Shown piece after piece: positions 1 to 64,000 of a DNA stretch of 64,000 bases. This stretch comes from Schistocephalus solidus (lineage: Eukaryota; Platyhelminthes; Cestoda; Diphyllobothriidea; Diphyllobothriidae). Position numbers and translations under genes: made by a program. The stretch covers positions 1 to 64,000 of the forward strand of contig WEDG01008658.1 in the NCBI GenBank assembly GCA_017591395.1, given 5' to 3'. The notes beneath the pieces were generated by a model. That model ran no database searches. It was not told the DNA's origin and worked only from the letters and a program-made list of their open reading frames with translations. Every line of letters starts with the position of its first letter. The stretch's first letter is position 1.

Positions 1-1
1 G

Positions 2-466
2 AGAGAACGAAAGAACATAGAATCAGTCCAGCACTTCTTTACAAAAAGAGTTTTCTATTCAGATCACCGAAACCTGTCCTATCACCAACGCTGTGAGCTT
101 ACAAGCCTTGACCCGCTGTGGCTTCGCAGATTACAGAAGGGACTATTTTTACTGTTTAAACTACTAAACAGTCGTACATTTAACCCCTTTATATCTCTGA
201 GGCACTTCGACCACTCTTGGCGCAGCAGTCATCGAGATGTATTTTTATTTCTTCCTTTGGCACGCACAGTTTGATACCGACAGTTTTTTTCAGTAAACGC
301 TATAGCAATCTGGAATAAGCGACCTAGAAGTATCAAAATTAAGCAAAGCTATCCCTTGTTTACGCGAACTGTCACTAGTTTTCTACATTCAGGACACCTT
401 CCAAAACGTTTGGGTGCTGACTCTGTTGAAGCTCTCTTCGGTTCTGATGGCGTTCACGGACTCTGA
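2..466 (+). pseudogene. LINE-A reverse transcriptase, C-terminal fragment
   Basis: The frame starting at base 2 reads as the C-terminal part of a non-LTR retrotransposon polyprotein, cut off by the window edge. The segment around RKNIESVQHFFTKRVFY has the usual post-thumb pattern of CR1/Jockey-group LINEs (ESVQxxFTKR, then LxSLDPLWLRR). The closing motif SVNAIAIWNKRP is the FxxRxxxxWNxLP block seen near the end of such polyproteins. There is one premature TGA at 272-274, and the natural-looking stop is at 464-466. Residues 86 onward match the end of the better preserved copy at 10,760-10,990. It encodes nothing functional. The family is called LINE-A here; placement in the CR1/Jockey group is by motif recognition, not by a tree. 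Confidence 0.8.
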
Positions 467-801
467 ATCCTGTGCCGGTCTTCATGCTGAGGTGAAAAAT
501 TACTGGTTCTGCAGACCTCAATCGGCTTATTTATCAGTTGACAGTGAACAGCTGCTCGCAGACATACCTGCTGGTGCAGAATATCGGATCCGTAACACTG
601 AATGGAGAGGTACTTCACCGGGCACCTGTGTTAACGCGTCCCTGTCCAGAAATTTAGTTACTCAATAAGCTGCAGTTTTTTCTCCTGAAAACACCTGAAA
701 CAAAGATCAGGAGTTTTTTTCACTGTCAGCTTGACCCTCTAATGTATATTTTTTTGACCTTGCCTGTAAACTGGCAATAAATAAATAAAATAAATAAAAG
801 C
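467..801 (+). mobile_element. LINE-A 3' UTR and A-rich tail
   Basis: Untranslated 3' end of the same LINE-A copy. It shares blocks with three other places in the window (10,991-11,335; 17,060-17,350; 24,840-25,200): a segment rich in CTGCTCGCAGACATACCTGC-like sequence, then a U-run hairpin, then a 'GACCTTGCCTGTAAACTGGC' block. It ends in AATAAATAAATAAAATAAAT-type sequence (772-800), which is the poly(A)-like tail and includes AATAAA signals. Confidence 0.8.
669..730 (+). other. ENE-like U-rich hairpin, LINE-A copy 1
   Basis: Stem 1: GCTG+CAG (669-675) pairs with CTG+CAGC (723-730) with a one-base bulge at 726. A U-rich internal loop follows, with six T on the 5' side (676-681) and seven T plus CA on the 3' side (714-722). 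Stem 2 is a perfect 7-bp CTCCTGA (682-688) / TCAGGAG (707-713) with an 18-nt apical loop. Two helices around opposing U runs, upstream of an A-rich tail, match the layout of ENE triple-helix elements. The sequence pairing is direct observation; the ENE function is inference. Confidence 0.55.
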
Positions 802-1155
802 CGAGTCGTTACACATTTTCGATAAAGACAGACGAAGAACTCTTATGCATTTCGGGATAAATTGTAAAAAGCTACAGCCATCAGACAGTGCGCATGAAAA
901 TTATTTACTTCAAAGTAATTTCGTCGTTATGTAGTAACCGTAGACAAACATTTACAAAGGTTTTGACTCTTGTTATGGGAGAGCATTTAAATTTAAAGCA
1001 ATTATATAAGTAATAAAAACCCTCTTTATTTACAAATTATGCCCAATTTAAAAATTAAATTGATAACGAACAGAAAATTTTGGTTAAGAAAAAGAATTGT
1101 ACTGGATGAAAAATCTGCTGATTTTGATCACGCTGTTAGGCGCAGCAGCTTGAGA
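802..1155. other. Unassigned AT-rich spacer
   Basis: I see no convincing reading frame, repeat or RNA gene here. It separates the LINE-A 3' end from the start of another LINE-A 5' end. Confidence 0.5.
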
Positions 1156-1866
1156 GCGTTGACCGATTTTTAAAGATAAGTGAACGGATTATTTTTACCA
1201 TATTTATTGCCCCTAGCAGTGAACTGTCTATTAATTGTTAGTTTAAAAACAGCTCGTTTAACTGCTTCATATTATTTGTGGAAGCCATATAATCAATTGG
1301 ACTAATTAGTTGCACTTTGGATAAATTTGGTTAAAATTGTGCTCGGTTTGTCGTTTTCTATTAACTGTTAGAAATCACCTGCCAGTTAAGCCTATTTAAG
1401 TATACTCTTGTTAATTATTAACCCACTATTTTCTATTAAGTAAACCATAATTCCGTCAACTAGCTTACGATGTCCCGCAAGCGACTCGCAAAAAGACGAA
1501 ATGTTGCATCTTCCCCTCCATCCTTGAGTAATAGAGTAATGGAAGGGGACCTATCTAGCGTATGCAAGACTTCGCAGCCCTCTGTAGATATTGTCAACTC
1601 TAAAATCCCTTTGGTAACTCTGGAACCTCTTGATCCTCTGATTGCCCAAGCCTATACCGCGTCCTTCCTTAATCGATCATCGTCTGACGAATTGGTAGAT
1701 TTTTTGCTTAAAGGAACTATAACCAATGCCTCTGACACAGTTATCCAACAGGCTTTTCAAGTCATTGGGATAATTAGCTCCGAAACCGAAGAACGGATAA
1801 AACGCAAGCATAAAATTTTATACTGCGTAATATTCCCAGTTACATATCTGCTTTCGACGGCAAGCG
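1156..1866 (+). mobile_element. LINE-A 5' end (5' UTR plus ORF1 start), 3'-truncated copy
   Basis: This segment aligns base for base with 7,940-8,650. The distance from the start of similarity to the ATG is 314 nt in both copies, and only scattered substitutions separate them. Similarity stops near 1,866, just after the GACGGCAAGCGT block, where sequence unrelated to the second copy begins. A LINE fragment containing only the 5' end is unusual, because target-primed reverse transcription normally truncates the 5' end. It therefore more likely arose by deletion or by a segmental duplication. Confidence 0.75.
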
Positions 1867-1907
1867 TAAAATGCTCACCAGGTATTCCACCGAATAATAC
1901 TGTATAA
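1470..1907 (+). pseudogene. LINE-A ORF1-like protein, copy 1 (frameshifted)
   Basis: The frame opens MSRKRLAKRRNVASS, a basic N-terminus, and runs 145 codons. The product is unknown to me. Residues 1 to about 110 are shared with the copy at 8,254. Near 1,811 this copy has two extra bases relative to the other (AAGCATAAAATTTT against AAGCATAATTTT), so everything after the KRKHK residues is out of frame and the last 30 residues are not native. The second copy has a different lesion about 60 codons in, so each copy preserves the part that is damaged in the other. I infer that it is the 5' ORF of LINE-A, because in the second copy it precedes the proline-rich linker and reverse transcriptase of that element. 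Confidence 0.6.
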
Positions 1908-2715
1908 TACTTTGAAAATAGAACCCTGTACAATGTAAATACTCGTACACAAACCGCATGATGCTGTCATAATATCTATATGTAATTCGTCAAAATTTTG
2001 CACATGTGGTGCTTTATAGGACGTTCAATAATCCTTCCCATTTTAAAGCGGTTGGCTTTCACTTACGCTTTGTTTTTGATCACTTTCGCCCAGACGTTTG
2101 CCATTCCCTATATCTGTGCCGCTTTTTAATTTATATTTGCCGTTCGTTTTATAACACGGTCTTATCCTACGTAAATGCTTATATGAACTTGATGTCTAAT
2201 TTGTGTTTGGCACGTCTAGCATGAAGGCTGTATCAACAGTTGTGGAAAAGGTCAACTGCCTGAATGCTTTTTTTATGCAGTGGGTCCCATTCTGTAAACA
2301 ACCTGCATAAGTACGTCCCAGCATTTTTTATAAAGATATATTTTCCAAGTTATTTAAAATGCAACACGGATTATTTTATGAAAAATGTGAGACATTCGAT
2401 CTTTTTGGTATTCGGAAAATTCATTGCGGTGGCATCAGTTGTCATTGATTCAATATTTCAAAATATCACCTTACGTATGCAGTATTTACTCATCTCAAAA
2501 GCTTAATACACATGAAATTTCCATATATTCTGATGTTAGTTTCAGTAAACAAACATTTTATTATTACAGCAAATAAACTTGTTGGATATCTGGCGAATTT
2601 CATGTAGAGCCAAGTGGGTTTTTTCAGATTATCAGTCGTCACCATGTTTATATTCAGACGTCGCTATATCTCATTAAGCATCCTATCTCTAAAATAATAT
2701 GTCTGCTTGATCTTG
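1908..2715. other. Unassigned spacer before satellite array
   Basis: AT-rich sequence without recognisable coding similarity. Short open frames at 2,006-2,224 and 2,264-2,506 lack any family signature and look like chance frames. Confidence 0.5.
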
Positions 2716-5700
2716 CTATACACTGACAATTCTTAATGTTAGATGCCACTTCATCTGTACACTAATGCTGAACACCATCAAATTTATTTCTACTCTGTCA
2801 TACTTACCGCCACCAATTCTTAATGAAAGATGCCACTTCTTCTATAAACTAACGCTAAACAGCGCCCCATTTCATTCCTGCAATATTCTTCTTTCAAATG
2901 CTAATTCTTAAAGTAAGATGACTTTTCTTCAGTACACTAATGCTGAACCTCATCCCATTTCATTCCTGCTCTAAATTACTTAACACCGCCAATTTTTACA
3001 GTTAGATGCCACTTCTTCAATACACATTAGCTGAACACCGGCCTATTTCATTCCTGCTCTATTTGTATTACCAATGCCAATTCTTACGATAAGCCTCCAC
3101 TTCGTCAGTTAATTAATGCAAATTATCCTTCGGTTGAATTCCTGTAATATCTTACTAACAAACGCCAATTATTGTGGTTAGTATACACTTCTTCAGTTCA
3201 CCAATGCAAATTACCCTTTCATTGAATTTCTGCAATATCCTACTAACAAACGCCAATCCTTACAGATAGATGCCACTTCATGTGTTCATTCTTACGGTTA
3301 TATACCTTTTTCACCAATGCTGAACACCGTCCCATTCCATTCCTGCTATATCTTACGTAGCACCACCAATTTGTACGGTGACATTCCACGTATTACGTAC
3401 AGCAATGCTAAACCACTGCCAATTATTATGGTAAGAAGCTTTTTCTTCAGTTAACTTATTCTGAATATGGTCTCATTTAATTCTTGCAATATCTTTAAAA
3501 AAAACAAAATTTTAACAATGAGATGCTAGTTCTTCATTTCACCGATGGTGAACATCGTCCAACTTCTTCTCTGCTTTATCTTTCTAACAACCGCCAATTC
3601 TAGCGGTTCCATGAAACTACTTTTATTCACAAATGCTAAGCATCATCCCATTATATTTCTGCTAAATCTTACTTGCCACCGCCATCTCTTAAGCGAAACA
3701 TCCATTTTCTCAATTTAACCAATGCAACGCACCGTTCCATTTTATTCCTACAATATCTTACTTTCAAACGCAATTTCGTACGGTTAGATGCCACTTCTTC
3801 ATTACACAAATGCGGAACACCGACACATTTTATTCCTGCTCTACCTTACTTACCACCACCAATTCTTACGATGAGCATCAACTTCGTAAGTTCACCAATG
3901 CTGAACGACGTCCCATTTCATTCCTGGTATATCGTTCTAACCACCGTCAATTCCTCTAGTGAGCATTTACTTCCTCAGTTTAACAATGCAGCACATAGTT
4001 TTTTTACAATCCTGCAATATCTTACGAACAATTTCTTATTCCTTAATGGTAAATGCGTCTTCTTCAGTGCACCTATGCTGAACACCAACCCATTTTTTTT
4101 CCTGCAGTAACTTACTTGCAACACTAATTTTACTTTAAGATGCCACTTCTTCAGAACACTAATACTTAACACCGTCCAATTTTATTCCAGCTATATTTAA
4201 CAAACAACTGCCAATACTTACGGTAGGATAACACTTTTTATGTAAACCAATTCTGAATACTCTTCTCCTTTTTCTTGCAATATCTAACAAGCCAACGCAT
4301 ATGCTTACAGTTAGATGGCAGTTCTTCAGTACACCAATGCTGAACACCGTCATATTCCTTTTTTTACTCTATTTTACTTACCAACGACAATTCGTACGGT
4401 AAAATGCCACTTATACAGTACACCGATGCTGAACACAGTCCCATTTGATTCCTGCTCTATCTTGATAAATACCGTGCATTAATACGATTAGCATCGAATT
4501 CGTTAGTCCAAAAATGCTGAACCCTGATCCATTTCATTCGGGCTGTATCTTAATAACCACCACCAACTCTTTGGGTAGGATGACACTTTTTCAGTACGCA
4601 AATGCCAAACACAATCACATATCATTCCTGTGATATCTTCCTAGCCACCGCCAATTCCGACGTTAAGATGCTACTTCTTACCAACAGAATTGCTTCACAC
4701 CATTTTTTATTCTCTTGATTTATTAATTAACATCGCTAATTCTGACGGTAAGATGACACTTTGTCGGTAAACAAATGCTGAATACGTTTTTATTTGATTT
4801 CTGCTTTATCTTACTAACCACTGCCAATTTTTACGGTTAGATGCCACATCTATGTATATCAATGCTGAACACCGTTGTATTTCATTCCTTCCATCTCCTA
4901 CCTAACACAGCCAATTGTTGCGTTTACACGCCATTTCTTCTGTGCACAATTGCTTTTCAACGTCCTATATCATTTCTGGTGTATATTCCTAACTACCGCC
5001 AATTATTGTGGTAAGATGCCACTTCTTCATATCACCAATTCTGCATATTGTCCTATTTTATTTTTGCAATATTTTACTAACAAAACCCCAACTGTTATGG
5101 TAAGATGCCACTTTTTTAGAAGGCGAATGCTGACCAACGTCCCACTTCATTTATGCCTTATCTTACTAACCAACGCCAATTCTTACTGTCAGATGCCACT
5201 TAATCAGTACACAAATGCAACCCACCATCCCACTTTACTTCTACAATATCTTACTAAGCAACGCCAAAACTTACGTTTACATGCCACTTTTTCGGTACAC
5301 CAATGTTGAACACCGCCTCATTCCTCTCCTCCTATATCTTACTTTTCACCGCCAAATATATCGGTTAAATGCCTCTTCTTCAGTAAACCAATTCGAAACA
5401 CCATCACGATTCATTCCTGCTATATGTTTTTAACCATCTCCAATTCTTGTGGTAAGAAGTTATTTATTCTGTTCACTAATTCTGAACACATTCCTTTTTC
5501 ATTCCGGCTTTATCTTACGAAAGAATTCTAATTCCTTTAGGTTAAATGCGTCTTCTTCAGTGCAACCATGCTAAACACCGTTGCATTCCATTCCTGCTAT
5601 GTATAACGTACCACTGCCCTTTCGGGCGTTCTGTTGACACTTCTTCACGATACCAAATCAAGCCTTATCTTACGCTAATTCTTTGCGGTGAAAAGACACT

Positions 5701-6333
5701 TTTTCAGTTCAAAAATGCTGATCAACGTCCCATTTTGTTCCTGCGTCTATCTTACTAACCATCGCCAATGTTGAAACGTCCCATTTCATTTCTGCTATAT
5801 CTTTCTTACCACCAACAATTCTAGCGATAAGAAGACACTTCTACAGACCTCAAATGCTGAACACCGTCACATTTAATTCCAGCTATATTTAAAAAAACGA
5901 CTGCCATACTTACTGTAAGATAACACTTTTTCATTACACCAATTCTGAATACCGTTTTTTTGCTTGCAATATCTTACAAACAAATGCTAATGCTTACAGT
6001 TACATGACAGTTCTTCAGTACAACATGGGCTGAACACCATCCCTTTTCTTTCCTCCTTTATCTTCTTTTCAAACGCCAATTCCTACGGTTTGCATCAACT
6101 TCGTCAGTTCACCAAAGCAACACACTGTTCCATTCCATTCTTGCAATATCTTACTCACCAAAAACACTTACGTTAAAATGCCGCTTATTCAGAACACTAA
6201 TGCTGAACACCGTACCATTTAAATCCAGCTTTTTCTTACATTCCATCACCAATTCTTACAGTAAGCATCCAATTCCTCAGTTCAACAGTGCAAAAACACG
6301 TTTCTGATTTATTCCTTCTTATTATTACGGGCC
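2716..6333. repeat. Degenerate ~88-bp satellite array, block 1
   Basis: Tandem units recur about every 88 bases: the AGATG(CC)ACT core lies at 2,741, 2,829, 2,916 and 3,004, and so on. That gives roughly 41 units in this block. Each unit runs CCAATTCTTACGGTTAGATG, then a CCACTTCTTCAG segment, then ACCAATGCTGAACACCGTCC, then CATTTCATTCCTGC and ATATCTTACTAAC. Units are strongly diverged from one another, with many substitutions and small indels, so the array is old. The many short frames inside are by-products of the periodicity. Confidence 0.9.
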
Positions 6334-6471
6334 AACTTCTTTTCCCAACGGGTGATTGACGAATGGAACAAGCTGCCAGCCTCAGTTGTTCAGGCTGAAA
6401 GCGTTGAAATGTTTAAAAGAAGACTTGATGCATTTTTACTTGATGAACATATATTTAGTCGACAGCAATGA
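6334..6471 (+). pseudogene. LINE-C polyprotein, last 45 codons
   Basis: An open frame of 45 codons enters at 6,334 and ends with TGA at 6,469-6,471. It reads NFFSQRVIDEWNKLPASVV followed by a basic FKRRLDAFL block. FFSxRVxxxWNxLPxxVV is the terminal motif of CR1/RTE-type LINE polyproteins, so this is a severely 5'-truncated insertion in the satellite array. The antisense LINE-D at 20,945-22,000 ends with the related VEVxNALPEDI block and may belong to the same superfamily. Confidence 0.75.
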
Positions 6472-6600
6472 TTGATATACTAAAACGACTATCGCCATGT
6501 AACATTTGCTTGTTTTGCTAGCGTCTATCTGTAAATAGGGTTTTCAAAGGCTCTGCCTATCACCCTTATATATACTGAATTATACTGAATTATATAAATA
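6472..6600 (+). mobile_element. LINE-C 3' UTR with stem-loop and tandem 3' repeats
   Basis: The 3' end of LINE-C has no poly(A). It ends with a short direct repeat, ACTGAATTAT twice, then ATAAATA, after which the satellite resumes. Just upstream is a hairpin, ATAGGG...CCCTTAT enclosing AGGC-TCT-GCCT (about 6,535-6,572). The same stem-loop and repeat occur antisense at 16,113-16,190. A 3' stem-loop followed by short tandem repeats is typical of CR1/L2-clade LINEs, whose reverse transcriptase recognises it. Confidence 0.7.
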
Positions 6601-7906
6601 CCTTACGCTAATTCTATCGTTAAGGTGCCTCTTCTTTAGTATAACAATGCTAAAAACTGTCCCATTTCATTCCCGCTATATCTTACAATTAAATGCCTAT
6701 TCTTAAAGTTAAAAGCGTCTTCTTTAGCACACCTATGCTGAACATAGAAGACATTTAGAAGACACTTCTTCAGTACACCAAATATAAATACCATCTCATT
6801 TCATTCCTGCGATATCTTACTTCCCAACGACAATTACTGCTGTAAGAAGACACGTTTTCAGTTCGCGAATGCTGAAAACCGTACCATATCATTCCTGTTG
6901 CAATATATTACTAATAAAAACGAATTCTTACGGTAAGGTTCCACTTATTCAGAAAACCAATGACGAAAAACGTCCTACGTTTTTCTGCTTTAGTTTACTT
7001 AACAAAGTTCAATTCTTACGGATAGATGCAACTTCGTCGGAACACTAAAGCAAAACACTGTATCATTTCCTTCCTGTTATATCAAACATACAACCGCCAA
7101 TTATTACGTTGAGCAGCAATTAGCTCATTTCACAAATGCAACAAACCGTCCCATTTTATTCCTGCAATATCTTACTTAACAACGCGAATTCTTACTTTTA
7201 ACATCCACCTCCTCTGTTCACCAATGCCACACATCGTCGTATTTTATTCCTGCTGTATCTTACTAACCACCGCTCATTCTTCAGGTGTGATGACGCTTCT
7301 TTAATACACCCATACTGGACTCCGTCCCATTTCAATCCTGCTTTATCTTACTAATCAACAGCAATTCATACGGTTAGATGCCACTTCTTCAAAACACCAA
7401 ATATGAGTTCCGTCACAATTAATTTCTGCAATATCTTAATTACCAACGTCAATTCTTAGGGTTATATGGCATTGCTTCCGTTCACTAATGTTGAACACCG
7501 TCCCATTCCATTCCTGCTATATCATTATTTGCACAAAACATTCTTACGGTTTGCATCCAATTCCTCCGTTCACCAATGCGAAACACTGTTCCATTTTATT
7601 CCTGCAATATCTAACAAACCAACGCCAAATCTTACGTTAAGATTCCGATTCTTTAGCACACCAATGGTGAACACCACCGCCAATTCTGACAATTTAGCAT
7701 TCACTTCCTCAGTTCACCAATGTAACACACTGTTCTATTTATCTTTGCTATAACTTACTAACCAACGCCAACTCTTACGGCTAGATGCCACGTTTTCAGC
7801 ACACCAATGCTGAATACCGTCCTATCGCATTCCTGCTATATCTAACTTACAACCACCGATTCTAAAAGTTGGATGCCACTTCTTCAGCACACCAATGCCT
7901 AGCACC
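6601..7906. repeat. ~88-bp satellite array, block 2
   Basis: Continuation of the same satellite after the LINE-C insertion, roughly 15 units. Two unit subtypes are mixed: one with ACCAATGCTGAACACCGTCC and one with CACCAATGCAACACACCGTT followed by CCTGCAATATCT. Confidence 0.88.
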
Positions 7907-7938
7907 GTCAAGGTTAAGGTCAAGGTCAAGGTCAAGGG
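7907..7938. repeat. Hexamer run (AAGGTC)n at LINE-A 5' junction
   Basis: About four to five copies of AAGGTC/AAGGTT lie exactly between the last satellite unit and the LINE-A 5' end. No equivalent precedes the copy at 1,156. Confidence 0.75.
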
Positions 7939-8253
7939 CGCGTTGACCGATTTTTAAAGATAAGTGAACGGATTATTTTTACCATATTTATTGCCCCTAG
8001 CAGTGAACTGTCTATTAATTGTTAGTTTAAAAACAGCTCGTTTAACTGCTTCATATTATTTGTGGAAGCCATATAATCAATTGGACTAATTAGTTGCACT
8101 TTGGATAAATTTGGTTAAAATTGTGCTCGGTTTGTCGTTTTCTATTAACTGTTTGAAATCACCTGCCAGTTTAGCCTATTTAAGTATACTCTTGTTAATT
8201 ATTAACCCACTTTTTTCTATTAAGTAAACCATAATTCCGTCTACTAGCTTACG

Positions 8254-8734
8254 ATGTCCCGCAAGCGACTCGCAAAAAGACGAAAGGTTGCATCTTCCCC
8301 TCCATCCTTGAGTAATAGAGTAATGGAAGGGGACCTATCTAGCGTATGCGAGACTTTGCAGCCCTCTGTAGATATTGTCAACTCTAAAATCCCTTTGGTA
8401 ACTCTGGAACCTCTTGATCCTCTGATTGCCCAAGCCTATACCTCAGTCCTTCGTTAATTGATCGTCGTCTGATGAATTAGGAGATTTTTTGCTTAAAGGA
8501 ACTATAACCAATGCCTCTGACACAGTTATCCAACAGGCTTTTCAAGTCATTGGGATAATTAGCTCCGAAACCGAAGAACGGATAAAACGCAAGCATAATT
8601 TTATACTGCGTAATATTCCCAGTTACATATCTGCTTTCGACGGCACGCGTTTGTTTCTGGAATGCAGTGACTTGGGATTCCGAGTCGCGTATGCTAAACG
8701 ACTCCAGTCGCTCAGTCGTAATGCCCCCATATAA
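8254..8734 (+). pseudogene. LINE-A ORF1-like protein, copy 2 (frameshifted)
   Basis: The frame starts MSRKRLAKRRKVASS as in copy 1 and stops at 8,455-8,457. Around 8,442 it has one extra base relative to copy 1 (ACCTCAGTCC against ACCGCGTCC), and the original frame then continues from 8,489 to 8,734. The downstream part contains the region that copy 1 lost through its own frameshift, including NIPSYISAFDG and a LECSDLGFRVA stretch. I do not recognise a domain. Position and basic N-terminus suggest an RNA-binding ORF1 protein, but no zinc knuckle or RRM is visible. Confidence 0.6.
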
Positions 8735-9004
8735 ATCACGCTCTTTGCCTTGATTGAAGGTGACTTCATACTCTCTAGGAAGGAGATAAGTAGAGAATTT
8801 TGTCAAAAATGGCATTCCTCGGTTTCCCCTGACCTAACCCCAATGCAGAGAAAACTGGAAAAATTTTAAATTGTCGACAAGCAACAGAGAAATGACTACC
8901 GCTGTTGCCATGTTGAACAAATCGCTTCCAATTTGGTCTATGGGTTTCGCCCTCTGAATCCCCAGCTAACACTGCACGGAAACCGACCTTGATTAATATT
9001 TTGG

Positions 9005-9240
9005 GATCCCAATAAAACAGTACTTCCTTTTTTCGTTCTCAAGACGGCAGTACTCCTCCTATTACCATACCTATACCAAGTTTTCCAGTTACTCCTGGTA
9101 AACCAACGCAGATTTCTAGCTCAAAGACAAGTCCGGCTAAAGTCTCAACCACTCGAAAACCGCAAAAATTTAGCCTCTCCATGAAAATTACTCCATTACG
9201 ATCGTTTATTTCTCCCAAAAACATCCACATCCCAACAACA
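9005..9240 (+). pseudogene. LINE-A proline/serine-rich linker remnant
   Basis: Translates to a run with SSQDGSTPPITIPIPSFPV, then PGKPTQISSSKTSPAKVSTT, matching the antisense copy at 20,050-20,190. The compositional bias (Pro, Ser, Thr, Lys) suggests a disordered region between ORF1 and the endonuclease. Sequence from about 9,245 jumps to the end of the endonuclease region, so the coding path is broken. Confidence 0.55.
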
Positions 9241-9447
9241 TCGAATCAAGCATACTTGATCTAATCTTCTGCAGAGGTTGCCTGCCTTTGACAGTGTCAT
9301 CATAAGGCCCACTTGGGAGCTCAGACCATGATATCGTTGTTATAACACTACAACTCGAAACCGATGAAACGCTTTCCAAAAAATATAGCTTTTTCTTTGA
9401 TTTTCGATTAGCGCTTTTGACATAATTATTGATACATCTTAACTCCC

Positions 9448-9720
9448 ATGACTGGTCTAATTATCTTTATTTGTCAGGATGTGAACACCTGTACCGTTAT
9501 GCTTTACGAAGTTTTAGATCCACTTATTTCTCGTTTTGTTCCCCGTAAGAAATTAATTAATGTCAGGGATGAGGTTTATCACCCTTTATCTTTTCGCCGT
9601 GAGTTGCGTAAACTCTCACGTCGATTCCATTTGCAAAATGACATTTCCATTTTGCCCTTGATTCACCGTATTTTTGAGCAGGCAAAGAGGCTAACCGAAG
9701 GAAAACGGCTAGCTGAATAG
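9448..9720 (+). pseudogene. LINE-A region between endonuclease and reverse transcriptase
   Basis: Ninety codons, including FVPRKKLINVRDEVYHPLSF. This is the lysine/arginine-rich segment that precedes the RT fingers in jockey/CR1 elements (the 'VP.K.......PW..' position). The antisense counterpart is at 18,568-18,825. It ends in a TAG at 9,718-9,720 that is premature for the element, and a frameshift separates it from the next frame beginning near 9,749. Confidence 0.65.
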
Positions 9721-9748
9721 GTCAGCTATGTCAAAAACCGTTCGTTAA

Positions 9749-10990
9749 ATGAAGCGAAACTTTTTTTCACGCGCAATAAGAACCCATAGTAAAACATGGC
9801 ATCCCGTACTACTGGACTCCATTGGCAATCCTGTAGTTTATGACAAATTGACGGCTGATAGTTTTAACGTTTTCTTGTCCAGAACATTTATTGAAAATTC
9901 GACTGCTCCCCCTCCGCCCATCCAGGTTTGGACCGGTGCCGTCCTCGAGACCATAACTTTTACCCTCTGGGACGTAACCGTAGCCATTCGACGTTTTCGT
10001 CAATCTTATAGTACTGGACCAGATGGCGTACCGATCAGTATTATAAAGGCGGATGCTAATGATATTTTCCCGTCACTTCTATGTAAGATATTTAATCTAG
10101 CTCTTGAAAGTGAAACATTTCCCAGTGTATGGAAGGAATCGCACATTCTACCTATCCCCAAGCACGGTCAATCTACGTCATTTGACGATTTTCGGCCAAT
10201 CAACACACTTTCCGCAGCTTCGAAAATCCTGGAGACCTTGATCAAAGATAAGATGCTGTATCATTTAACTGAGAATAGCCTATTGAGTGCAGCCCAGCAT
10301 GGGTTCCTCAAAACAAGGTCTTGTGACACATGTCAGCTCTCTTTCTTTGATCATGTTCTAAAATCTAGGGATAATGGCTTTGCATTTTACATAGTCTATT
10401 TCGATTTCACCAAGGCCTTGGATCGTGTTGATCATGCCCTTCTTCTCCAGAAACTCTCCTCTTTCGTTAGATGTGGTAAACTTCTGAGCTTGATATCTTC
10501 TTACCTAAGCTCTCGAACACAAGATGTTAAGATCTCCAATGCTATCTTAAACTGGGCACATGTGAGGAGTGGAGTTATTCAGGGTAGTGTGCTAGGCCCA
10601 CTTTTATTTTGTCTTTTTGTCAATAATGTGCCAGGTTTATTTCGAAATCGTAGGCCCTTTATGTATGCCGATGATTTAAAAGTTGCCTATCAATACAAGC
10701 CGGCAGATCACGACACCGTGCTTGATCTAGTAAAAATGAGGCAGCTTGACCATCCTCGGCGTAGCAGTCATCGCAATGTCTTTTTATTTCTTCCATTAGC
10801 TCGCACAGTTAAGTATCGACGGTTGTTTTCGGTAAACGCCATGGCCATGTGGAATAAACTTCCCCATAATATAAAAATCCAACGGAGCTTTTTTTTGTTT
10901 AAGATAACTTTTAATAGTTTTTTGCATTCAGAACAGTTTCCAAAAATTCTGGGCACCGAAACGGTAGAATCCGTTTTCCTGTCCGACTGA
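9749..10990 (+). pseudogene. LINE-A reverse transcriptase (413 codons, internally deleted)
   Basis: This is the longest frame in the window. RT blocks appear in order: GPDGVPISIIKA (block 1), the HILPIPKHG and FDDFRPINTLSAASKILE blocks, QHGFLKTRSCDTCQLSF, YFDFTKALDRVDH (catalytic Asp of motif A), GVIQGSVLGPLLFCLFVN (motif B), and FMYADDLKVAY (motif C, catalytic YADD intact, near 10,661). After about 25 residues the frame jumps from the start of the thumb (LDLV) into the C-terminal tail (MRQLDHPRRSSHRN), which aligns with the fragment at 180-466. The thumb and following domain, about 150 codons, are therefore deleted in frame. The frame is long but the enzyme would lack its thumb, so I call it a pseudogene. 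CR1/Jockey-group affinity. Confidence 0.8.
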
Positions 10991-11335
10991 GTGCGTGGCA
11001 GCTGAACCAGATCCCAGGTGTTACCTTGAGGGATACGGCACCGTCTCTGCAGCCTGCATTCGCTGACTTCTTCGGCAGACAGTGAGCAACCGTACACGGA
11101 TGCTTTCTTGCCTGGGGCAGAATCCCGGTTCCTAGCAAAGACAGAGAGACTGCAATTGTGTTAACCCTTCCCTGATCTGAATTGCTATCATCATTACAGG
11201 CGGCAGTTTTTTCTCCTGAATAACATAACATTTATACTGATATATATTCAGGAGTTTTTTTCACTACCAGCCTCTACCCCCTAAATATTTTATCTGACTA
11301 TGCCTGTACACCGGCAATAAATACAACTTTTATTC
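10991..11335 (+). mobile_element. LINE-A 3' UTR with ENE-like hairpin, copy 2
   Basis: Homologous to 467-801. The upper stem CTCCTGA (11,213-11,219) / TCAGGAG (11,248-11,254) is perfect and the opposing T runs are intact (six at 11,207-11,212, seven at 11,255-11,261). The outer stem is weaker, GGC (11,202-11,204) with GCC (11,270-11,272) plus AG/CT. The tail ends GGCAATAAATACAACTTTTA. Confidence 0.7.
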
Positions 11336-11349
11336 TTTTAATCATTCTT

Positions 11350-12935
11350 TATATTTCTAAAGAAGCGCCGTTTCTTATAATTAGCAGCTACTTCCTATGT
11401 TCATTGATGCAACAAAATGTCCCATTTTATTCCTTACATTACTTACTAACCAACGCCAATTATTACGGTCCGATGCAACCTCCTCAGAATTGCAATGTTT
11501 AACACGTCCCATGTACTTCCTGCTCTATCTTACTTAACAAAGCCAATTATAACGTGTAGATGCCACTTCATCAGAACATCAATGGTAAAGACCATCCCAT
11601 TTTTTTCCTGCTCTATCTTCTTTAACACCGCCAATTCATATGGTAAGATGCCAATTCTTCAGTACACCAATTCTAAACACCATCCCTTTTCATTCGTCAT
11701 TTATATTTCTAAACACAACCAATTCATTTGCTTAGTTGACACTTTTCCGGTTGACTAATGCTGAACAACCTCGCATTTAATTTCTGCAATGTCTTACTTA
11801 CTTATGCCAATTCTCACGGTTAACGTCTTTTCCTCAGATCATCAATGCAACACACCGTCCCATTTCATTCCTGCTATATCTTGTTTACCACCGCCAATTC
11901 TTACACTTTGAATCCACTTCTTCATTTCACCAATGTAACACACCGTTCAGTTTTATTTCTGCTATATCTTACTAACCACCGCCAATTCTAAAGTTAAGAT
12001 GACACTTCTTTAGCATACCAATGCTGAATACAGTCCTATTTCATTCTCTTTATATATTTCTAAACAAACACAAGTTCTTACAGTTAGCAGACATTTCTTT
12101 GGTTCCTAAATGCAACTAAATGTCTTATTTTATTCCTGCCATATCTTTCTAACTTTCGCCAATTTCTATGGCTAGATGCCACTTCTTCAGCGCACCAATG
12201 TCGAACAGCGTCCCATTTTATTCATACTCTATCTTACTTAACACCGCCAATTTCTAAGGTAAGATGTTACTTCTTTAGTGTGCCAATGCTGAACACCATC
12301 CCATTTAATTCCTGCTTAATCGTTTTAACCACCGCCAATTCTTGTGGTTAGTAGACACTTCTTCAGTTCACCAAGGCTGAACACCGCCCTATTTAATTCC
12401 TGCAATGTCTTACTAAAAAACGCCATTTTTTACGGTTAAGTGCCACTTCTTTATAACACAAATGCCAAACACCTTCACATCTACTCCTTTGTCTATCTTT
12501 CTTAAAAAATCCAAATCTTAAGGTTAGCTGCCAGTAATTCAGTGCGCAAATGCTGAACACCGTCCCATTTTATTTCTTCTCTATATTGCTTACCACCGCC
12601 AATTCTTATGGTAAGATGCCACTTCTTCAATACAAAAAGCCGAACACCGTCCCATTTCATTCCTGCAAGATATAACTCACTAACGCCAATTCCTGCGGTT
12701 AGATGCCAGTTCTTCAGTATACCAATGTTGAACACCATCCCATTTCATTCGTGCTATATCTTTCTCAAAACCGCCTATTATCGTGGATAGCGGACACTTT
12801 TTTAGTTTACCATAGCTGAGCACCATCCTATTTCATTCCTGCAATGTCCTACTAACAAACGCCAGTTCTTACGGTTAGAATCACCTTCCTCAGTTCATCG
12901 ATGGTACGCACCGTTCCATTTCATTTGAATTCAAA
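11350..12935. repeat. ~88-bp satellite array, block 3
   Basis: The satellite resumes after LINE-A and continues for roughly 17-18 units with the same two subtypes. It ends near 12,935 where an unrelated AT-rich sequence begins. Confidence 0.88.
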
Positions 12936-15065
12936 AAACGCGTTAAGAAATACTTAGCAAGATATTCCAGATTTTCTGAAATTGGGATTAGAGTCAGGGT
13001 TATGATTTTAACTTTGGCTTAGGATTACGGTAAGTGTTAATGCCAAAATGTAGGGTAAAGTTTGGTTTCAACACAATTTTTACCATAATCCTGATTTCAA
13101 TAAAAATATTAAGTCTATTCACTTGCAGCTTGCTTTTACCTTGAACAATTCCCACTCTCGTCAACCAACCACGGTTTTGGAATCGTAAACGCAAAAATAA
13201 CCTTAAAACCATTTCTAATGCCAGCGATAACAGCAAAAATAATCACAATCCTCTTCTGTATACCGAGGTACCACCTTTTTACTTTTTTCCGAAGGTCCTT
13301 AAAAGTCCGTTTGACAAACTAATAGAAACCACTTCTGGGTTTTCAACCCAGCATGTTTCAATTTCGACTGGTATTATAGGTGTTAAACTCCTTAACTTAG
13401 CTTTACTGTGATCCCGCAATGTGTTCCGACGATCTGAAGAAAAAAAAATGGGCTGGATGCGCTGCAGCTGCAAATTAAATCAGCTCATTACTTAAACATA
13501 GCAAATGAGTAACTAGCTTTCGTTTCGAATGCCATTCCGCGTAGAACATATCTTACTTCTGACAATATGCGTACTCAAGCTCGTCTTACAATCAATAATT
13601 TGGCGTCAAATTTTAATCATCGGCCAAACCAAAAATAAAATATCAGTTGTTGGTTCAGTAAAAACTTTTTGGCAGTGAAGCTAACGTCCCTTTACCAATT
13701 GGTCTTGCTAGACCCAAATCACTGCATTTTCAACGTTTTCTACTTGATGACTACGTTGACAGGATGAGGTAAGTAATTGCGTTTATATATGAGGAAGACC
13801 CGAGGAAACGAAACTAATAGACGAGGTCCAGCTAGCTACAAACCGAGGCAAATAGGAAGCATAATTAATCTTCTACACATTCCTTTAGTAGAGCTTTCTG
13901 TCATCATTATAAATACAATTTGTTTGGCTGTTATTCACCATTTCAGTTGCTTTTGATGTGATAATGTGGAGAGAGCATTAGACAGAGACTTCCAAACAGT
14001 CTATTCTGTGCACCCCTGCAATCTTAAGTGTCGTTCTATTTTCCTCATTATTTTGGTTTCAACTCCGTTATCACGTGAAATTCAGCGTTTTCGGCAAAAT
14101 TAATTAAGATTGTAACGTGCGGGATTCAGGAGGTCACTGAAGTCGTTATCAATTGATTATAAAAATGATGTTATATGGGTTCAAGGAAAATAGATTCACA
14201 ACCCTATTTCTGCTCAACAATCTTAAGGTTATATGATGTTTTAAATCAAGGAACATCAGCAAGTAATGGTGAAATCTACCTAATTTTGAGAAAAACTTTC
14301 AGATGAAGGGAATTGGAAAAGTTTAATCCGAAGTATGGCGCAGGTATTCGTTCTATCGATTTATGGAAGGGTTTCCTCAAACAAGGCTTGCTTATCTTAA
14401 GGTAATTAAGGGATACTCAGAACAGCTGGATGTCCGTGGTTTGACGGATGTCGGCGAAATATTTCTAAAGATAAGAGTAGAAAAACTGATTCACAACCCT
14501 AACTGCAGAGTACCAAAAAAGGATCGTAATTTGTGGATCAGATATAGGAAGTTTAATGCCAGCCAGTAAGAAAAGAAACAATTTTAATTTTTAAGGTTGG
14601 TTCAGAGAGGCTTAAAGGTATGTGAATTGGAGAAAGTTAACAAATGGAGACATGCCTACATGTTTCATTTCCCGAAGCATCACTTAAGACAGCCACCTCA
14701 AGAATATCCTGAGTATGAGGCTCCACCGCTCGGTTGACGCTCTTTGTGTGTATATGGGGATAGTTGAACTCCGAGGGACGAAAATCACCTCCATTTATTA
14801 GAACTGGAGGAATGTTGAACATTCCATCCGCCTAGAAGTGAATTTCTAAGCTTCACGTTGCAGACATCACAAGCTCATAAAAAACGAAAATAAATGGAAG
14901 GCACCGTTTTCTCGTTCACTCCCAGGCGGATCCGGTGTCTTATTATGTTTATCCAGGAGGAGTAAATTCTCTTCTTCAGAATTTCGCAGTTTTATTTTTC
15001 TTGGTTGCATCTATGACTTAGCCATCCCCATTCACAAAACCCGGTTTGTTTGTACGTATTTTCAG
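12936..15065. other. Unassigned region
   Basis: AT-rich sequence with no recognisable coding similarity. Frames of 60-80 codons on either strand (for example 14,363-14,569 +) have no family motifs. I see no RNA gene. Confidence 0.5.
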
Positions 15066-15390
15066 GTTGCAATGGCTCCTTCTTAATGTGGCCTTTATGA
15101 CACTCCTACTCCGTGGGATCCGAGCCAGGTGTGTTGGCAGGCCCATAAGGGGCGGCTCTCGCCGCGCCAGCCACCTGCGCCCTCTTCCATCTCAGGTCTT
15201 CTTGACTCTGCTTTGACACCGGGCTCAGGTGGGGGAGGAGGAGAGACTGCGGTAGCTGTAGCGCAAGGCTAAAATCACTTATTTATTTATTTAAAACTAA
15301 TTCACGCGCAAGTTACCGTCCCTGCACCACCTGGTGTGGAGCATACGGTGGACCTCATCGAAATCGACGTTTGAACTGTCGGGTATCTCG
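15066..15390 (+). repeat. Interspersed repeat family S, copy 1 (+)
   Basis: GC-rich segment beginning near AATGGCTCCTTCTTAATGTG, passing through GTGGGATCCGAGCCAGGTGT and CACCGGGCTCAGGTGGGGGA, and ending near GTGGACCTCATCGAAATCGA. It recurs at 38,692-39,106 (+), 47,330-47,590 (+), 47,965-48,310 (+), 50,005-50,393 (-), 50,640-50,745 (-), 55,970-56,160 (+) and 61,190-61,400 (-). Its length of about 400 bp and lack of coding sequence suggest a SINE-like or other non-autonomous element. I see no tRNA-like head. Confidence 0.75.
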
Positions 15391-15869
15391 GTGTAGTCAT
15401 GAAATAGTAGGCCTCCTATAGGTGCACAAATTCCCGGAATGAACTACGTATGCGAGAATAAGTTACGTAAGATCTTAATTTTACCCTTTCGTGGGCGTGC
15501 GAAAGGTAATAAAGTATCCTTTTGGATATACACCGACCTCTCCTGTCGAAGTCTATATTTTGACTTCCTGTAAAAACTTCGGAACTACCAATCAAGGCCC
15601 GAAGGCCATTAAAACTGTACTGATAATCCTATTTGGCTAGCTATTGCTCTATTCGATCAACAAGGAATGATTTACGTATACCATTGCTCTATTCTATGTT
15701 AACCTATCAAATCGTCTGGAGAACGCAACATAAATACCGAGGCGAATTGAGGCTCAACACTTTGGACCGGAGACCGCTCTCTGATGCTTTCTCCAGCCAT
15801 CGCCGCTCCTTCTCCTACGGACCTGCCAAGATCTGCCCAAGACAGCCGATCCCCACCAAAATATCCTCT

Positions 15870-16030
15870 CAAAACCAAGCCCCAATAGAATTCTAATTTA
15901 TAGTACCAAATCATCTCAAATTCTTCCCCTTTTCAACTGTCTCATTCTTATTTGGGCGTCATTAATTTGGGATCCGTTGCGTATCTAATACGGGTCTTTT
16001 ACAAAATTGCTACCATAATTGCAATAAGCC
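15870..16030. repeat. Dispersed repeat T, copy 1
   Basis: Shares CCCAATAGAATTC, a CTTCCCCTT block, TTATTTGGGCGTCATTAATT and GCGTATCTAATAC in the same order with 20,260-20,400. It is non-coding and I do not recognise the family. Confidence 0.6.
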
Positions 16031-16112
16031 TATGGAGATCTGATCTAACCAATGCCATGATCAACACCATGATAGAAACTAACAATTTTTTAAATTTTTA
16101 TGTTATTTAAAC

Positions 16113-16303
16113 ACAATTCAGTATAATTCAGTATAACTCAGTATATATAAGGGAGATAGGCAGAGCCTTTGAAAACCCTATTTACAGATAGACGCTAGCA
16201 AAACAAGCAAATGTTACATTGTGATAGTCGTTTTATCATATCGATCATTGCGGTCGACTCAATATATGTCCATCAAGTAAAAATGCATCAAGTCTTCTTT
16301 TAA
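16113..16303 (-). mobile_element. LINE-C 3' end, antisense copy
   Basis: Reverse complement of 6,440-6,600. Three ATTCAGTATA-type repeats (16,116-16,146) are followed by the same stem-loop (AGGC-AGA-GCCT) and the end of the LINE-C coding region (ATGCATCAAGTCTTCTTTTA). The two copies differ at scattered bases, so they are independent insertions of one family. Confidence 0.75.
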
Positions 16304-16870
16304 CACAATTAATATATACATGTAACAAAATCATAAATATTTACTCTCTTCCTTCCTTATTCAATCACGGCCATCAGTTTCAGTAACAGATACTTATATA
16401 AATGCATATACGCCCGATGATCATAAATTTCCGTTTTTCTTTTCCTTTTCTTGTGGGCTAACCCTTCTCGTGCTTAAACATACATCAATATATACCAACA
16501 TGCCTTTAATAAACCCATTATTGTCTGCTGTATACAGACATGCTCTATTTTATGCTCCTCAGATAAACAATTTGACTCATTTAACACAAATAATAATTTA
16601 AACCAATTATCCCGACAGAAGCGATTACTTGAGCAAAATTACTAACATCTGGAGTGTATATATCCTCAATAAGCCTGTGGAGATTAATCTTTCATAAATT
16701 ATTTTCTGATGGAGATCAGCCAAAAACTAATTTCATATTATTAAAAACAATATAATGACTGGCTGGTAGCATTGACATTTTCTGGCCGTTGAACGGTTGA
16801 TGTACATAACCCTGTTTTAACTTTTTAGAGATCAGTTCAACTTAGCCTAACTAATAGCCGAACCACACAC
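16304..16870. other. Unassigned AT-rich spacer
   Basis: Nothing recognisable on either strand. Confidence 0.5.
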
Positions 16871-16871
16871 A

Positions 16872-17052
16872 AGAACGATGCGCAGGGAGGCACTCGCATC
16901 TGATTGGATGTAATTGACATTCGAAAAGCCCATGATAGACTCGACCTCTGTCGAATTAGCACTCGAAAATCCATAAGGGACATACTATGCTTGACCCAGA
17001 ACGATGCGCAGGGAGGCAGTCCCATCTGATTGGATATAATGGACATGCTGAA
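16872..17052 (+). repeat. Local duplication with 126-bp spacing
   Basis: AGAACGATGCGCAGGGAGGC followed by CATCTGATTGGAT occurs at 16,872 and again at 16,998. The similarity extends over about 55 bp in each copy. Confidence 0.7.
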
Positions 17053-17059
17053 GGCAATA

Positions 17060-17350
17060 TTGCCGGCTCTGCAGTCCGTAATCAGGTTATTTCTCAGTTG
17101 ACAGCGAGCAGGCGTTCGCCGGCATACCTGCTGCTAGTAAAGAATACCAGCTCAACAACACTGAAAGGAGAAGTACAACACTGTGCACCTGTGTCAATAC
17201 TTCCCTGTCCCGAACTTTATTCCGTTCAATAAGCTGCAGTTTTGTCTCCTGAAAGCACTTTGAGAACGATCAGGAGTTTTTTTACTATCAGCTTGACCCC
17301 CTATTGTATATCCTTTTTGACCTTGCCTGTTAACTGACAATAAAAAAAAA
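17060..17350 (+). mobile_element. LINE-A 3' UTR, 5'-truncated copy 3
   Basis: Homologous to 520-800: CAGTTGACAGCGAGCAG, GGCATACCTGCTG, AATAAGCTGCAG and the hairpin block, ending AATAAAAAAAAATAAATAG. The ENE-like element is at 17,233-17,292: outer GCTG/CAGC (17,233-17,236 / 17,289-17,292), T runs 17,240-17,245 (one G) and 17,277-17,283, and upper stem CTCCTGA/TCAGGAG (17,246-17,252 / 17,270-17,276). Confidence 0.75.
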
Positions 17351-17529
17351 TAAATAGCACAGATAAATATGCCCAGATCCTTAACAATGCCAGGCACATT
17401 TCGATCGTGGCTACCTACGCTTAGTTGAGACTGATGGTCGTCGCCAACAACCATAACGGAACATTTATGCCAAGAAAGGGTAATGTGCTATGTGCAGCAC
17501 CACTGGGCAAAGGCCCCAAGATCATTGTT

Positions 17530-18400
17530 TAATAAATCAGGCACGTGTCACGATCTGCCGGCTTGTATCGATAGGCAACTTTTAAATCGTTGTTATACAT
17601 AAAGGGCCTACCAATCCAAACTAAACCTGGTACATCATTGACGAAAAGACAGAATAAAAGCGGGCCTAGCACATGTCCCTTAATAAGTCCACTCCTCTCA
17701 CGTGCCGAGTTTGAGATAACATTGGAGATCTTAACATGTTATGTGCGAGAGCTCAGGTAAGAAAATATCAAGCTCAGAAGTTTACCACATATACCGAAAG
17801 AGGAGAGATTCAGGAGAAGAAGTGCATTGTCAACACGATCGAAGGCTTTGGTGAAATCGAAATAGACTAAGTAAATTGAAAAGCCATTATCCCTAGATTG
17901 AAAAGTTGTTCAAAGAACGAGAGCACACAGATATCAAAAGACCTTGTTTTGGGGGAACATGCTGGGCTGCACTCAGTAGGTTATTCTCGGTTAAATGATA
18001 CAGCATCTTATCTTTGATCAAGTTCTTCAGGATTTTCGAAACTGCGGAAAGTGTGTTGATTGGCCGAAAATCGTCAAATGACGTAGATTTGTCGTTTTTG
18101 GGGATAGGTAGAATGTGCGATCCTTCCACACACTGGGAAAGTTTTCACTTTCGAGAGCTAGATTAAATATCTTACATAGAAGTGACGGGAAAATATCATT
18201 AGCATCTGCCTTTATAATACTGATCGGTATGCCATCTGGTCCAGGACTATAAGATTGACGAAAACTTCGAATGATAACGGTTATGTCCTAGAGGGTAAAG
18301 TTATAGTTTCGAGGACGGCACCGGTCCAAACCTGGATGGGCGGAGGGGGAGCGGCCGAATTTTCAATAAATGCTCTGGACAAGAAAACATTAAAACTATT
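17530..18400 (-). pseudogene. LINE-A reverse transcriptase, antisense copy
   Basis: Minus-strand blocks match 9,850-10,720: SHILPIPKNDKSTSFDDFRP, then NTLSAVSKILK (18,129-18,000), then the AAQHVPPKQG block and the motif A region. The YADDLK region survives only as DLKVAYRYKPAD. Frame breaks occur at several places, for example in the CGATCGAAGGCTTTGG motif A stretch. This copy also retains sequence beyond YADD (LGPLPSGAAH, then VMVVGDDHQSQLS) that is deleted in the copy at 9,749-10,990, so it shows what is missing there. Confidence 0.7.
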
Positions 18401-18934
18401 AGCCGTCAATTTTCATCGACTATAGGATTGCCAAAGGAGTCTAGTAGGACGGGATGCCATGTTTTACTATGTGTTCATATTGCGCGTGAAAAAGGTTTCG
18501 AGAAATTTAACGAACGGTTTTTAACATATTTGACCTCATCGGCAAGCCGTTTTTCTTCGGTTAGCCTCTAAACCTGCTCACAAATACGTCGAATCAAGGG
18601 CAGAACGGAAATGTCGTTTTGCAAATGGAATTGACGAAAGAGTTTACGCAAACATCGGTGTAAAGATAAAGGGTGATATACCTCGTCCGTGATATTAATT
18701 AATTTCTTGCGGGGAAAAAAATGAGAAAAAAGTTGATCCAAAACTTTGTAAAGCTTACCGGTACAGGTTTTCACATCCTGACATATAAAGTAATAAGACC
18801 AGTCGTGGGAGTTAAGATGCATCAATAATTCTGTCGAAAGCGCTTACCGAAAATCAATAAAAAAGCTTTATTATTTTGTGTAGAAAAAACGATATCATCG
18901 TCTGAGCTCCCAAGTGGGCCTAATGATGACACTG

Positions 18935-19504
18935 TCAAAGGCAGGCAACCTCTGCAGAAGAAAGGTCAAGTATGCTTGATCCTCGGGTAGAGAAGTTAAC
19001 AACCTGAGTCCACATGCCAATATCTACGGCCTCGAGTAAGTCTTCGAACTTTATTTGGCCGGGAGGGACCGGAAACCAGCGAATGTCAGGAAGGTTAAAA
19101 TCACCTGCAATTAAGAAATACTTAAAAATTGAAGACAGCTGTGGCGTGAAATGTTTGTGAGAGACAAAGATCGAAATCCTCACTGGTATTGGGCGGGCGA
19201 TAGACACAGCCAATGAGTAAAGAATTCCTATTTTTAAGGTAATTTGAAGCCAAAAGCTCTTATCAACCGCAGTAAATTATGGATGTTCTAAGGTCCGAAA
19301 TGCCAGCGCTTGCTTAACAAAGATACAGCTTTCTCCACCACGGCTGTCACGGGGATCATTTCGAGTACAAGTATAACCTATAAGAGAGAGTTTGGGGTCG
19401 GCTACGGAAGGTGTTGCCCAGGTTTCATTTACTATAACAATAGCTGGACAGTGGACAAAGACTAGCGTCTGAAGCAGGGGCATTTTTAAGCAAGGAGCTG
19501 ACAT
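18935..19504 (-). pseudogene. LINE-A AP endonuclease remnant
   Basis: Minus-strand frames contain the hallmarks of an exonuclease III-like (APE) endonuclease domain: VIVNETWATPSV (the catalytic Glu of the (N/T)ETW motif), RGGESCIFVKQ (19,504-19,277), and AGDFNLPDIRWF (catalytic GDFN) with STRGSSILDL (19,213-18,935). The enzyme nicks target DNA to prime reverse transcription. A frameshift separates the two frames, and the final SDH motif is not clear. Confidence 0.75.
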
Positions 19505-19579
19505 TTAGAACGAACACTTTAAGCGAGCAAGCTGGTTGTTTTTGCGGGAGGGCGGCTAATTCATCCAGTGGTTGACGGG

Positions 19580-20263
19580 TCACTGAACACAGGGGACGGG
19601 TGCTTCCGCCCTGTTCTGGAAAAAAGTTTGTGGGATCGTACGCACCTGATGTGGTTGAAGGGGAGTAAAATGTGGAGTTGGAAATGACAGATAGGCGAAC
19701 TGAGCATAACCACTAGCTATTGGGGCTTGTCCGGGGAATCCCTGGACAGGATACTGCAAAGTATTCCTAGTAGAGTGACACAGAAGGTCAGGTGAGTCTA
19801 GTAGTCCAGCAGGAACCTTCGTTTTAAGAGACAACTGGGAAAATGACCGTGGAGAAAATTGACTGCGGGGTGGGGGATGCACTGCTGCAAGTGACACAGA
19901 AGCGCTATTTTTGGGTGAGAATGCTTGTATGTTTCGTTTAGCATCCGCAGTATGAGGTCTGGGTGGTAGCCGGAAATTTGATGTAGTTGGGATGGTGATG
20001 TTTTCTGGAGAAATAGACGGTCGTAATGGATTAGGTTTCTTGGAGATGCTAAATTTGTGCGGTTTTCGAGTGGTCGAGACTTTAGCTGGACTTGTCTTTG
20101 AGTTAAAAGTTTGCGTTGGTTTACCAGGAGTAACTGGTAAACTTGGTATGGGTGTGGGGAAAGGAGAAGTACTGCTGTCTTGAGAACGAATGAAAGAAGT
20201 ACTGTTGTCTTGGGATCCCACAAGATCAGCCAAGGTCGGTTTACCGTGCAGAGTTAGGACCAA
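19580..20263 (-). pseudogene. LINE-A proline/serine-rich N-terminal region
   Basis: A 227-codon minus-strand frame, rich in Pro, Ser, Thr and Lys, of low complexity (for example PFPTPIPSLPVTPGKPTQTF). It precedes the endonuclease and corresponds to 9,005-9,240 in the + copy. I recognise no domain. Intrinsic disorder is the only property I can infer. The length of the open frame probably reflects composition as much as selection. Confidence 0.5.
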
Positions 20264-20520
20264 GTCCCAATAGAATTCAATAGAATAAATAATCCCAAAC
20301 TCTTCCCCTTAACAACAGTTTTGTTCTTATTTGGGCGTCATTAATTTGGGATTCATCGCGTATCTAATACCGGGTTTATAACACTATATCTAATTATTCG
20401 GCAGATCCAAACTGGAATCGAAATCACTCGAATCTGATTGTAAGTGCTTATGTCTTCGAATCGACCACAGACGTTTCTACCTCTGTCAAATTAATACTCT
20501 CTAACGTCTATAACAGACTA
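20260..20520. repeat. Dispersed repeat T, copy 2
   Basis: Homologous to 15,870-16,030 (TTATTTGGGCGTCATTAATT, GCGTATCTAATAC). It continues into a block (GACCTCTGTCGAATTA-like, 20,480-20,530) that resembles 16,940-16,990, so a longer ancestral repeat may span both places. Confidence 0.5.
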
Positions 20521-20944
20521 TTCTTGACCTTAACAAATTCTAACCCAGATACATTTATTCTTATTCTGTATAACTATTCTTTTTTCAAATTTTGCTATTT
20601 CTAAACTTTTTAAGGCAGGTTTTTTTTTACTTGAAACAAACTCCTCATTTTGAACACTTCTATTTAAGCATACAATCAAAACAAAGCTAAAGTACTTACT
20701 GAAACAGATGAGTTTGTTTTAGTTTTCCTGTGTTCTACAGACTTGATGGCACCCAAGAAGTGCCCAATCAATAAAATTTTTTTAACATGTTACGTGGCAT
20801 AAGTTCCGATCAGTTTATTCGTGGGAGATAAAGGAAGCGAATTGGAACCCCATATTTGTTACATGCAACTGAATTATTTCAAAATTTAGAAAAGAAACAT
20901 CAACATTTGCACGCTAAATCTCCAAAACGTTACAGATATGTGAA
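20521..20944. other. Unassigned AT-rich spacer
   Basis: No recognisable coding or repeat content. Confidence 0.5.
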
Positions 20945-22080
20945 CTAGCTCGTGCGTCTGCAGCATGTGCAGATATGTGTGTGCGCTGTTACGCGTAATA
21001 CACTAGGTACTGTAAGCACACGTACGATGCAGGGAAAGTGGAATGAGATGTGTCTGCAGGTGGTATGATGAAGGCCAGTAGGGACTGTGGCCTGAAAGGG
21101 AAACACAGATACCTTTGTATAAATCTTACGTACAGATTGAAAGTAGTACGGCAAACAATAATAAATTGTATCAGGACGACAGCAGTTGTAAAGCATCTTG
21201 GTGCGTACTCCAGTGCTAATACATCTTCCGTTTAAAAATTTCCACGGATGCAGGCATAAAAATATCCTCTGGCAATGCATTTCAAACTTCAACTGCTCTG
21301 TTAGAGAAGGATAACTTCCGTGTGTCCAGTCTGGTACCAGTCACACGTCGATTCAGTGGATGCTCGCGTAGTTTCGTCGTGGTTGCTAGCTGGAAGACGT
21401 CTCCCGATATAAGGCACCAGTCCCAGCCACATAGGATGCAGAATGTTTGCATAAGTTTGCCCTGTAGTTACCTGTAACTTAAAGGAGAAGGTCAAGATAA
21501 GCTAATTGGGTTTCGTAAAGAAGTGAGTCCTGTCCGATTACGAAATATTTTGCATGCCGTGAAACTTTTTCGAGGGGGCTGTTGTGCTTAGCGGACCAGG
21601 CTCTCCATGCTTGGATGGCAAACTCCAGTTGCGTTCGTACATAAGTGCGGAAGACCTTCGAGAAGTAGTCGTCATCGAAGGAAGAGAATGCACGTCTAAA
21701 GAGGTAAAGGACTGATATCCTCATCTTTGCCACCTTTGAGCAATAAAGCGACGGTTTGAGTGAATTCATGATCCATATATCCAAGTCTTTCTGGGCGTCA
21801 ACCTCTTGCAGTAGTATGCCACTCAGGCAGTTGACCATGCTGCTCGGTGATCTAGTCCTGCTGACTTTTACGGAGTAACACTATTTCACATTAAATGGCA
21901 TAAGCTAGTCATTTGACCACTGCTCAAGTACGTTTATCTGCAAAAGTTCCTCGGCAGCTTCATATCGGAGGACACTCCAGACCTTGATATCATCGAAAAA
22001 ATCATGAATTCGCAATCCAGTTTATTGATGCGAACATTTTTTCCCGCACAGTATAAACTCCTAGACGAACGTGGTACCCC
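20945..22080 (-). pseudogene. LINE-D reverse transcriptase C-terminal half, antisense
   Basis: Minus-strand reading starts near FFDDIKVWSVLRYEAAEELL (21,998-21,940), equivalent to the FADDxKxW motif C block. It continues with QKDLDIWIMNSLKPSLYCSK and the LEFAIQAWRAW thumb block (the frame at 21,838-21,479). The last recognisable part is the terminal VEVxNALPEDIFMPASVEIF block near 21,300-21,220. These are the standard blocks of CR1/RTE-like LINEs. Stops and frameshifts are frequent, and position 1 of the DD motif reads Phe-Phe. Sequence 20,945-21,220 is probably its 3' UTR. LINE-F at 25,208-25,930 carries the complementary N-terminal half of a similar RT. Confidence 0.75.
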
Positions 22081-22106
22081 ATCCCATGAGAAGCCCTTCG
22101 AAATCC

Positions 22107-23125
22107 GATAGTTGATGAAAAATTGACGGCTGATAGTTTAAATGTTTTCTTGTCCAGAAAAAGTATTGAAAATTCGACCGCTCCTCTTCCGACTCTCCGG
22201 AGTTGGACCGGTGCCGTCCTCGAAACCAGGACTTTTACCCTCTTGGACGTAACCGTAGTCATTCGAAGTTTTCATCAATCTCATAGACCTGGACCAGCTG
22301 GCATCCCGGTTAATATTATAAAAGCTCATGTTAATTAAATTATACCGTTCCTTCTGTGTAAGATATTTAATCTAGCTCTGGAAATTGAAGCCTTTCCCAG
22401 TCTTTGGAAGGAATCGCCCAATCAGCCTTTCTCCAAACACGGACAATCTACGTCATTTGACGACGTTCGGCCAATCAACACACCTTCCGCAGCTTCGAAG
22501 ATCTTGGAGACCTTGGTCAAACATACCATGATGCATCTCTTAACCGAGAATAATGGACTGAGTGTGGCACAGCATGGGTTTCTCAAAGCAACCTTTTATG
22601 ACACTTGTCGGCTCTCTTACTTTGATCATGTTCTACAATATAGGAACAATGGTTTTGCACGTTCTATAGCTTTTTTTCAATTGCCCTTGGGCCTTTAATC
22701 GTGTTGAGCATGCTCTCTTTCTATTGAAACTTTCCTATTTTGGCTCTTGCACACAAATTGTCAACATCTCTAATGTTATCTCTGACCCCGCACGTGTGCG
22801 AGGTGGAGTTATTCAGGTTAGTGGTCTTGGCCCGCTCTGTTTTTGTCTTTTTGTCAATGATGTACCAGGTTTATTTAGGAATAGAAGGCCCTTTATGAAC
22901 CCTGAAGATAAACCTGTTGCCTATCGATACAAGCCGGCAAATTGCGACACCCTGCTTGATCTATTAAAAAATTACCTAGAGGCCTTTGCCTGGTGGTGCT
23001 GCACATGACGCCTTTCCTTTTCTTGGCACAAATGCTCTGTTATGGTTGTTGACATCAATCATCAGCCTCAACTAAGCATAAATGGTCATGATATAAATAC
23101 ACCTGAAGTTGTTGAGGATTAATGA
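22107..23125 (+). pseudogene. LINE-A reverse transcriptase, nested copy, 5' part
   Basis: Matches 9,835-10,740 with many substitutions. Motif A has decayed beyond recognition around 22,660-22,690, motif B survives as GGVIQVSGLGPLCFCLFVND, and motif C reads NPEDKPVAY where the complete copy has YADDLKVAY, so both the Tyr and the first catalytic Asp are lost. Downstream it retains AFAWWCCT and HKCSVMVVDINHQPQLS, the thumb start that the copy at 9,749 lacks. Confidence 0.75.
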
Positions 23126-24222
23126 ATAAACGCTCTCACTCCGGTAGATCGACCCTATGCCACTCGTAATTCCTCCATGATCATTTCACCACCCCTTAGC
23201 TTCACAACTAACAAGTCTCAGTTTTTTGCCTCCAAATATGCTTTCATCTGGAATAATCTTCCATTGCAAATTAGGTTGTCGTCCACATTAGCTATTTTCA
23301 AAACAAAGTTACGCAAACATTTAACTTCAGAAGATATAAAGTCCTTATTGTCTGTTTCCTTCCCTAACTCGCAACTTTTGGATTTCGAAAAGGGTCCTCC
23401 TGATATTTGAGGCAGCTCCCTTGATATTATAATAATCTCTTATTATATGTCCATCATCCTCTGCAGAGTCAATCTTATATTGGTCTCTTATTATATGTCC
23501 ATCATCCTCTGCAGAGTCAATCTTTGCATTCACTTTTGCCCCCTTCCTTTTAAAGTATCATCGCCAAGTCTTGACAACCTTGGTACTTTCCTCCGCTTTT
23601 GCAACCCCGAAGATAGTCGCCGAGATCTGTTGATGATCATGGCTGGTTCTGATGTTTTCGTCTCTTTGATTGGTGGACCATTCAGTCGGCAAGGTCGCAT
23701 CTCGATGATGATCTCATGACCTCTACTGTCCCCTCTTCGTTTTGACCCTGGTGTCCACGATGAGTTCGTCCTCTCTAACCTCCACTGGTGGTTACAAACA
23801 GTAGCTCTGACTGCTATATTATCTCTCGCATGACAAGGAGCGTTCCGAACCCTCATACGTTGTCAGCAACATCACAGCACTATCTTATTGCATCTAGCTA
23901 TTAATTTTTTAGTGAAGCAGTTTTTTCTCCTATTTTTTTTTAAATTGGCGGCTCGCTGAACTCCGCCGCCGATTTAACCGTAGGAGTTATTTTACTGCTT
24001 CTTTTCTAGTTCACCGTTATTGTTAAAGATTGTTGAATATTGTTTTAAAAATGGCAAATCGTTCTGAATCGGATATGCCTACCATATTGTTCATTTCTGC
24101 TGTTAATATGGCTGCTCACATAGTGCAGCAATTATCCACTTTGTATTTATTTATACCGCGATACTAAGTTTGAAATGACGGGGCTCTCTGGACCTTAAAT
24201 ATACAATTTATTTATTTATTTA
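23126..24222 (+). mobile_element. LINE-E 3' end nested in LINE-A
   Basis: Starts with CGCTCTCACTCCGGTAGATC, which matches 29,585 onward. Coding remnant 23,177-23,410 (SQFFASKYAFIWNNLP) is followed by an 800-nt 3' UTR and the tail AATTTATTTATTTATTTATC. It is severely 5'-truncated. A 48-bp unit is duplicated in tandem at 23,436-23,524 (CCATCATCCTCTGCAGAGTC twice). Confidence 0.75.
23914..24001 (+). other. ENE-like three-tier hairpin, LINE-E copy 1
   Basis: Basal stem GAAGCAG (23,914-23,920) / CTGCTTC (23,995-24,001), 7 bp perfect. U-rich internal loop: six T (23,921-23,926) against TTATTTTA (23,987-23,994). Middle stem CTCCTA (23,927-23,932) / TAGGAG (23,981-23,986). A further T run (23,933-23,941) is followed by an 11-bp upper stem AAATTGGCGGC (23,942-23,952) / GCCGCCGATTT (23,965-23,975, one G-U). 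The arrangement parallels the LINE-A hairpin. Pairing is seen; the triple-helix function is inferred. Confidence 0.6.
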
Positions 24223-25200
24223 TCTGGGTATAGAATATTACAACGGTCTTAATCTTTCAGAGCATTATGCCCTGATTGTCTCCAAAGCACTTATAACTAA
24301 CAGGTTTAGCCTCCAAAATTTTAAAACTACTGATATTAGACTCTGCATGTATAAAATATACGTTGGGTCTGGCCTGGAATACTTTATGTTTCTATTTGTT
24401 CTTCTACACCCTAGGGAACGGATGAAAATAAACTGTATCTTACATCTATTTCCTGAATGAGTTTTATAGTCAGGGTGCCGTAATCTGACGTATCAAAGAT
24501 GCTTTGGGCTTATAAAAATGCATCCCTTGTGGCTTCGTTGAGTACCGAAGGTAATATCTTTTTACTTTGTAAGTTTTTTAACAGTCGTAAATTTATTTCC
24601 CCAGCATTGTGGGGCAGCTTGAATAATATCGGCGCAGCAGTCAATGCAATGTCTTTTTATTTCTTCCCCTAGGACGCGCAGTTAGGCGTCGTCATTTTTC
24701 GGTAAACGCCATAAAAAAATGGAATATAAAATTCATGCAAACTTATTCTTTGTTTAAAAGAAATATAACTAGTTTTTTTCTGCATTCAGAACAGCTTCCA
24801 GGAATTCTGGGTACCGACACGACCGAATCTATCTCCCGGCTCGACTGAGCGCGCGGCATCTGATCCCGATCCCAGGTCTTATCTTCAGGTCGATGGCGCT
24901 TTCACTGCAGCCCGCAACCGATGAATTCTTCAGCAGGCAGACAGCAACCGTCCGTGGATGTACCTTGCCTGGTGCAGAATCCAGATTCCAAAAAAGAGGG
25001 ACTGTTAACACACTGCATTTGTGCTAGCCCTTCCTCTTTCCGAAATGCTATCATCCGCCGAAGTGCAGTATTTTCTCCTGAATAACATAAAGTTGGGAAA
25101 ACATTAATAACTATATATCTGCTAGTGTTTTTCAGTACTATCATGATCCCCACCACCTATTTATTCTGATATTGGCTGTAAACTAGCATTAAATACAATT
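24223..25200 (+). pseudogene. LINE-A C-terminal region and 3' UTR, right half of the split copy
   Basis: Coding remnant with GSGLEYFMFLFVLLHPRERM, then PLWLR and SRHKKMEY-like blocks matching 1-466, broken by several stops. From about 24,840 the 3' UTR block matches 11,000-11,330 (GACTGAGCGCGCGGCATCTG). The CTCCTGA of the hairpin is present at 25,075-25,081, but its partner has decayed to GCTAGTG. Confidence 0.7.
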
Positions 25201-25207
25201 ATTTATG

Positions 25208-25930
25208 TATAATCAAACGAGTAGGGCCGAAAACGGAGCCTTGAGGAAAATACTCTCAACGGCAACCTTTACCGACTGCTGGTCACTGATATGGACAGTT
25301 TGAGAGAGGCCGATAAGGAAGCTTTTAATCCAAATGAAAGCTTACCCCATATTCCTATACAAATGAGTTTGTACAGAAGGCCGTAGTAAGGCCCGCTATC
25401 GAAGGCTTTCATTTAGTCGATAAAGTCTGCATGTACCAGGTTCCCTCTATCAACTGCTTTTCTTCAACGTTCTAAGCAGTAGAGCAAGTTTATCACACAG
25501 GACCTGCCTCTACAAAAACCATAAAAGTGCCGTTTGGAGTGCTCAAAAAAACATCTTTCTATATATATGATCTGAAAGCAGGGAATTTTGCTCAAGTAAC
25601 TGTGTTAGTTGTCGCTGAATTATTTTTTTCATAATTTTTTAGCATATTGAAGTAAGACTGACTGGCTTGTAATAATTTGCGGAGATTTCGCTGCCGCCCT
25701 TATACAGTGGTGTTATCCATGCCGCTTTTCAATCGTCTGGTAGACATCCAGCCTTAAGGATGTATTGTAAAGCAAAGATAGTGGTTTCGCTAACTGACAA
25801 GCAAGTTACTCCACCAATTTTACCGGTACCTCACCAGAACATGACAATTTTTATTCCTTTACCTTCCTTAGAGCAATCACTTCGGTGAACTAATCAGCCT
25901 CAATAAAAACGAAGGCCTCTTGCAAATCAC
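25208..25930 (-). pseudogene. LINE-F reverse transcriptase N-terminal half, antisense
   Basis: Minus-strand reading gives GCLPDD then KAAWITPLYKGGSEISANYY then KPVSLTSI (about 25,760-25,640). A motif A remnant DFIDxMKAFDSGPYYGLLYK follows (25,430-25,370), and a motif B remnant equivalent to PQGSVFGP lies at about 25,230. This is the W(K)xxxITPLYKGG...NYRPVSLTS pattern of CR1/RTE-like LINEs. Stops and shifts make it non-functional. It ends at motif B, where LINE-D begins elsewhere, so both may be pieces of one family. Confidence 0.7.
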
Positions 25931-27439
25931 TATAAGAGGCCACGGTAATTGAGGTTGGTTTCATGATTAAAATAATGATATATGAGAATAAGATGCTCGC
26001 AAGGCAATTTGGCAAGTTTTGTGAAAGAAAGTCAAAAATCCGACTAAAGTACCTTCACAGGTGGAGGGGAAATAGAGACACTAACACATATATGTCTTTA
26101 AAGGCGTTTAACGATATGGGCTTCCACATGGAAGCGATAATGTCTAACAGAGCATCAGATTATGAAACTAAGCACTTACAGCTTATACACCAATTCTGGT
26201 TGACAAAAATACCCATCCCTCACCTCTGCTGCATCAAAATAGATTTTTATCAGTTCATATGCAACTGAAGAACAGAGGATTAACTGGATGCATTCGAGTC
26301 ACTATCTTCGGTTAATCATGTCTCTTAAAGACAAATAACTGAAGTCTTACTGTGTTCTTTTTTTCAACATAAGTAGCTCCATATCGTGAATTTTGTGAAA
26401 TTTTGAAATGCAATTTGTGGATGGGAAGTCTGGAATTGAAAATTTCTTTCTTTATTGACGGTTGAGTGCGATTTGCCCAATGCATCAGCGTTTTTTTCTG
26501 TAGCACAGGCTTTTGTTGATTAAACAGGAATAAAGTTAGCCCGGGAAGATCAAAAATATGACATATAAGCTGAGAAGTGTAGTATGTGCAGTCGTCTGCG
26601 AAATTAGTGACTTAATGTACTTAAAAGAGGCTGGTTTACTTTACAAATGACCTCATGATTATAGTTTGGTTAAACAATGACGAAAATTCAGTTTATCAAA
26701 TGGAAGTAGGCAGAGCATATATAATTTAAAAAATTCTATATGAATTGAAAGCGAAAAATGTTGGCTCCAATTTAAACGCAATGGGCAGTTACTTTGATAC
26801 TCCTTGCTAGTATAACTCTAATGTTTGCGAATTTCTCTACTATTTGGTGTCAAGTGTCACAAAAACTGATGTGGGTTACATTGTATGGGTCAGTCGGTAT
26901 CAACCGTTGCAAAACTACAGCTTTTCTGTCCGGAGTTTTTGAAACCGGCGACGAGTAGGTCGATGCTCCTTTGCACAGTTTATGGCAAACAATAGATCTA
27001 ACATAATCGTGAACGTACGTGCATGCGTCTAACTTTCAACATAATTCCGTCGGTTTCTTTTTTAAGTTGCAAAAATTGGTATCTTATTGTACTGGACGTT
27101 CATTCACATGAGGGAGGACGAGACTGAAGGGGTCGGAGCACATAAAAAACAAGTAATACTGCCTTTATTGTTCAGCACCTGAAGGCCACTATCAAAGCAA
27201 CATTAATAATGAGGTAAATGGAGAAATACAAGCATGTTGAACAATAATGCTCTTTGAAAAGCGAGGCGTACAATAGAGTTTGAGGACTGTGTTAGGTATC
27301 GTTAGAAGTTTTTGATATCCGCCGATGCTTTCTCACTATTCAAATGATGTGCATATTCATAATATCCACAATGTCGATTTTCGAAAGTTTTATTGAAATT
27401 TCAAATTTTGAACGTATCTTTTCGTCATATATGTCGTAT
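25931..27439. other. Unassigned region
   Basis: No recognisable gene. The 101-codon frame at 25,963-26,268 (+) has no family motif that I know, no neighbouring splice-supported exon and lysine-rich, AT-driven composition. I treat it as chance. Confidence 0.45.
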
Positions 27440-27447
27440 TACTTAAG

Positions 27448-28130
27448 GCTAGGTCTGGTGTAAATAAGATGGCCAAACTGATAGCCATTGCTTTCGAGTT
27501 AATGCTCGATGTTTTTTGTGTAACTGAATCTTGGACCCAGCCCTTAATTTCTGACTCTTTGCTTGTCATAGATTCATATGATCTCTACTGCCATGACTGA
27601 ATTATTCAGCGTGGTGGTGGTTGTCTTCTCTTTAATAAAGCTTCATTTAAGCACTTACCATTTGATCAAGACCTTATTTAATTCTCTGGTTATTACGGCT
27701 TTGCATCCATTATCCTGTCGCCCCAGCAAAAGCCGATTCTCGGATGTATTTACAACCCGCCTAATTCATCATCCGATGATGATGTAAAACTTTGTGAAAT
27801 TTTTAAATTGGTTTCGAAGTCCAATTTTCACATTAAAATAACCACTGGGGTTTTTATTTTCCTGAAATTGACTGGATTTTAAACTTTTGTCCACCCAAAT
27901 TTCAGCCTTTCCTCGATACCATTAATTTTTCTAATAAGTCCCAGCTTGTCCGTTCTTCAACGAGAGACAAGCATATTTTAAGACCTGATTTTCACAAACG
28001 ACATTTCTCCCCTCTTCGTTGATTTTAAGCAGGGCCTCTTCCAACGTGACCGTACATTAATTCACTTTTGCCTTCCGATTGTCTCTCGGAAAAAGGCTAG
28101 CGTCATTCGTACCTTTCATGTTTTTGGTTT
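27448..28130 (+). pseudogene. LINE-E AP endonuclease remnant
   Basis: Translation begins ARSGVNKMAKL and continues LDVFCVTESWTQPLISDSL (catalytic Glu in the TESW motif), DSYDLYCHD, and the RGGGCLLF block at about 27,600. The C-terminal side holds LGCIYNPPNSSSDDD. The GDFN motif has decayed (TGVFIFLKLTGF at its place). It would nick DNA in an active element. In-frame stops occur near 27,590 and beyond. Confidence 0.8.
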
Positions 28131-28539
28131 CGCAGATATAAGCTTTATTAATAACTTGTTTAATTCATTGGACTACAGCATCTCCCCTCCACGAAAGACA
28201 AAGAAGTTCTGTTTGACTTCATGTCAGCCGTTTCAAATAACATCCTGGAATTTGTGCCGACCAAAACTATCAAGCCAAACGTTTCGGAATCCCCCGTTCC
28301 TCACTTTCTTTTGCCAAAACTAAAGAAATTAAGGAGGCAGTTAAAATATCAATCTACTAGTTCGTTATCTGTGCATCTAAGGATCGCAGAGATTTTTGAA
28401 TTTACATCTAATATTCGTCTTGCACGTGATAGACAAAGGAAATTGTGTGCACTCAGCGAGCCAAATTCTGCAAAATATGTTGCGCAACTGTTCCGTTGTC
28501 GATCCTCTAAACGATGTTATGGAATTCCTTCATTACTAA

Positions 28540-29205
28540 ATGAAGATAAGAACGTCGTCCTCTAAGACTGTCACGGCAGAATTTTCAAGTGCGTCTTTTG
28601 CAAATCCTTTTACGATGAACTCTGAACCGGTTACGACGTTTAAGCCATCCTCATTCAATGTTATCAGCACCAATGATTTCTCCTTAGAATTAATTCGGAA
28701 GCAAATAATTCGTCTAAAAAACTCGTAGTCTTCTGCGACTGATGGTATCCTCCGATTGCTTAACCATATATTCTTTGTTTATCTTTTAAACGGATTCTTT
28801 CTTGACTCACGGAAGACATCTATTATTCTTCCTGTCTTCAAGTCGGGATCTCGTTCGGATGTTAATATTAATCGAGGGGTTCACAAAACCCCGGCTCTCG
28901 CAAAATTTCTTGAAAAAAATTATTTTGAATCAAATTCTTAAATTTTGCATAGAAAGTAAGCTTTTAAGCGTTTCGAAATATGGTTTTCTACCTGGAAGAT
29001 CATGCGAAGCGTGTCACTTAGGTTTTCTTAACCTCGTCACTTTCATTCGTAATGAGCAGCAGTCAGTGGTTTTGATCTACCTTGACCCGAGCAAAGCCTT
29101 TGACAAGGTACCACACAGACATCTTCTGGTGAAACTGGAAGCCCTCGGCATCCGGCCTCCTCTCCTTGACTTCATTGGTTCTTACTTATCTTACCGCAAC
29201 TAGAG
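28540..29205 (+). pseudogene. LINE-E reverse transcriptase, N-terminal half
   Basis: Successive frames 28,540-28,728, 28,756-28,941 and 28,802-29,203 carry RT blocks: KNS..SATDGI (block 1), TSIILPVFKSGSRSDVN, YGFLPGRSCEACHLGFLN, IYLDPSKAFDKVPHRHLL (motif A with catalytic Asp in YLDPSKAFD), and the ALGIRPPLLDFIGSYLSYR block. The frame then stops, and motif B/C sequence is absent. LINE-E is a CR1/jockey-like family distinct from LINE-A. Confidence 0.8.
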
Positions 29206-29289
29206 GGTACCACCGAGACGTATAAGGTCTAATTTACACGAATAAGCTAGCATTATCACCTCTGGCAGATCAAATTTCCGCAAAGGTTG

Positions 29290-29871
29290 CACTGATATGC
29301 GATTTTATATCACATAATTTCTTCCTTCTGGAAATAAAGTTAAGACTGTACCGCATGTTTGTTCTTCACATCCTAGAATGTTGTCCCGTCTTTGGGCTGC
29401 TGAACGCCTCTGACCACAGTCAGATTTAAAAAGTTCAGTGATTTACTCGGAAATATTTTCTCTTCCCGGATCCAGTATCTCTTATATGGATAGATGCCAG
29501 TTAGCAACCATTACATTTCTGTGGGTTAAAAGACTCAAAGCCAGTTTCACGTTAACTCTAGTCCAAATCTCCCACGAATTAACACTCTCACTCCGGTTGA
29601 TCGTCCTTATGCCACTCTTAATTCCTCCATGATCGTTTCTCCACCCCTTAGCTCCACAACTAACCATTCTCAGTTTTTTGCCTCCAAATATGCTTTCATC
29701 TGGAATAATCTTCCAATCGAAATTAGGTTTTCGTCTACATTAGCTGTTTTCAAAACCAAATTACGCAAACATTTAACTTTGGAAGATATAAAGTCCTTAT
29801 TTTCTGTTTCCTTCCAAAACTCGCAAATTTTCGATTTTGAAACAGGTCCTCCTGGTATTTGCAGCAGATAG
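29290..29871 (+). pseudogene. LINE-E polyprotein C-terminal region
   Basis: Remnants read KLRLYRMFVLHILECCPVFG, SSISYMDRCQL, then VSPPLSSTTNHSQFFASKYA and FIWNNLPIEIR (29,629-29,871). FFxxKYxxxWNxLP is the usual end block of these polyproteins. The last 80 codons are open and closely match 23,177-23,410. Confidence 0.75.
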
Positions 29872-30334
29872 CTGATTAAACATTGGTTTCTTAATAGGCT
29901 TCCATTATCCTCTGCAGAATTAATCTTCAAAGCCACTTTTTCATCCACTCCTTTTCAACTATCATCGCAAAATCTTGACAAGATTAATACATTCCTCCAA
30001 TTTCGCAACCCTGTCGATGTTCTCCGGGATCTGTTGATGATCGTGCTGGATTCTGATGGTTTCTCCACCTAGGTGGTGGACTGTGCAGTCATCAAGGTTG
30101 CATCTTGTGATGATCTAGAGGACCTATACTTTTCCCTATTCGTTTCAACCCTGTTATCTACGATGAGCTCTTCCTGTCTCACCTCCCTGATGGCTATAAA
30201 CAGAAGCTCTGGCTGTTATACAATCTCTCCCACGACAAGGAGCGTTCCAAACCCTCATAATTTGTCACCAACATCACAGTAATACCCCACTCCATCGTAC
30301 CACTCCCGTCAAATCTAGCTAGTATTTTTGTAGC

Positions 30335-30424
30335 GAAGTAGTTTTTCACCTAGGTTTTCTATGTAAATTGGCAGCTCACTGAAATCCACCGCCGTTTTAA
30401 CTGTGGGCGTTTTTGTCACTGCTT
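30335..30424 (+). other. ENE-like hairpin, LINE-E copy 2 (drifted)
   Basis: Equivalent of 23,914-24,001. The basal stem is AAGTAG (30,336-30,341) / CTGCTT (30,419-30,424) with one G-U. The T run (30,342-30,346) faces GTTTTTGTCA. The middle stem CACCTA pairs imperfectly with TGGGCG. Retention of the basal stem with a wobble and of both T runs despite drift argues for shared structure. Confidence 0.45.
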
Positions 30425-30752
30425 ATTCCGTAGTTCACCGTATATTCGAAAGATTGTTGACTTTTGTTTTAAACATGGCAAATCGCTGTGCATCGGATGT
30501 GCGAACTATACTACTAAATTCTGCTGTTCATATGACTGTTCACATAGTGCAGCAATTATCCACTTTGAGTACCCTATTTGTAACGTAAAATTAAGTGCGG
30601 TATACAGAGAAACCGTGTGGGTTGCCAAGGTACAAAAGGCGGTCATAAAATTTGACAAGTGGTGCACGACTCTCGAGGGTTAAGATAAATGCCTCATCGC
30701 TCAGGCTCGTTGCGGAACATAAATATACAATTTATTTATTTATTTAAACTCC

Positions 30753-31246
30753 AGTGGAATATTGAGAAAAATGCTAGTTCTAGGCGAAAGAGAAAAAACA
30801 CTTGAATTCAAAGTGTGGGGGAATTCAGGGAACCCGCACTTTCAACACATTTAAGTGTTCAAGTGGGCTTCTGTTAAATAGCAGAGACAACAGAAAACTG
30901 GATATCAAATGCAAAGCATCTGCTTTCTTCCTACAGCAAATGAAAATCCGTCAAATAACTCAAAAGATGTGATTAAACGTTAGAATTAATTAAGGTATGT
31001 TTTCGAAGGATGACAGAAAAAATATGAAGCGGGAATATTCCAGTTATTTAATGTGCATATTATTTTGTTATGTAAATTAGAAAAACTACAAGCAACGAAA
31101 CAATATGTTTTAACTCATCATTTTGTCCTTCTACGATTGGCGGTAAAAGATTGTAAATATTTGCTATATTAATAGTTTAGCGGCGTCCGCCTATGTCACG
31201 GTTGGTTACGGTTTGAACCCCAAAGGTTTTCACGAATACAGTAAAG
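30753..31246. other. Upstream region of the transporter gene
   Basis: Non-coding. I see no clear TATA box or trans-splice signal. An in-frame TGA at 31,214-31,216 lies upstream of the chosen ATG. Confidence 0.45.
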
Positions 31247-32075
31247 ATGGGCGTGAGCTTTCATACTGTGTTTGCTGTGTTGGGATACTCGGCCTCCTCA
31301 ATTGCCATTATGTTCGTAAACAAGATAATCCTTACTGCCAACCAGTATGTCCTATTTAATTTGTTTCTGATTTGCTAGTTTTCCCTCAACTTTGTTTCTT
31401 GCCATTTGTCAGGTACGTCGGTGTTAATATGATTTTAGCGTCTCTAAAGATGTTTACTACTCTCATTGTGGTGTCTGTTCTGAGTGCCATTGGTAAAGTA
31501 AAGATTCCCGCTCCATCGATCGAGCTGTTGACGAAGGTTTCACAATTTAACTCTTACTGTCATCTGCACAGATAGCCCCTTTCTCGGTCCTCTTTGCTGT
31601 TGACCTCACCATGGGTCTTGCTGGTACCGGTGCAATAAGGTAGCTCATTAACTCCTGCCGTTTTATAATCCTCAGTCTGCCTCTATTTTCGGCCCTTCGG
31701 CGTTTTTCCAATCTCTTTATCATGTACGGTGAAATGTTCTTTTTCAAGTAAGTCAATGTTGAAAGTTATTTATCTTTAGGAAACAACATTCCTCGCTTAC
31801 GCACTTATCTCTTTTTATCATGGTTGGAGGTGCCATAACGGCCGCTGGGTAACTTTGTCCCTTCTTATTCATGAGTGTAGAGGTGATCTAAAGTTTGATC
31901 TTATAGGATACACGTTCATTTTCATAAACAACCTTTCAACTGCCGGAAAGGGACTAATGGCCAAGTCGAACTTATCCAAGCATAAATATCGAGCGTGACA
32001 TTGCTTTTTTATAATTCCCTCCTGATGTGCCTACCACTTTTGGCGCTAGCAATCGCCTTGGGGAATGTGAAATCT
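31247..32075 (+). CDS. SLC35D1: SLC35D exons 1-7 with six micro-introns
   Basis: Six introns of 34, 37, 35, 36, 32 and 32 nt separate exons 1-7: 31,345-31,378; 31,413-31,449; 31,537-31,571; 31,640-31,675; 31,748-31,779; 31,849-31,880. All have GT...AG ends (donors GTATGT, GTACGT, GTTTCA, GTAGCT, GTAAGT, GTAACT), and each junction restores the conserved protein frame. In exon 7 the frame ...SKHKYR runs into a TGA at 31,996-31,998, while the conserved continuation [14 protein letters not shown] lies in another frame from 31,995. One base missing (or two extra) around 31,991-31,995 accounts for this. Exon 7 ends AATCT with a GTAAGT donor. Small introns crowded at the 5' end are a known feature of flatworm genes. 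Confidence 0.85.
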
Positions 32076-35000
32076 GTAAGTGTCTTTTCCTTTGATTGGT
32101 ATTTTGACCGCACTCTTCGACAGGGTTTTATGAACTCTTAGCTGCGTTATTTTTGCGTCCTCATTAAATGCACTGGTGGTACGAGTTTGATTCTGCGCCC
32201 GTAGGTAGCCCAAGTATTCAGGTAGGCCGGATATCTCAAGCCAAACTTATTACGAAGTTATTGTATTTTTTCAGCCAAGTGCTTATTGGACGGTATTTCT
32301 TCGTGGTCAGGTCCATTTAAAACAAGATACAAGGGGCCCTTAGATAACCTCCGTAGGACATCCTTTCACTTGGTGACACCAAGGAATGTCTTAATAGGGT
32401 TCCTTCTGCGTTGTCTAACGGAAGTTAGCAGGTGACTTTTACAAGAAAGGTTTAATGCGGATTAATGTCCCTTTTACACTGTTGAACGCCTGGAAACTGC
32501 TGTTTAGCCGTACTCTCGATATAGTTGACCAATTTTTTGAGGTTGCCTTCTCCTGGCTCGGATTAAAGCGTTTATTCCAATTTGCAAGGCTGTCTTTTCT
32601 CAATATACTTGATGGCGTTGTTCGTGAAAATAGATCTCTTAACGGTACTCTTTTGGACTTAGTTCGACGCGAAGTGTATACCATCTTGAATCTTCCGAGA
32701 TCGCTCTGTTCCACAGTCAGTCTTGAATAGTGCCATTTCTGTTGTGGATGCACATCGACTTCACCTCGCTGAATCGTTTTTCTTTGTAAATACTCAATGA
32801 CTCAGTTGAACTGACTTGTCTGCCAAAATGCGTTCAAATGGCAGGGGTTTATTTCCTGACACGTCATCTCATAACCTCTAAACAAAGAAAGATAATGACG
32901 GACGATGGCCTTGCGCTGCCTATACCCTGGGCATATGCACCCATCGTCAGTAGAAACGGACTGTCTGCACAGCGGCTTCAGCCGGTTCTTACAGTTTGGG
33001 ATTCTCCCTGAGAAAACCGAGAAATCACCTTACCAGGTGACGTGTTTACCGCGTATCAGGTCACACTTCACTCATCAATGTGAATACGTCTGCTACATGG
33101 CGTATAGTTCATCAGCTTTTAGCGCAAGGCTTTATATTTCTCAAGCTTTTTCTCATTTTATACAGCTTTCGATAAACCCTTCACGAAAAATAGGGATCTT
33201 AGTAGACTAATAGACCGTTGAGTGTTTATTAGGGCTGTACGTGTGTTCTAAAAGCGTTACCACCCATTTTTCATCCAGATTTAGTCAGCGAAGATGTCAC
33301 ATATGATAGGTAGAACGAATCGCTTTCAATACGCCTTTCTGTCGTCTCCGCGTTGCTACGTCACTTCTATCTGAGTCGTTTTGCTTTCCATGCTCCGTTC
33401 GATTGTCTAAAGACAAACTTTTTCGCCCCTTAAAGGTACAACCTACACATACTTAAAGTGTACAAAAATACGTATTACTACCCACGAAAAGCTGTTTCCT
33501 TGTGTTTTATAAAGATTCGCCTTAAAAATGTCAGGATCGCGTCCACCCTCACCGGTCAATTTGTGCACGACTCCATATCGCCAAATGCTGAGTCCCTTGG
33601 TATTTATAAGCTTGCCTATTTCATTGCGAAATAAACTGGTTGTCTGGGCCGTGAACTGCGACTGCCATATACGCTATCCGTCATCCTTCCTGCTCACTAC
33701 TGATGATTATAATTCACGAACTCTTAGGGATTTATGGCGCAGGAGCAGAACTTTATATTCCGGTTATTTTTTGTATTGTGCTGGCTCCGAAGCCGTGGGA
33801 CAAGTTATTAAACGAGGGTCAGACTTTTGGCTAGCCGCTACGTTCCACAACACATGCGGTGACAGTTCGACCGTTGTAAACGACGTCTGCTGTGTGAATT
33901 AGTTGATATTGCGGTAGACCCGCGCAATATCTATCTCACTATCTGCTCCCCACTCACCTTGCTCCGATGCTTGGACAACACTGAAACGACCAAAGACGAA
34001 ATCGGGTGCATTAACTGACAAAGCTTAACGTCTCGTTTACGTGCGTCACGCATGACCAGCATGTACCAGGCCTTCACGAGGACATCGAAACCGTCTCAGT
34101 TGTAAGAAGAACCGAAGTATCTGTTATTTATTAGCTTTTAAAGCCACGTTTTTCAGCGCGTCGTGATAACTTCGAGCACTTCAAGTTCAGTATTGTGAGA
34201 AATGCATGTATGCACTTTCAAAGTAGATTACCCAATGTCTACTCCTCTCTTCGGTGTACTAGTCGACTGTCCGAGCATGTCAGCCAGTTAATGTTGGGGT
34301 TTGATGTAGTGACTGGCACGGCGTGTTGGCCTACCCTAGACTTTCCACCAAATCTCCTTGTGCGGTAATATTTATGGACTTGCGAACTCTGCACAGCCAG
34401 ATTAACGTCTGCCGTGAGTCGTTTGAGGATATTTTTGGTTCATCGTATCTCATATCTAATCAACTTAACTCGATCATATTATTGGGAGACGAAAAAAGGG
34501 GGAGAGACAGAGTGATATGAAAAATTCCTTCTCTGCCATCGCGATATTCCATCACTGTAATAGATCCTACGCAACCCGAATTACCACAAATTATCTAAAC
34601 TGGCCGTATAGACCTTTTTCAATTATCAGGATACCTGGATTCTGATGATTAGGGGTCTGGCTGGCACGTCTTCTTTATGTGACCTTTTGCATCTCACCAT
34701 GTTGACAGTCCGGGCAGTATTCATGTATGAACCAGCACGTGTAGAGCCCGCGCAGACGAGAGCAATGTCTAGTAAGTTCCAGATATTACTTGCGCATGTA
34801 GGAGCTTTGTGGTTCCGACGGATCCGTGTTCATCCCGTCGCTAGTGATGCTTTACGTTTGAAGGTTCAGATGTTGGGCACACATTGGGTTCTCTGTCTCG
34901 CAGCTAACTCCCCTTGATCATGTCTGACGATATGGAACGCAATAGACGTGGGGAGAGAATGAGGTATATGCTTTGCAATTAGAATGCAAATCACCTCTGT

Positions 35001-38000
35001 TCTCCCCAGACTTCTGGCAATTCGCGCCGTGTTCGCCGAAAGAACCATCGGGCCATTAATTGGTCTCTTAAATCTGATCTTCATCAGGACATCCAAGCTA
35101 TTCCTTTCTGTTATTAGTACTTGGATTATTTTTAATCAAGTTTTTTAGGTGATTTTCTCGCATTTGATCGGATGTTCACTTTTTCAGGCCATCCATTTTC
35201 CTCTTTGGTCGAAGCCGCTCTTCGTTCTTGGCTTCTTCTTCTCCTGCGTCGCCGCTCTCGTACTGCAATTTTTGGCCTTTGAATGCACCCGGTTAACATC
35301 GGCCCTGACCACCAGTGTGATTGGTGTGATAAAGGTTCGCATTTTATTTCCTTCCCACCGCCTGCATTTATGAAACTAGCGCATTTCGCGGGAGAGGCAT
35401 TTTTTACTTAAATCATCTTAGTCGCTTAATAAACCTGCTCGTTCGTAAATCATTCTTTCCTAGCCGCCGTTGTTTTTGTGGTCCTGCTTTCATGGATTAA
35501 GTCGAATGTTTGCCTATTGAAGGAGGGAGGGAGAGAGCAGAACAGAACAGCATATTTCCGACTTGAGCACGCGACATAATCGACCGAACGCATTTTCCTC
35601 TAGAGGCTACACAGCTAAGATTCACATCTGCGCTGTAGTCGTTTGCACTGTTTTAAGCTAGGTACCTGAAATACCAATTTTTCACTGGCCATTAAGAATG
35701 ACGAGCTTATTTTGTGAGTGAGTTGTCTGATAAAGTGGCGTAATAGTCAAAAACGAGCTTATTTGGGTATTCAGCAGCTGCTGCCTTTTTATTTTCAGTT
35801 TTTTTGCCATCGCGGGGTCGAACATGCACTTTTTGTTGAAAAAGAGCATGGTTCTCCAGTTTGTAGCAAAGATTTAATCATTTTCTTGATCACCCGACAA
35901 GATTAGCTCCTTAGTGGGCTCCAAAATGCCGACAACTCTTGCTCAGCAAACGGCGTTCCTAGAACGCGATGTTTTTTCTTTATTGTTTTAAAGAAAAACA
36001 TTTCCTGTAATAGAATTGCGGATGCGGCGGTGGGGAGTTTGCGATGCAGTCATAAAACAAAACTCCTGTGCTAAGCTGACTTTCTATCAGCATTCTTAGA
36101 ATTTCCATTCGACGCCGATTTAGCCTCTTTGGGCGCACTTAGCGCCACCCTCAAGCATTACTTTGTAGAGACAGTCAAAAAAAGGGAAAGAGAAAAAAGT
36201 ATTACTCTTTCCTTTAGTGCTCGGTTTTATTTGTGCCTTTTGTGGCAAATGTCCAGTATGGGCAATCACATGTCAAACCAGCAGCTGAGGTCTCCTGCAA
36301 TACTGGAATGGTGATAATTTTGGGTTTTATGGGTGTGGAAAAATGGCAACAAGTAAGGAAATATAGAGGGATAAACAGTATATAAGCAGAATATCGTTTA
36401 AGTACTCCAATTCCGTGGCCAATTGTACGTTCCCATGTATTTTCTCGTCCTGTAACACAAGAATTTTTGGCCTTTGTCCCACCGTTAACGCTCCCAGACT
36501 TAACCAGTGTATCCCTTAAAATGCCATTTTATATCCCTATCGACACTATTTACCGCTTAATTTACATTTTATCGTTTGTCTCGGTAAACTACCTCCTTCT
36601 GTTTTCCCTCAATCTTCTGGTTATTTGTTCAAATCTCCCATCTTCATCCCGCGTAATCTGACACTACGTTTATTACTTAACGCCTTCAGACATTTGGTTG
36701 TAAGTGTATTATTTAAACTTTGCTAACCATCCCACATTATGGAACCGTCTTTCCATTCAAATGGGCTTATTTATAACACTCCTACTTACGGACCGGCACT
36801 AAGTAAGCCAACTCAGGTGATTTAATCGAGACAGGCTAGGTTAAAACAGAACTCTAATAGAACTACCCGAACGAGCTGCAGTTGGCTGCCGGATATATTC
36901 TACAAAGTTAACCAAATGCGAAGCATTAAATATGGGAGTCGCAGAAGTCCTTATCAGCCCCGGACTTGGATAGATACTCTCCCACCTTGGGGGACAATGA
37001 TACCATCCTTAAATCCTACAGAGAAAGGATACGGCTTTTGGAGAGTCGGTTGAAACAGAAAATTAAATTATCCACCCCCGGACATAGATAGATACTCTCC
37101 CACCGCGAGAAACAATGATACCATCCTTAAGTCCTACAGCGAAAGGATACAGCTTTTGGAGAGTCAGTTGAAACAGAAAATTAAATTATCCAGCGGAGAC
37201 GCACCTGTGAATACATCCCTATCGGAGTCGAAACACGGCGCTTTCGATGAGTTTCCACTGTTGGATGTTCGCGGCCGTTGCTCCCCTTTGATCCACAGAT
37301 TAAGCAATCATGCATTAGTGAGTCTAGCTTTTCACAGTGCTACGAAGCTAAGAAATTGGGCTGTCAGGGTTGTCACCAGCGCCCTAGGGCTCCTCATTTC
37401 TCCCTTACCCAACGGGAAATGCTGTATTTTGATGGAAACCCTCTCAAATATTGGCTGTTTCTAAGAAAATTTGAGAGCGGAATTGCAAAAAGGGTTAGTG
37501 ACAACGAAAGTCGACTCTCCTGCTTGATCGGGTGAGGCCAGAGAAGCTGTTGAGAAGTACGCCATTTTGGAGCCTAGTGAAGGGTACCGCGAGGCTCTCA
37601 AAACCCTTCGACGACGGTTCGGCCAATCCCACTCCATTGCCAGGGCTCACATAGATAATTTAATTGACGGTGGAGTCAAAATCTATGGATCCTACCACCC
37701 TGATGAAGTTGGCTCGGGAAATGAGAAACTGCAAGAACACTTTGCAGCAGTTAGAATACATAGCAGATTTAAATTCATCTAGGACGCTGGCTGCGATCGT
37801 CAGGCGACTTCCTCAACCACTTCAGTTCAAATGCTCAGAAACTGCTTGGTAGAGAGCCAATGTTTGATCTAGCAGAATTTGTAGACGAGAAAGCCGATGT
37901 ATTGATGTTACACCAATCCTACTCTTCAGGTCCAGTTTCTGCGCCCAATCGTTCCCCGTAGGATCGAGGACCGATGCACAAGGCATGTACGCATCACACA

Positions 38001-41000
38001 CAGACTGTAGTAACAGTCCCAGTACCTAGCTCCTCGGTACTGCGCCAGCGGTGTCTGCAATGTGAAGAAACTCATTACACCGACCAATGTGGCATGTTTG
38101 TTGCCCTCAACCTGCCACAAAGACTAGCTTTCGTGGAACTTGACCGTTTATGTCATTCTTGTCTAAAACCCAATCGTGATGCTATCAACTGTAGGTCGCG
38201 TAAGACATGCGGCGTTGCACGGTGCTCCATGCGCCATCATCCGCTGCTGCACCGACAAGAAGACGGGGCTGGTGTGTTTCCGACGAAAAGCCCACAGAGT
38301 TGAGTACCGAAACATCCCACTGTCTCAACAGCCGCGCTGAGCAAGTTTTTTCTTTAGGAATGTTACCAGTGGAAGTTTTGGACCTCTCGGTTCAGTTACG
38401 ACGTATGCCTTCCTCGATAGTGACTCGGACACTGCGCTAATCGATGAAAACTTGTTAAAACGCTTAGGCCTCATTGGCCAACCAGCAGTGTTGTCAGTAT
38501 CCACCGTCGTTCAAACAGCAGAGGTGAGCTCTGAAATAGTGGTTTTTAAGATAGGTGCGATACAAGGGCAAGACCGACTGAAAATGAAAAAAGCCTGGTC
38601 CGTCAGCCATCTCCCCAAGTTAAAACGTTTTGCTTTAACTATAAGCCAGGCAGCGCGTTGGGAACATTTAAGCGACATCGAACTCCCCTTTGGTGCGCTA
38701 AAAGGCGTGGCTTGGAAGGTTGCCAACTGACGGGATAACTCGGACCGCGTGGTCAGCCCAATGTGTGTTTTGTGTGGAGTGGCTGACTGTCGGACTGAGA
38801 GTCAGGCTGTAATGGCTCCTTCTTAATGTGGCCTATATTGCACTCTTACTCCGTGGGATCTGAGCCAGGTGTGGTGGTACGCCCAGGGGCGGATCCGGCC
38901 GCGCCAGCCACCTGCGCCCTCTCCCATCTCCGGTCTTCTTGACTCTGTCTTGACTCCGGGCTCAGGTGGGGAAGGAGGAGAGAGTGCGGTAGCTGCAGCG
39001 CAAGGCTACTATCACTTAAAACTAATTCACTCGCAAGTCACCGTCCCTGCACCGCCTGGTGTGGAGCATACGGTGGACATCATCGAACTCGACGGTCAAA
39101 CTATCGCATCGTACCCGAACATCGATACGGCGGACGGGAGGATACATACGCTGTTCGGACCCCCCCTCGGTTGGGTACTCATGAGGCCAGTAGCCGAACA
39201 AGATCGTAGAAGAGCAAATGTAGGCTTTTGCGCCATAAAGATCGAGTCACAGAAAGGCTAGAACAGATGTGTAACTTCGAGTTCGGTGAGCCCAAGCCCT
39301 TAGGCAAAGCACATTCCGTAGACAACAAAAGAGTTTTGGAGTTGTTTGAATCCCACCAATTACTGCAGGGGCCAGACCTGGCCAACTGTTTATGTGGAGT
39401 TTTAACTAGATTCCGTGAGTTCCCGTACGTAGCGGTTCGAGTTCCGAATTCGCAAAGTTCGTTTCTACGCTTTCTGTGATGGCCAAATGGTAACTTAGCA
39501 TACGATCCTGAGGCTTATAAAATGGTAGTATATCCATTCGGGGCAACCTCTACCCCATGTTTCGCTATCTACCCACTAAATCTATCGATAAATCAGGTGA
39601 CAGACGTCCCCGCAGCTCACTGTACCAAGTACTTTCAGAGGTGTTTTTACGTCGACGAATGTTTGATCAGCAGTGACTCTGTGCAAGCCCTTACGGACGT
39701 GGCTTTTCACTTGCGAACCTGCGAAATCATGGCTTCCGTCTACATAAATGGCGCAGCAACTCGGTTAACACCCTTATATTTATCCCTGAGGAAGAGCTAG
39801 TTGACGGGGGAATGTGCCTCGATCTTAAGCCAGCCGTAACCACAGGACACTAGGTATCGAATGGAACAAACTTATAGTCACATTCAGTTTCAAAGTCCAG
39901 TGCCCTACGGATACGGTTACCAGAAGAGCGATGCTCTCTTATATTTCAACCCTGTATTATCCACTTGGGTTTATCGCTCCCGTTCTGTTACCGGCCAAGT
40001 TACTACTGCAGCAATTGTATCGATCGAATCTCAGATGGGACGATAAAATCGACGACAAGTACGTGCGACTGGTTTACCTGGATGAAAGCGTTTCGGGGCC
40101 TTGACAATGTTCATCTCCGACGCTGCTCGACCCCGGCTGCTTTAAGTATCTTTGAGCCGTATCAACTACATGGTTTCTCGGATGCGTCCAAGAACGGGTA
40201 CGGGGCCGTAGTCTACCTTCATGCAACGATTAAAGACGGTACTGCATGCATGTTTGTGTGGGGCAAATCTCGAGTCACGCCTCTAAAGGTCCAAACCATA
40301 CCACGGTTAGAACTCACCGCTGCAGCTCCGGTCGCCAAACTAGTGAAACAGGCGGAGTTGGAACTAACACTACTAATCTCGTCCAAGGCCATGTGGACAG
40401 ATTCACTGGCAGTCTTACAATTGATACGGAACACTACGTTACGTCTCGAAACATTTGTAGCTAACCGCATCTCTACCATATTAGACTTATCAGACGCTTC
40501 ACAATGGAGGTACGTGAATTCCAAGAGGAACCCAGCAGACGTAGCTTCAAGAGGTGTAGGTGGTGACAGGCTGGAAAAGAATATGTGGCTCACGGGTTCC
40601 GCATTCCTAAGCAAGAAGTCTGACGAATGGCCCAAGGAACCAGGTCAACGACCCATTGCTGTTTCAAAGATGCGTGACGTTACTGTAAATGCCGTCCTTG
40701 TTGGGGATCATTAGCTGACGAAGTTTTCAGATTGCGTTAGCTTGGGGAAACTTCTAATGCATGTTGCTTGGCTGTGACGATTTGCAGTTTTTCTTAAGAA
40801 AAATGTATCGCATTGACCAGAACCCGTTTCAAAGGTACTCACCGTGGCAGACCTAGAAGGTGCCGAAAGCGATGTCTTGAGGTTGGTCCAGAGAATGAGC
40901 TTAAGTGCGTGCAGAGCGATTTGCGAACCACCGATTTCAAGAAGTTGAAAGCGATCAGCAGTCTGCTAAAGTACCTTTCACCATTCTTCTCTAACGGTCT

Positions 41001-44000
41001 AATTAGAGTGGGAGGGTAACTTCAATACGCGCCAATTCCGTACGAAACAAAACACCCGGTCATCCTCCCTCAAACCCATTTCGTATGCCGACTAATCATA
41101 GAACACGTTCATCGACTAAATGTTCATGTAGGGATATCACACACAAGTGCTATCCTACGAGAAATATACTGGATAATTCGGGGCCAGGCGCTCATCAAAC
41201 TAGCCGTTCGGTCTTGTTTTGTGTGTCGCCGCTGGATAGACTGGAGCCGTATATCTCACCTTTCACGTTCACAGGGGTCGATTACTTCGGACCATTTCAG
41301 GTGAAATTAGCCCGACGGTCAGAAAAGAGATATTTTTGCCTGTTCACATTCCTCAGTATTCGCGCGGTCCACATCGAGGTTTCTGTGTGCTTTCGGTAGT
41401 TGCGTTGCTCGAAGAGGATGCCCACGAAAGCTTTACAGCGACAACGGGCCCAACTTCAAAGAGGCTGAGAATGAACTGAAGAGGTTCCTGAAGAAATAGA
41501 ACCAAAACCAAATAACTAGCTCTCTTGCGGAGAAAGGATGCGATTGGATCTTCACGCCCCCGATAGCCAGTATGCGAGTGCCTGATCCGGTCTATCAGAC
41601 GGATATCACGCTCCATTTTGGGTTTAGAGATGGTCACAGACGAGGTCTTCCTAAAAAAATTACCGAAACCGAAAAGATAATGAATGACCGACCGCTGGTG
41701 AAGAACATTGTGAACCCGACCGAGTACGCTGTACTCACTCCAAAAATGTTTTTGCTGAGCGCTCGGAACCTTTTGTCGTCTGCTGAAAAGTGCAGTCTCT
41801 GTTGACTTTACCGGAAGTGGCGCCAGGCACAACATCTTGCTGACATATTCTGGAAAAGATGGATAAGTGCCTACCTACCATCGGTGCAGGCCAGACACAG
41901 GTAGCTTGGTGAGGCCCCACAACTCCATATTGGAGATCTGATCCTTGTAGTTGACAAAGTGGCACCACGAGGACACTAGAAGAAAGCCGTCGTGGAAGAG
42001 CTGCTCGAATCAAATGACAGTAAGGTGAGCGATGTTGTACTGAGAACGTAACAAGGGAAATTAGTGAGAGATGTCCGCATTTATGTGTGCTAGAGAACCA
42101 CAAACCAAGCCTGGGTGGGAGTGTACGTTCCCACGTATGTTGTCCTCCTGTAACTGGAATTTTAGGCCTTTTTCGTACCGTTGACGCTCCCGGACTTAAC
42201 AGTGTATCCCTTCAACTGACATTTTATATCTCTATCGACACTATTTACCGTTTAATTTGCATTTTATCGTTTGTCTCGGAAAACTACCTCCTGTTGTCCC
42301 CCAATTCTCTAATTATTTGTTTGAATCTCCCATCTTCCCGCGTAATCTGACACTACTTTTATTATTGTATGCCTCGAGAAATATAGTTGTAAGTGCATTA
42401 TTTAAACTTTGCTACTCATCCCACATTATAGAACTGTTTCCATCCTAATGGGCTTATTTTTAGCCCTTCTACTTACGGAAGGGCACGACGAAAGCCAACT
42501 CAAGCGATTTAATAAAGACAGGCTATACAGCGGCTAGGCTAAAACAGAACTCTAGTAGAACTACCCGAACGGGCTACAGTTGGCCGCCGCATATATTCAA
42601 TAATAATAACGTGGTTACACATTCAATCCTTAATAGTTTTTGATTGCACTGCTTACCTCAGCCATCCTTTGTAATCCGCCTTGACCGAACGCCGACTCCA
42701 CAATCACGCTCCTTCAAATCCTTGTTGATCTTAACCCTGAAGACTTGGTTGCCATGCCGCTAATTCTCCCTCTCTACCCCGGCCTCTTTCCATTTCAGAA
42801 CGTTGTTGTCACCTACGGTGGGATGTTTGTTGGTGGTGATTACTTATTCACAGTGACCAACTTCACCGGCGTTACCGTCAGGCAAGTTTTGGCCTCCCTC
42901 CTTCACTCTTTTTGTTTCCTGCCCCTAATTGTTCTCTTACTCTGGCATTTGACACCTGGACCTAGTGGTTAAGTGCACGCTAAAACTGTCGCGTTAGGGC
43001 AAATAGAAACCCTGTGTAGGTAACCCTGTTAGGCCCCATCTGCAAATGCCTGAGGATGCAGTCCCCCTAGTATCACAGACACTTTGAGAACGTCCGCCAA
43101 GATCGGTGCGGTTGTGTCTTGGTGCTCTGTGTGAAGTTCTTGTAGTTGGTTACATGGCGACGAGCACTATTCACTCGATAGGTATAACTGATGAGGATGA
43201 GAGCGTCTGGAGCTACCGTTTAAATCCACCATTGCCTCCTCAGTCAGGATCGCCTGTGCTTTACAGCCCCGTTCTAGATTTTAACACTACGGCAAAACCG
43301 AAGGCCATACTTTGTACCGCTTCAACCGACGGTGATTCCAAGAAGCTAACTGAAATCTTGAAGACAAATGGAAGCCTTCTGATCTGCCGGCCCCACCACG
43401 GTGCAGTGATAGCGTCATCGGCAGACACGGCATTACGATCGAGGGAGTATTTCGTCCGAATTTAAAGCCATAACCTCGACTGACATTCACTTAAAGGATG
43501 CTCCGCCGTCCGAGCCTGTCTGCAATTATAGCGCACCATCTACCGAAGATATATTTTTGCATATAAATAAACTGGAGAAGTCGGTGAGATCTACCCTTTA
43601 AAAGACACGTTATGGTCATCTTCAAAAATGTTAGCACAGAGGCCGTGCCCAAAAACCAGCCCGGTGCCGCTGCGACGCTGAACCTCAATGCGAACATGCA
43701 TTGCGTGTTATTCTCCATAGACATTACAGGTAAAGTCTTTGTAATCTTCCTCTGATATCGTTAATGCTGACACTGCGACCCCTAGACCGGGCGGGAACAT
43801 GCTAAGTGTCTCTTCTCGCTCCACCGGATTCTGGAATACCTCCAGCTGACGTCATAAACTCGCTCTCCCCTCTTTCGAGGAGGTAAACCTCAGCTTTCGG
43901 ATCTGTCTAAATGTGTTTAAGCTCACGACGCCTGGTCTGGTCATCGGAATTCAGGTAGTTAGAGCATTGTCTGTACTCAGGTCTTGCCCTTACTGTCGTG

Positions 44001-46709
44001 GGTTCGAATTCCACCGAGGCCGTTGTTTTTCTCACAGTTGGGTCAAATAAATTATTTAAGTATGCCGAAAAAATATTAATTACTCGAGCCTCCTAGTCAT
44101 CTGGTAGACTGCTAGATCGATTGCCTGGAAAACCATGTTTGAGAAGTCAGCATACTAGTGAATTTTGTAGGCTATAACCCAACGATTTGATCCATGTGTC
44201 ATTTAACTCAAGACTCCCGGTCGGGGGTCTCGTAGATCAGGAGATTAGAGCGTTATTTGTACTCAGGCCTTGCCCTTGCTGTCGTGGGTTCGAATCTCAC
44301 CGCTGAGTATTTTTGTAATTGCGTCCAATTAATAAAGAAATATTTCGGCTTGAACTGGGCGAGAAAATGAATCAGCTATCATCCACGGAATCCTTGTGAA
44401 CCCCCAACTGTTATCACCACTCTCGCCTCTTTCGGGGAGTTGGCCTCAGCTTTTGGCTATGTCCATCGTGACTCCGGATGACGCTATGTAACTGAAGCTA
44501 TTTCGATGTCGCTGGTGTGTGGTACCACAGACCTTGTGAATCTGAACATTTATCTGTGTTTTCTATTCTACGAAATCCCTTTGTGCGTTATTGATGTAAT
44601 GCATTACCCTACTCTGCCCAGACTTTACGAAGTAGCTACTAGTCTGGTTTTTTTTCAACGTGTCTAGTCCCCCTCTCTTTCCTACATGCAGCCAATATAT
44701 CTTGTAGACTTGGGACTAACTCGAAGCCGTCATGTTTCAGTCCACCCGATTGTCATCTATACAGTCTTTGAGAGTACTCATGAGGTCAAGTCGATACGAC
44801 CTGACAGATGCGCATGCACACGCGCTCACTAGTGGATTGTCATGCGCGCCTATGTGATCTGTGGACCCAGACCATGATCGTGGCTGGAAGTCATGTACAG
44901 TAGGTTTCCTATCTCACGAAATGTCAACCAAAATTCTGAAGCGTGTTTTCGATTCGAACAAATTACCCGAGTATGGTCATAAGTTTAATTATCATGCAGC
45001 CTAGTCTTTAAATATTTCAGTCACCTCACGATGCCGTCTTTTGAACGAGCTTTCTGATCGCCTTAAAAACTTCTACTCTGTAAAAAATGGTCACTTAATT
45101 TGTAGGCACGTATATTTTTATAAACAATGCATAAAATATCCGATTAGTTCTCATTTAGCAGCAAATTGCGTATTTATCAAGTTTTATACTTCAAGAAATT
45201 ATATCTTGGGGTTTTAAAAACTTTCTAAATTGTTGAATAATTTTGAACCCTACCGACGGTTGGTTGCACTTGCATTCAAGGTTTCCAAACTACATTCTGT
45301 CCGAGGCAACTCAAACGTTGACCTACGCTACGAGGAATATGCCACGTAGTGTTCATAAAAATATTGCAACGGATGTTGGCCATGTTGTATACTTTATAGA
45401 CAACGTTAATAAATTGACGCATAAGATGTATTATGAATTAAAATTTCACGGTCTTAAAAAGTCTCACAATTAGAAACTTTTTTCAAACAGAAAGATATCC
45501 TTAAAGTACAAAATTTTGAAGAAGTAATTTTCTACCAAACGAGTACCAGAAATAATATTTCTTTTCATTTTTCCTGTAAACTATACTTAAATTTATAAGG
45601 GCGTCGAAAATCAGTGTGAAAAGTGCATGCTACCTAAATAGCCATTTTTGTACACGATGCTTTTTTATGGCGGTAAGAAAGAGCGTAGTTCAAAAGCTGA
45701 CATTCTACAGTGACTGACATGTCTTGGGATTAAACTGCACGATAATCAATATTACACCCCTAAGTAAGTAACTTGCTCGAGTCGAAAACCCATTTCTGAC
45801 TTTCGGTAGCCATTTCGTCAGATAGGAAATCTACCGCGGGGGTTTATAAAAACTTGGTAATCTTGGAGAGACTTCAGCAACACTTGCAGCCCACACACTT
45901 CAGCCATTTATGGGTGATTTGCACTGCGCCGAAATGAGATCAGTACGTACGTATGTACGAATAAACAGAACAGTGCTCATATCCCGGCCAAAGAACGCAT
46001 TAATGCATTTTTTCCCTATTGATTGTAGGGAAAATGCCACCCGTAGCCACCCTAATATTATCAAGGACGACCGCAGAGGAGGAGAGAGATGTACCCGTAA
46101 TATAGCGCTCTAAGCGGTGATTTTGGCGATCAATCTGCAGTGCCTAAAACGTACTGTACGCACAGGTCATGATATATGGTGACCTGGCAAGCACCCCACC
46201 AATCCGGACTTATGTTCACCAGTCACTCGTAGCCAGTGTCTGTGACGATAGTTGGCTCCTCCGCCAAGCACTAGAGTCCGCTTATTTACCCATGCCTTGA
46301 TCTTTTCATTGAAAGAAATAACAAAGGGTTGAATTTAGCTGCACTGAAGCCAGGTTCTAGTGAGTTGGGGCTGACATACCCGCTGGCATCTCCTACTCTA
46401 GTGTCTGTGATACCCGAGTTTCTTACATTTTAGACTTCTATCTCTGTGATTACCCTCTGCCTTCCTATTTACAGTACAATCGGAGCCGCCCTATACATCG
46501 TTGCCAAGTACAAGGACCAGCCAAGAAGGTCAATTGACTGCTGTGACGATGCCGAGGGTAAGAAAAGTCTTCATCCTCCCAATGAGACATGCGTCTCGTA
46601 TTCTGACCCGCCGGCATTGAAGCCGGTTGCGACCGATGGCCATGCATCTCACCCTTCTGCGCTTTTCCTGCCCACCTCATCTCCCAACCTGGGCATTTCC
46701 ACGACCTGA
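31247..46709 (+). CDS. SLC35D1: SLC35D-type nucleotide-sugar transporter (10 exons)
   Basis: Golgi/ER antiporter family that exchanges UDP-sugars (UDP-GlcA, UDP-GalNAc, UDP-GlcNAc) for UMP to feed glycosaminoglycan and glycoprotein synthesis. Exons: 31,247-31,344; 31,379-31,412; 31,450-31,536; 31,572-31,639; 31,676-31,747; 31,780-31,848; 31,881-32,075; 35,188-35,334; 42,799-42,881; 46,475-46,709. Spliced length is about 362 residues, close to the family's 340-355. Family motifs in order: [13 protein letters not shown] (residues ~18-30), [11 protein letters not shown] (34-44), [15 protein letters not shown] (96-110), [20 protein letters not shown] (135-154), [22 protein letters not shown] (246-257), then [19 protein letters not shown] (258-276), the signature GGDYxF. 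The ATG has an in-frame upstream stop. One frameshift near 31,994 breaks exon 7. Substrate is not predictable from the sequence. The gene symbol denotes the closest subfamily, by memory. Confidence 0.87.
32076..35187 (+). other. SLC35D intron 7
   Basis: GTAAGT donor to TTTTTCAG acceptor. It contains an antisense coding-like stretch (32,290-32,753), a 124-codon frame at 33,528-33,902 (+) without recognisable motifs, and a short antisense piece of repeat family S at about 34,141-34,180 (CCACGTTTTTCAGCGCGTCG compared with 50,380-50,400). Confidence 0.6.
32290..32753 (-). pseudogene. Unidentified antisense coding-like segment in intron 7
   Basis: The minus strand has a 104-codon frame (32,753-32,439) rich in Lys/Arg/Ser, including [20 protein letters not shown]. 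After a shift it continues as [18 protein letters not shown] and then [20 protein letters not shown] down to about 32,290, with single stops. The amino-acid composition looks protein-like on this strand. I cannot name a family. It could be a decayed retrotransposon or an inserted gene copy. The opposite strand also has a 91-codon frame here, so strand choice is uncertain. Confidence 0.3.
35188..35334 (+). CDS. SLC35D1: SLC35D exon 8
   Basis: Exactly 49 codons, phase 0 on both sides, bounded by a TTTTTCAG acceptor and an AAG|GTTCGC donor. It begins [20 protein letters not shown] and ends with the conserved [12 protein letters not shown], which forms a transmembrane helix in the transporter core. 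The preceding intron (32,076-35,187) is 3.1 kb, the following one 7.5 kb. Confidence 0.88.
35335..36423. other. SLC35D intron 8, part upstream of BEL/Pao
   Basis: Non-coding, nothing recognisable. It leads directly into the 5' LTR. Confidence 0.5.
36424..36901 (+). repeat. BEL/Pao 5' LTR
   Basis: Starts TGTACGTTCCCATG and ends at ATATATTC(T). It aligns along its full length with 42,122-42,599; both copies span about 477 bp, with compensating small indels. Substitutions are scattered throughout, so the insertion is not recent. Confidence 0.88.
36958..37192 (+). repeat. Tandem duplication of ~118 bp in the BEL/Pao leader/gag start
   Basis: Two adjacent copies (36,958-37,076 and 37,077-37,192). 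Shared blocks are TAGATACTCTCCCACC, CAATGATACCATCCTTAA and TGAAACAGAAAATTAAATTA. The second copy leads into the gag frame that starts [11 protein letters not shown], so the first copy duplicates the gag N-terminus. Confidence 0.85.
37156..37860 (+). pseudogene. BEL/Pao gag (DUF1759-like)
   Basis: Frames 37,156-37,464, 37,278-37,535 and 37,567-37,782 together read as a gag capsid-like region. Key blocks are [47 protein letters not shown] and [14 protein letters not shown]. The D(G)xPLxYWxFxxxF...RLxxLI...GYxxAxxxLxxRFG pattern is characteristic of BEL/Pao gag. At least two frameshifts interrupt it. It would form the capsid in an intact element. Confidence 0.82.
37974..38303 (+). pseudogene. 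BEL/Pao zinc-knuckle nucleocapsid
   Basis: This frame contains [20 protein letters not shown] (C-x2-C-x5-H-x3-C, with HYTDQC) and [20 protein letters not shown], then [15 protein letters not shown]. These are the two cysteine/histidine knuckles that follow gag in BEL/Pao elements (CxxCxxxHxxxxC, then CxNCLxxxHxxxxC then CxxCxxxHHxxLH). It binds genomic RNA in active elements. This part is better preserved than its surroundings. Confidence 0.8.
38330..38690 (+). pseudogene. BEL/Pao aspartic protease region, decayed
   Basis: Between the knuckles and the inserted repeat, three-frame reading gives [20 protein letters not shown] (a decayed D-S/D-G-S/A-type catalytic stretch from about 38,410), then [14 protein letters not shown] and a [20 protein letters not shown] block ending HLSDIELPF. 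The last block corresponds to the WPHLxDIxLP segment before the protease-RT boundary in BEL/Pao polyproteins. Interrupted at 38,692. Confidence 0.6.
38692..39106 (+). repeat. Interspersed repeat family S, copy inserted in BEL/Pao
   Basis: The longest + strand copy of the family, from GGTGCGCTAAAAGGCGTGGC to about GAACTCGACGGTCAAACTAT. BEL/Pao protein similarity stops at its left edge (SDIELPF) and resumes at its right edge ([13 protein letters not shown]), so it inserted after the retrotransposon did. It lacks a poly(A) tail. Confidence 0.8.
39107..40115 (+). pseudogene. BEL/Pao reverse transcriptase, partly deleted
   Basis: Blocks in order: [35 protein letters not shown], then [20 protein letters not shown], a region from [40 protein letters not shown] (catalytic block), and [20 protein letters not shown] (in a shifted frame near 39,930). 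About 150 residues of the RT fingers/palm are missing between ELFESH and QLLQGPDL near 39,355. The catalytic motif is YVDE rather than YVDD. Multiple frameshifts. Not functional. Confidence 0.82.
40116..40714 (+). pseudogene. BEL/Pao RNase H
   Basis: The best preserved stretch of the element: frame 39,965-40,714 includes [20 protein letters not shown] (first catalytic Asp in FSDAS), [19 protein letters not shown] (catalytic Glu), [14 protein letters not shown] (catalytic Asp in TDS), VANRISTI and [14 protein letters not shown]. This order is diagnostic for the Pao-type RNase H (peptidase A17 polyprotein family). The domain degrades template RNA in an active element. It stays open over 249 codons. 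Confidence 0.88.
40900..42110 (+). pseudogene. BEL/Pao integrase, broken
   Basis: H2C2 zinc-binding segment near 41,050-41,230: [20 protein letters not shown], then [20 protein letters not shown] and SCFVCRRW. Catalytic core: [20 protein letters not shown] with [17 protein letters not shown] (41,250-41,395), then [12 protein letters not shown] (41,540). The C-terminal part has [13 protein letters not shown] and [15 protein letters not shown] (41,660-41,765), and [15 protein letters not shown] (about 41,935). Frame changes every few hundred bases. The DxxF...DNG...E catalytic triad is partly legible ([13 protein letters not shown] in another frame at 41,440). Confidence 0.82.
42110..42121 (+). 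promoter_or_regulatory. BEL/Pao polypurine tract
   Basis: The purine-rich CTGGGTGGGAG stretch ends exactly where the 3' LTR begins (TGTACG at 42,122). It is the expected primer site for plus-strand synthesis. Confidence 0.75.
42122..42599 (+). repeat. BEL/Pao 3' LTR
   Basis: Begins TGTACGTTCCCACG and ends ATATATTCA, giving TG...CA ends. It carries AATAAA at 42,511-42,516. The 5' LTR has AATCGA at the equivalent place, so only this LTR has an intact polyadenylation signal. It lies 200 bp upstream of SLC35D exon 9. Confidence 0.88.
42799..42881 (+). CDS. SLC35D1: SLC35D exon 9
   Basis: Eighty-three bases, phase 0 to phase 2, after a CCATTTCAG acceptor. It reads [20 protein letters not shown] then NFTGVTV, the most conserved segment of the SLC35D family. 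The downstream donor is AG|GCAAGT, a GC donor with otherwise perfect consensus. A frame-compatible GT donor that keeps the conserved V-S-x-I-G sequence is not available. Confidence 0.88.
43106..43465 (+). CDS. Unidentified 119-codon frame inside intron 9
   Basis: The frame includes [20 protein letters not shown] then [20 protein letters not shown] and [19 protein letters not shown]. Its balanced amino-acid composition looks more protein-like than the AT-driven frames around it. Further coding-like text follows in other frames to about 43,740 (for example [36 protein letters not shown]). I do not recognise the family. It could be a decayed transposon, a nested gene or an alternative exon; no splice acceptor in the transporter's phase is obvious. 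Confidence 0.3.
   Translation: MRLCLGALCEVLVVGYMATSTIHSIGITDEDESVWSYRLNPPLPPQSGSPVLYSPVLDFNTTAKPKAILCTASTDGDSKKLTEILKTNGSLLICRPHHGAVIASSADTALRSREYFVRI
43934..44060 (+). repeat. tRNA-like SINE fragment, copy 1
   Basis: Contains a B-box/T-arm GTGGGTTCGAATTCCAC (5-bp stem, seven-base loop TTCGAAT) and an upstream A-box-like TAGTTAGAGC. The D-to-T distance is too long for a normal tRNA and there is no good acceptor stem, so it is a tRNA-derived repeat. Confidence 0.55.
44217..44340 (+). repeat. tRNA-like SINE fragment, copy 2
   Basis: Same block as copy 1 (TGTACTCAGGCCTTGCCCTT, GTGGGTTCGAATCTCAC), about 280 bp downstream. Each copy lies near a related CTCTTTCGxGGAG...CCTCAGCTTT block (43,875-43,905; 44,425-44,455), so a longer unit is repeated. 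Confidence 0.55.
46475..46709 (+). CDS. SLC35D1: SLC35D exon 10 (last coding exon)
   Basis: Acceptor TATTTACAG at 46,466-46,474. The first base completes Ser, then [13 protein letters not shown] matches the last transmembrane helix of SLC35D proteins. A hydrophilic C-terminal tail of about 64 residues follows, with CCDDAEGKK and a Pro/Ser-rich end, and stops at TGA 46,707-46,709. The tail is lineage-specific as far as I can tell. No AATAAA was spotted in the next few hundred bases. Confidence 0.82.
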
Positions 46710-47329
46710 GCGCTTGATCAATCGTCTCCCTCTCCTAAAACTGTAGTATGAACGCTGCTCTCTTCCTTACCGCCCCCACTCTCCATACTCATTTCTCTTT
46801 CATTTCTAGCCCGTTCCTGTCTGTGATGACTGACCGCCTTGGAGGGCTTTCTCAAATTCTACTCGACTCGCCTGTCCTTCTCTTCGAGTGACTTGATGCG
46901 TACGCTTGTGTACTGCTAAGTTTATTCTTACAGACATTTTACGCCTCAGCCTCATCATGCGTGTTCTACGATCTTCTTTGTTTTTCCCTGATTTCTTGTG
47001 TTTATTTTTACACGCGACCTTTGTATACCTGCTCTCCTGCTTGATGAACGCGATGACAACCAATTATTTTATTCGATTCTTGGTCCTTCTATATATATAT
47101 ATATATATGCATACATACATGTATCGATGTACATATATGAGCTTCATCAGGATGGCCTGTGATTTTCCAATAGCGGGGGTCCCGCTTCGGCCCTTCTCCC
47201 TCACTCACCACCCTCTTACTTTCAGATTTTTCCTAATTTGGGCAGATTCTTGAAGTGCCAAAAAATACGGTTGTTTAAACTTATTTTTTCCATGCCCTCT
47301 CCGGCACGTGCGTGATCGCTATTCTGGTT
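46710..47329. other. Downstream flank of the transporter gene
   Basis: Pyrimidine-rich, non-coding. It includes a short (AT)n run at 47,091-47,108. No clear polyadenylation signal. Confidence 0.5.
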
Positions 47330-47590
47330 GGCGACACTTCGTGGGATCCGAGCCAGCTGTGGCAGCAGGATTAGGGGGTGCTCCGGCTGTGCCAGCTACC
47401 TACCCTCTCTCCCGCGTCTGGTGTTCTCGACTTGGTCATGACGGTGGGAGAGGAGCAAGGAATGTGGTAGATGCAGCGCCAGTCTACCATCACTACAATC
47501 TAATTCACCCGCGGCTCACAGTTCCTTCGCCACCATTCTCTGGAGCACGCGGTGGACCTCGTCGAAACTTACGGTTGAGCTGTCGGGTGG
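47330..47590 (+). repeat. Interspersed repeat family S, diverged copy
   Basis: Carries CTTCGTGGGATCCGAGCCAG, GATGCAGCGCCAGTCTACCA, CTAATTCACCCGCG and CGGTGGACCTCGTCGAAACT in family order. Confidence 0.65.
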
Positions 47591-47964
47591 TGCCTGTCGG
47601 CCTGCTACGCACACCCTAGATGGGGGGGGAAGGGAGGACGTCGGATTGACTGGCGATACGAGTTAATCTCGTATGTAGCGTCCGCTCGAGGCCATAACCG
47701 CTGCCTTGCTTTGGGGGGGGGTGGCACACTTAAACGTAGGCCTTCACGCCGCGTTGGTCACTGCGCACAATCCCAGCACTAGTGGGTTGACTGTCTCGGG
47801 CAATCGACTGGTGCACAGGAGAGAGAACAGAAAGTGAGGTCGACACTGGACGGTCCATCTTCATGGCCCATCAGCGCATTACTTACCATAACTAATTGGA
47901 AGCACTTGAATCTACGTAGATTAAACACTAAGGGTGTAACTGGCAAGACGCAGGCATCAACCGA

Positions 47965-48310
47965 GAGGCCCTGAAAAAACGTAGCTTGGAAGGCTGCCAA
48001 ATGTTGGGACTGAGGGCACAGCTGCAGTGGCTCCTGAATGTGACCTATTTGCACCCACTAATATGGTTTGGGAGCCACCTTCGCGGAAGCATGGAACATG
48101 CTATGTTGACCAGGTCGTGTGTGGTACGCGTAAAGTAGCTGTTTAACTTTGTCATCCAATTTACCCGAGCCTGTCACCGGCCAACATTTTCACATCATCG
48201 CAGTGATTGAGGGAGAAGCAGGTGCGGTAGACGCCGCGTAAGTTTGACTTACTATAAACAAATTAACATGCAATTTGCCGTGATGCGCGCCGTGTACGTC
48301 GCCGTTTGCG
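47965..48310 (+). repeat. Interspersed repeat family S, diverged copy
   Basis: Begins AAACGTAGCTTGGAAGGCTG (equivalent to the start of the 38,692 copy) and ends near ATTTGCCGTGATGCGCGCCG. Its internal AGGTGCGGTAGACGCCGC block matches the family. Confidence 0.6.
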
Positions 48311-48955
48311 ATGACCTAATTGTCTCCAGATGACGCCGAAGGCTGTGAGTCGGTTCGATCGATTGACCGTCGTGACGAGCGCCTAGATGCACTTCGCTGT
48401 CATTTATTATACTTCACTTAATTCGCCGCTTACAGCTGTTGCACAATGAAGCCCATAAATAGCTTCGACTGACTGGCTACTGGGTCGTCGGCAGCGTCTC
48501 CGCACAGCAGAGGTCGCAGGGAGGGTGACTTGTTTGTGCCGAGTTAGAGCAACGCTTTAACATCAGAGAAACGGGTTGTCGTTCGACTAGACTTGTCTAC
48601 TAGTTTGCCAGAACAGTGCCTTTAATTTGGAGGTTATCCCGAAATTCTGAAACAAGTTTTCAATTAGGAAGGATTACTTGAGGGAAGTTGTAATACTGAT
48701 TATCCTGCACCAAAAGTCCAAGATATCTCAGCCATTTCCAAAAAGCGCATACACACTAAAGGTGCACAAAAGTGTTCTTGTACTTTAGCGAGGTCGAATC
48801 CGGGGTTTTCTGTGCTTAAGCTATTTTGCAGTGAAAACCTCACAGCTAATTTGGCGGCCTACTGCAGCTCAAATTCACAGGCAATCCCCGTGGGACTACT
48901 TAACTGTTTATCACAACTGGGTTGAAAATACAGCCTGTATCTGTATTTCCACCAA
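48311..48955. other. Unassigned spacer
   Basis: No recognisable coding or repeat content. Confidence 0.45.
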
Positions 48956-48959
48956 AGAC

Positions 48960-49215
48960 CATCGGCAGAAATGGCTCTTATGATAGCCCAAATCCCACTT
49001 GTGTAAGCATAGTATCGTTCTGTTTAATAATTTTTTTAGTGTAGATGTTCGGATGTAGGCGGCCTGTTAAAGGACTGTTTCATCCAATGCCGCGTGGCAC
49101 GGATAGATACTAACACCAGCTTAGTCAGGTAACGTTGCCAGCGAAGACGACTGGCCGTCATCGCGAACCCGCGACCTGTTAGTCCGAAGTCTAACGCTCT
49201 AACCATTGTTGTTGT
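48960..49215 (-). repeat. tRNA-derived SINE, antisense copy 1
   Basis: The minus strand near 49,145-49,210 reads CAATGGTTAGAGCGTTAGAC (A-box region) and GTCGCGGGTTCGCGATGAC (T-arm/B-box). The body (GGACTGTTTCATCCAATGCC at 49,073) recurs at 49,549. Confidence 0.55.
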
Positions 49216-49272
49216 TGTCATGGATGCGCATGTGACCGAATAGGCCCATGCGATTAGTGAATGCGCGAGGAC
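49216..49272 (-). pseudogene. Isolated C2H2 zinc-finger fragment
   Basis: GTCATGGATGCGCATGTGAC, then CGAATAGGCCCATGCGAT, then AGTGAATGCGCGAGGACAG is nearly identical to 51,158-51,214 inside LINE-G (one difference seen in the middle). On the minus strand it encodes RAFTxRMGLFGHMRIHD. It is joined directly to the tRNA-like SINE without other LINE-G sequence. Confidence 0.7.
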
Positions 49273-49434
49273 AGCTTGGCAGCTTATTCTGGCTTATGGT
49301 AAAATTTCCCTTGCCCGCAGGGAAGAGTTCCGTAATTTTCTGTCTATTAAGTCCAGAAATAACGGAACTTTGCTGAGTCTAGTTAGAAAATTCCAATTTT
49401 CAGCCTAAATATTCTTTTGATCCGACTGTGAAAC

Positions 49435-49830
49435 GACTCTTCTGGCAGACCAAATTCTGTCTGTGCAGGAATAGTATCACTGTGTTGGATAAATTTTTAG
49501 TTGACTGGGTTGTAGTCTAACTGCTCAGATTCAGGTGCACTGGGGAACTGTTTCATCCAATGTCACTTCCGACGGACAGACGCTGGATACAGTTTAGTCA
49601 GCTTTTGATCACGGTTGCTTTGTTTGGCAACAGAAATTGCCTAATTTTACACGGAATACTCTTAAAATTAACAGAAAATTTGATGTTTCTAATTAGAAAA
49701 TTGCAATTGTCAGCCTGTTTAGTCCTTTGACCAATTTTTTTAAAAAATCTGTGCCAGCATGGGTCGCGCTCTAACCGTTTGAGATACGGGTTTCCGACCG
49801 GAAGCCGTGAGTTTAAGCAAATTTTGATTG
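49435..49830 (-). repeat. tRNA-derived SINE, antisense copy 2
   Basis: Shares GAACTGTTTCATCCAATGTC and TTTAGTCAGCTTTTGATCAC-like blocks with copy 1. A degenerate tRNA-like block (CGCTCTAACCGTTTGAGATA) lies at 49,769-49,790. Confidence 0.5.
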
Positions 49831-50004
49831 AGTTAACCCTCATTTTCTGTTCACAGTTACTTCATCTGCCAGGAAAAGTCCACTTGTTTTATGTTAATTT
49901 AGCAATAATATCAATGGAACCTTGATGGTTTAAACTGAACACCCAAATATCAACCTTCACCCAGATAAAAGCAGTGTCGGACAACCCTGCATGGCGTTGC
50001 ATGA

Positions 50005-50393
50005 CAAATCGACCGTCGATTTCGACGAGTTCCACCGTATGCTCCTCACCAGTTGGTGCAGGGACGGTGACTTGCGCGTGAATTAGTTTTAAGTGATAGT
50101 AGCCTTACGCTGCAGCTACCACACTCTCTTTTCCTCCCCGACCCGAGCCCGGTGTCAAGACAGAGTCGAGAAGACCGCAGATGGGAGAGGGCGCAGGTGG
50201 CTGGCGCAGCCGGAGCCGCCCCTGGGTGTACCACCACACCTGTGCCATAAAGGCCACATTAAGAAGAGCCATTGCAGCCAGACTCTCAGTCCGCCAATCA
50301 GCAACCACACAAACACACATTGGGCTGACCACACGGTCCGAGTTATCCCGTCAGTTGGCAACCGCCCAAGCCACGGCTTTTAGCGCACCGTGA
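50005..50393 (-). repeat. Interspersed repeat family S, antisense full-length copy
   Basis: Reverse complement of the 38,692-39,106 copy over its whole length, from GACGGTCGATTTGTCATG back to CACGGTGCGCTAAAAGCCGT. The 5' end forms an imperfect palindrome (CACGG...CCGTG). Frames on either strand here are by-products of GC-rich sequence. Confidence 0.78.
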
Positions 50394-50639
50394 TAGTTTC
50401 GAGCGCATCAACTTGTTTTTAGTGAGGAAAATTCGCTGAGCTGTTGACCTCACTCTCTCCCCGCCCCCACAATCAGACAACCATCCGAGCCAGCCAGTTG
50501 TCTGAGGTGGGAGTGGACGCATTGGCTGATGGGTCGGCGTACCCGTCTTCGCGCGCCACAGCACGACCTGGCACCCAAACGCACACCAGGATTTACTTAC
50601 TCAGGGGATATGGAGGGGCCATCGCCGTCTGACTCCCAG

Positions 50640-50745
50640 TCAGCCACTCAACACACAACACATACACCGGGCCAACGGCGTGGTCTGGTGTAAGCGTCAG
50701 ATTGGCAGTCTTCCAAGCCACGGTTTCTAGGAGACCGTGATTTTA
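50640..50745 (-). repeat. Interspersed repeat family S, 5' fragment
   Basis: The minus strand reads CACGGTCTCCTAGAAACCGT then GGCTTGGAAGACTGCCAATC then ACCAGACCACGCCGTTGG, the 5' part of the family with the palindromic start conserved. It abuts the 3' end of LINE-G. Confidence 0.65.
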
Positions 50746-50829
50746 TCAGGTACATTATGATGATTGTGAGGGTGTTGGCTATGTATTAGTGTAGATGGTG
50801 TTCGCCGATGTAGCTCAGCCTCCAGTGGT

Positions 50830-51701
50830 TTACCGCAGGTTGTCGTGGAGGCGGATGTGTCCTAGTAAGCCCATGCTGTGGGTAAATGTGCGGGAGCAGT
50901 GAGAGCAGTGGACGTGGGCGCGGTGACTGTAAGTCGGAGCCCTAGGCACTGGTTCACCAGCCTCCATGCGATGGATTTGCAGGTGACCTACCAGGCCGAT
51001 GCGTGAGTTGAAGTTGCGGGCGCAGTGTGGGCAGGATAAGTCGGTAGAGGCTGTGGGGATGTCAGTTATGGTATTATGGGTGGAAGTGGTGGTATGAAAG
51101 GCAGGAGCGGAGTGTGCATGGTGTATCGGTGTTGTTGGCATTGCCGTGAATTCCGCTGTCATGGATGCGCATGTGACCGAATAGGCCCATGCGATGAGTG
51201 AATGCGCGAGGACAGTGGGGGCAGTGGAGGTAGTGAACTTTGCTGTGTGTTGGTGCTCCCGGATCTGGTTCACCAGTCTCTGTAAGATAGATTCGCAAGT
51301 GACCACCTGCCGATGCGTGAGGTGAATGTGCGGTTGCATTGAGGAAACTTTAGAAGAGAGACCCCATCGCTGGTGACAGTGGTGGTGACGGCGACGGCGG
51401 CGGTGGTGGGGGAAACAGGCGATGAGTAGAGGGATGTGGTCTCTATGATGGTGGGAGCAATGGAATTGATGCCAAGAGTGAGAGTGGGGGAGTCTGAAGG
51501 AGGGTTGGCAGAAGTTGACGTAAAAATTGGATTTGTCAGATTGCGTCCGAAGATGTCCAACAAGTCCGATTCACGCGTGGAAGATGCGTTGACAGCGAGG
51601 GCATGTTGACAGGGCCTGGGCATTAAAGATGTTGGTCCGGGGCGCTGGTGACTTTCGTGCCGCTCTTTTGGCCTTGGCGGCGGAGATCCTGTTGGCCTCA
51701 T
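50830..51701 (-). pseudogene. LINE-G C2H2 zinc-finger region
   Basis: Overlapping minus-strand frames carry about four C2H2 units: FPQCNRTFTSRIG (partial, 51,360-51,310), CPHCPRAFTHRMGLFGHMRI with H (51,230-51,165), CPHCARNFNSRIGLVGHLQI with H (51,035-50,965), and CSHCSRTFTHSMGLLGHIRL with H (50,905-50,840). Each has C-x2-C-x12-H-x3-H spacing. A Ser/Thr/Pro-rich segment (ITDIPTAST; TTAAVAVTTTVTS) precedes or separates them. The region begins 32 bases after the RT stop and is broken by frameshifts. It could be a C-terminal nucleic-acid-binding module of the polyprotein or a separate ORF. Unrelated to host transcription factors as far as I can see. Confidence 0.75.
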
Positions 51702-51732
51702 AGATTGCTGAACCAGTCTTCACGGATCTTCT

Positions 51733-52518
51733 CTATGCCGGTCTATCCTGGACGAGGTCCTCCCAGGTCGCCTTGTTGATTTGCAGTTGCTTCAGCGATT
51801 TCTTCAAAGTGTCCCTGTATCGTCGTTTTTGAACTCCCTGTTGGCGAACACACGTAGCGACATCTCCGTAGAAAAGTCGTTTGGGTAGTCGCTCGTCGTC
51901 CATTCTTACCAGGTGGCCGCTCCATCGCAGTTGCACTTGCCTCAGCAACGCGTGGATGCTAAGGATTCCGGTCCGCTCCAGGACTTCCGTATCCAGGATC
52001 CTGTCTTGCCATCTCAGCATCAGTATTCTGCGAACGCAGCTGAGATGGAAGTGATTCAGCTTCCTGGCTTGGTTCGAGTAGACGGTCCAGGTCTCCGCTC
52101 CGTGAAGGAGTGTCATCAAAACGACGGCCTTGTACATCTTCAGTTTAGTGTTCAGGTGAATACCGTGACGATTCCACACGGAGGCCTGCAGCCGGCCGAA
52201 GTCCTGACTGGCTTTGGAAATCCGTTGTGCAACCTCGTTGTTGATTCTTATGTTGCGTGACAGCGTGCTTCCCATATCAGCAAAGGATTCCACATTTTTG
52301 AGTTGAGTGCCGCTGACATTGATTCGGGGAGCATTGTATTCCGCGCTGGGCGGCGGTTGGTGCATGACAACCGTTTTGGCTGTAGTGATTGTTAATACGA
52401 AATGGGAGCTGCCTGCCGCGAAGAGGTCCATGCTTTTTAGCATGTCCTCCTCAATCACGGTGTTAAGGGCACAGTCGTCCTCGAAGAGCAAGTCATGGAC
52501 TGAGAAGTAGACACGCAC
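51733..52518 (-). pseudogene. LINE-G RT motif C, thumb and C-terminal domain
   Basis: A 261-codon minus-strand frame. It begins [20 protein letters not shown]: the catalytic block should read FADD but has FEDD. It continues with [75 protein letters not shown] and RLPKRLFYG, ending [12 protein letters not shown]. The HLRCLRxILxxxWQDxxxxxxVLxRxxxxSIxxLLxxxQLRWxGHxxRMxDxRLPK sequence is the typical C-terminal signature of this LINE group. Overlaps the upstream frame by 64 bases, so a frameshift lies near 52,500. Confidence 0.85.
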
Positions 52519-53309
52519 GTTGGAGCCTGCATACGCCGGCAGTTAAAGTGCCCGTCAGTTCTGTAGGCGATGCGGATACCAGGCTGCTCATCATGGTAGG
52601 CGTCCATCAGCATAGCCGAGAACATGAGACTGAAGAGGGTGGGGGCCAGTACGCAGCCCTGCTTCACTCCGTTGGTCACTGCGAATGCTTCGGATACCGT
52701 CCCGTTGTCAGTGACGCGCGCCGTCATCCCGTCATGAAGCTGACGCACCATATGCGTGAACCGCTTAGGACAGTCGAATTTCTGAATGACTTTCCACAAA
52801 AAGTCACGATTCACCATGTCAAAGACTTTCGTCAGATCCATGAAGGCAGTGTTTAGGTGAGGTGGCATCTCCTGGCACTTCTCTTGTAGCTGGCGGGCCA
52901 CAAAGATCATGTCGGTTGTTCCGAGGTGTCGGCGGAAGCCACATTGTCTTTCCGGGAGCAGGCTCTGCTCTAGGTGACCGTTCAGACGATTGAGATGGAT
53001 ACGGGCGAAGATCTTCCCGGTGATGTTGAGCAACGAGATGCCTCTGTGATTATCACAGAGTTGCCGGTTCCCCTTCCGCTTGTAGAGATGGACGATGGTC
53101 GCGTCTTTGAAATCCTGAGAAACTTGTCCTTGGCACCACATCTCCTGGAAGAATGTTGTGAGTTCTGCCATCAGCCGGGGCCCACCGAGCTTGTAGACTT
53201 CCGGTGGGATTGCGTCGAATCCCGGTGCTTTACCGCTGGAAATCTGCTGCACGGCCCGGATGGTTTCTGGAAGGGAAGGCGGCAGATCCAGGTCATTGTT
53301 CGTGTCCAC
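52455..53309 (-). pseudogene. LINE-G RT fingers and palm
   Basis: A 284-codon minus-strand frame. RT blocks in order: ISSGKAPGFDAIPPEVYKLG (block 1), DATIVHLYKRKGNRQLCDNH followed by RGISLLNITGKIFA, LLPERQCGFRRHLGTTDMIF, NTAFMDLTKVFDMVNRDFLW (motif A; the catalytic Asp is in MDL, the usual KAFD has become KVFD), and TNGVKQGCVLAPTLFSLMFS (motif B). It runs out of frame before motif C, which lies in the next frame. The polymerase would copy the element RNA at a nicked target. Confidence 0.87.
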
Positions 53310-53674
53310 TTGAGGGATCCGGTCAATGGCAGCATCGGAGATGGCTGATGAGCAATTAAGGACACTTCTGAAGTGCTCGGCCCAGCGCTTCAGAGTTTGC
53401 GATTTCTCTGTCAGCAGTGTTTTGCCTTCAGAGCTGCGCAGCGGTGCGGTACCCTTGATACACGGGTCGTAGATGGGCTGAATGGCTTTGAAATTTTTTA
53501 AATTTAATTGCGGTCCGCATACCCCTGTATTTCCTCAGCCTTTCGGATCATCCAAGCATCCTGCATCTTCCGCAGGCGTTGCTGTAAAAGGCGGCGGCGT
53601 GCGAAGGAGGCTGCTCTGGTGGCGTCAGGCTGAAGGTCCATGTAGGCTATGTGTAGTCCATTCTTCTCCGCGAG

Positions 53675-54856
53675 TTAGTTGCTGATGTCAGCGTCTTTGT
53701 CATCAAACCAGTCCTGGTGTTGACAGCGTGTGCTTCCTAGTAGTTCAAGGGCGGTGGACTGATTGACATTTTGCAGTTTGCACCATCGTGTTTCCACGGT
53801 AGCATTATCAACTGGAGCATGCAGGTCCTCCAGTTTCTCGGTTATTTGGTTGCTGAAATAAAAACAGTGAGCAGGCATATTTAATAAAAGAGTATTTAAC
53901 TTACCTGGCGGCCGCTTACCTTGAGGCCTTCGTCGGGGTTGCATTCGGAGCCTCATCTGGGAGTTGACAAGGCGGTGATCTGGCCAAACATTGGCATCAC
54001 GGATCGCCTTGGTTACCAGCACGTCCTGTCGATCTCGCCTCCGGACGAGAACAAAGTCCAAGCTGCCAGCGCCGTGACCGAGGAAGCATCCACGTGGCCT
54101 TCTCCCGCGTCCGAAGGCGGAAGAATGTGTTGGTCAGCAGGAGACGGTGTTCCGCACACGTGCGAAGAAGAAGGAGACCGTTATCGTTACAGCTACTGAG
54201 ACTGTGGGGACCCAGCACTCCCTGCCAGGCAGCGTGGTCTGTCCCGACGCGGGCGTTGAAGTCACCAAGGACAATTAACTTGTCCACCTTCGGCACAGTC
54301 GCCAGCAGGGCATGCAGGTCCTCATAAAATTTGTCCTTCGCCGCATCAGAGCTCGTCATTGGGGGAGCGTAGGCGCTGATGATGGTGGCGAACTGGCCTC
54401 CCCGAAGAGGTAGGTGGAGGCTCATCAGGCGATCACTGATACCCTGCGGCAGACAGGGCAGACGTCCCACGATGTCGTTTCGGATGGCAAAGGCAACAGC
54501 AGCGTCGTGTCACTCTGCCTTTGGCCAGCCGCTTCAGAAGAAGGTGTAGTCTGCAACCACCTCCTCTAGCTGACCCTGTTCAGAGAATCGGGTCAAGCTT
54601 AGAGGAGCAATGTTCACTTGTAGCGCGCCAGATCCTGAGGGACTAGCGCCTTCCTCCATTCCGGCCGTCTGCTCCTAGGATTGTCTAAAAGGGAACGAGC
54701 ATTCCAGACTGCTAGTGTGAGTGGACTCACCCGAGCAGCCTGGAGGGTATGGCGAGGGGATGGGGATGGGGGGTATTGTTGTTTGTTGAGTTTTACGACC
54801 GCGTAGTTTGCGATCTGCGAGCCGCGGCCGGCTGCAGATGACGTGATAACCAGCAT
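53675..54856 (-). pseudogene. LINE-G AP endonuclease and linker
   Basis: Frames 54,856-54,614, 54,470-53,997 and 54,061-53,675 read: LAVWNARSLLDNPRSRRPEW (N-terminal WNARSL), [17 protein letters not shown], then [35 protein letters not shown] (catalytic GDFN), [20 protein letters not shown], and in the next frame [20 protein letters not shown] (SDH-type catalytic His as PDH). The order and spacing fit an APE domain of normal length. Frameshifts lie near 54,480-54,610 and 54,050. The last frame continues into the linker ending HQDWFDDKDADISN. Confidence 0.83.
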
Positions 54857-55140
54857 TTGTTTAGGGTACCTTTTCTAGCCCCTTCCTCCGTGAGGAGGCA
54901 AGCAGTGCTGTCCCTAAATAAGGCTGCTCGGACATCCCAGACGGCTGCCGAACTCAACTATGGGTCAAAGTTTTGTTTTGTTGTGAGAACGACCAGAGTT
55001 AGCCTGGGCCGCCTACGGGGTTGCTGTCACTCCCACCGTAGGACTTTTTGAGAGGGGGGAGGTGGGAAGTTCGGGAGTCAGACATACCGGGTGTGGAGGC
55101 ACACACAACACCGGAGACCCTCACCTGGTTTAGCCCACCG
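54857..55140 (-). mobile_element. LINE-G 5' UTR
   Basis: Continuous, GC-rich, lies directly upstream of the first minus-strand frame and shows no separate coding potential. The outer boundary is approximate; possible similarity ends between 55,140 and 55,230. Confidence 0.5.
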
Positions 55141-55965
55141 GTCGTGACGGTTGCCCAGAGTGTGGCCACTGGGAAGAACCCAACTTCAAGGAGCCACAGG
55201 TGAGAGTTGGGTACCAGTTAGAGGCGACCACAGGAGCATTCACCACCTGTACGAGACAAATGGAGCGACCAAATGCTGTTTGTGTGGTGCTACCCCTACT
55301 AGTACTCCTAAATCCCATGGCGTTGCATACACGAAGATACACAAAATGCATGCAGTATGCCCCATAATTATGAAATTGCCTGTTTTTGATAACAATTAGA
55401 ATATTTTGCGCACACTCATCAGACTTTTTTGCGTGAAAGTAATAAATGACAACTATTTAGCGCAGAGAATGCTTTGTCACTGCAGACTTCGCAATAACGT
55501 CAAGTAATAAGAATTCAGAGAAAAAGGTGGTCGCTCAATTGTAAAACTGTAGCTGAAGGCCATCATGATATTGCCATGCCTCTTTGCGCAACGCCTCTAT
55601 AAGTCAAGGTTATTCACCTCCCACAGCATACAGCTCTAGAAGTACTGCCTTCTGACCGAGCGTAACACGCGCACATGCACGCATTCAGACGGCCTCTTTG
55701 AGCGTGTCTTGGCGCCAGCCAGTCAACGTGCACCAGTCACTGATTGGCTGCAGGCAGACACAGAGAGACCAGAGGCGCATGCGGGAACTGACTGCTACAT
55801 GCATACCGACCCTGAACCCGATGTCATGATCAAGAAAAGAAGTCCGGAGGCGAGTGACACGAATTTTCAGAAATGGCTGTATCCAGCAGCCAGAATTATT
55901 GGGTATGTGATCGTTTTTAAATACCACGATACGTCAAAGTCATTCACCTGCAAGTCACCCTTGCT
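55141..55965. other. Unassigned region
   Basis: No recognisable gene. The frame 55,709-56,047 (+) runs into repeat S and is probably chance. Confidence 0.45.
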
Positions 55966-55969
55966 TTGT

Positions 55970-56160
55970 CCACCCCGTAGGTCACCCCGTGTGAACGTAG
56001 GCGGTAGCGACGGTCCAGGTGGGGGAGTGGAACAGGGAGTGAGGTAGATGCAGTTAAAGTCTACTCTCATTATAATCAAGCACAAATCACCGTTCCTGCG
56101 CCAACATGCTAAGGAGTACATGGTAGACATAGTAGAAGTTGACGGCCAAACTGGAGACGT
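55970..56160 (+). repeat. Interspersed repeat family S, 3' fragment
   Basis: Carries GACGGTCCAGGTGGGGGAGT, GAGGTAGATGCAGTTAAAGT, CACCGTTCCTGCGCCAACAT and GTAGAAGTTGACGGCCAAAC in family order. Confidence 0.65.
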
Positions 56161-57779
56161 ACCTTAATAGTAACAGCTTTCGAAAATCTTAAGTAGTTTG
56201 TTTTTATAAAAATGCGTCTCTATCTACTACTGATTTGTGCTGAATGTGACTTTTCGTGGTATAATTTTGCGCAGTCTCTGTATACTCTGACTTTAACAAA
56301 AGCCCAAAAATATAGAAATGATTTGCATGTACGGGAACTATAAATTGCTGAGAACTTTAACATCAGAGAATGCGCGATACTGCCTACAAGTGCATATAGG
56401 TTACAAAAAACAACACTTGTGAGCGGTTTGATATCAAATGCAGAACACGAGTATCATAAATGGATCCAGCTTTGCGACCAAGGAAGGCTTCCTCTGGATG
56501 TGTCCTGGACGTTCTATGGATGGGCACATTCTGATCGTAAATCCTTTGCGGTAGGTTTTCACAGCACGTAGCAACGTGGACAGGCCGGTGACTCATAAAA
56601 TAATCCGTAATATTGGGTTGCCAAGACTGAACTTTGTAGTAAGGCATAAAGTCAACTTTGACAACATGTTTCACGTTGGTATTACATTTTAAAATTCTTT
56701 TGCGTTTGTTAGAACGTTGCCGAACACATTTTCCCCTTTCTCATTCATGTTGCGCTTAAAAAAGTATTAAAAATACTTTTTTATTGTTCTTGTTTAAAGA
56801 TGGAAAAGTCAGCAATTTCTCAAAAGTTTAACATATAAATTATTACGTGAAAATACAGCATCACAGAAAGTTTGAACTATTAATGGTGTATTGTATCCTA
56901 ATATTACTACACACCAGACAGAACGAAATTGATCTGCGATATTTCGTTTGACTTCTCGAATGAGCCACGCGGTCGATCAGAATCAAAGTTGGATACTGAC
57001 GAACTAAATGTTGGCGTCAAGTCAGATCCATCTCAAATCGCATATGAATTATCGTTGATGTTTGGCGTCAGCAAGCAAACGATATTTAGCTAACCTAGCG
57101 TAAATCGATAAGATAAAAAATTCGAATATTTGAATTTCATAGGAAATGAATGAAAAGCAGAAGAACAATGGATGTGGCTTAGTCAATCGATGTACCGATT
57201 TTGCGCCGACGCACAGAGCCCTGCGCAGTCACCTATAGACTTGCGTCAGTGATCATTTATTGGTTAAGAGCCCCTATAATTGTCGCTTGTTTTGTTACTG
57301 CTGCTAGCTCTAACGACGGATTCCTGCAGGAGTTTGAATGCTCGAAAAGAATAAATACATGGTCCCTGTGATCGAACGATCTCCTGGGATTCCAACCTCG
57401 GCAGTTATTCGAGAAAAAGCAACATTTGGAAGTTTGCATGATGTTGCTTTCTCGTCAAGAAAATGATACACCTTTTATTCGAATTCTGATTTATGATGAA
57501 AAAGACATCTAGTACGATACCCTTAAACATTCGGCAGAGTGGTTGACAAGAACAAGCCACCAAGACGCAGCCCAATCAAAACAGAAATCGGAAAATGCTG
57601 ACGATGAATGTTTGATCGTCCGGTGCAGGTGTGATCTATTGTACTTTCGTCAAACCTGAATCATTAATCACGGCCGAAGTTTACTGCAACCATGGTTTTC
57701 CGATCCACGCTTAATTAACAAGCGCGTAGATCTTCCGCCTCCACATTCTGTGCCGCGATTTTTCCTGGGCAAAAGTAAA
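56161..57779. other. Unassigned region
   Basis: AT-rich, non-coding. I see no gene, RNA or known repeat. Confidence 0.45.
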
Positions 57780-58335
57780 ACCTATACTTAAATCTATACT
57801 TAGCCCTAAACATCACCTTAATCCTAAATGGAAGTTGCCCTGAATTGTGCGGAAAGTCGCATGCACTGTGGGTGATTCCTACTTTCCGGGTCCTGATTAG
57901 GCGGCCATACAAGTCATCCTTACCGGCGTTTCTGTGCTAGGCCAATCAATGCACGCTATTTCACCTCCAGTTGCCTTGCAAATCGCTCCAGATTTTTGTG
58001 GGAGAGAGGGCGAGTGAGTGAGGCCGACACTACCAATGTCACCACGGCTGTAATCCAAGTCAGACGAAACTTAACACGCCCGACAGGAGTTATAATCTTC
58101 GGATCATGCGGATGAACTGTCAGTGGAACAATCCACTGGGAAAATCAATGGGAGCTAAGTGTGGGACGTCGTATGCTGGACTCGTCTTTGGCAGTAGGGT
58201 TGCACTAAATGTAGGGAGAAGTCAAAATAGTTATTCAGATCCGCGTTGCTTAACCATAAACCCATGTGTACGCCCCATATTCTAATTTATTATTTATATG
58301 AAATGCGCTTGACTGTGTGCCCTGTAAACCTACAC
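57780..58335 (+). repeat. Repeat family U, unit 1
   Basis: Starts with CCTATACTTAAATCTATACT, passes through GCATGCACTGTGGGTGATTC, GGGAGAGAGGGCGAGTGAGT, GGGAGCTAAGTGTGGGACGT and CCGCGTTGCTTAACCATAAA, and ends near GAAATGCGCTTGACTGTGTG. The same sequence of blocks recurs at 59,540-60,440 and 62,500-63,540. Confidence 0.7.
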
Positions 58336-59204
58336 AACCCTAACCATGACTTTTAGAATCTGCTCACGTGTCAATATTGCTGATCGTTCTATAGCGGTTG
58401 GTGATGCCCAGCACGCATGTAATATTAACTAATTAACACTGAATAAATAGTATGGATTTGCGTCTGTATGTCAGTTCGTTATGTGTATTTCAAGCCCATG
58501 AACTCAATGCTACTCAGACTCATATTGGCGAACATGCCCGAATTCAAATAACCATCGTAATTAATCGAAGGTCGTTCGAATTCGCTTATTCGCAAGAGGG
58601 GAGTGAAGTATTGTTCACCACAAAACAGATGCAAGGATGCGTACCCCTAACTCTCAAAAGCTGCTCGCGTGTCACCTTGTTGACCGGACCACAGTGGGTG
58701 CAAGTTATGACGATTCCACATCAAGTATTCACTACATACACTTGGCAAAAACAATCAAGCTCTTGCACTCATATCGGTAAGACGTCGTGCAGGGCGATGA
58801 AGTGAGTTTAAATATAGGGATATGACTGATACTCAAACTCGCATTTGTTAAAAAGCATGATCTAACACAGTCGGTAATACCCCTTCATGCAATATTTAGA
58901 AATAATGAGATGAATGTCATCTAGAACTGCAAATTTGCAGAGGGAATTCAAGGATTTTCTAGGAGGATAGATCTGAAAAGTCGACTCAATCCGAAAAACG
59001 TGAAAATATCCGAAGCGAATACTATCATTTATTTTGATGCCCTTTCAAGGACTAGGAAACTGAAGGCTGACGCCTGTACTTGATAAATGAAAAACATCCC
59101 GTGAACAGGGGAAAACCCAGATGAACAATGCCGACGAACACAAGGCAGACTGGAGAGGCAATTTCTGGCTCGTTAGCAGTCATCAGCCAGTCATACGCAA
59201 CCCC
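58336..59204. other. Unassigned stretch between repeat-U units
   Basis: The 117-codon frame at 58,452-58,805 (+) has no motif I recognise and no splice context. I treat it as unsupported. Confidence 0.4.
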
Positions 59205-59280
59205 AGGTAGTGCACCACCCGAGGCTCGAACATGCGACCTGTTGATCAGCAGACCAACGCTCTAACCATTGAGCCTGCCT
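59205..59280 (-). repeat. tRNA-like SINE head, antisense
   Basis: The minus strand reads GGCAGGCTCAATGGTTAGAG (A-box TGGTTAGAG), then GCGTTGGTCTGCTGATCAAC, then AGGTCGCATGTTCGAGCCTC (B-box GTTCGAGCC). This is close to a tRNA in length and box spacing, but the acceptor ends do not pair well (GGCAGGC against GGTGGTG), so I call it a tRNA-derived SINE head. Confidence 0.5.
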
Positions 59281-59281
59281 T

Positions 59282-59306
59282 TACTACTACTACTACAACA
59301 ACAACA

Positions 59307-59370
<64 letters not shown>

Positions 59371-59381
59371 ATACTACTACT
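59282..59381. repeat. (ACT)n trinucleotide microsatellite
   Basis: About 100 bp of TACTAC/ACT repeats with short ACA and AAT interruptions. It is adjacent to the tRNA-like head, a common position for SINE tail microsatellites. The frame at 59,232-59,441 translates the microsatellite and is not a gene. Confidence 0.92.
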
Positions 59382-59499
59382 TTGAATTTCAGGAATGTTA
59401 AAAGTTCCCGTTGCTTTAAATTCACACTAACACTAACATAAAACTCAACTGCAACCTAGTTGTAACCTTAACGTAAACTGTACACTAACCACGACGCAA

Positions 59500-59575
59500 A
59501 ACCTTAACCCTTATTATACTCCTGGCCCTAACCCTAACCTTAAACCTAACCCTATACTTAGCCCTAACAATCACC
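59500..59575. repeat. Degenerate CCCTAA-type tract
   Basis: CCTTAACCCTTATTATACTC, then CCCTAACCCTAACCTTAAAC, then CTAACCCTATACTTAGCCCT. It resembles interstitial telomere-like repeats. A weaker version opens unit 1 (57,785-57,830), so it is part of repeat family U. Confidence 0.65.
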
Positions 59576-60440
59576 TAACATCTAAAGGGAAGTTGCCCTA
59601 AATTGGGCTCAAAGTCACATGCACTGTGGGTGATTCCTACTCCCGGGTCCTGATGAGGCGTCCATAAAAGTCATCCTTACCGCGTTTCTAAACTAGGCCA
59701 ACCACTGCACGTTATTTTACCTCCAGTCACCTTGCAACTTGCTCTAGATTTCTTGTGGGAGAGGGGGCGAGTGAGTGAGGTTGACACTTCGGAAGTCTCC
59801 ACCTCTACGCGGGAAAGCTTGCGCGTCTCACCAAATATCTACGTGTCCTATGCTTAGCCTATCACTTAACCTTCACGAAGCTGTCCTCAGCGCAACGATG
59901 ATGCACCGATTACTACTCCTTTGAGGAGCAAACATTTCCGGCCGTCTGGTATTTGTCTTACTGAAATCGGCTACAACTGGATAGACAAAACCATCCGCGT
60001 TGTGGTACCAGTGAATGTTTCATAGCTAGACTGATCACTGCACGCCACTTCACCTTTCAAATTTGTCTAAATTTCTTACGGTAGAGAGGGCCATTGAAAG
60101 AGTTCGAAATTTGGCAAGTCTCCACCTCTGTAATCGGAGTCAAGCGAAATCAGATAGTACGAATGAAGCTTCAGTGGAAAACCAGTTGGGATACGCAACA
60201 GGAGCTAAGTGCGGGACACCGGATGCTAAACTGTCTTTTGATGGTATGGTTGCACAACACAATTCGATGGGAAACCAAAGTAGTGATTGAGCTCCACGTT
60301 GCTTAAATATAAACATATGCGTACATTCTAAATTCTAAGTAAGTACTTAAACCTAACTGAAATGCACGTGATGGTGTGGTCTTTTAGCCCCAACACCTCC
60401 AAGCATGGCTCTCTGAATCCGTTAATGTGTTAATATCGTT
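59540..60440 (+). repeat. Repeat family U, units 2 and 3
   Basis: Unit 2 (59,540-59,810) matches unit 1 at about 57,790-58,040. A full unit 3 then starts at GGGAAAGCTTGCGCGTCTCA (59,811) and runs to about 60,440, through CACTGCACGCCACTTCACC, GGTAGAGAGGGCC, AGGAGCTAAGTGCGGGACAC and CTCCACGTTGCTTAAATATA. Confidence 0.7.
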
Positions 60441-61185
60441 GATTGAGCTACAACACGTCTTAATGTCTGTTGCGTTTGTAAATACAGGTATTAAAGGGTT
60501 TTATATAAGCAGCAAAAAATTATAAACAGCTCGTGATGACCTGATACACTGAACGAAAAAAATTCAAGAATATATCGTTAATTTTGACTCTCTTCATGAT
60601 CACGACTGATAATAAAATGGAAATTGACGCTGATTGGGCTAGAGCAGTTCACGATGCTTATTGCGTTTGTAGGGAAGTTTGTCAGGTGTGTTTCACGCAC
60701 ATGAATTAGGTGTTCATCATTGCGTGTTCGCAGGAAAGGAGTTTACTCTTTTTCAAAACAAATTAGGTGTAAGGTCGCTTAGTCATGTCTCTCGGACGCT
60801 GTTCACGTACTGCTGGTGCGGGTGGTTACAATCTCGTGTGAAACGCCATGTGATTAATCAGCCGGGAAGGTATCAAGCACGTGCGTATATATCAGCGTAA
60901 TACAAAGTTAAATAATCTGATTCAATAGGGTAAGTCGAGTCAGTCAGAATAGGGTCATGCAATATCTAATAGAAATAGGTGAATAGAGAAAAATATTTGC
61001 CCTAGTGAAGCTGCCTCTCATTTTCGCACAGTCTTTCAACTTATGTCCCAGAATTATTATAAACGGAAGGAAGTCATCGAAAGTTTTAGGGTAACATTTC
61101 GAAAGCTGTTAAGTTCATGGCGAACCATTTGCTAAACAATTTCAACCTCGACCGGGCACATGTTTTCTCTTACAGCTGAATTGCT
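60441..61185. other. Unassigned stretch
   Basis: No recognisable gene. Weak echoes of family U flanks only. Confidence 0.4.
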
Positions 61186-61189
61186 TTTC

Positions 61190-61400
61190 AAGCACAAGGA
61201 TGTGCATGCAGGGATGATGACATGCGCGTGAATTAGTTTAAACTGCCATTGGAAGTGCGTAGCTGTGATCGCAATCTGTCTTTCCTCACGCACATGGGCC
61301 CGGTGTAAACAGAGATTCGATAATACTTTAGGTTGGCGAGGGCAGAGGTGGTTGTCACGGCGTGAGCCTGCCCCTAAGCATTTATCCACACCCCTCATGT
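61190..61400 (-). repeat. Interspersed repeat family S, antisense diverged copy
   Basis: GACATGCGCGTGAATTAGTT, TAGCTGTGATCGCAATCTGT and GGGCCCGGTGTAAACAGAGA match 50,065-50,170. Confidence 0.6.
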
Positions 61401-62495
61401 GTGGCAGTTCTTATGGGTGTGTATGCATCCAGCTGGTAGCTGATATCAGAAGTCTAAAAACGCACAGATTGTGGTTTCTAATTTCGTCTGCTCTCGTGCA
61501 TATACTACTTCATAGGTCAGACAGTTAATCCTAGTTTCATATCACCTTGTGCAAGCTACGAAGAGCTTTCATGCATCAGCCTTGCTGGGCTCCTTCACAT
61601 TTCCTAATTCAGACTGGTCAATCTGCGCAAGGATAAGGTTGGCAGCAGCAAGTATTCTTTTACTGTCTGCACTCTTAGGTGCATCATACATTTAAGTGCG
61701 ATTCTGCACTATTCCCGCTTGTAGCAAAGCGAATTTTTTGGTGTAAGCTCGCAACATCGGGTGGAGTAACTTTAAGTTGTAGCAAAAATGTTCGTCAAAC
61801 TGGGCTGCCGGGGAGCGTAGATCGTGTTCAACCCAAACGCAGAATACCACCCAAACACCGTTTCCTTAGTTTACTGTTGCGTTGAAGAGCAGCGGTGGAA
61901 GATCCAACAAAATCTAACGCCACGGGCTCTATAAATGCAAGTTTCATCTATAAGGGATACGGTAGAACGCGTGCCGGAGTTCTGTTGAAGCCTGCAAATG
62001 AGCGAGCGGATTCGAGATTTAACCTTTCCCCAATATCGCACCAATTATCTGCTTATATGAGATAAAAGTATTGAATGTATGAAGGCCTTTTGGTACAGGT
62101 TACAGATAAGAGCTATACACTGCTTTCTGTTGACACTTTTGATAGACATCAACTAACAGGATGTATAAAGACTAGAGAATGCCATTTTGAACAAGAACTT
62201 TATACCATAAGTCGGAGCAAAATTAATCCGCTCTTACCAGAATTTGCAAGAGGAGAGTTTCGAAGTGGCCTAACAAGACAAAAACGTGCAATCATTAACC
62301 AGCAGCAACATGCGTGTCCGGGGAGCAGGGTTGAGTAAAAAAGCCTCGATAGGAGGAAAAAAATTTTGGTTAGAATAGTACTCAGCTTAAGGGATGTGCA
62401 CTTCTATAGCGTTCTCGGGATCAGTTTCAAGCTTTTGTAAGCAGTCGGAAGTCAGCCCATAATAATTACAGGCAATTTATTCTCAAATTTTGTGA
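61401..62495. other. Unassigned stretch
   Basis: The frame 62,075-62,338 (+, 87 codons) has no recognisable family signature. No repeat of the families above. Confidence 0.4.
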
Positions 62496-62499
62496 AATG

Positions 62500-63540
62500 T
62501 CAATCAGTAGGCAGTCTCCGTAGGAAAGCTTGCTCGTCTCGCCAAATATCTCCTTTTTCGTGTAGGTGTCTGTCACTGAACTCTCGATTCGAGCAGCACG
62601 AAACTGTTCCCAGTACAGGGACGACGCACCCATTACCACTCCTACAAGTAGCCACCATGTCAATCCACCTGCTAAATTGTTTGATATTTTAACTGGTTGG
62701 ATGAGCGCGGTGGTACGCATAAACAGTTAACAGTTAACCGTGCCCTATTGAATTTCCAGTTTATCTGTCACTTGACGAAAACTCCTTGCGCGATAGAGAA
62801 CGAGAGATTTAGGTCAGTTGAGTTAGGACTGATCACGGCAGAGGAAGTCCTTGTCAGATCGCATGAATGAACCGTCAGCAAATTAACCAGCTGGAGTAAG
62901 AAGTAAAGCCGGTTTTTTTAAATAAATAGGAGCTCAGTGCGGTAAGTTAGCTGCTGAATTGTATTTTGGCAGTACGTTGGCCAGGAATTCCGAGGAATAT
63001 AATAATGAGTCATTCAGATGCACGTTACATAACTATAAACGCGTTCATGCGACCTCTATTGGAAGTAAGTATGTAAACCAAACTGAAATGCACGTGGCAA
63101 TAAAGTTTTTGAAATGTCAGTCACTTGGCAGTTTCCGTTGGAAAGCTTGTTCGTTCACTATCGTTTACGGTCCACGAAAATGTTCTCAGTGCAGCTAAGG
63201 CGGAAAAATTGCTACTTTAATGAGTAGCAAACACGTCTATGTGCCTATTAAATGTTTAAGTGTAGTCTGTTTTGAATGGTCAGACGAAACCATCAACGCA
63301 GTGGTAAGCGTAGGAAAACTATCTGACAGATTGATCGGTCGACTTGCCGCTTGGTGAAGATTCCTTGCGGTAGAGAGGAGAGGTGATTGAGTGAGTGAAG
63401 TCGACACTTTGAAAGTCTCCACGTCTGTAATCCTAGTCAGAAGCAAGCTACCACACCGGACAACGGCAATACTCATCGGATCGTACGAATGGACCGTCAG
63501 TGAAACAACCAGCTGAATTACCTGGTAAAGATGGGGGAGG
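62500..63540 (+). repeat. Repeat family U, units 4 and 5 in tandem
   Basis: Unit 4 starts near GTCAATCAGTAGGCAGTCTC (62,499) and unit 5 near GTCAGTCACTTGGCAGTTTC (63,116), about 615 bp apart. Both contain GGAAAGCTTG, a GATAGAG/GGTAGAG block and ATGAACCGTCAG/ATGGACCGTCAG. Unit 4 also has TCAGATGCACGTTACATAAC. Unit 5 is cut short near 63,540. Confidence 0.7.
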
Positions 63541-64000
63541 GGGACAGGGGTGCGCTGAAGGCCCGAAGCCTTTTGGTTCCTTGAGAGGGAGAGATCCGTA
63601 CTCAGTTACACCACTTCCGACAACCGAAGGGTTTTAGCGACGAAAACTGGCATGATGCGAGAACTCTTGCTGAGTTTTTTTCGATTCGAGAACGAACGGC
63701 AGTATGAGGGTGTGGAGGGTGACTAAATTGTTAGAATACCGCATTTGCCTAAAATAAAGTTAGGCATGACACATTTTCCCAACACTCTTATGTTGAGGAA
63801 AATTATCAGCCACTTCACCGGACTGGTGACTATCAGAGAATACAATGGGTCATTTTGATCTTCAACAACAGACGCCGTCTTTACCAAACCATCAGGGGTC
63901 ATTGCGTTTAACAACATTTAAAATGTCATGTTATCACTAGCTACTTTATAAGGTGCTGGTTATTTCAAACAGGATAAAATTCAGTTATATGAATACTTTT
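63541..64000. other. Unassigned end of window
   Basis: No recognisable coding or repeat content. Confidence 0.4.

What the first reader, a model, noticed from the sequence alone, without database searches (positions are those of the whole stretch)
669..730. ENE-like U-rich internal-loop hairpin in the LINE-A 3' UTR, conserved in three copies
Two short helices flank opposing U runs (6 and 7) just upstream of an A-rich tail. The 7-bp upper stem CTCCTGA/TCAGGAG and both T runs are kept in copies at 669-730, 11,201-11,272 and 17,233-17,292, whereas the 18-28-nt apical loops differ completely in sequence and length. Conserved stems and U runs with a free loop is the pattern expected for selection on structure. 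ENE elements (MALAT1, viral PAN RNA, many plant and fungal transposons) have exactly this layout and protect RNA by forming a U-A-U triple helix with poly(A). A LINE using one in an animal parasite would be new to my knowledge.
Basis: partly seen in the sequence, partly recalled or inferred. Interest (0 to 1): 0.85.

Follow-up and report, generated by a model that had tools for sequence, protein, structure and literature searches.

The report
ENE-like hairpins in tapeworm LINE RNAs
Jumping genes (LINEs) of a tapeworm-like genome carry, near the end of their RNA, a conserved hairpin with two facing runs of U that looks like the known clamps that protect an RNA's poly(A) tail; the structure recurs with changed stems in several LINE families, but the clamp itself has not been tested.

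Summary
The hairpin is real. Its 7-bp upper stem occurs three times in the window (none in 100 shuffles), between facing T runs and a longer lower stem. Copy 3 has TTTTGT, not T6. The same LINE's terminal stem-loop has 5,710 genomic matches.

Main result: other LINE families of this genome carry the same layout with different stems: E (window 23902-24011; decayed 30326-30435), F and G. RT pieces of three lineages are 37-39% identical. A search fixing only stem, T5+, stem, T5+ gave 56 distinct hits in the fetched sequence, all in these families, and none in 952 kb of IMG/VR contigs. Dealing 3' arms out anew among families never pairs as well as the true set (1 of 120; 1 of 720), though single arms are less clear.

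The layout is that of an ENE. Triplex, poly(A) binding and stabilisation are inferred; no family seen encodes a long A tract at its end, so a host poly(A) tail must be assumed. Best rival: a protein-binding site (ORF2 or a host U-binding protein).

The parts
667..732 (+). ENE-like hairpin, LINE subfamily A: lower stem 667-675/723-732 (U726 bulged), U6 676-681, upper stem 682-688/707-713, U7 714-720, spacer CA 721-722
   Evidence: sequence, pattern, sequence-blind descriptor hit at 672-726, the only one in the window, 0 in 40 shuffles
760..799 (+). 3'-terminal stem-loop TTGCC-TGTAAACT-GGCAA, AATAAA (776-781) and (TAAA)n tail of the same LINE; possible reverse-transcriptase recognition end
   Evidence: sequence; 5,710 genomic matches (up to 1 mismatch) of a pattern for this end, reversed control 2; role by analogy with stringent-type LINEs (PMC4176376)
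11198..11273 (+). ENE-like hairpin, subfamily B: lower stem AGGC-GGCAG/CUACC-a-GCCU (one C x A), U6 11207-11212, upper stem from 11213 / to 11254, U7 11255-11261
   Evidence: 29 further B copies fetched and printed
9749..10990 (+). Reverse transcriptase ORF of the subfamily B LINE
   Evidence: Pfam RVT_1 2.1e-20; 101 related places scored out of 49,176 candidates
17230..17294 (+). ENE-like hairpin, subfamily C: 5' run TTTTGT (17240-17245), upper stem 17246-17252/17270-17276, U7 17277-17283; one C x A in the lower stem
   Evidence: 29 further copies fetched and printed
25060..25140 (+). Decayed copy: 5' U-run and 5' arm recognisable, 3' arm lost
   Evidence: BLAST of the LINE to 24610-25206
23902..24011 (+). 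ENE-like hairpin of another LINE family (E): GAAGCAG 23914-23920, U6 23921-23926, CTCCTA 23927-23932, TAGGAG 23981-23986, TTATTTT 23987-23993, ACTGCTTC 23994-24001; further T runs outside the lower stem
   Evidence: fold z -6.40; 1,373 exact E/F-type cores in the genome, control 0
30326..30435 (+). Decayed family-E hairpin downstream of the LINE RT fragment at 28790-29203 (linked by position)
   Evidence: BLAST 77% to the 23.8-24.2 kb copy; RT

Best explanation
The hairpin is a selected RNA structure in the 3' UTR of several LINE families of a tapeworm-like genome. Most likely it works as an ENE: the two facing U-runs, held between two helices closed by G-C pairs, take up a stretch of the mRNA's poly(A) tail as U-A-U triples, hide the 3' end from deadenylases and raise the amount of LINE mRNA. 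A separate stem-loop at the very 3' end (760-777 in copy 1) would then serve as the start site for the LINE's reverse transcriptase, so that the protective tail is not copied. SHOWN: the hairpin, its recurrence in three LINE lineages, stems that change together, kept U-runs. INFERRED: polyadenylation of the LINE RNA, the triple helix, protection, benefit to mobility, and the role of the terminal stem-loop.
For: (1) Three copies, none in 100 shuffles. (2) A descriptor fixing no sequence but T runs gives 75 hits in 361,890 fetched bases, 56 after removing overlaps (A/C 26, B 21, E 4, F 4, G 1; two rows, L168 and L175, assigned by eye), all in these LINE families; 0 in 113 IMG/VR contigs, 952 kb. 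(3) Arm swaps: the true pairing is the best of 120 (5 families) and of 720 (6), for the lower stem, the lower stem outside the shared core, and the upper stem. (4) RT pieces of three lineages are 37% (101 aa), 38% (230 aa) and 39% (97 aa) identical, yet share the core CAG-U6-CUCCU..GGAG-U7-(C)ACUG. (5) Between one A and one B element (72% identical over 1,111 columns) the hairpin arms are identical runs of 18 and 19 nt. (6) One F copy (L128) folds with two successive U-rich internal loops, as in double ENEs. [quoted passage not shown] the ENE of the plant LTR element Evade forms a triplex with poly(A), protects from deadenylation, raises mobility and needs G-C pairs next to the U-runs (PMC12501189, passages).
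Against: No family seen ends in an encoded A tract; tails are (TAAA)n, (ATT)n, (TTTA)n or a longer repeat, so poly(A) on the RNA is assumed. A plain AATAAA is present in A/C, in F (L128) and in 2 of 30 printed B copies (the rest ATTAAA); not in E or G. In family A the computed minimum pairs the 3' U-run with apical A's. Arm by arm the swap test is weaker: the cognate 3' arm is the best or joint best for 5 of 7 lower and 2 of 7 upper 5' arms, and F's lower stem outside the core does not pair (+1.2 kcal/mol). Of four genomic matches printed, three are A-type copies with the sixth upper pair broken (A opposite C), one has A-U. Several sampled copies carry one-sided stem changes, as dead copies would. 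The outermost lower pair is broken in recurrent C variants (CAGCUGG, CAGCUCG). The double loop is predicted in 1 of 2 F copies folded and in 0 of 2 E copies. Longer identical A/B and C/B runs (26, 34 nt) lie upstream. The old B-type copy L203 lacks the C-G pair above the loop. Stem arms were cut by hand; families are few and not independent; no R-scape.
Confidence: 0.56

Rival explanations
1. The hairpin is a binding site for the LINE's own ORF2 protein (recognition of its template RNA), with no triple helix.
For: Stringent-type LINEs recognise 3' stem-loops through ORF2 (PMC4176376, first of five parts read: abstract, introduction, part of methods and results). The core is conserved in sequence as well as in pairing, as for a protein site.
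Against: A second stem-loop right at the 3' end already has the position known for that role (pattern for it: 5,710 matches). RTs 37-39% identical share the U-loop core, although recognition in two zebrafish LINEs is strict for the cognate tail. The hairpin lies about 200 nt from the tail in E and about 45 nt in A.
Confidence: 0.18
2. The facing U-runs bind a host protein with a taste for U-rich RNA, or act as an export or translation element, without poly(A).
For: T runs of 5 or more on both sides in most of the copies classified (found with a pattern that favours T runs).
Against: A single-stranded U site would not need an opposing U-run between two helices that change together (inference).
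Confidence: 0.15
3. Shared descent only: one ancestral LINE 3' UTR had this hairpin and it persists without function.
For: The core sequence is similar across families; E and F are 73% alike over 132 nt.
Against: Stems that change together and kept U-runs across RTs at 37-39% identity; apical loops of A, B, E/F and G show no evident similarity (by eye).
Confidence: 0.06
4. Chance or low-complexity artefact.
For: T runs are common in AT-rich DNA.
Against: 0 in 40 shuffles of the window, 0 in 952 kb of other contigs; genomic pattern counts of 5,710 and 1,373 with reversed-pattern controls of 2 and 0.
Confidence: 0.01

Closest known systems
ENE (element for nuclear expression) of plant and fungal transposable elements, e.g. 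Evade/Copia93
   Same: 3' UTR hairpin, U-rich internal loop with facing U-runs, G-C pairs beside it, retrotransposon RNA; a double loop in one folded F copy.
   Different: Here in non-LTR LINEs of a flatworm; genomic tails are short tandem repeats; triplex, poly(A) binding and stabilisation untested.
Viral PAN RNA ENE and MALAT1/MEN-beta 3' triple helix
   Same: Layout of helices around a U-rich loop close to the 3' end.
   Different: MALAT1-type RNAs carry their own A-rich tract (recalled; passages); none of the LINE families seen does. No sequence comparison was made.
3' stem-loop of stringent-type LINEs (UnaL2, ZfL2)
   Same: Stem-loop and short tandem repeats at the 3' end.
   Different: That role fits the terminal TTGCC..GGCAA stem-loop better than the U-loop hairpin (inference).

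Membership tests
ENE | Stem-loop with an internal loop of facing U-runs (about 5 or more each) | tested here: met
   runs of 5 or more: A/C 33 of 35 (5') and 35 of 35 (3'), B 24 of 25 and 24 of 25, E 8 of 9 and 7 of 9, F 4 of 4, G 1 of 1 (6 of 80 rows left unclassified there; rows found by a pattern that favours T runs); sequence-blind search
ENE | G-C pairs directly beside the U-runs | tested here: met
   C-G above and G-C below in the A, B, C, E, F and G sequences used, not above the loop in the old copy L203; a U-A pair may intervene below
ENE | Helices kept while sequence changes | tested here: met
   arm swaps: true set best of 120 and of 720; weaker arm by arm, 5 of 7 and 2 of 7
ENE | Close to the 3' end of a polyadenylated RNA, or upstream of an encoded A-rich tract | tested here: inconclusive
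   position met (about 45-200 nt from the tail); AATAAA in A/C, F and 2 of 30 B copies; no uninterrupted A tract at the end; no transcript data
ENE | U-A-U triple helix with poly(A) | not testable with these tools
   needs melting, probing or structure work
ENE | Raises RNA stability or abundance | not testable with these tools
   needs a reporter assay
Rfam-described RNA family | Match to a curated covariance model | tested here: not met
   0 at gathering in the window; three matches at E 3.2-4.5, far below gathering, in 600-830
LINE (CR1/jockey-like, name from recall) | Endonuclease and reverse transcriptase upstream, 5' truncation, 3' tandem repeats | tested here: met
   Exo_endo_phos and RVT_1 in ORFs of L182; RVT_1 in the window copy; truncated copies by eye; tails

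The most novel reading that the evidence does not exclude
Poly(A)-clamping ENEs, single and double, are an old and general part of flatworm (perhaps animal) LINE 3' UTRs, in elements whose reverse transcriptase starts at a separate stem-loop, so that RNA protection and priming are split between two modules.
Probability: 0.38. Interest if true: 0.8.

Novelty: new member of a known kind. Interest (0 to 1): 0.6.

Why it matters
If it binds poly(A), this extends tail-clamping RNA structures from mainly plant and fungal transposons to the LINEs of a parasitic flatworm, and gives thousands of natural variants with which to test the rules of RNA triple helices. It would also suggest how a LINE that does not copy its poly(A) tail can still protect itself with it. 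In the listings of eight searches of the held library (top rows only) I saw no title on such elements in flatworm LINEs; the main survey (Tycowski 2016) was not held.

Tried and rejected
Rejected: a tail-sharing SINE (L194 looked like one; its junction occurs once in the genome). Rfam families. IMG/VR matches of the stem with a 3' T5 (112 stretches): 0 of 113 matches has a 5' T4; probably terminators. The shared core in IMG/VR: 0. RT relatives in genome contigs (20 loci) and viral contigs (1 locus): no descriptor hit; a weak control, since only 12 of the 20 have 500 or more bases after the RT match. MAFFT alignments of mixed families misplaced stem arms, so pairing was tested by arm swaps; the count of structure pairs, fold_alignment and covariance models were not used. 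A genome count of the exact A/B/C core did not complete.

Full report
WHERE. The window is contig C5832 of a 603.7-Mb genome. The LINE's RT has its best partial high-identity hits in Sparganum, Schistocephalus and Dibothriocephalus proteins (59-86% over 14-32% of the query); by E-value the top named flatworm hits are Trichobilharzia and Schistosoma, 37-40%. The host is thus probably a diphyllobothriid-like tapeworm (inference); no call names the species.

THE ELEMENT. Copy 1 reads, 5' to 3': AAGCUGCAG, U6, CUCCUGA, an 18-nt loop, UCAGGAG, U7, CA, CUG-u-CAGCUU: two helices around facing U-runs. About 28 nt further on is a small stem-loop (TTGCC..GGCAA) running into AATAAA and (TAAA)n. Copies 2 and 3 share the plan, with TTTTGT as the 5' run in copy 3 and one mismatch in the lower stem of each. 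A fourth copy is decayed.

GENOME-WIDE. A pattern for the terminal stem-loop has 2839+2871 matches with up to one mismatch, against 2+0 for the reversed control. Queries with copies 1, 2 and 3 each returned 40 scored matches out of 1527, 1969 and 1839 candidates. Three subfamilies can be told apart, A, B and C. In 14 of 16 both arms are recognisable by eye, several with one-sided changes; L204 is truncated inside the hairpin, L194 lacks it. In fetched loci 60 of 64 distinct tails have the hairpin upstream; most of these loci were fetched with hairpin-bearing queries, so this is biased.

OTHER FAMILIES. A loose pattern search of the fetched loci and window (80 rows, at least one a chance match, L176:1020-1097) brought up the same layout with different stems. 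E: GAAGCAG-U6-CUCCUA..UAGGAG-U7-ACUGCUUC (window 23902-24011, L130, L138, L166, L168, L184, L190, a divergent L191; decayed at 30326-30435). F: GCAG-U7-CUCCUACC..GGUAGGAG-U7-CACUGC (L128, L131, L132, L189). G, one copy: GGGC-GACAG-U6-CUCCU..GGGAG-U8-CACUGUC-u-GCUC (L186:1869-1940). E/F-type cores have 662+711 exact matches, control 0 (the pattern itself asks for the pair, so this is a copy count, not a covariation test). A pattern excluding G at the sixth upper position has 39+49 matches, 15 of them exactly as long as the G hairpin; of the four whose letters were shown, three are A-type copies with that pair broken and one has A-U. E and F are alike over 132 nt (73%). RT pieces of the A/B/C, E and G lineages are 37-39% identical over 97-230 aa; for G and the decayed E copy the RT is linked to the hairpin by position on the same strand.

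STATISTICS. A descriptor that fixes no sequence other than T runs (lower stem of 4 or more, T5+, upper stem of 5 or more, T5+) gave 75 hits in 361,890 bases, overlapping loci included, 56 after removing overlaps, all belonging to these families. The window has one hit; 40 dinucleotide shuffles of it have none. 113 IMG/VR loci (952 kb) and 20 other LINE contigs (103 kb) have none; 8 of those 20 have under 500 bases after the RT match, so they may lack the 3' UTR. The fetched loci were chosen for A/B/C LINE ends, so their count is not a frequency; E, F and G came in by chance.

COVARIATION. Relative to the shared core, outer lower-stem pairs and upper pairs 6-8 differ on both sides between families (upper pair 6: G-C in A/B/C, A-U in E/F; read). 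Dealing the 3' arms out anew among families gave poorer total duplex energy: only the true set reaches its own value, 1 of 120 (5 families) and 1 of 720 (6 families, with the old B-type copy L203), for lower stems, lower stems without the core, and upper stems. Against this, arm by arm the cognate partner is best or joint best for 5 of 7 lower and 2 of 7 upper arms; F's lower stem outside the core does not pair; the outermost pair is broken in recurrent C variants. Arms were cut by hand. Fold z-scores run from -2.2 to -6.4.

MECHANISM. Between one A and one B element the hairpin arms are identical runs of 18 and 19 nt in a 72% background; longer runs (26; 34 for C/B) lie upstream, probably in coding sequence. 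With the possible U-A pair, five 5' U's remain; I recall that known ENEs have at most five triples (seen in no call). In Evade, an ENE melts biphasically with A20, depends on U-runs and adjacent G-C pairs, and its deletion lowers RNA stability and new insertions (PMC12501189, passages). The same source says most of about 200 known ENE motifs are from plants and fungi. A meeting report says ENEs offset intron loss in transposon mRNAs (PMC10078130, passages). I recall one fish species among them; no call confirms this.

LIMITS AND SCORES. No transcript data, no relatives in other flatworms, no triplex-aware energy model, no R-scape. The structure is well supported, the ENE function is inference from layout.

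Noticed in passing
window 51733-54509 (-): RTE-like LINE (name by eye): RVT_1, and an Exo_endo_phos_2 match just below the curated cut-off, with apparent C2H2 zinc-finger motifs encoded downstream (51270-51719 frames, by eye).
   Followed up: no
window 37054-42211: Remnants that look like a BEL/Pao-type retroelement polyprotein (by eye; not searched).
   Followed up: no
L194 / G000:C11:243863-244007: A very short LINE end joined to another repeat that resembles window 17395-17480 by eye; the junction pattern matches once in the genome.
   Followed up: yes
P0002, P0010, P0052: LINE-type RTs filed under Streptococcus dysgalactiae, presumably eukaryotic contamination of a bacterial assembly.
   Followed up: no
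L209-L228: LINE-type RTs in contigs of bacterial and archaeal bins (Bathymodiolus symbionts and others), presumably host contamination in GTDB genomes.
   Followed up: partly
L128:225-375, L131, L189, L132: Family F has a second pair of facing T runs outside the lower stem, a possible double ENE; by eye the outer helix is intact in L128 and L132, mismatched in L131 and L189; L128 and L131 were folded.
   Followed up: partly
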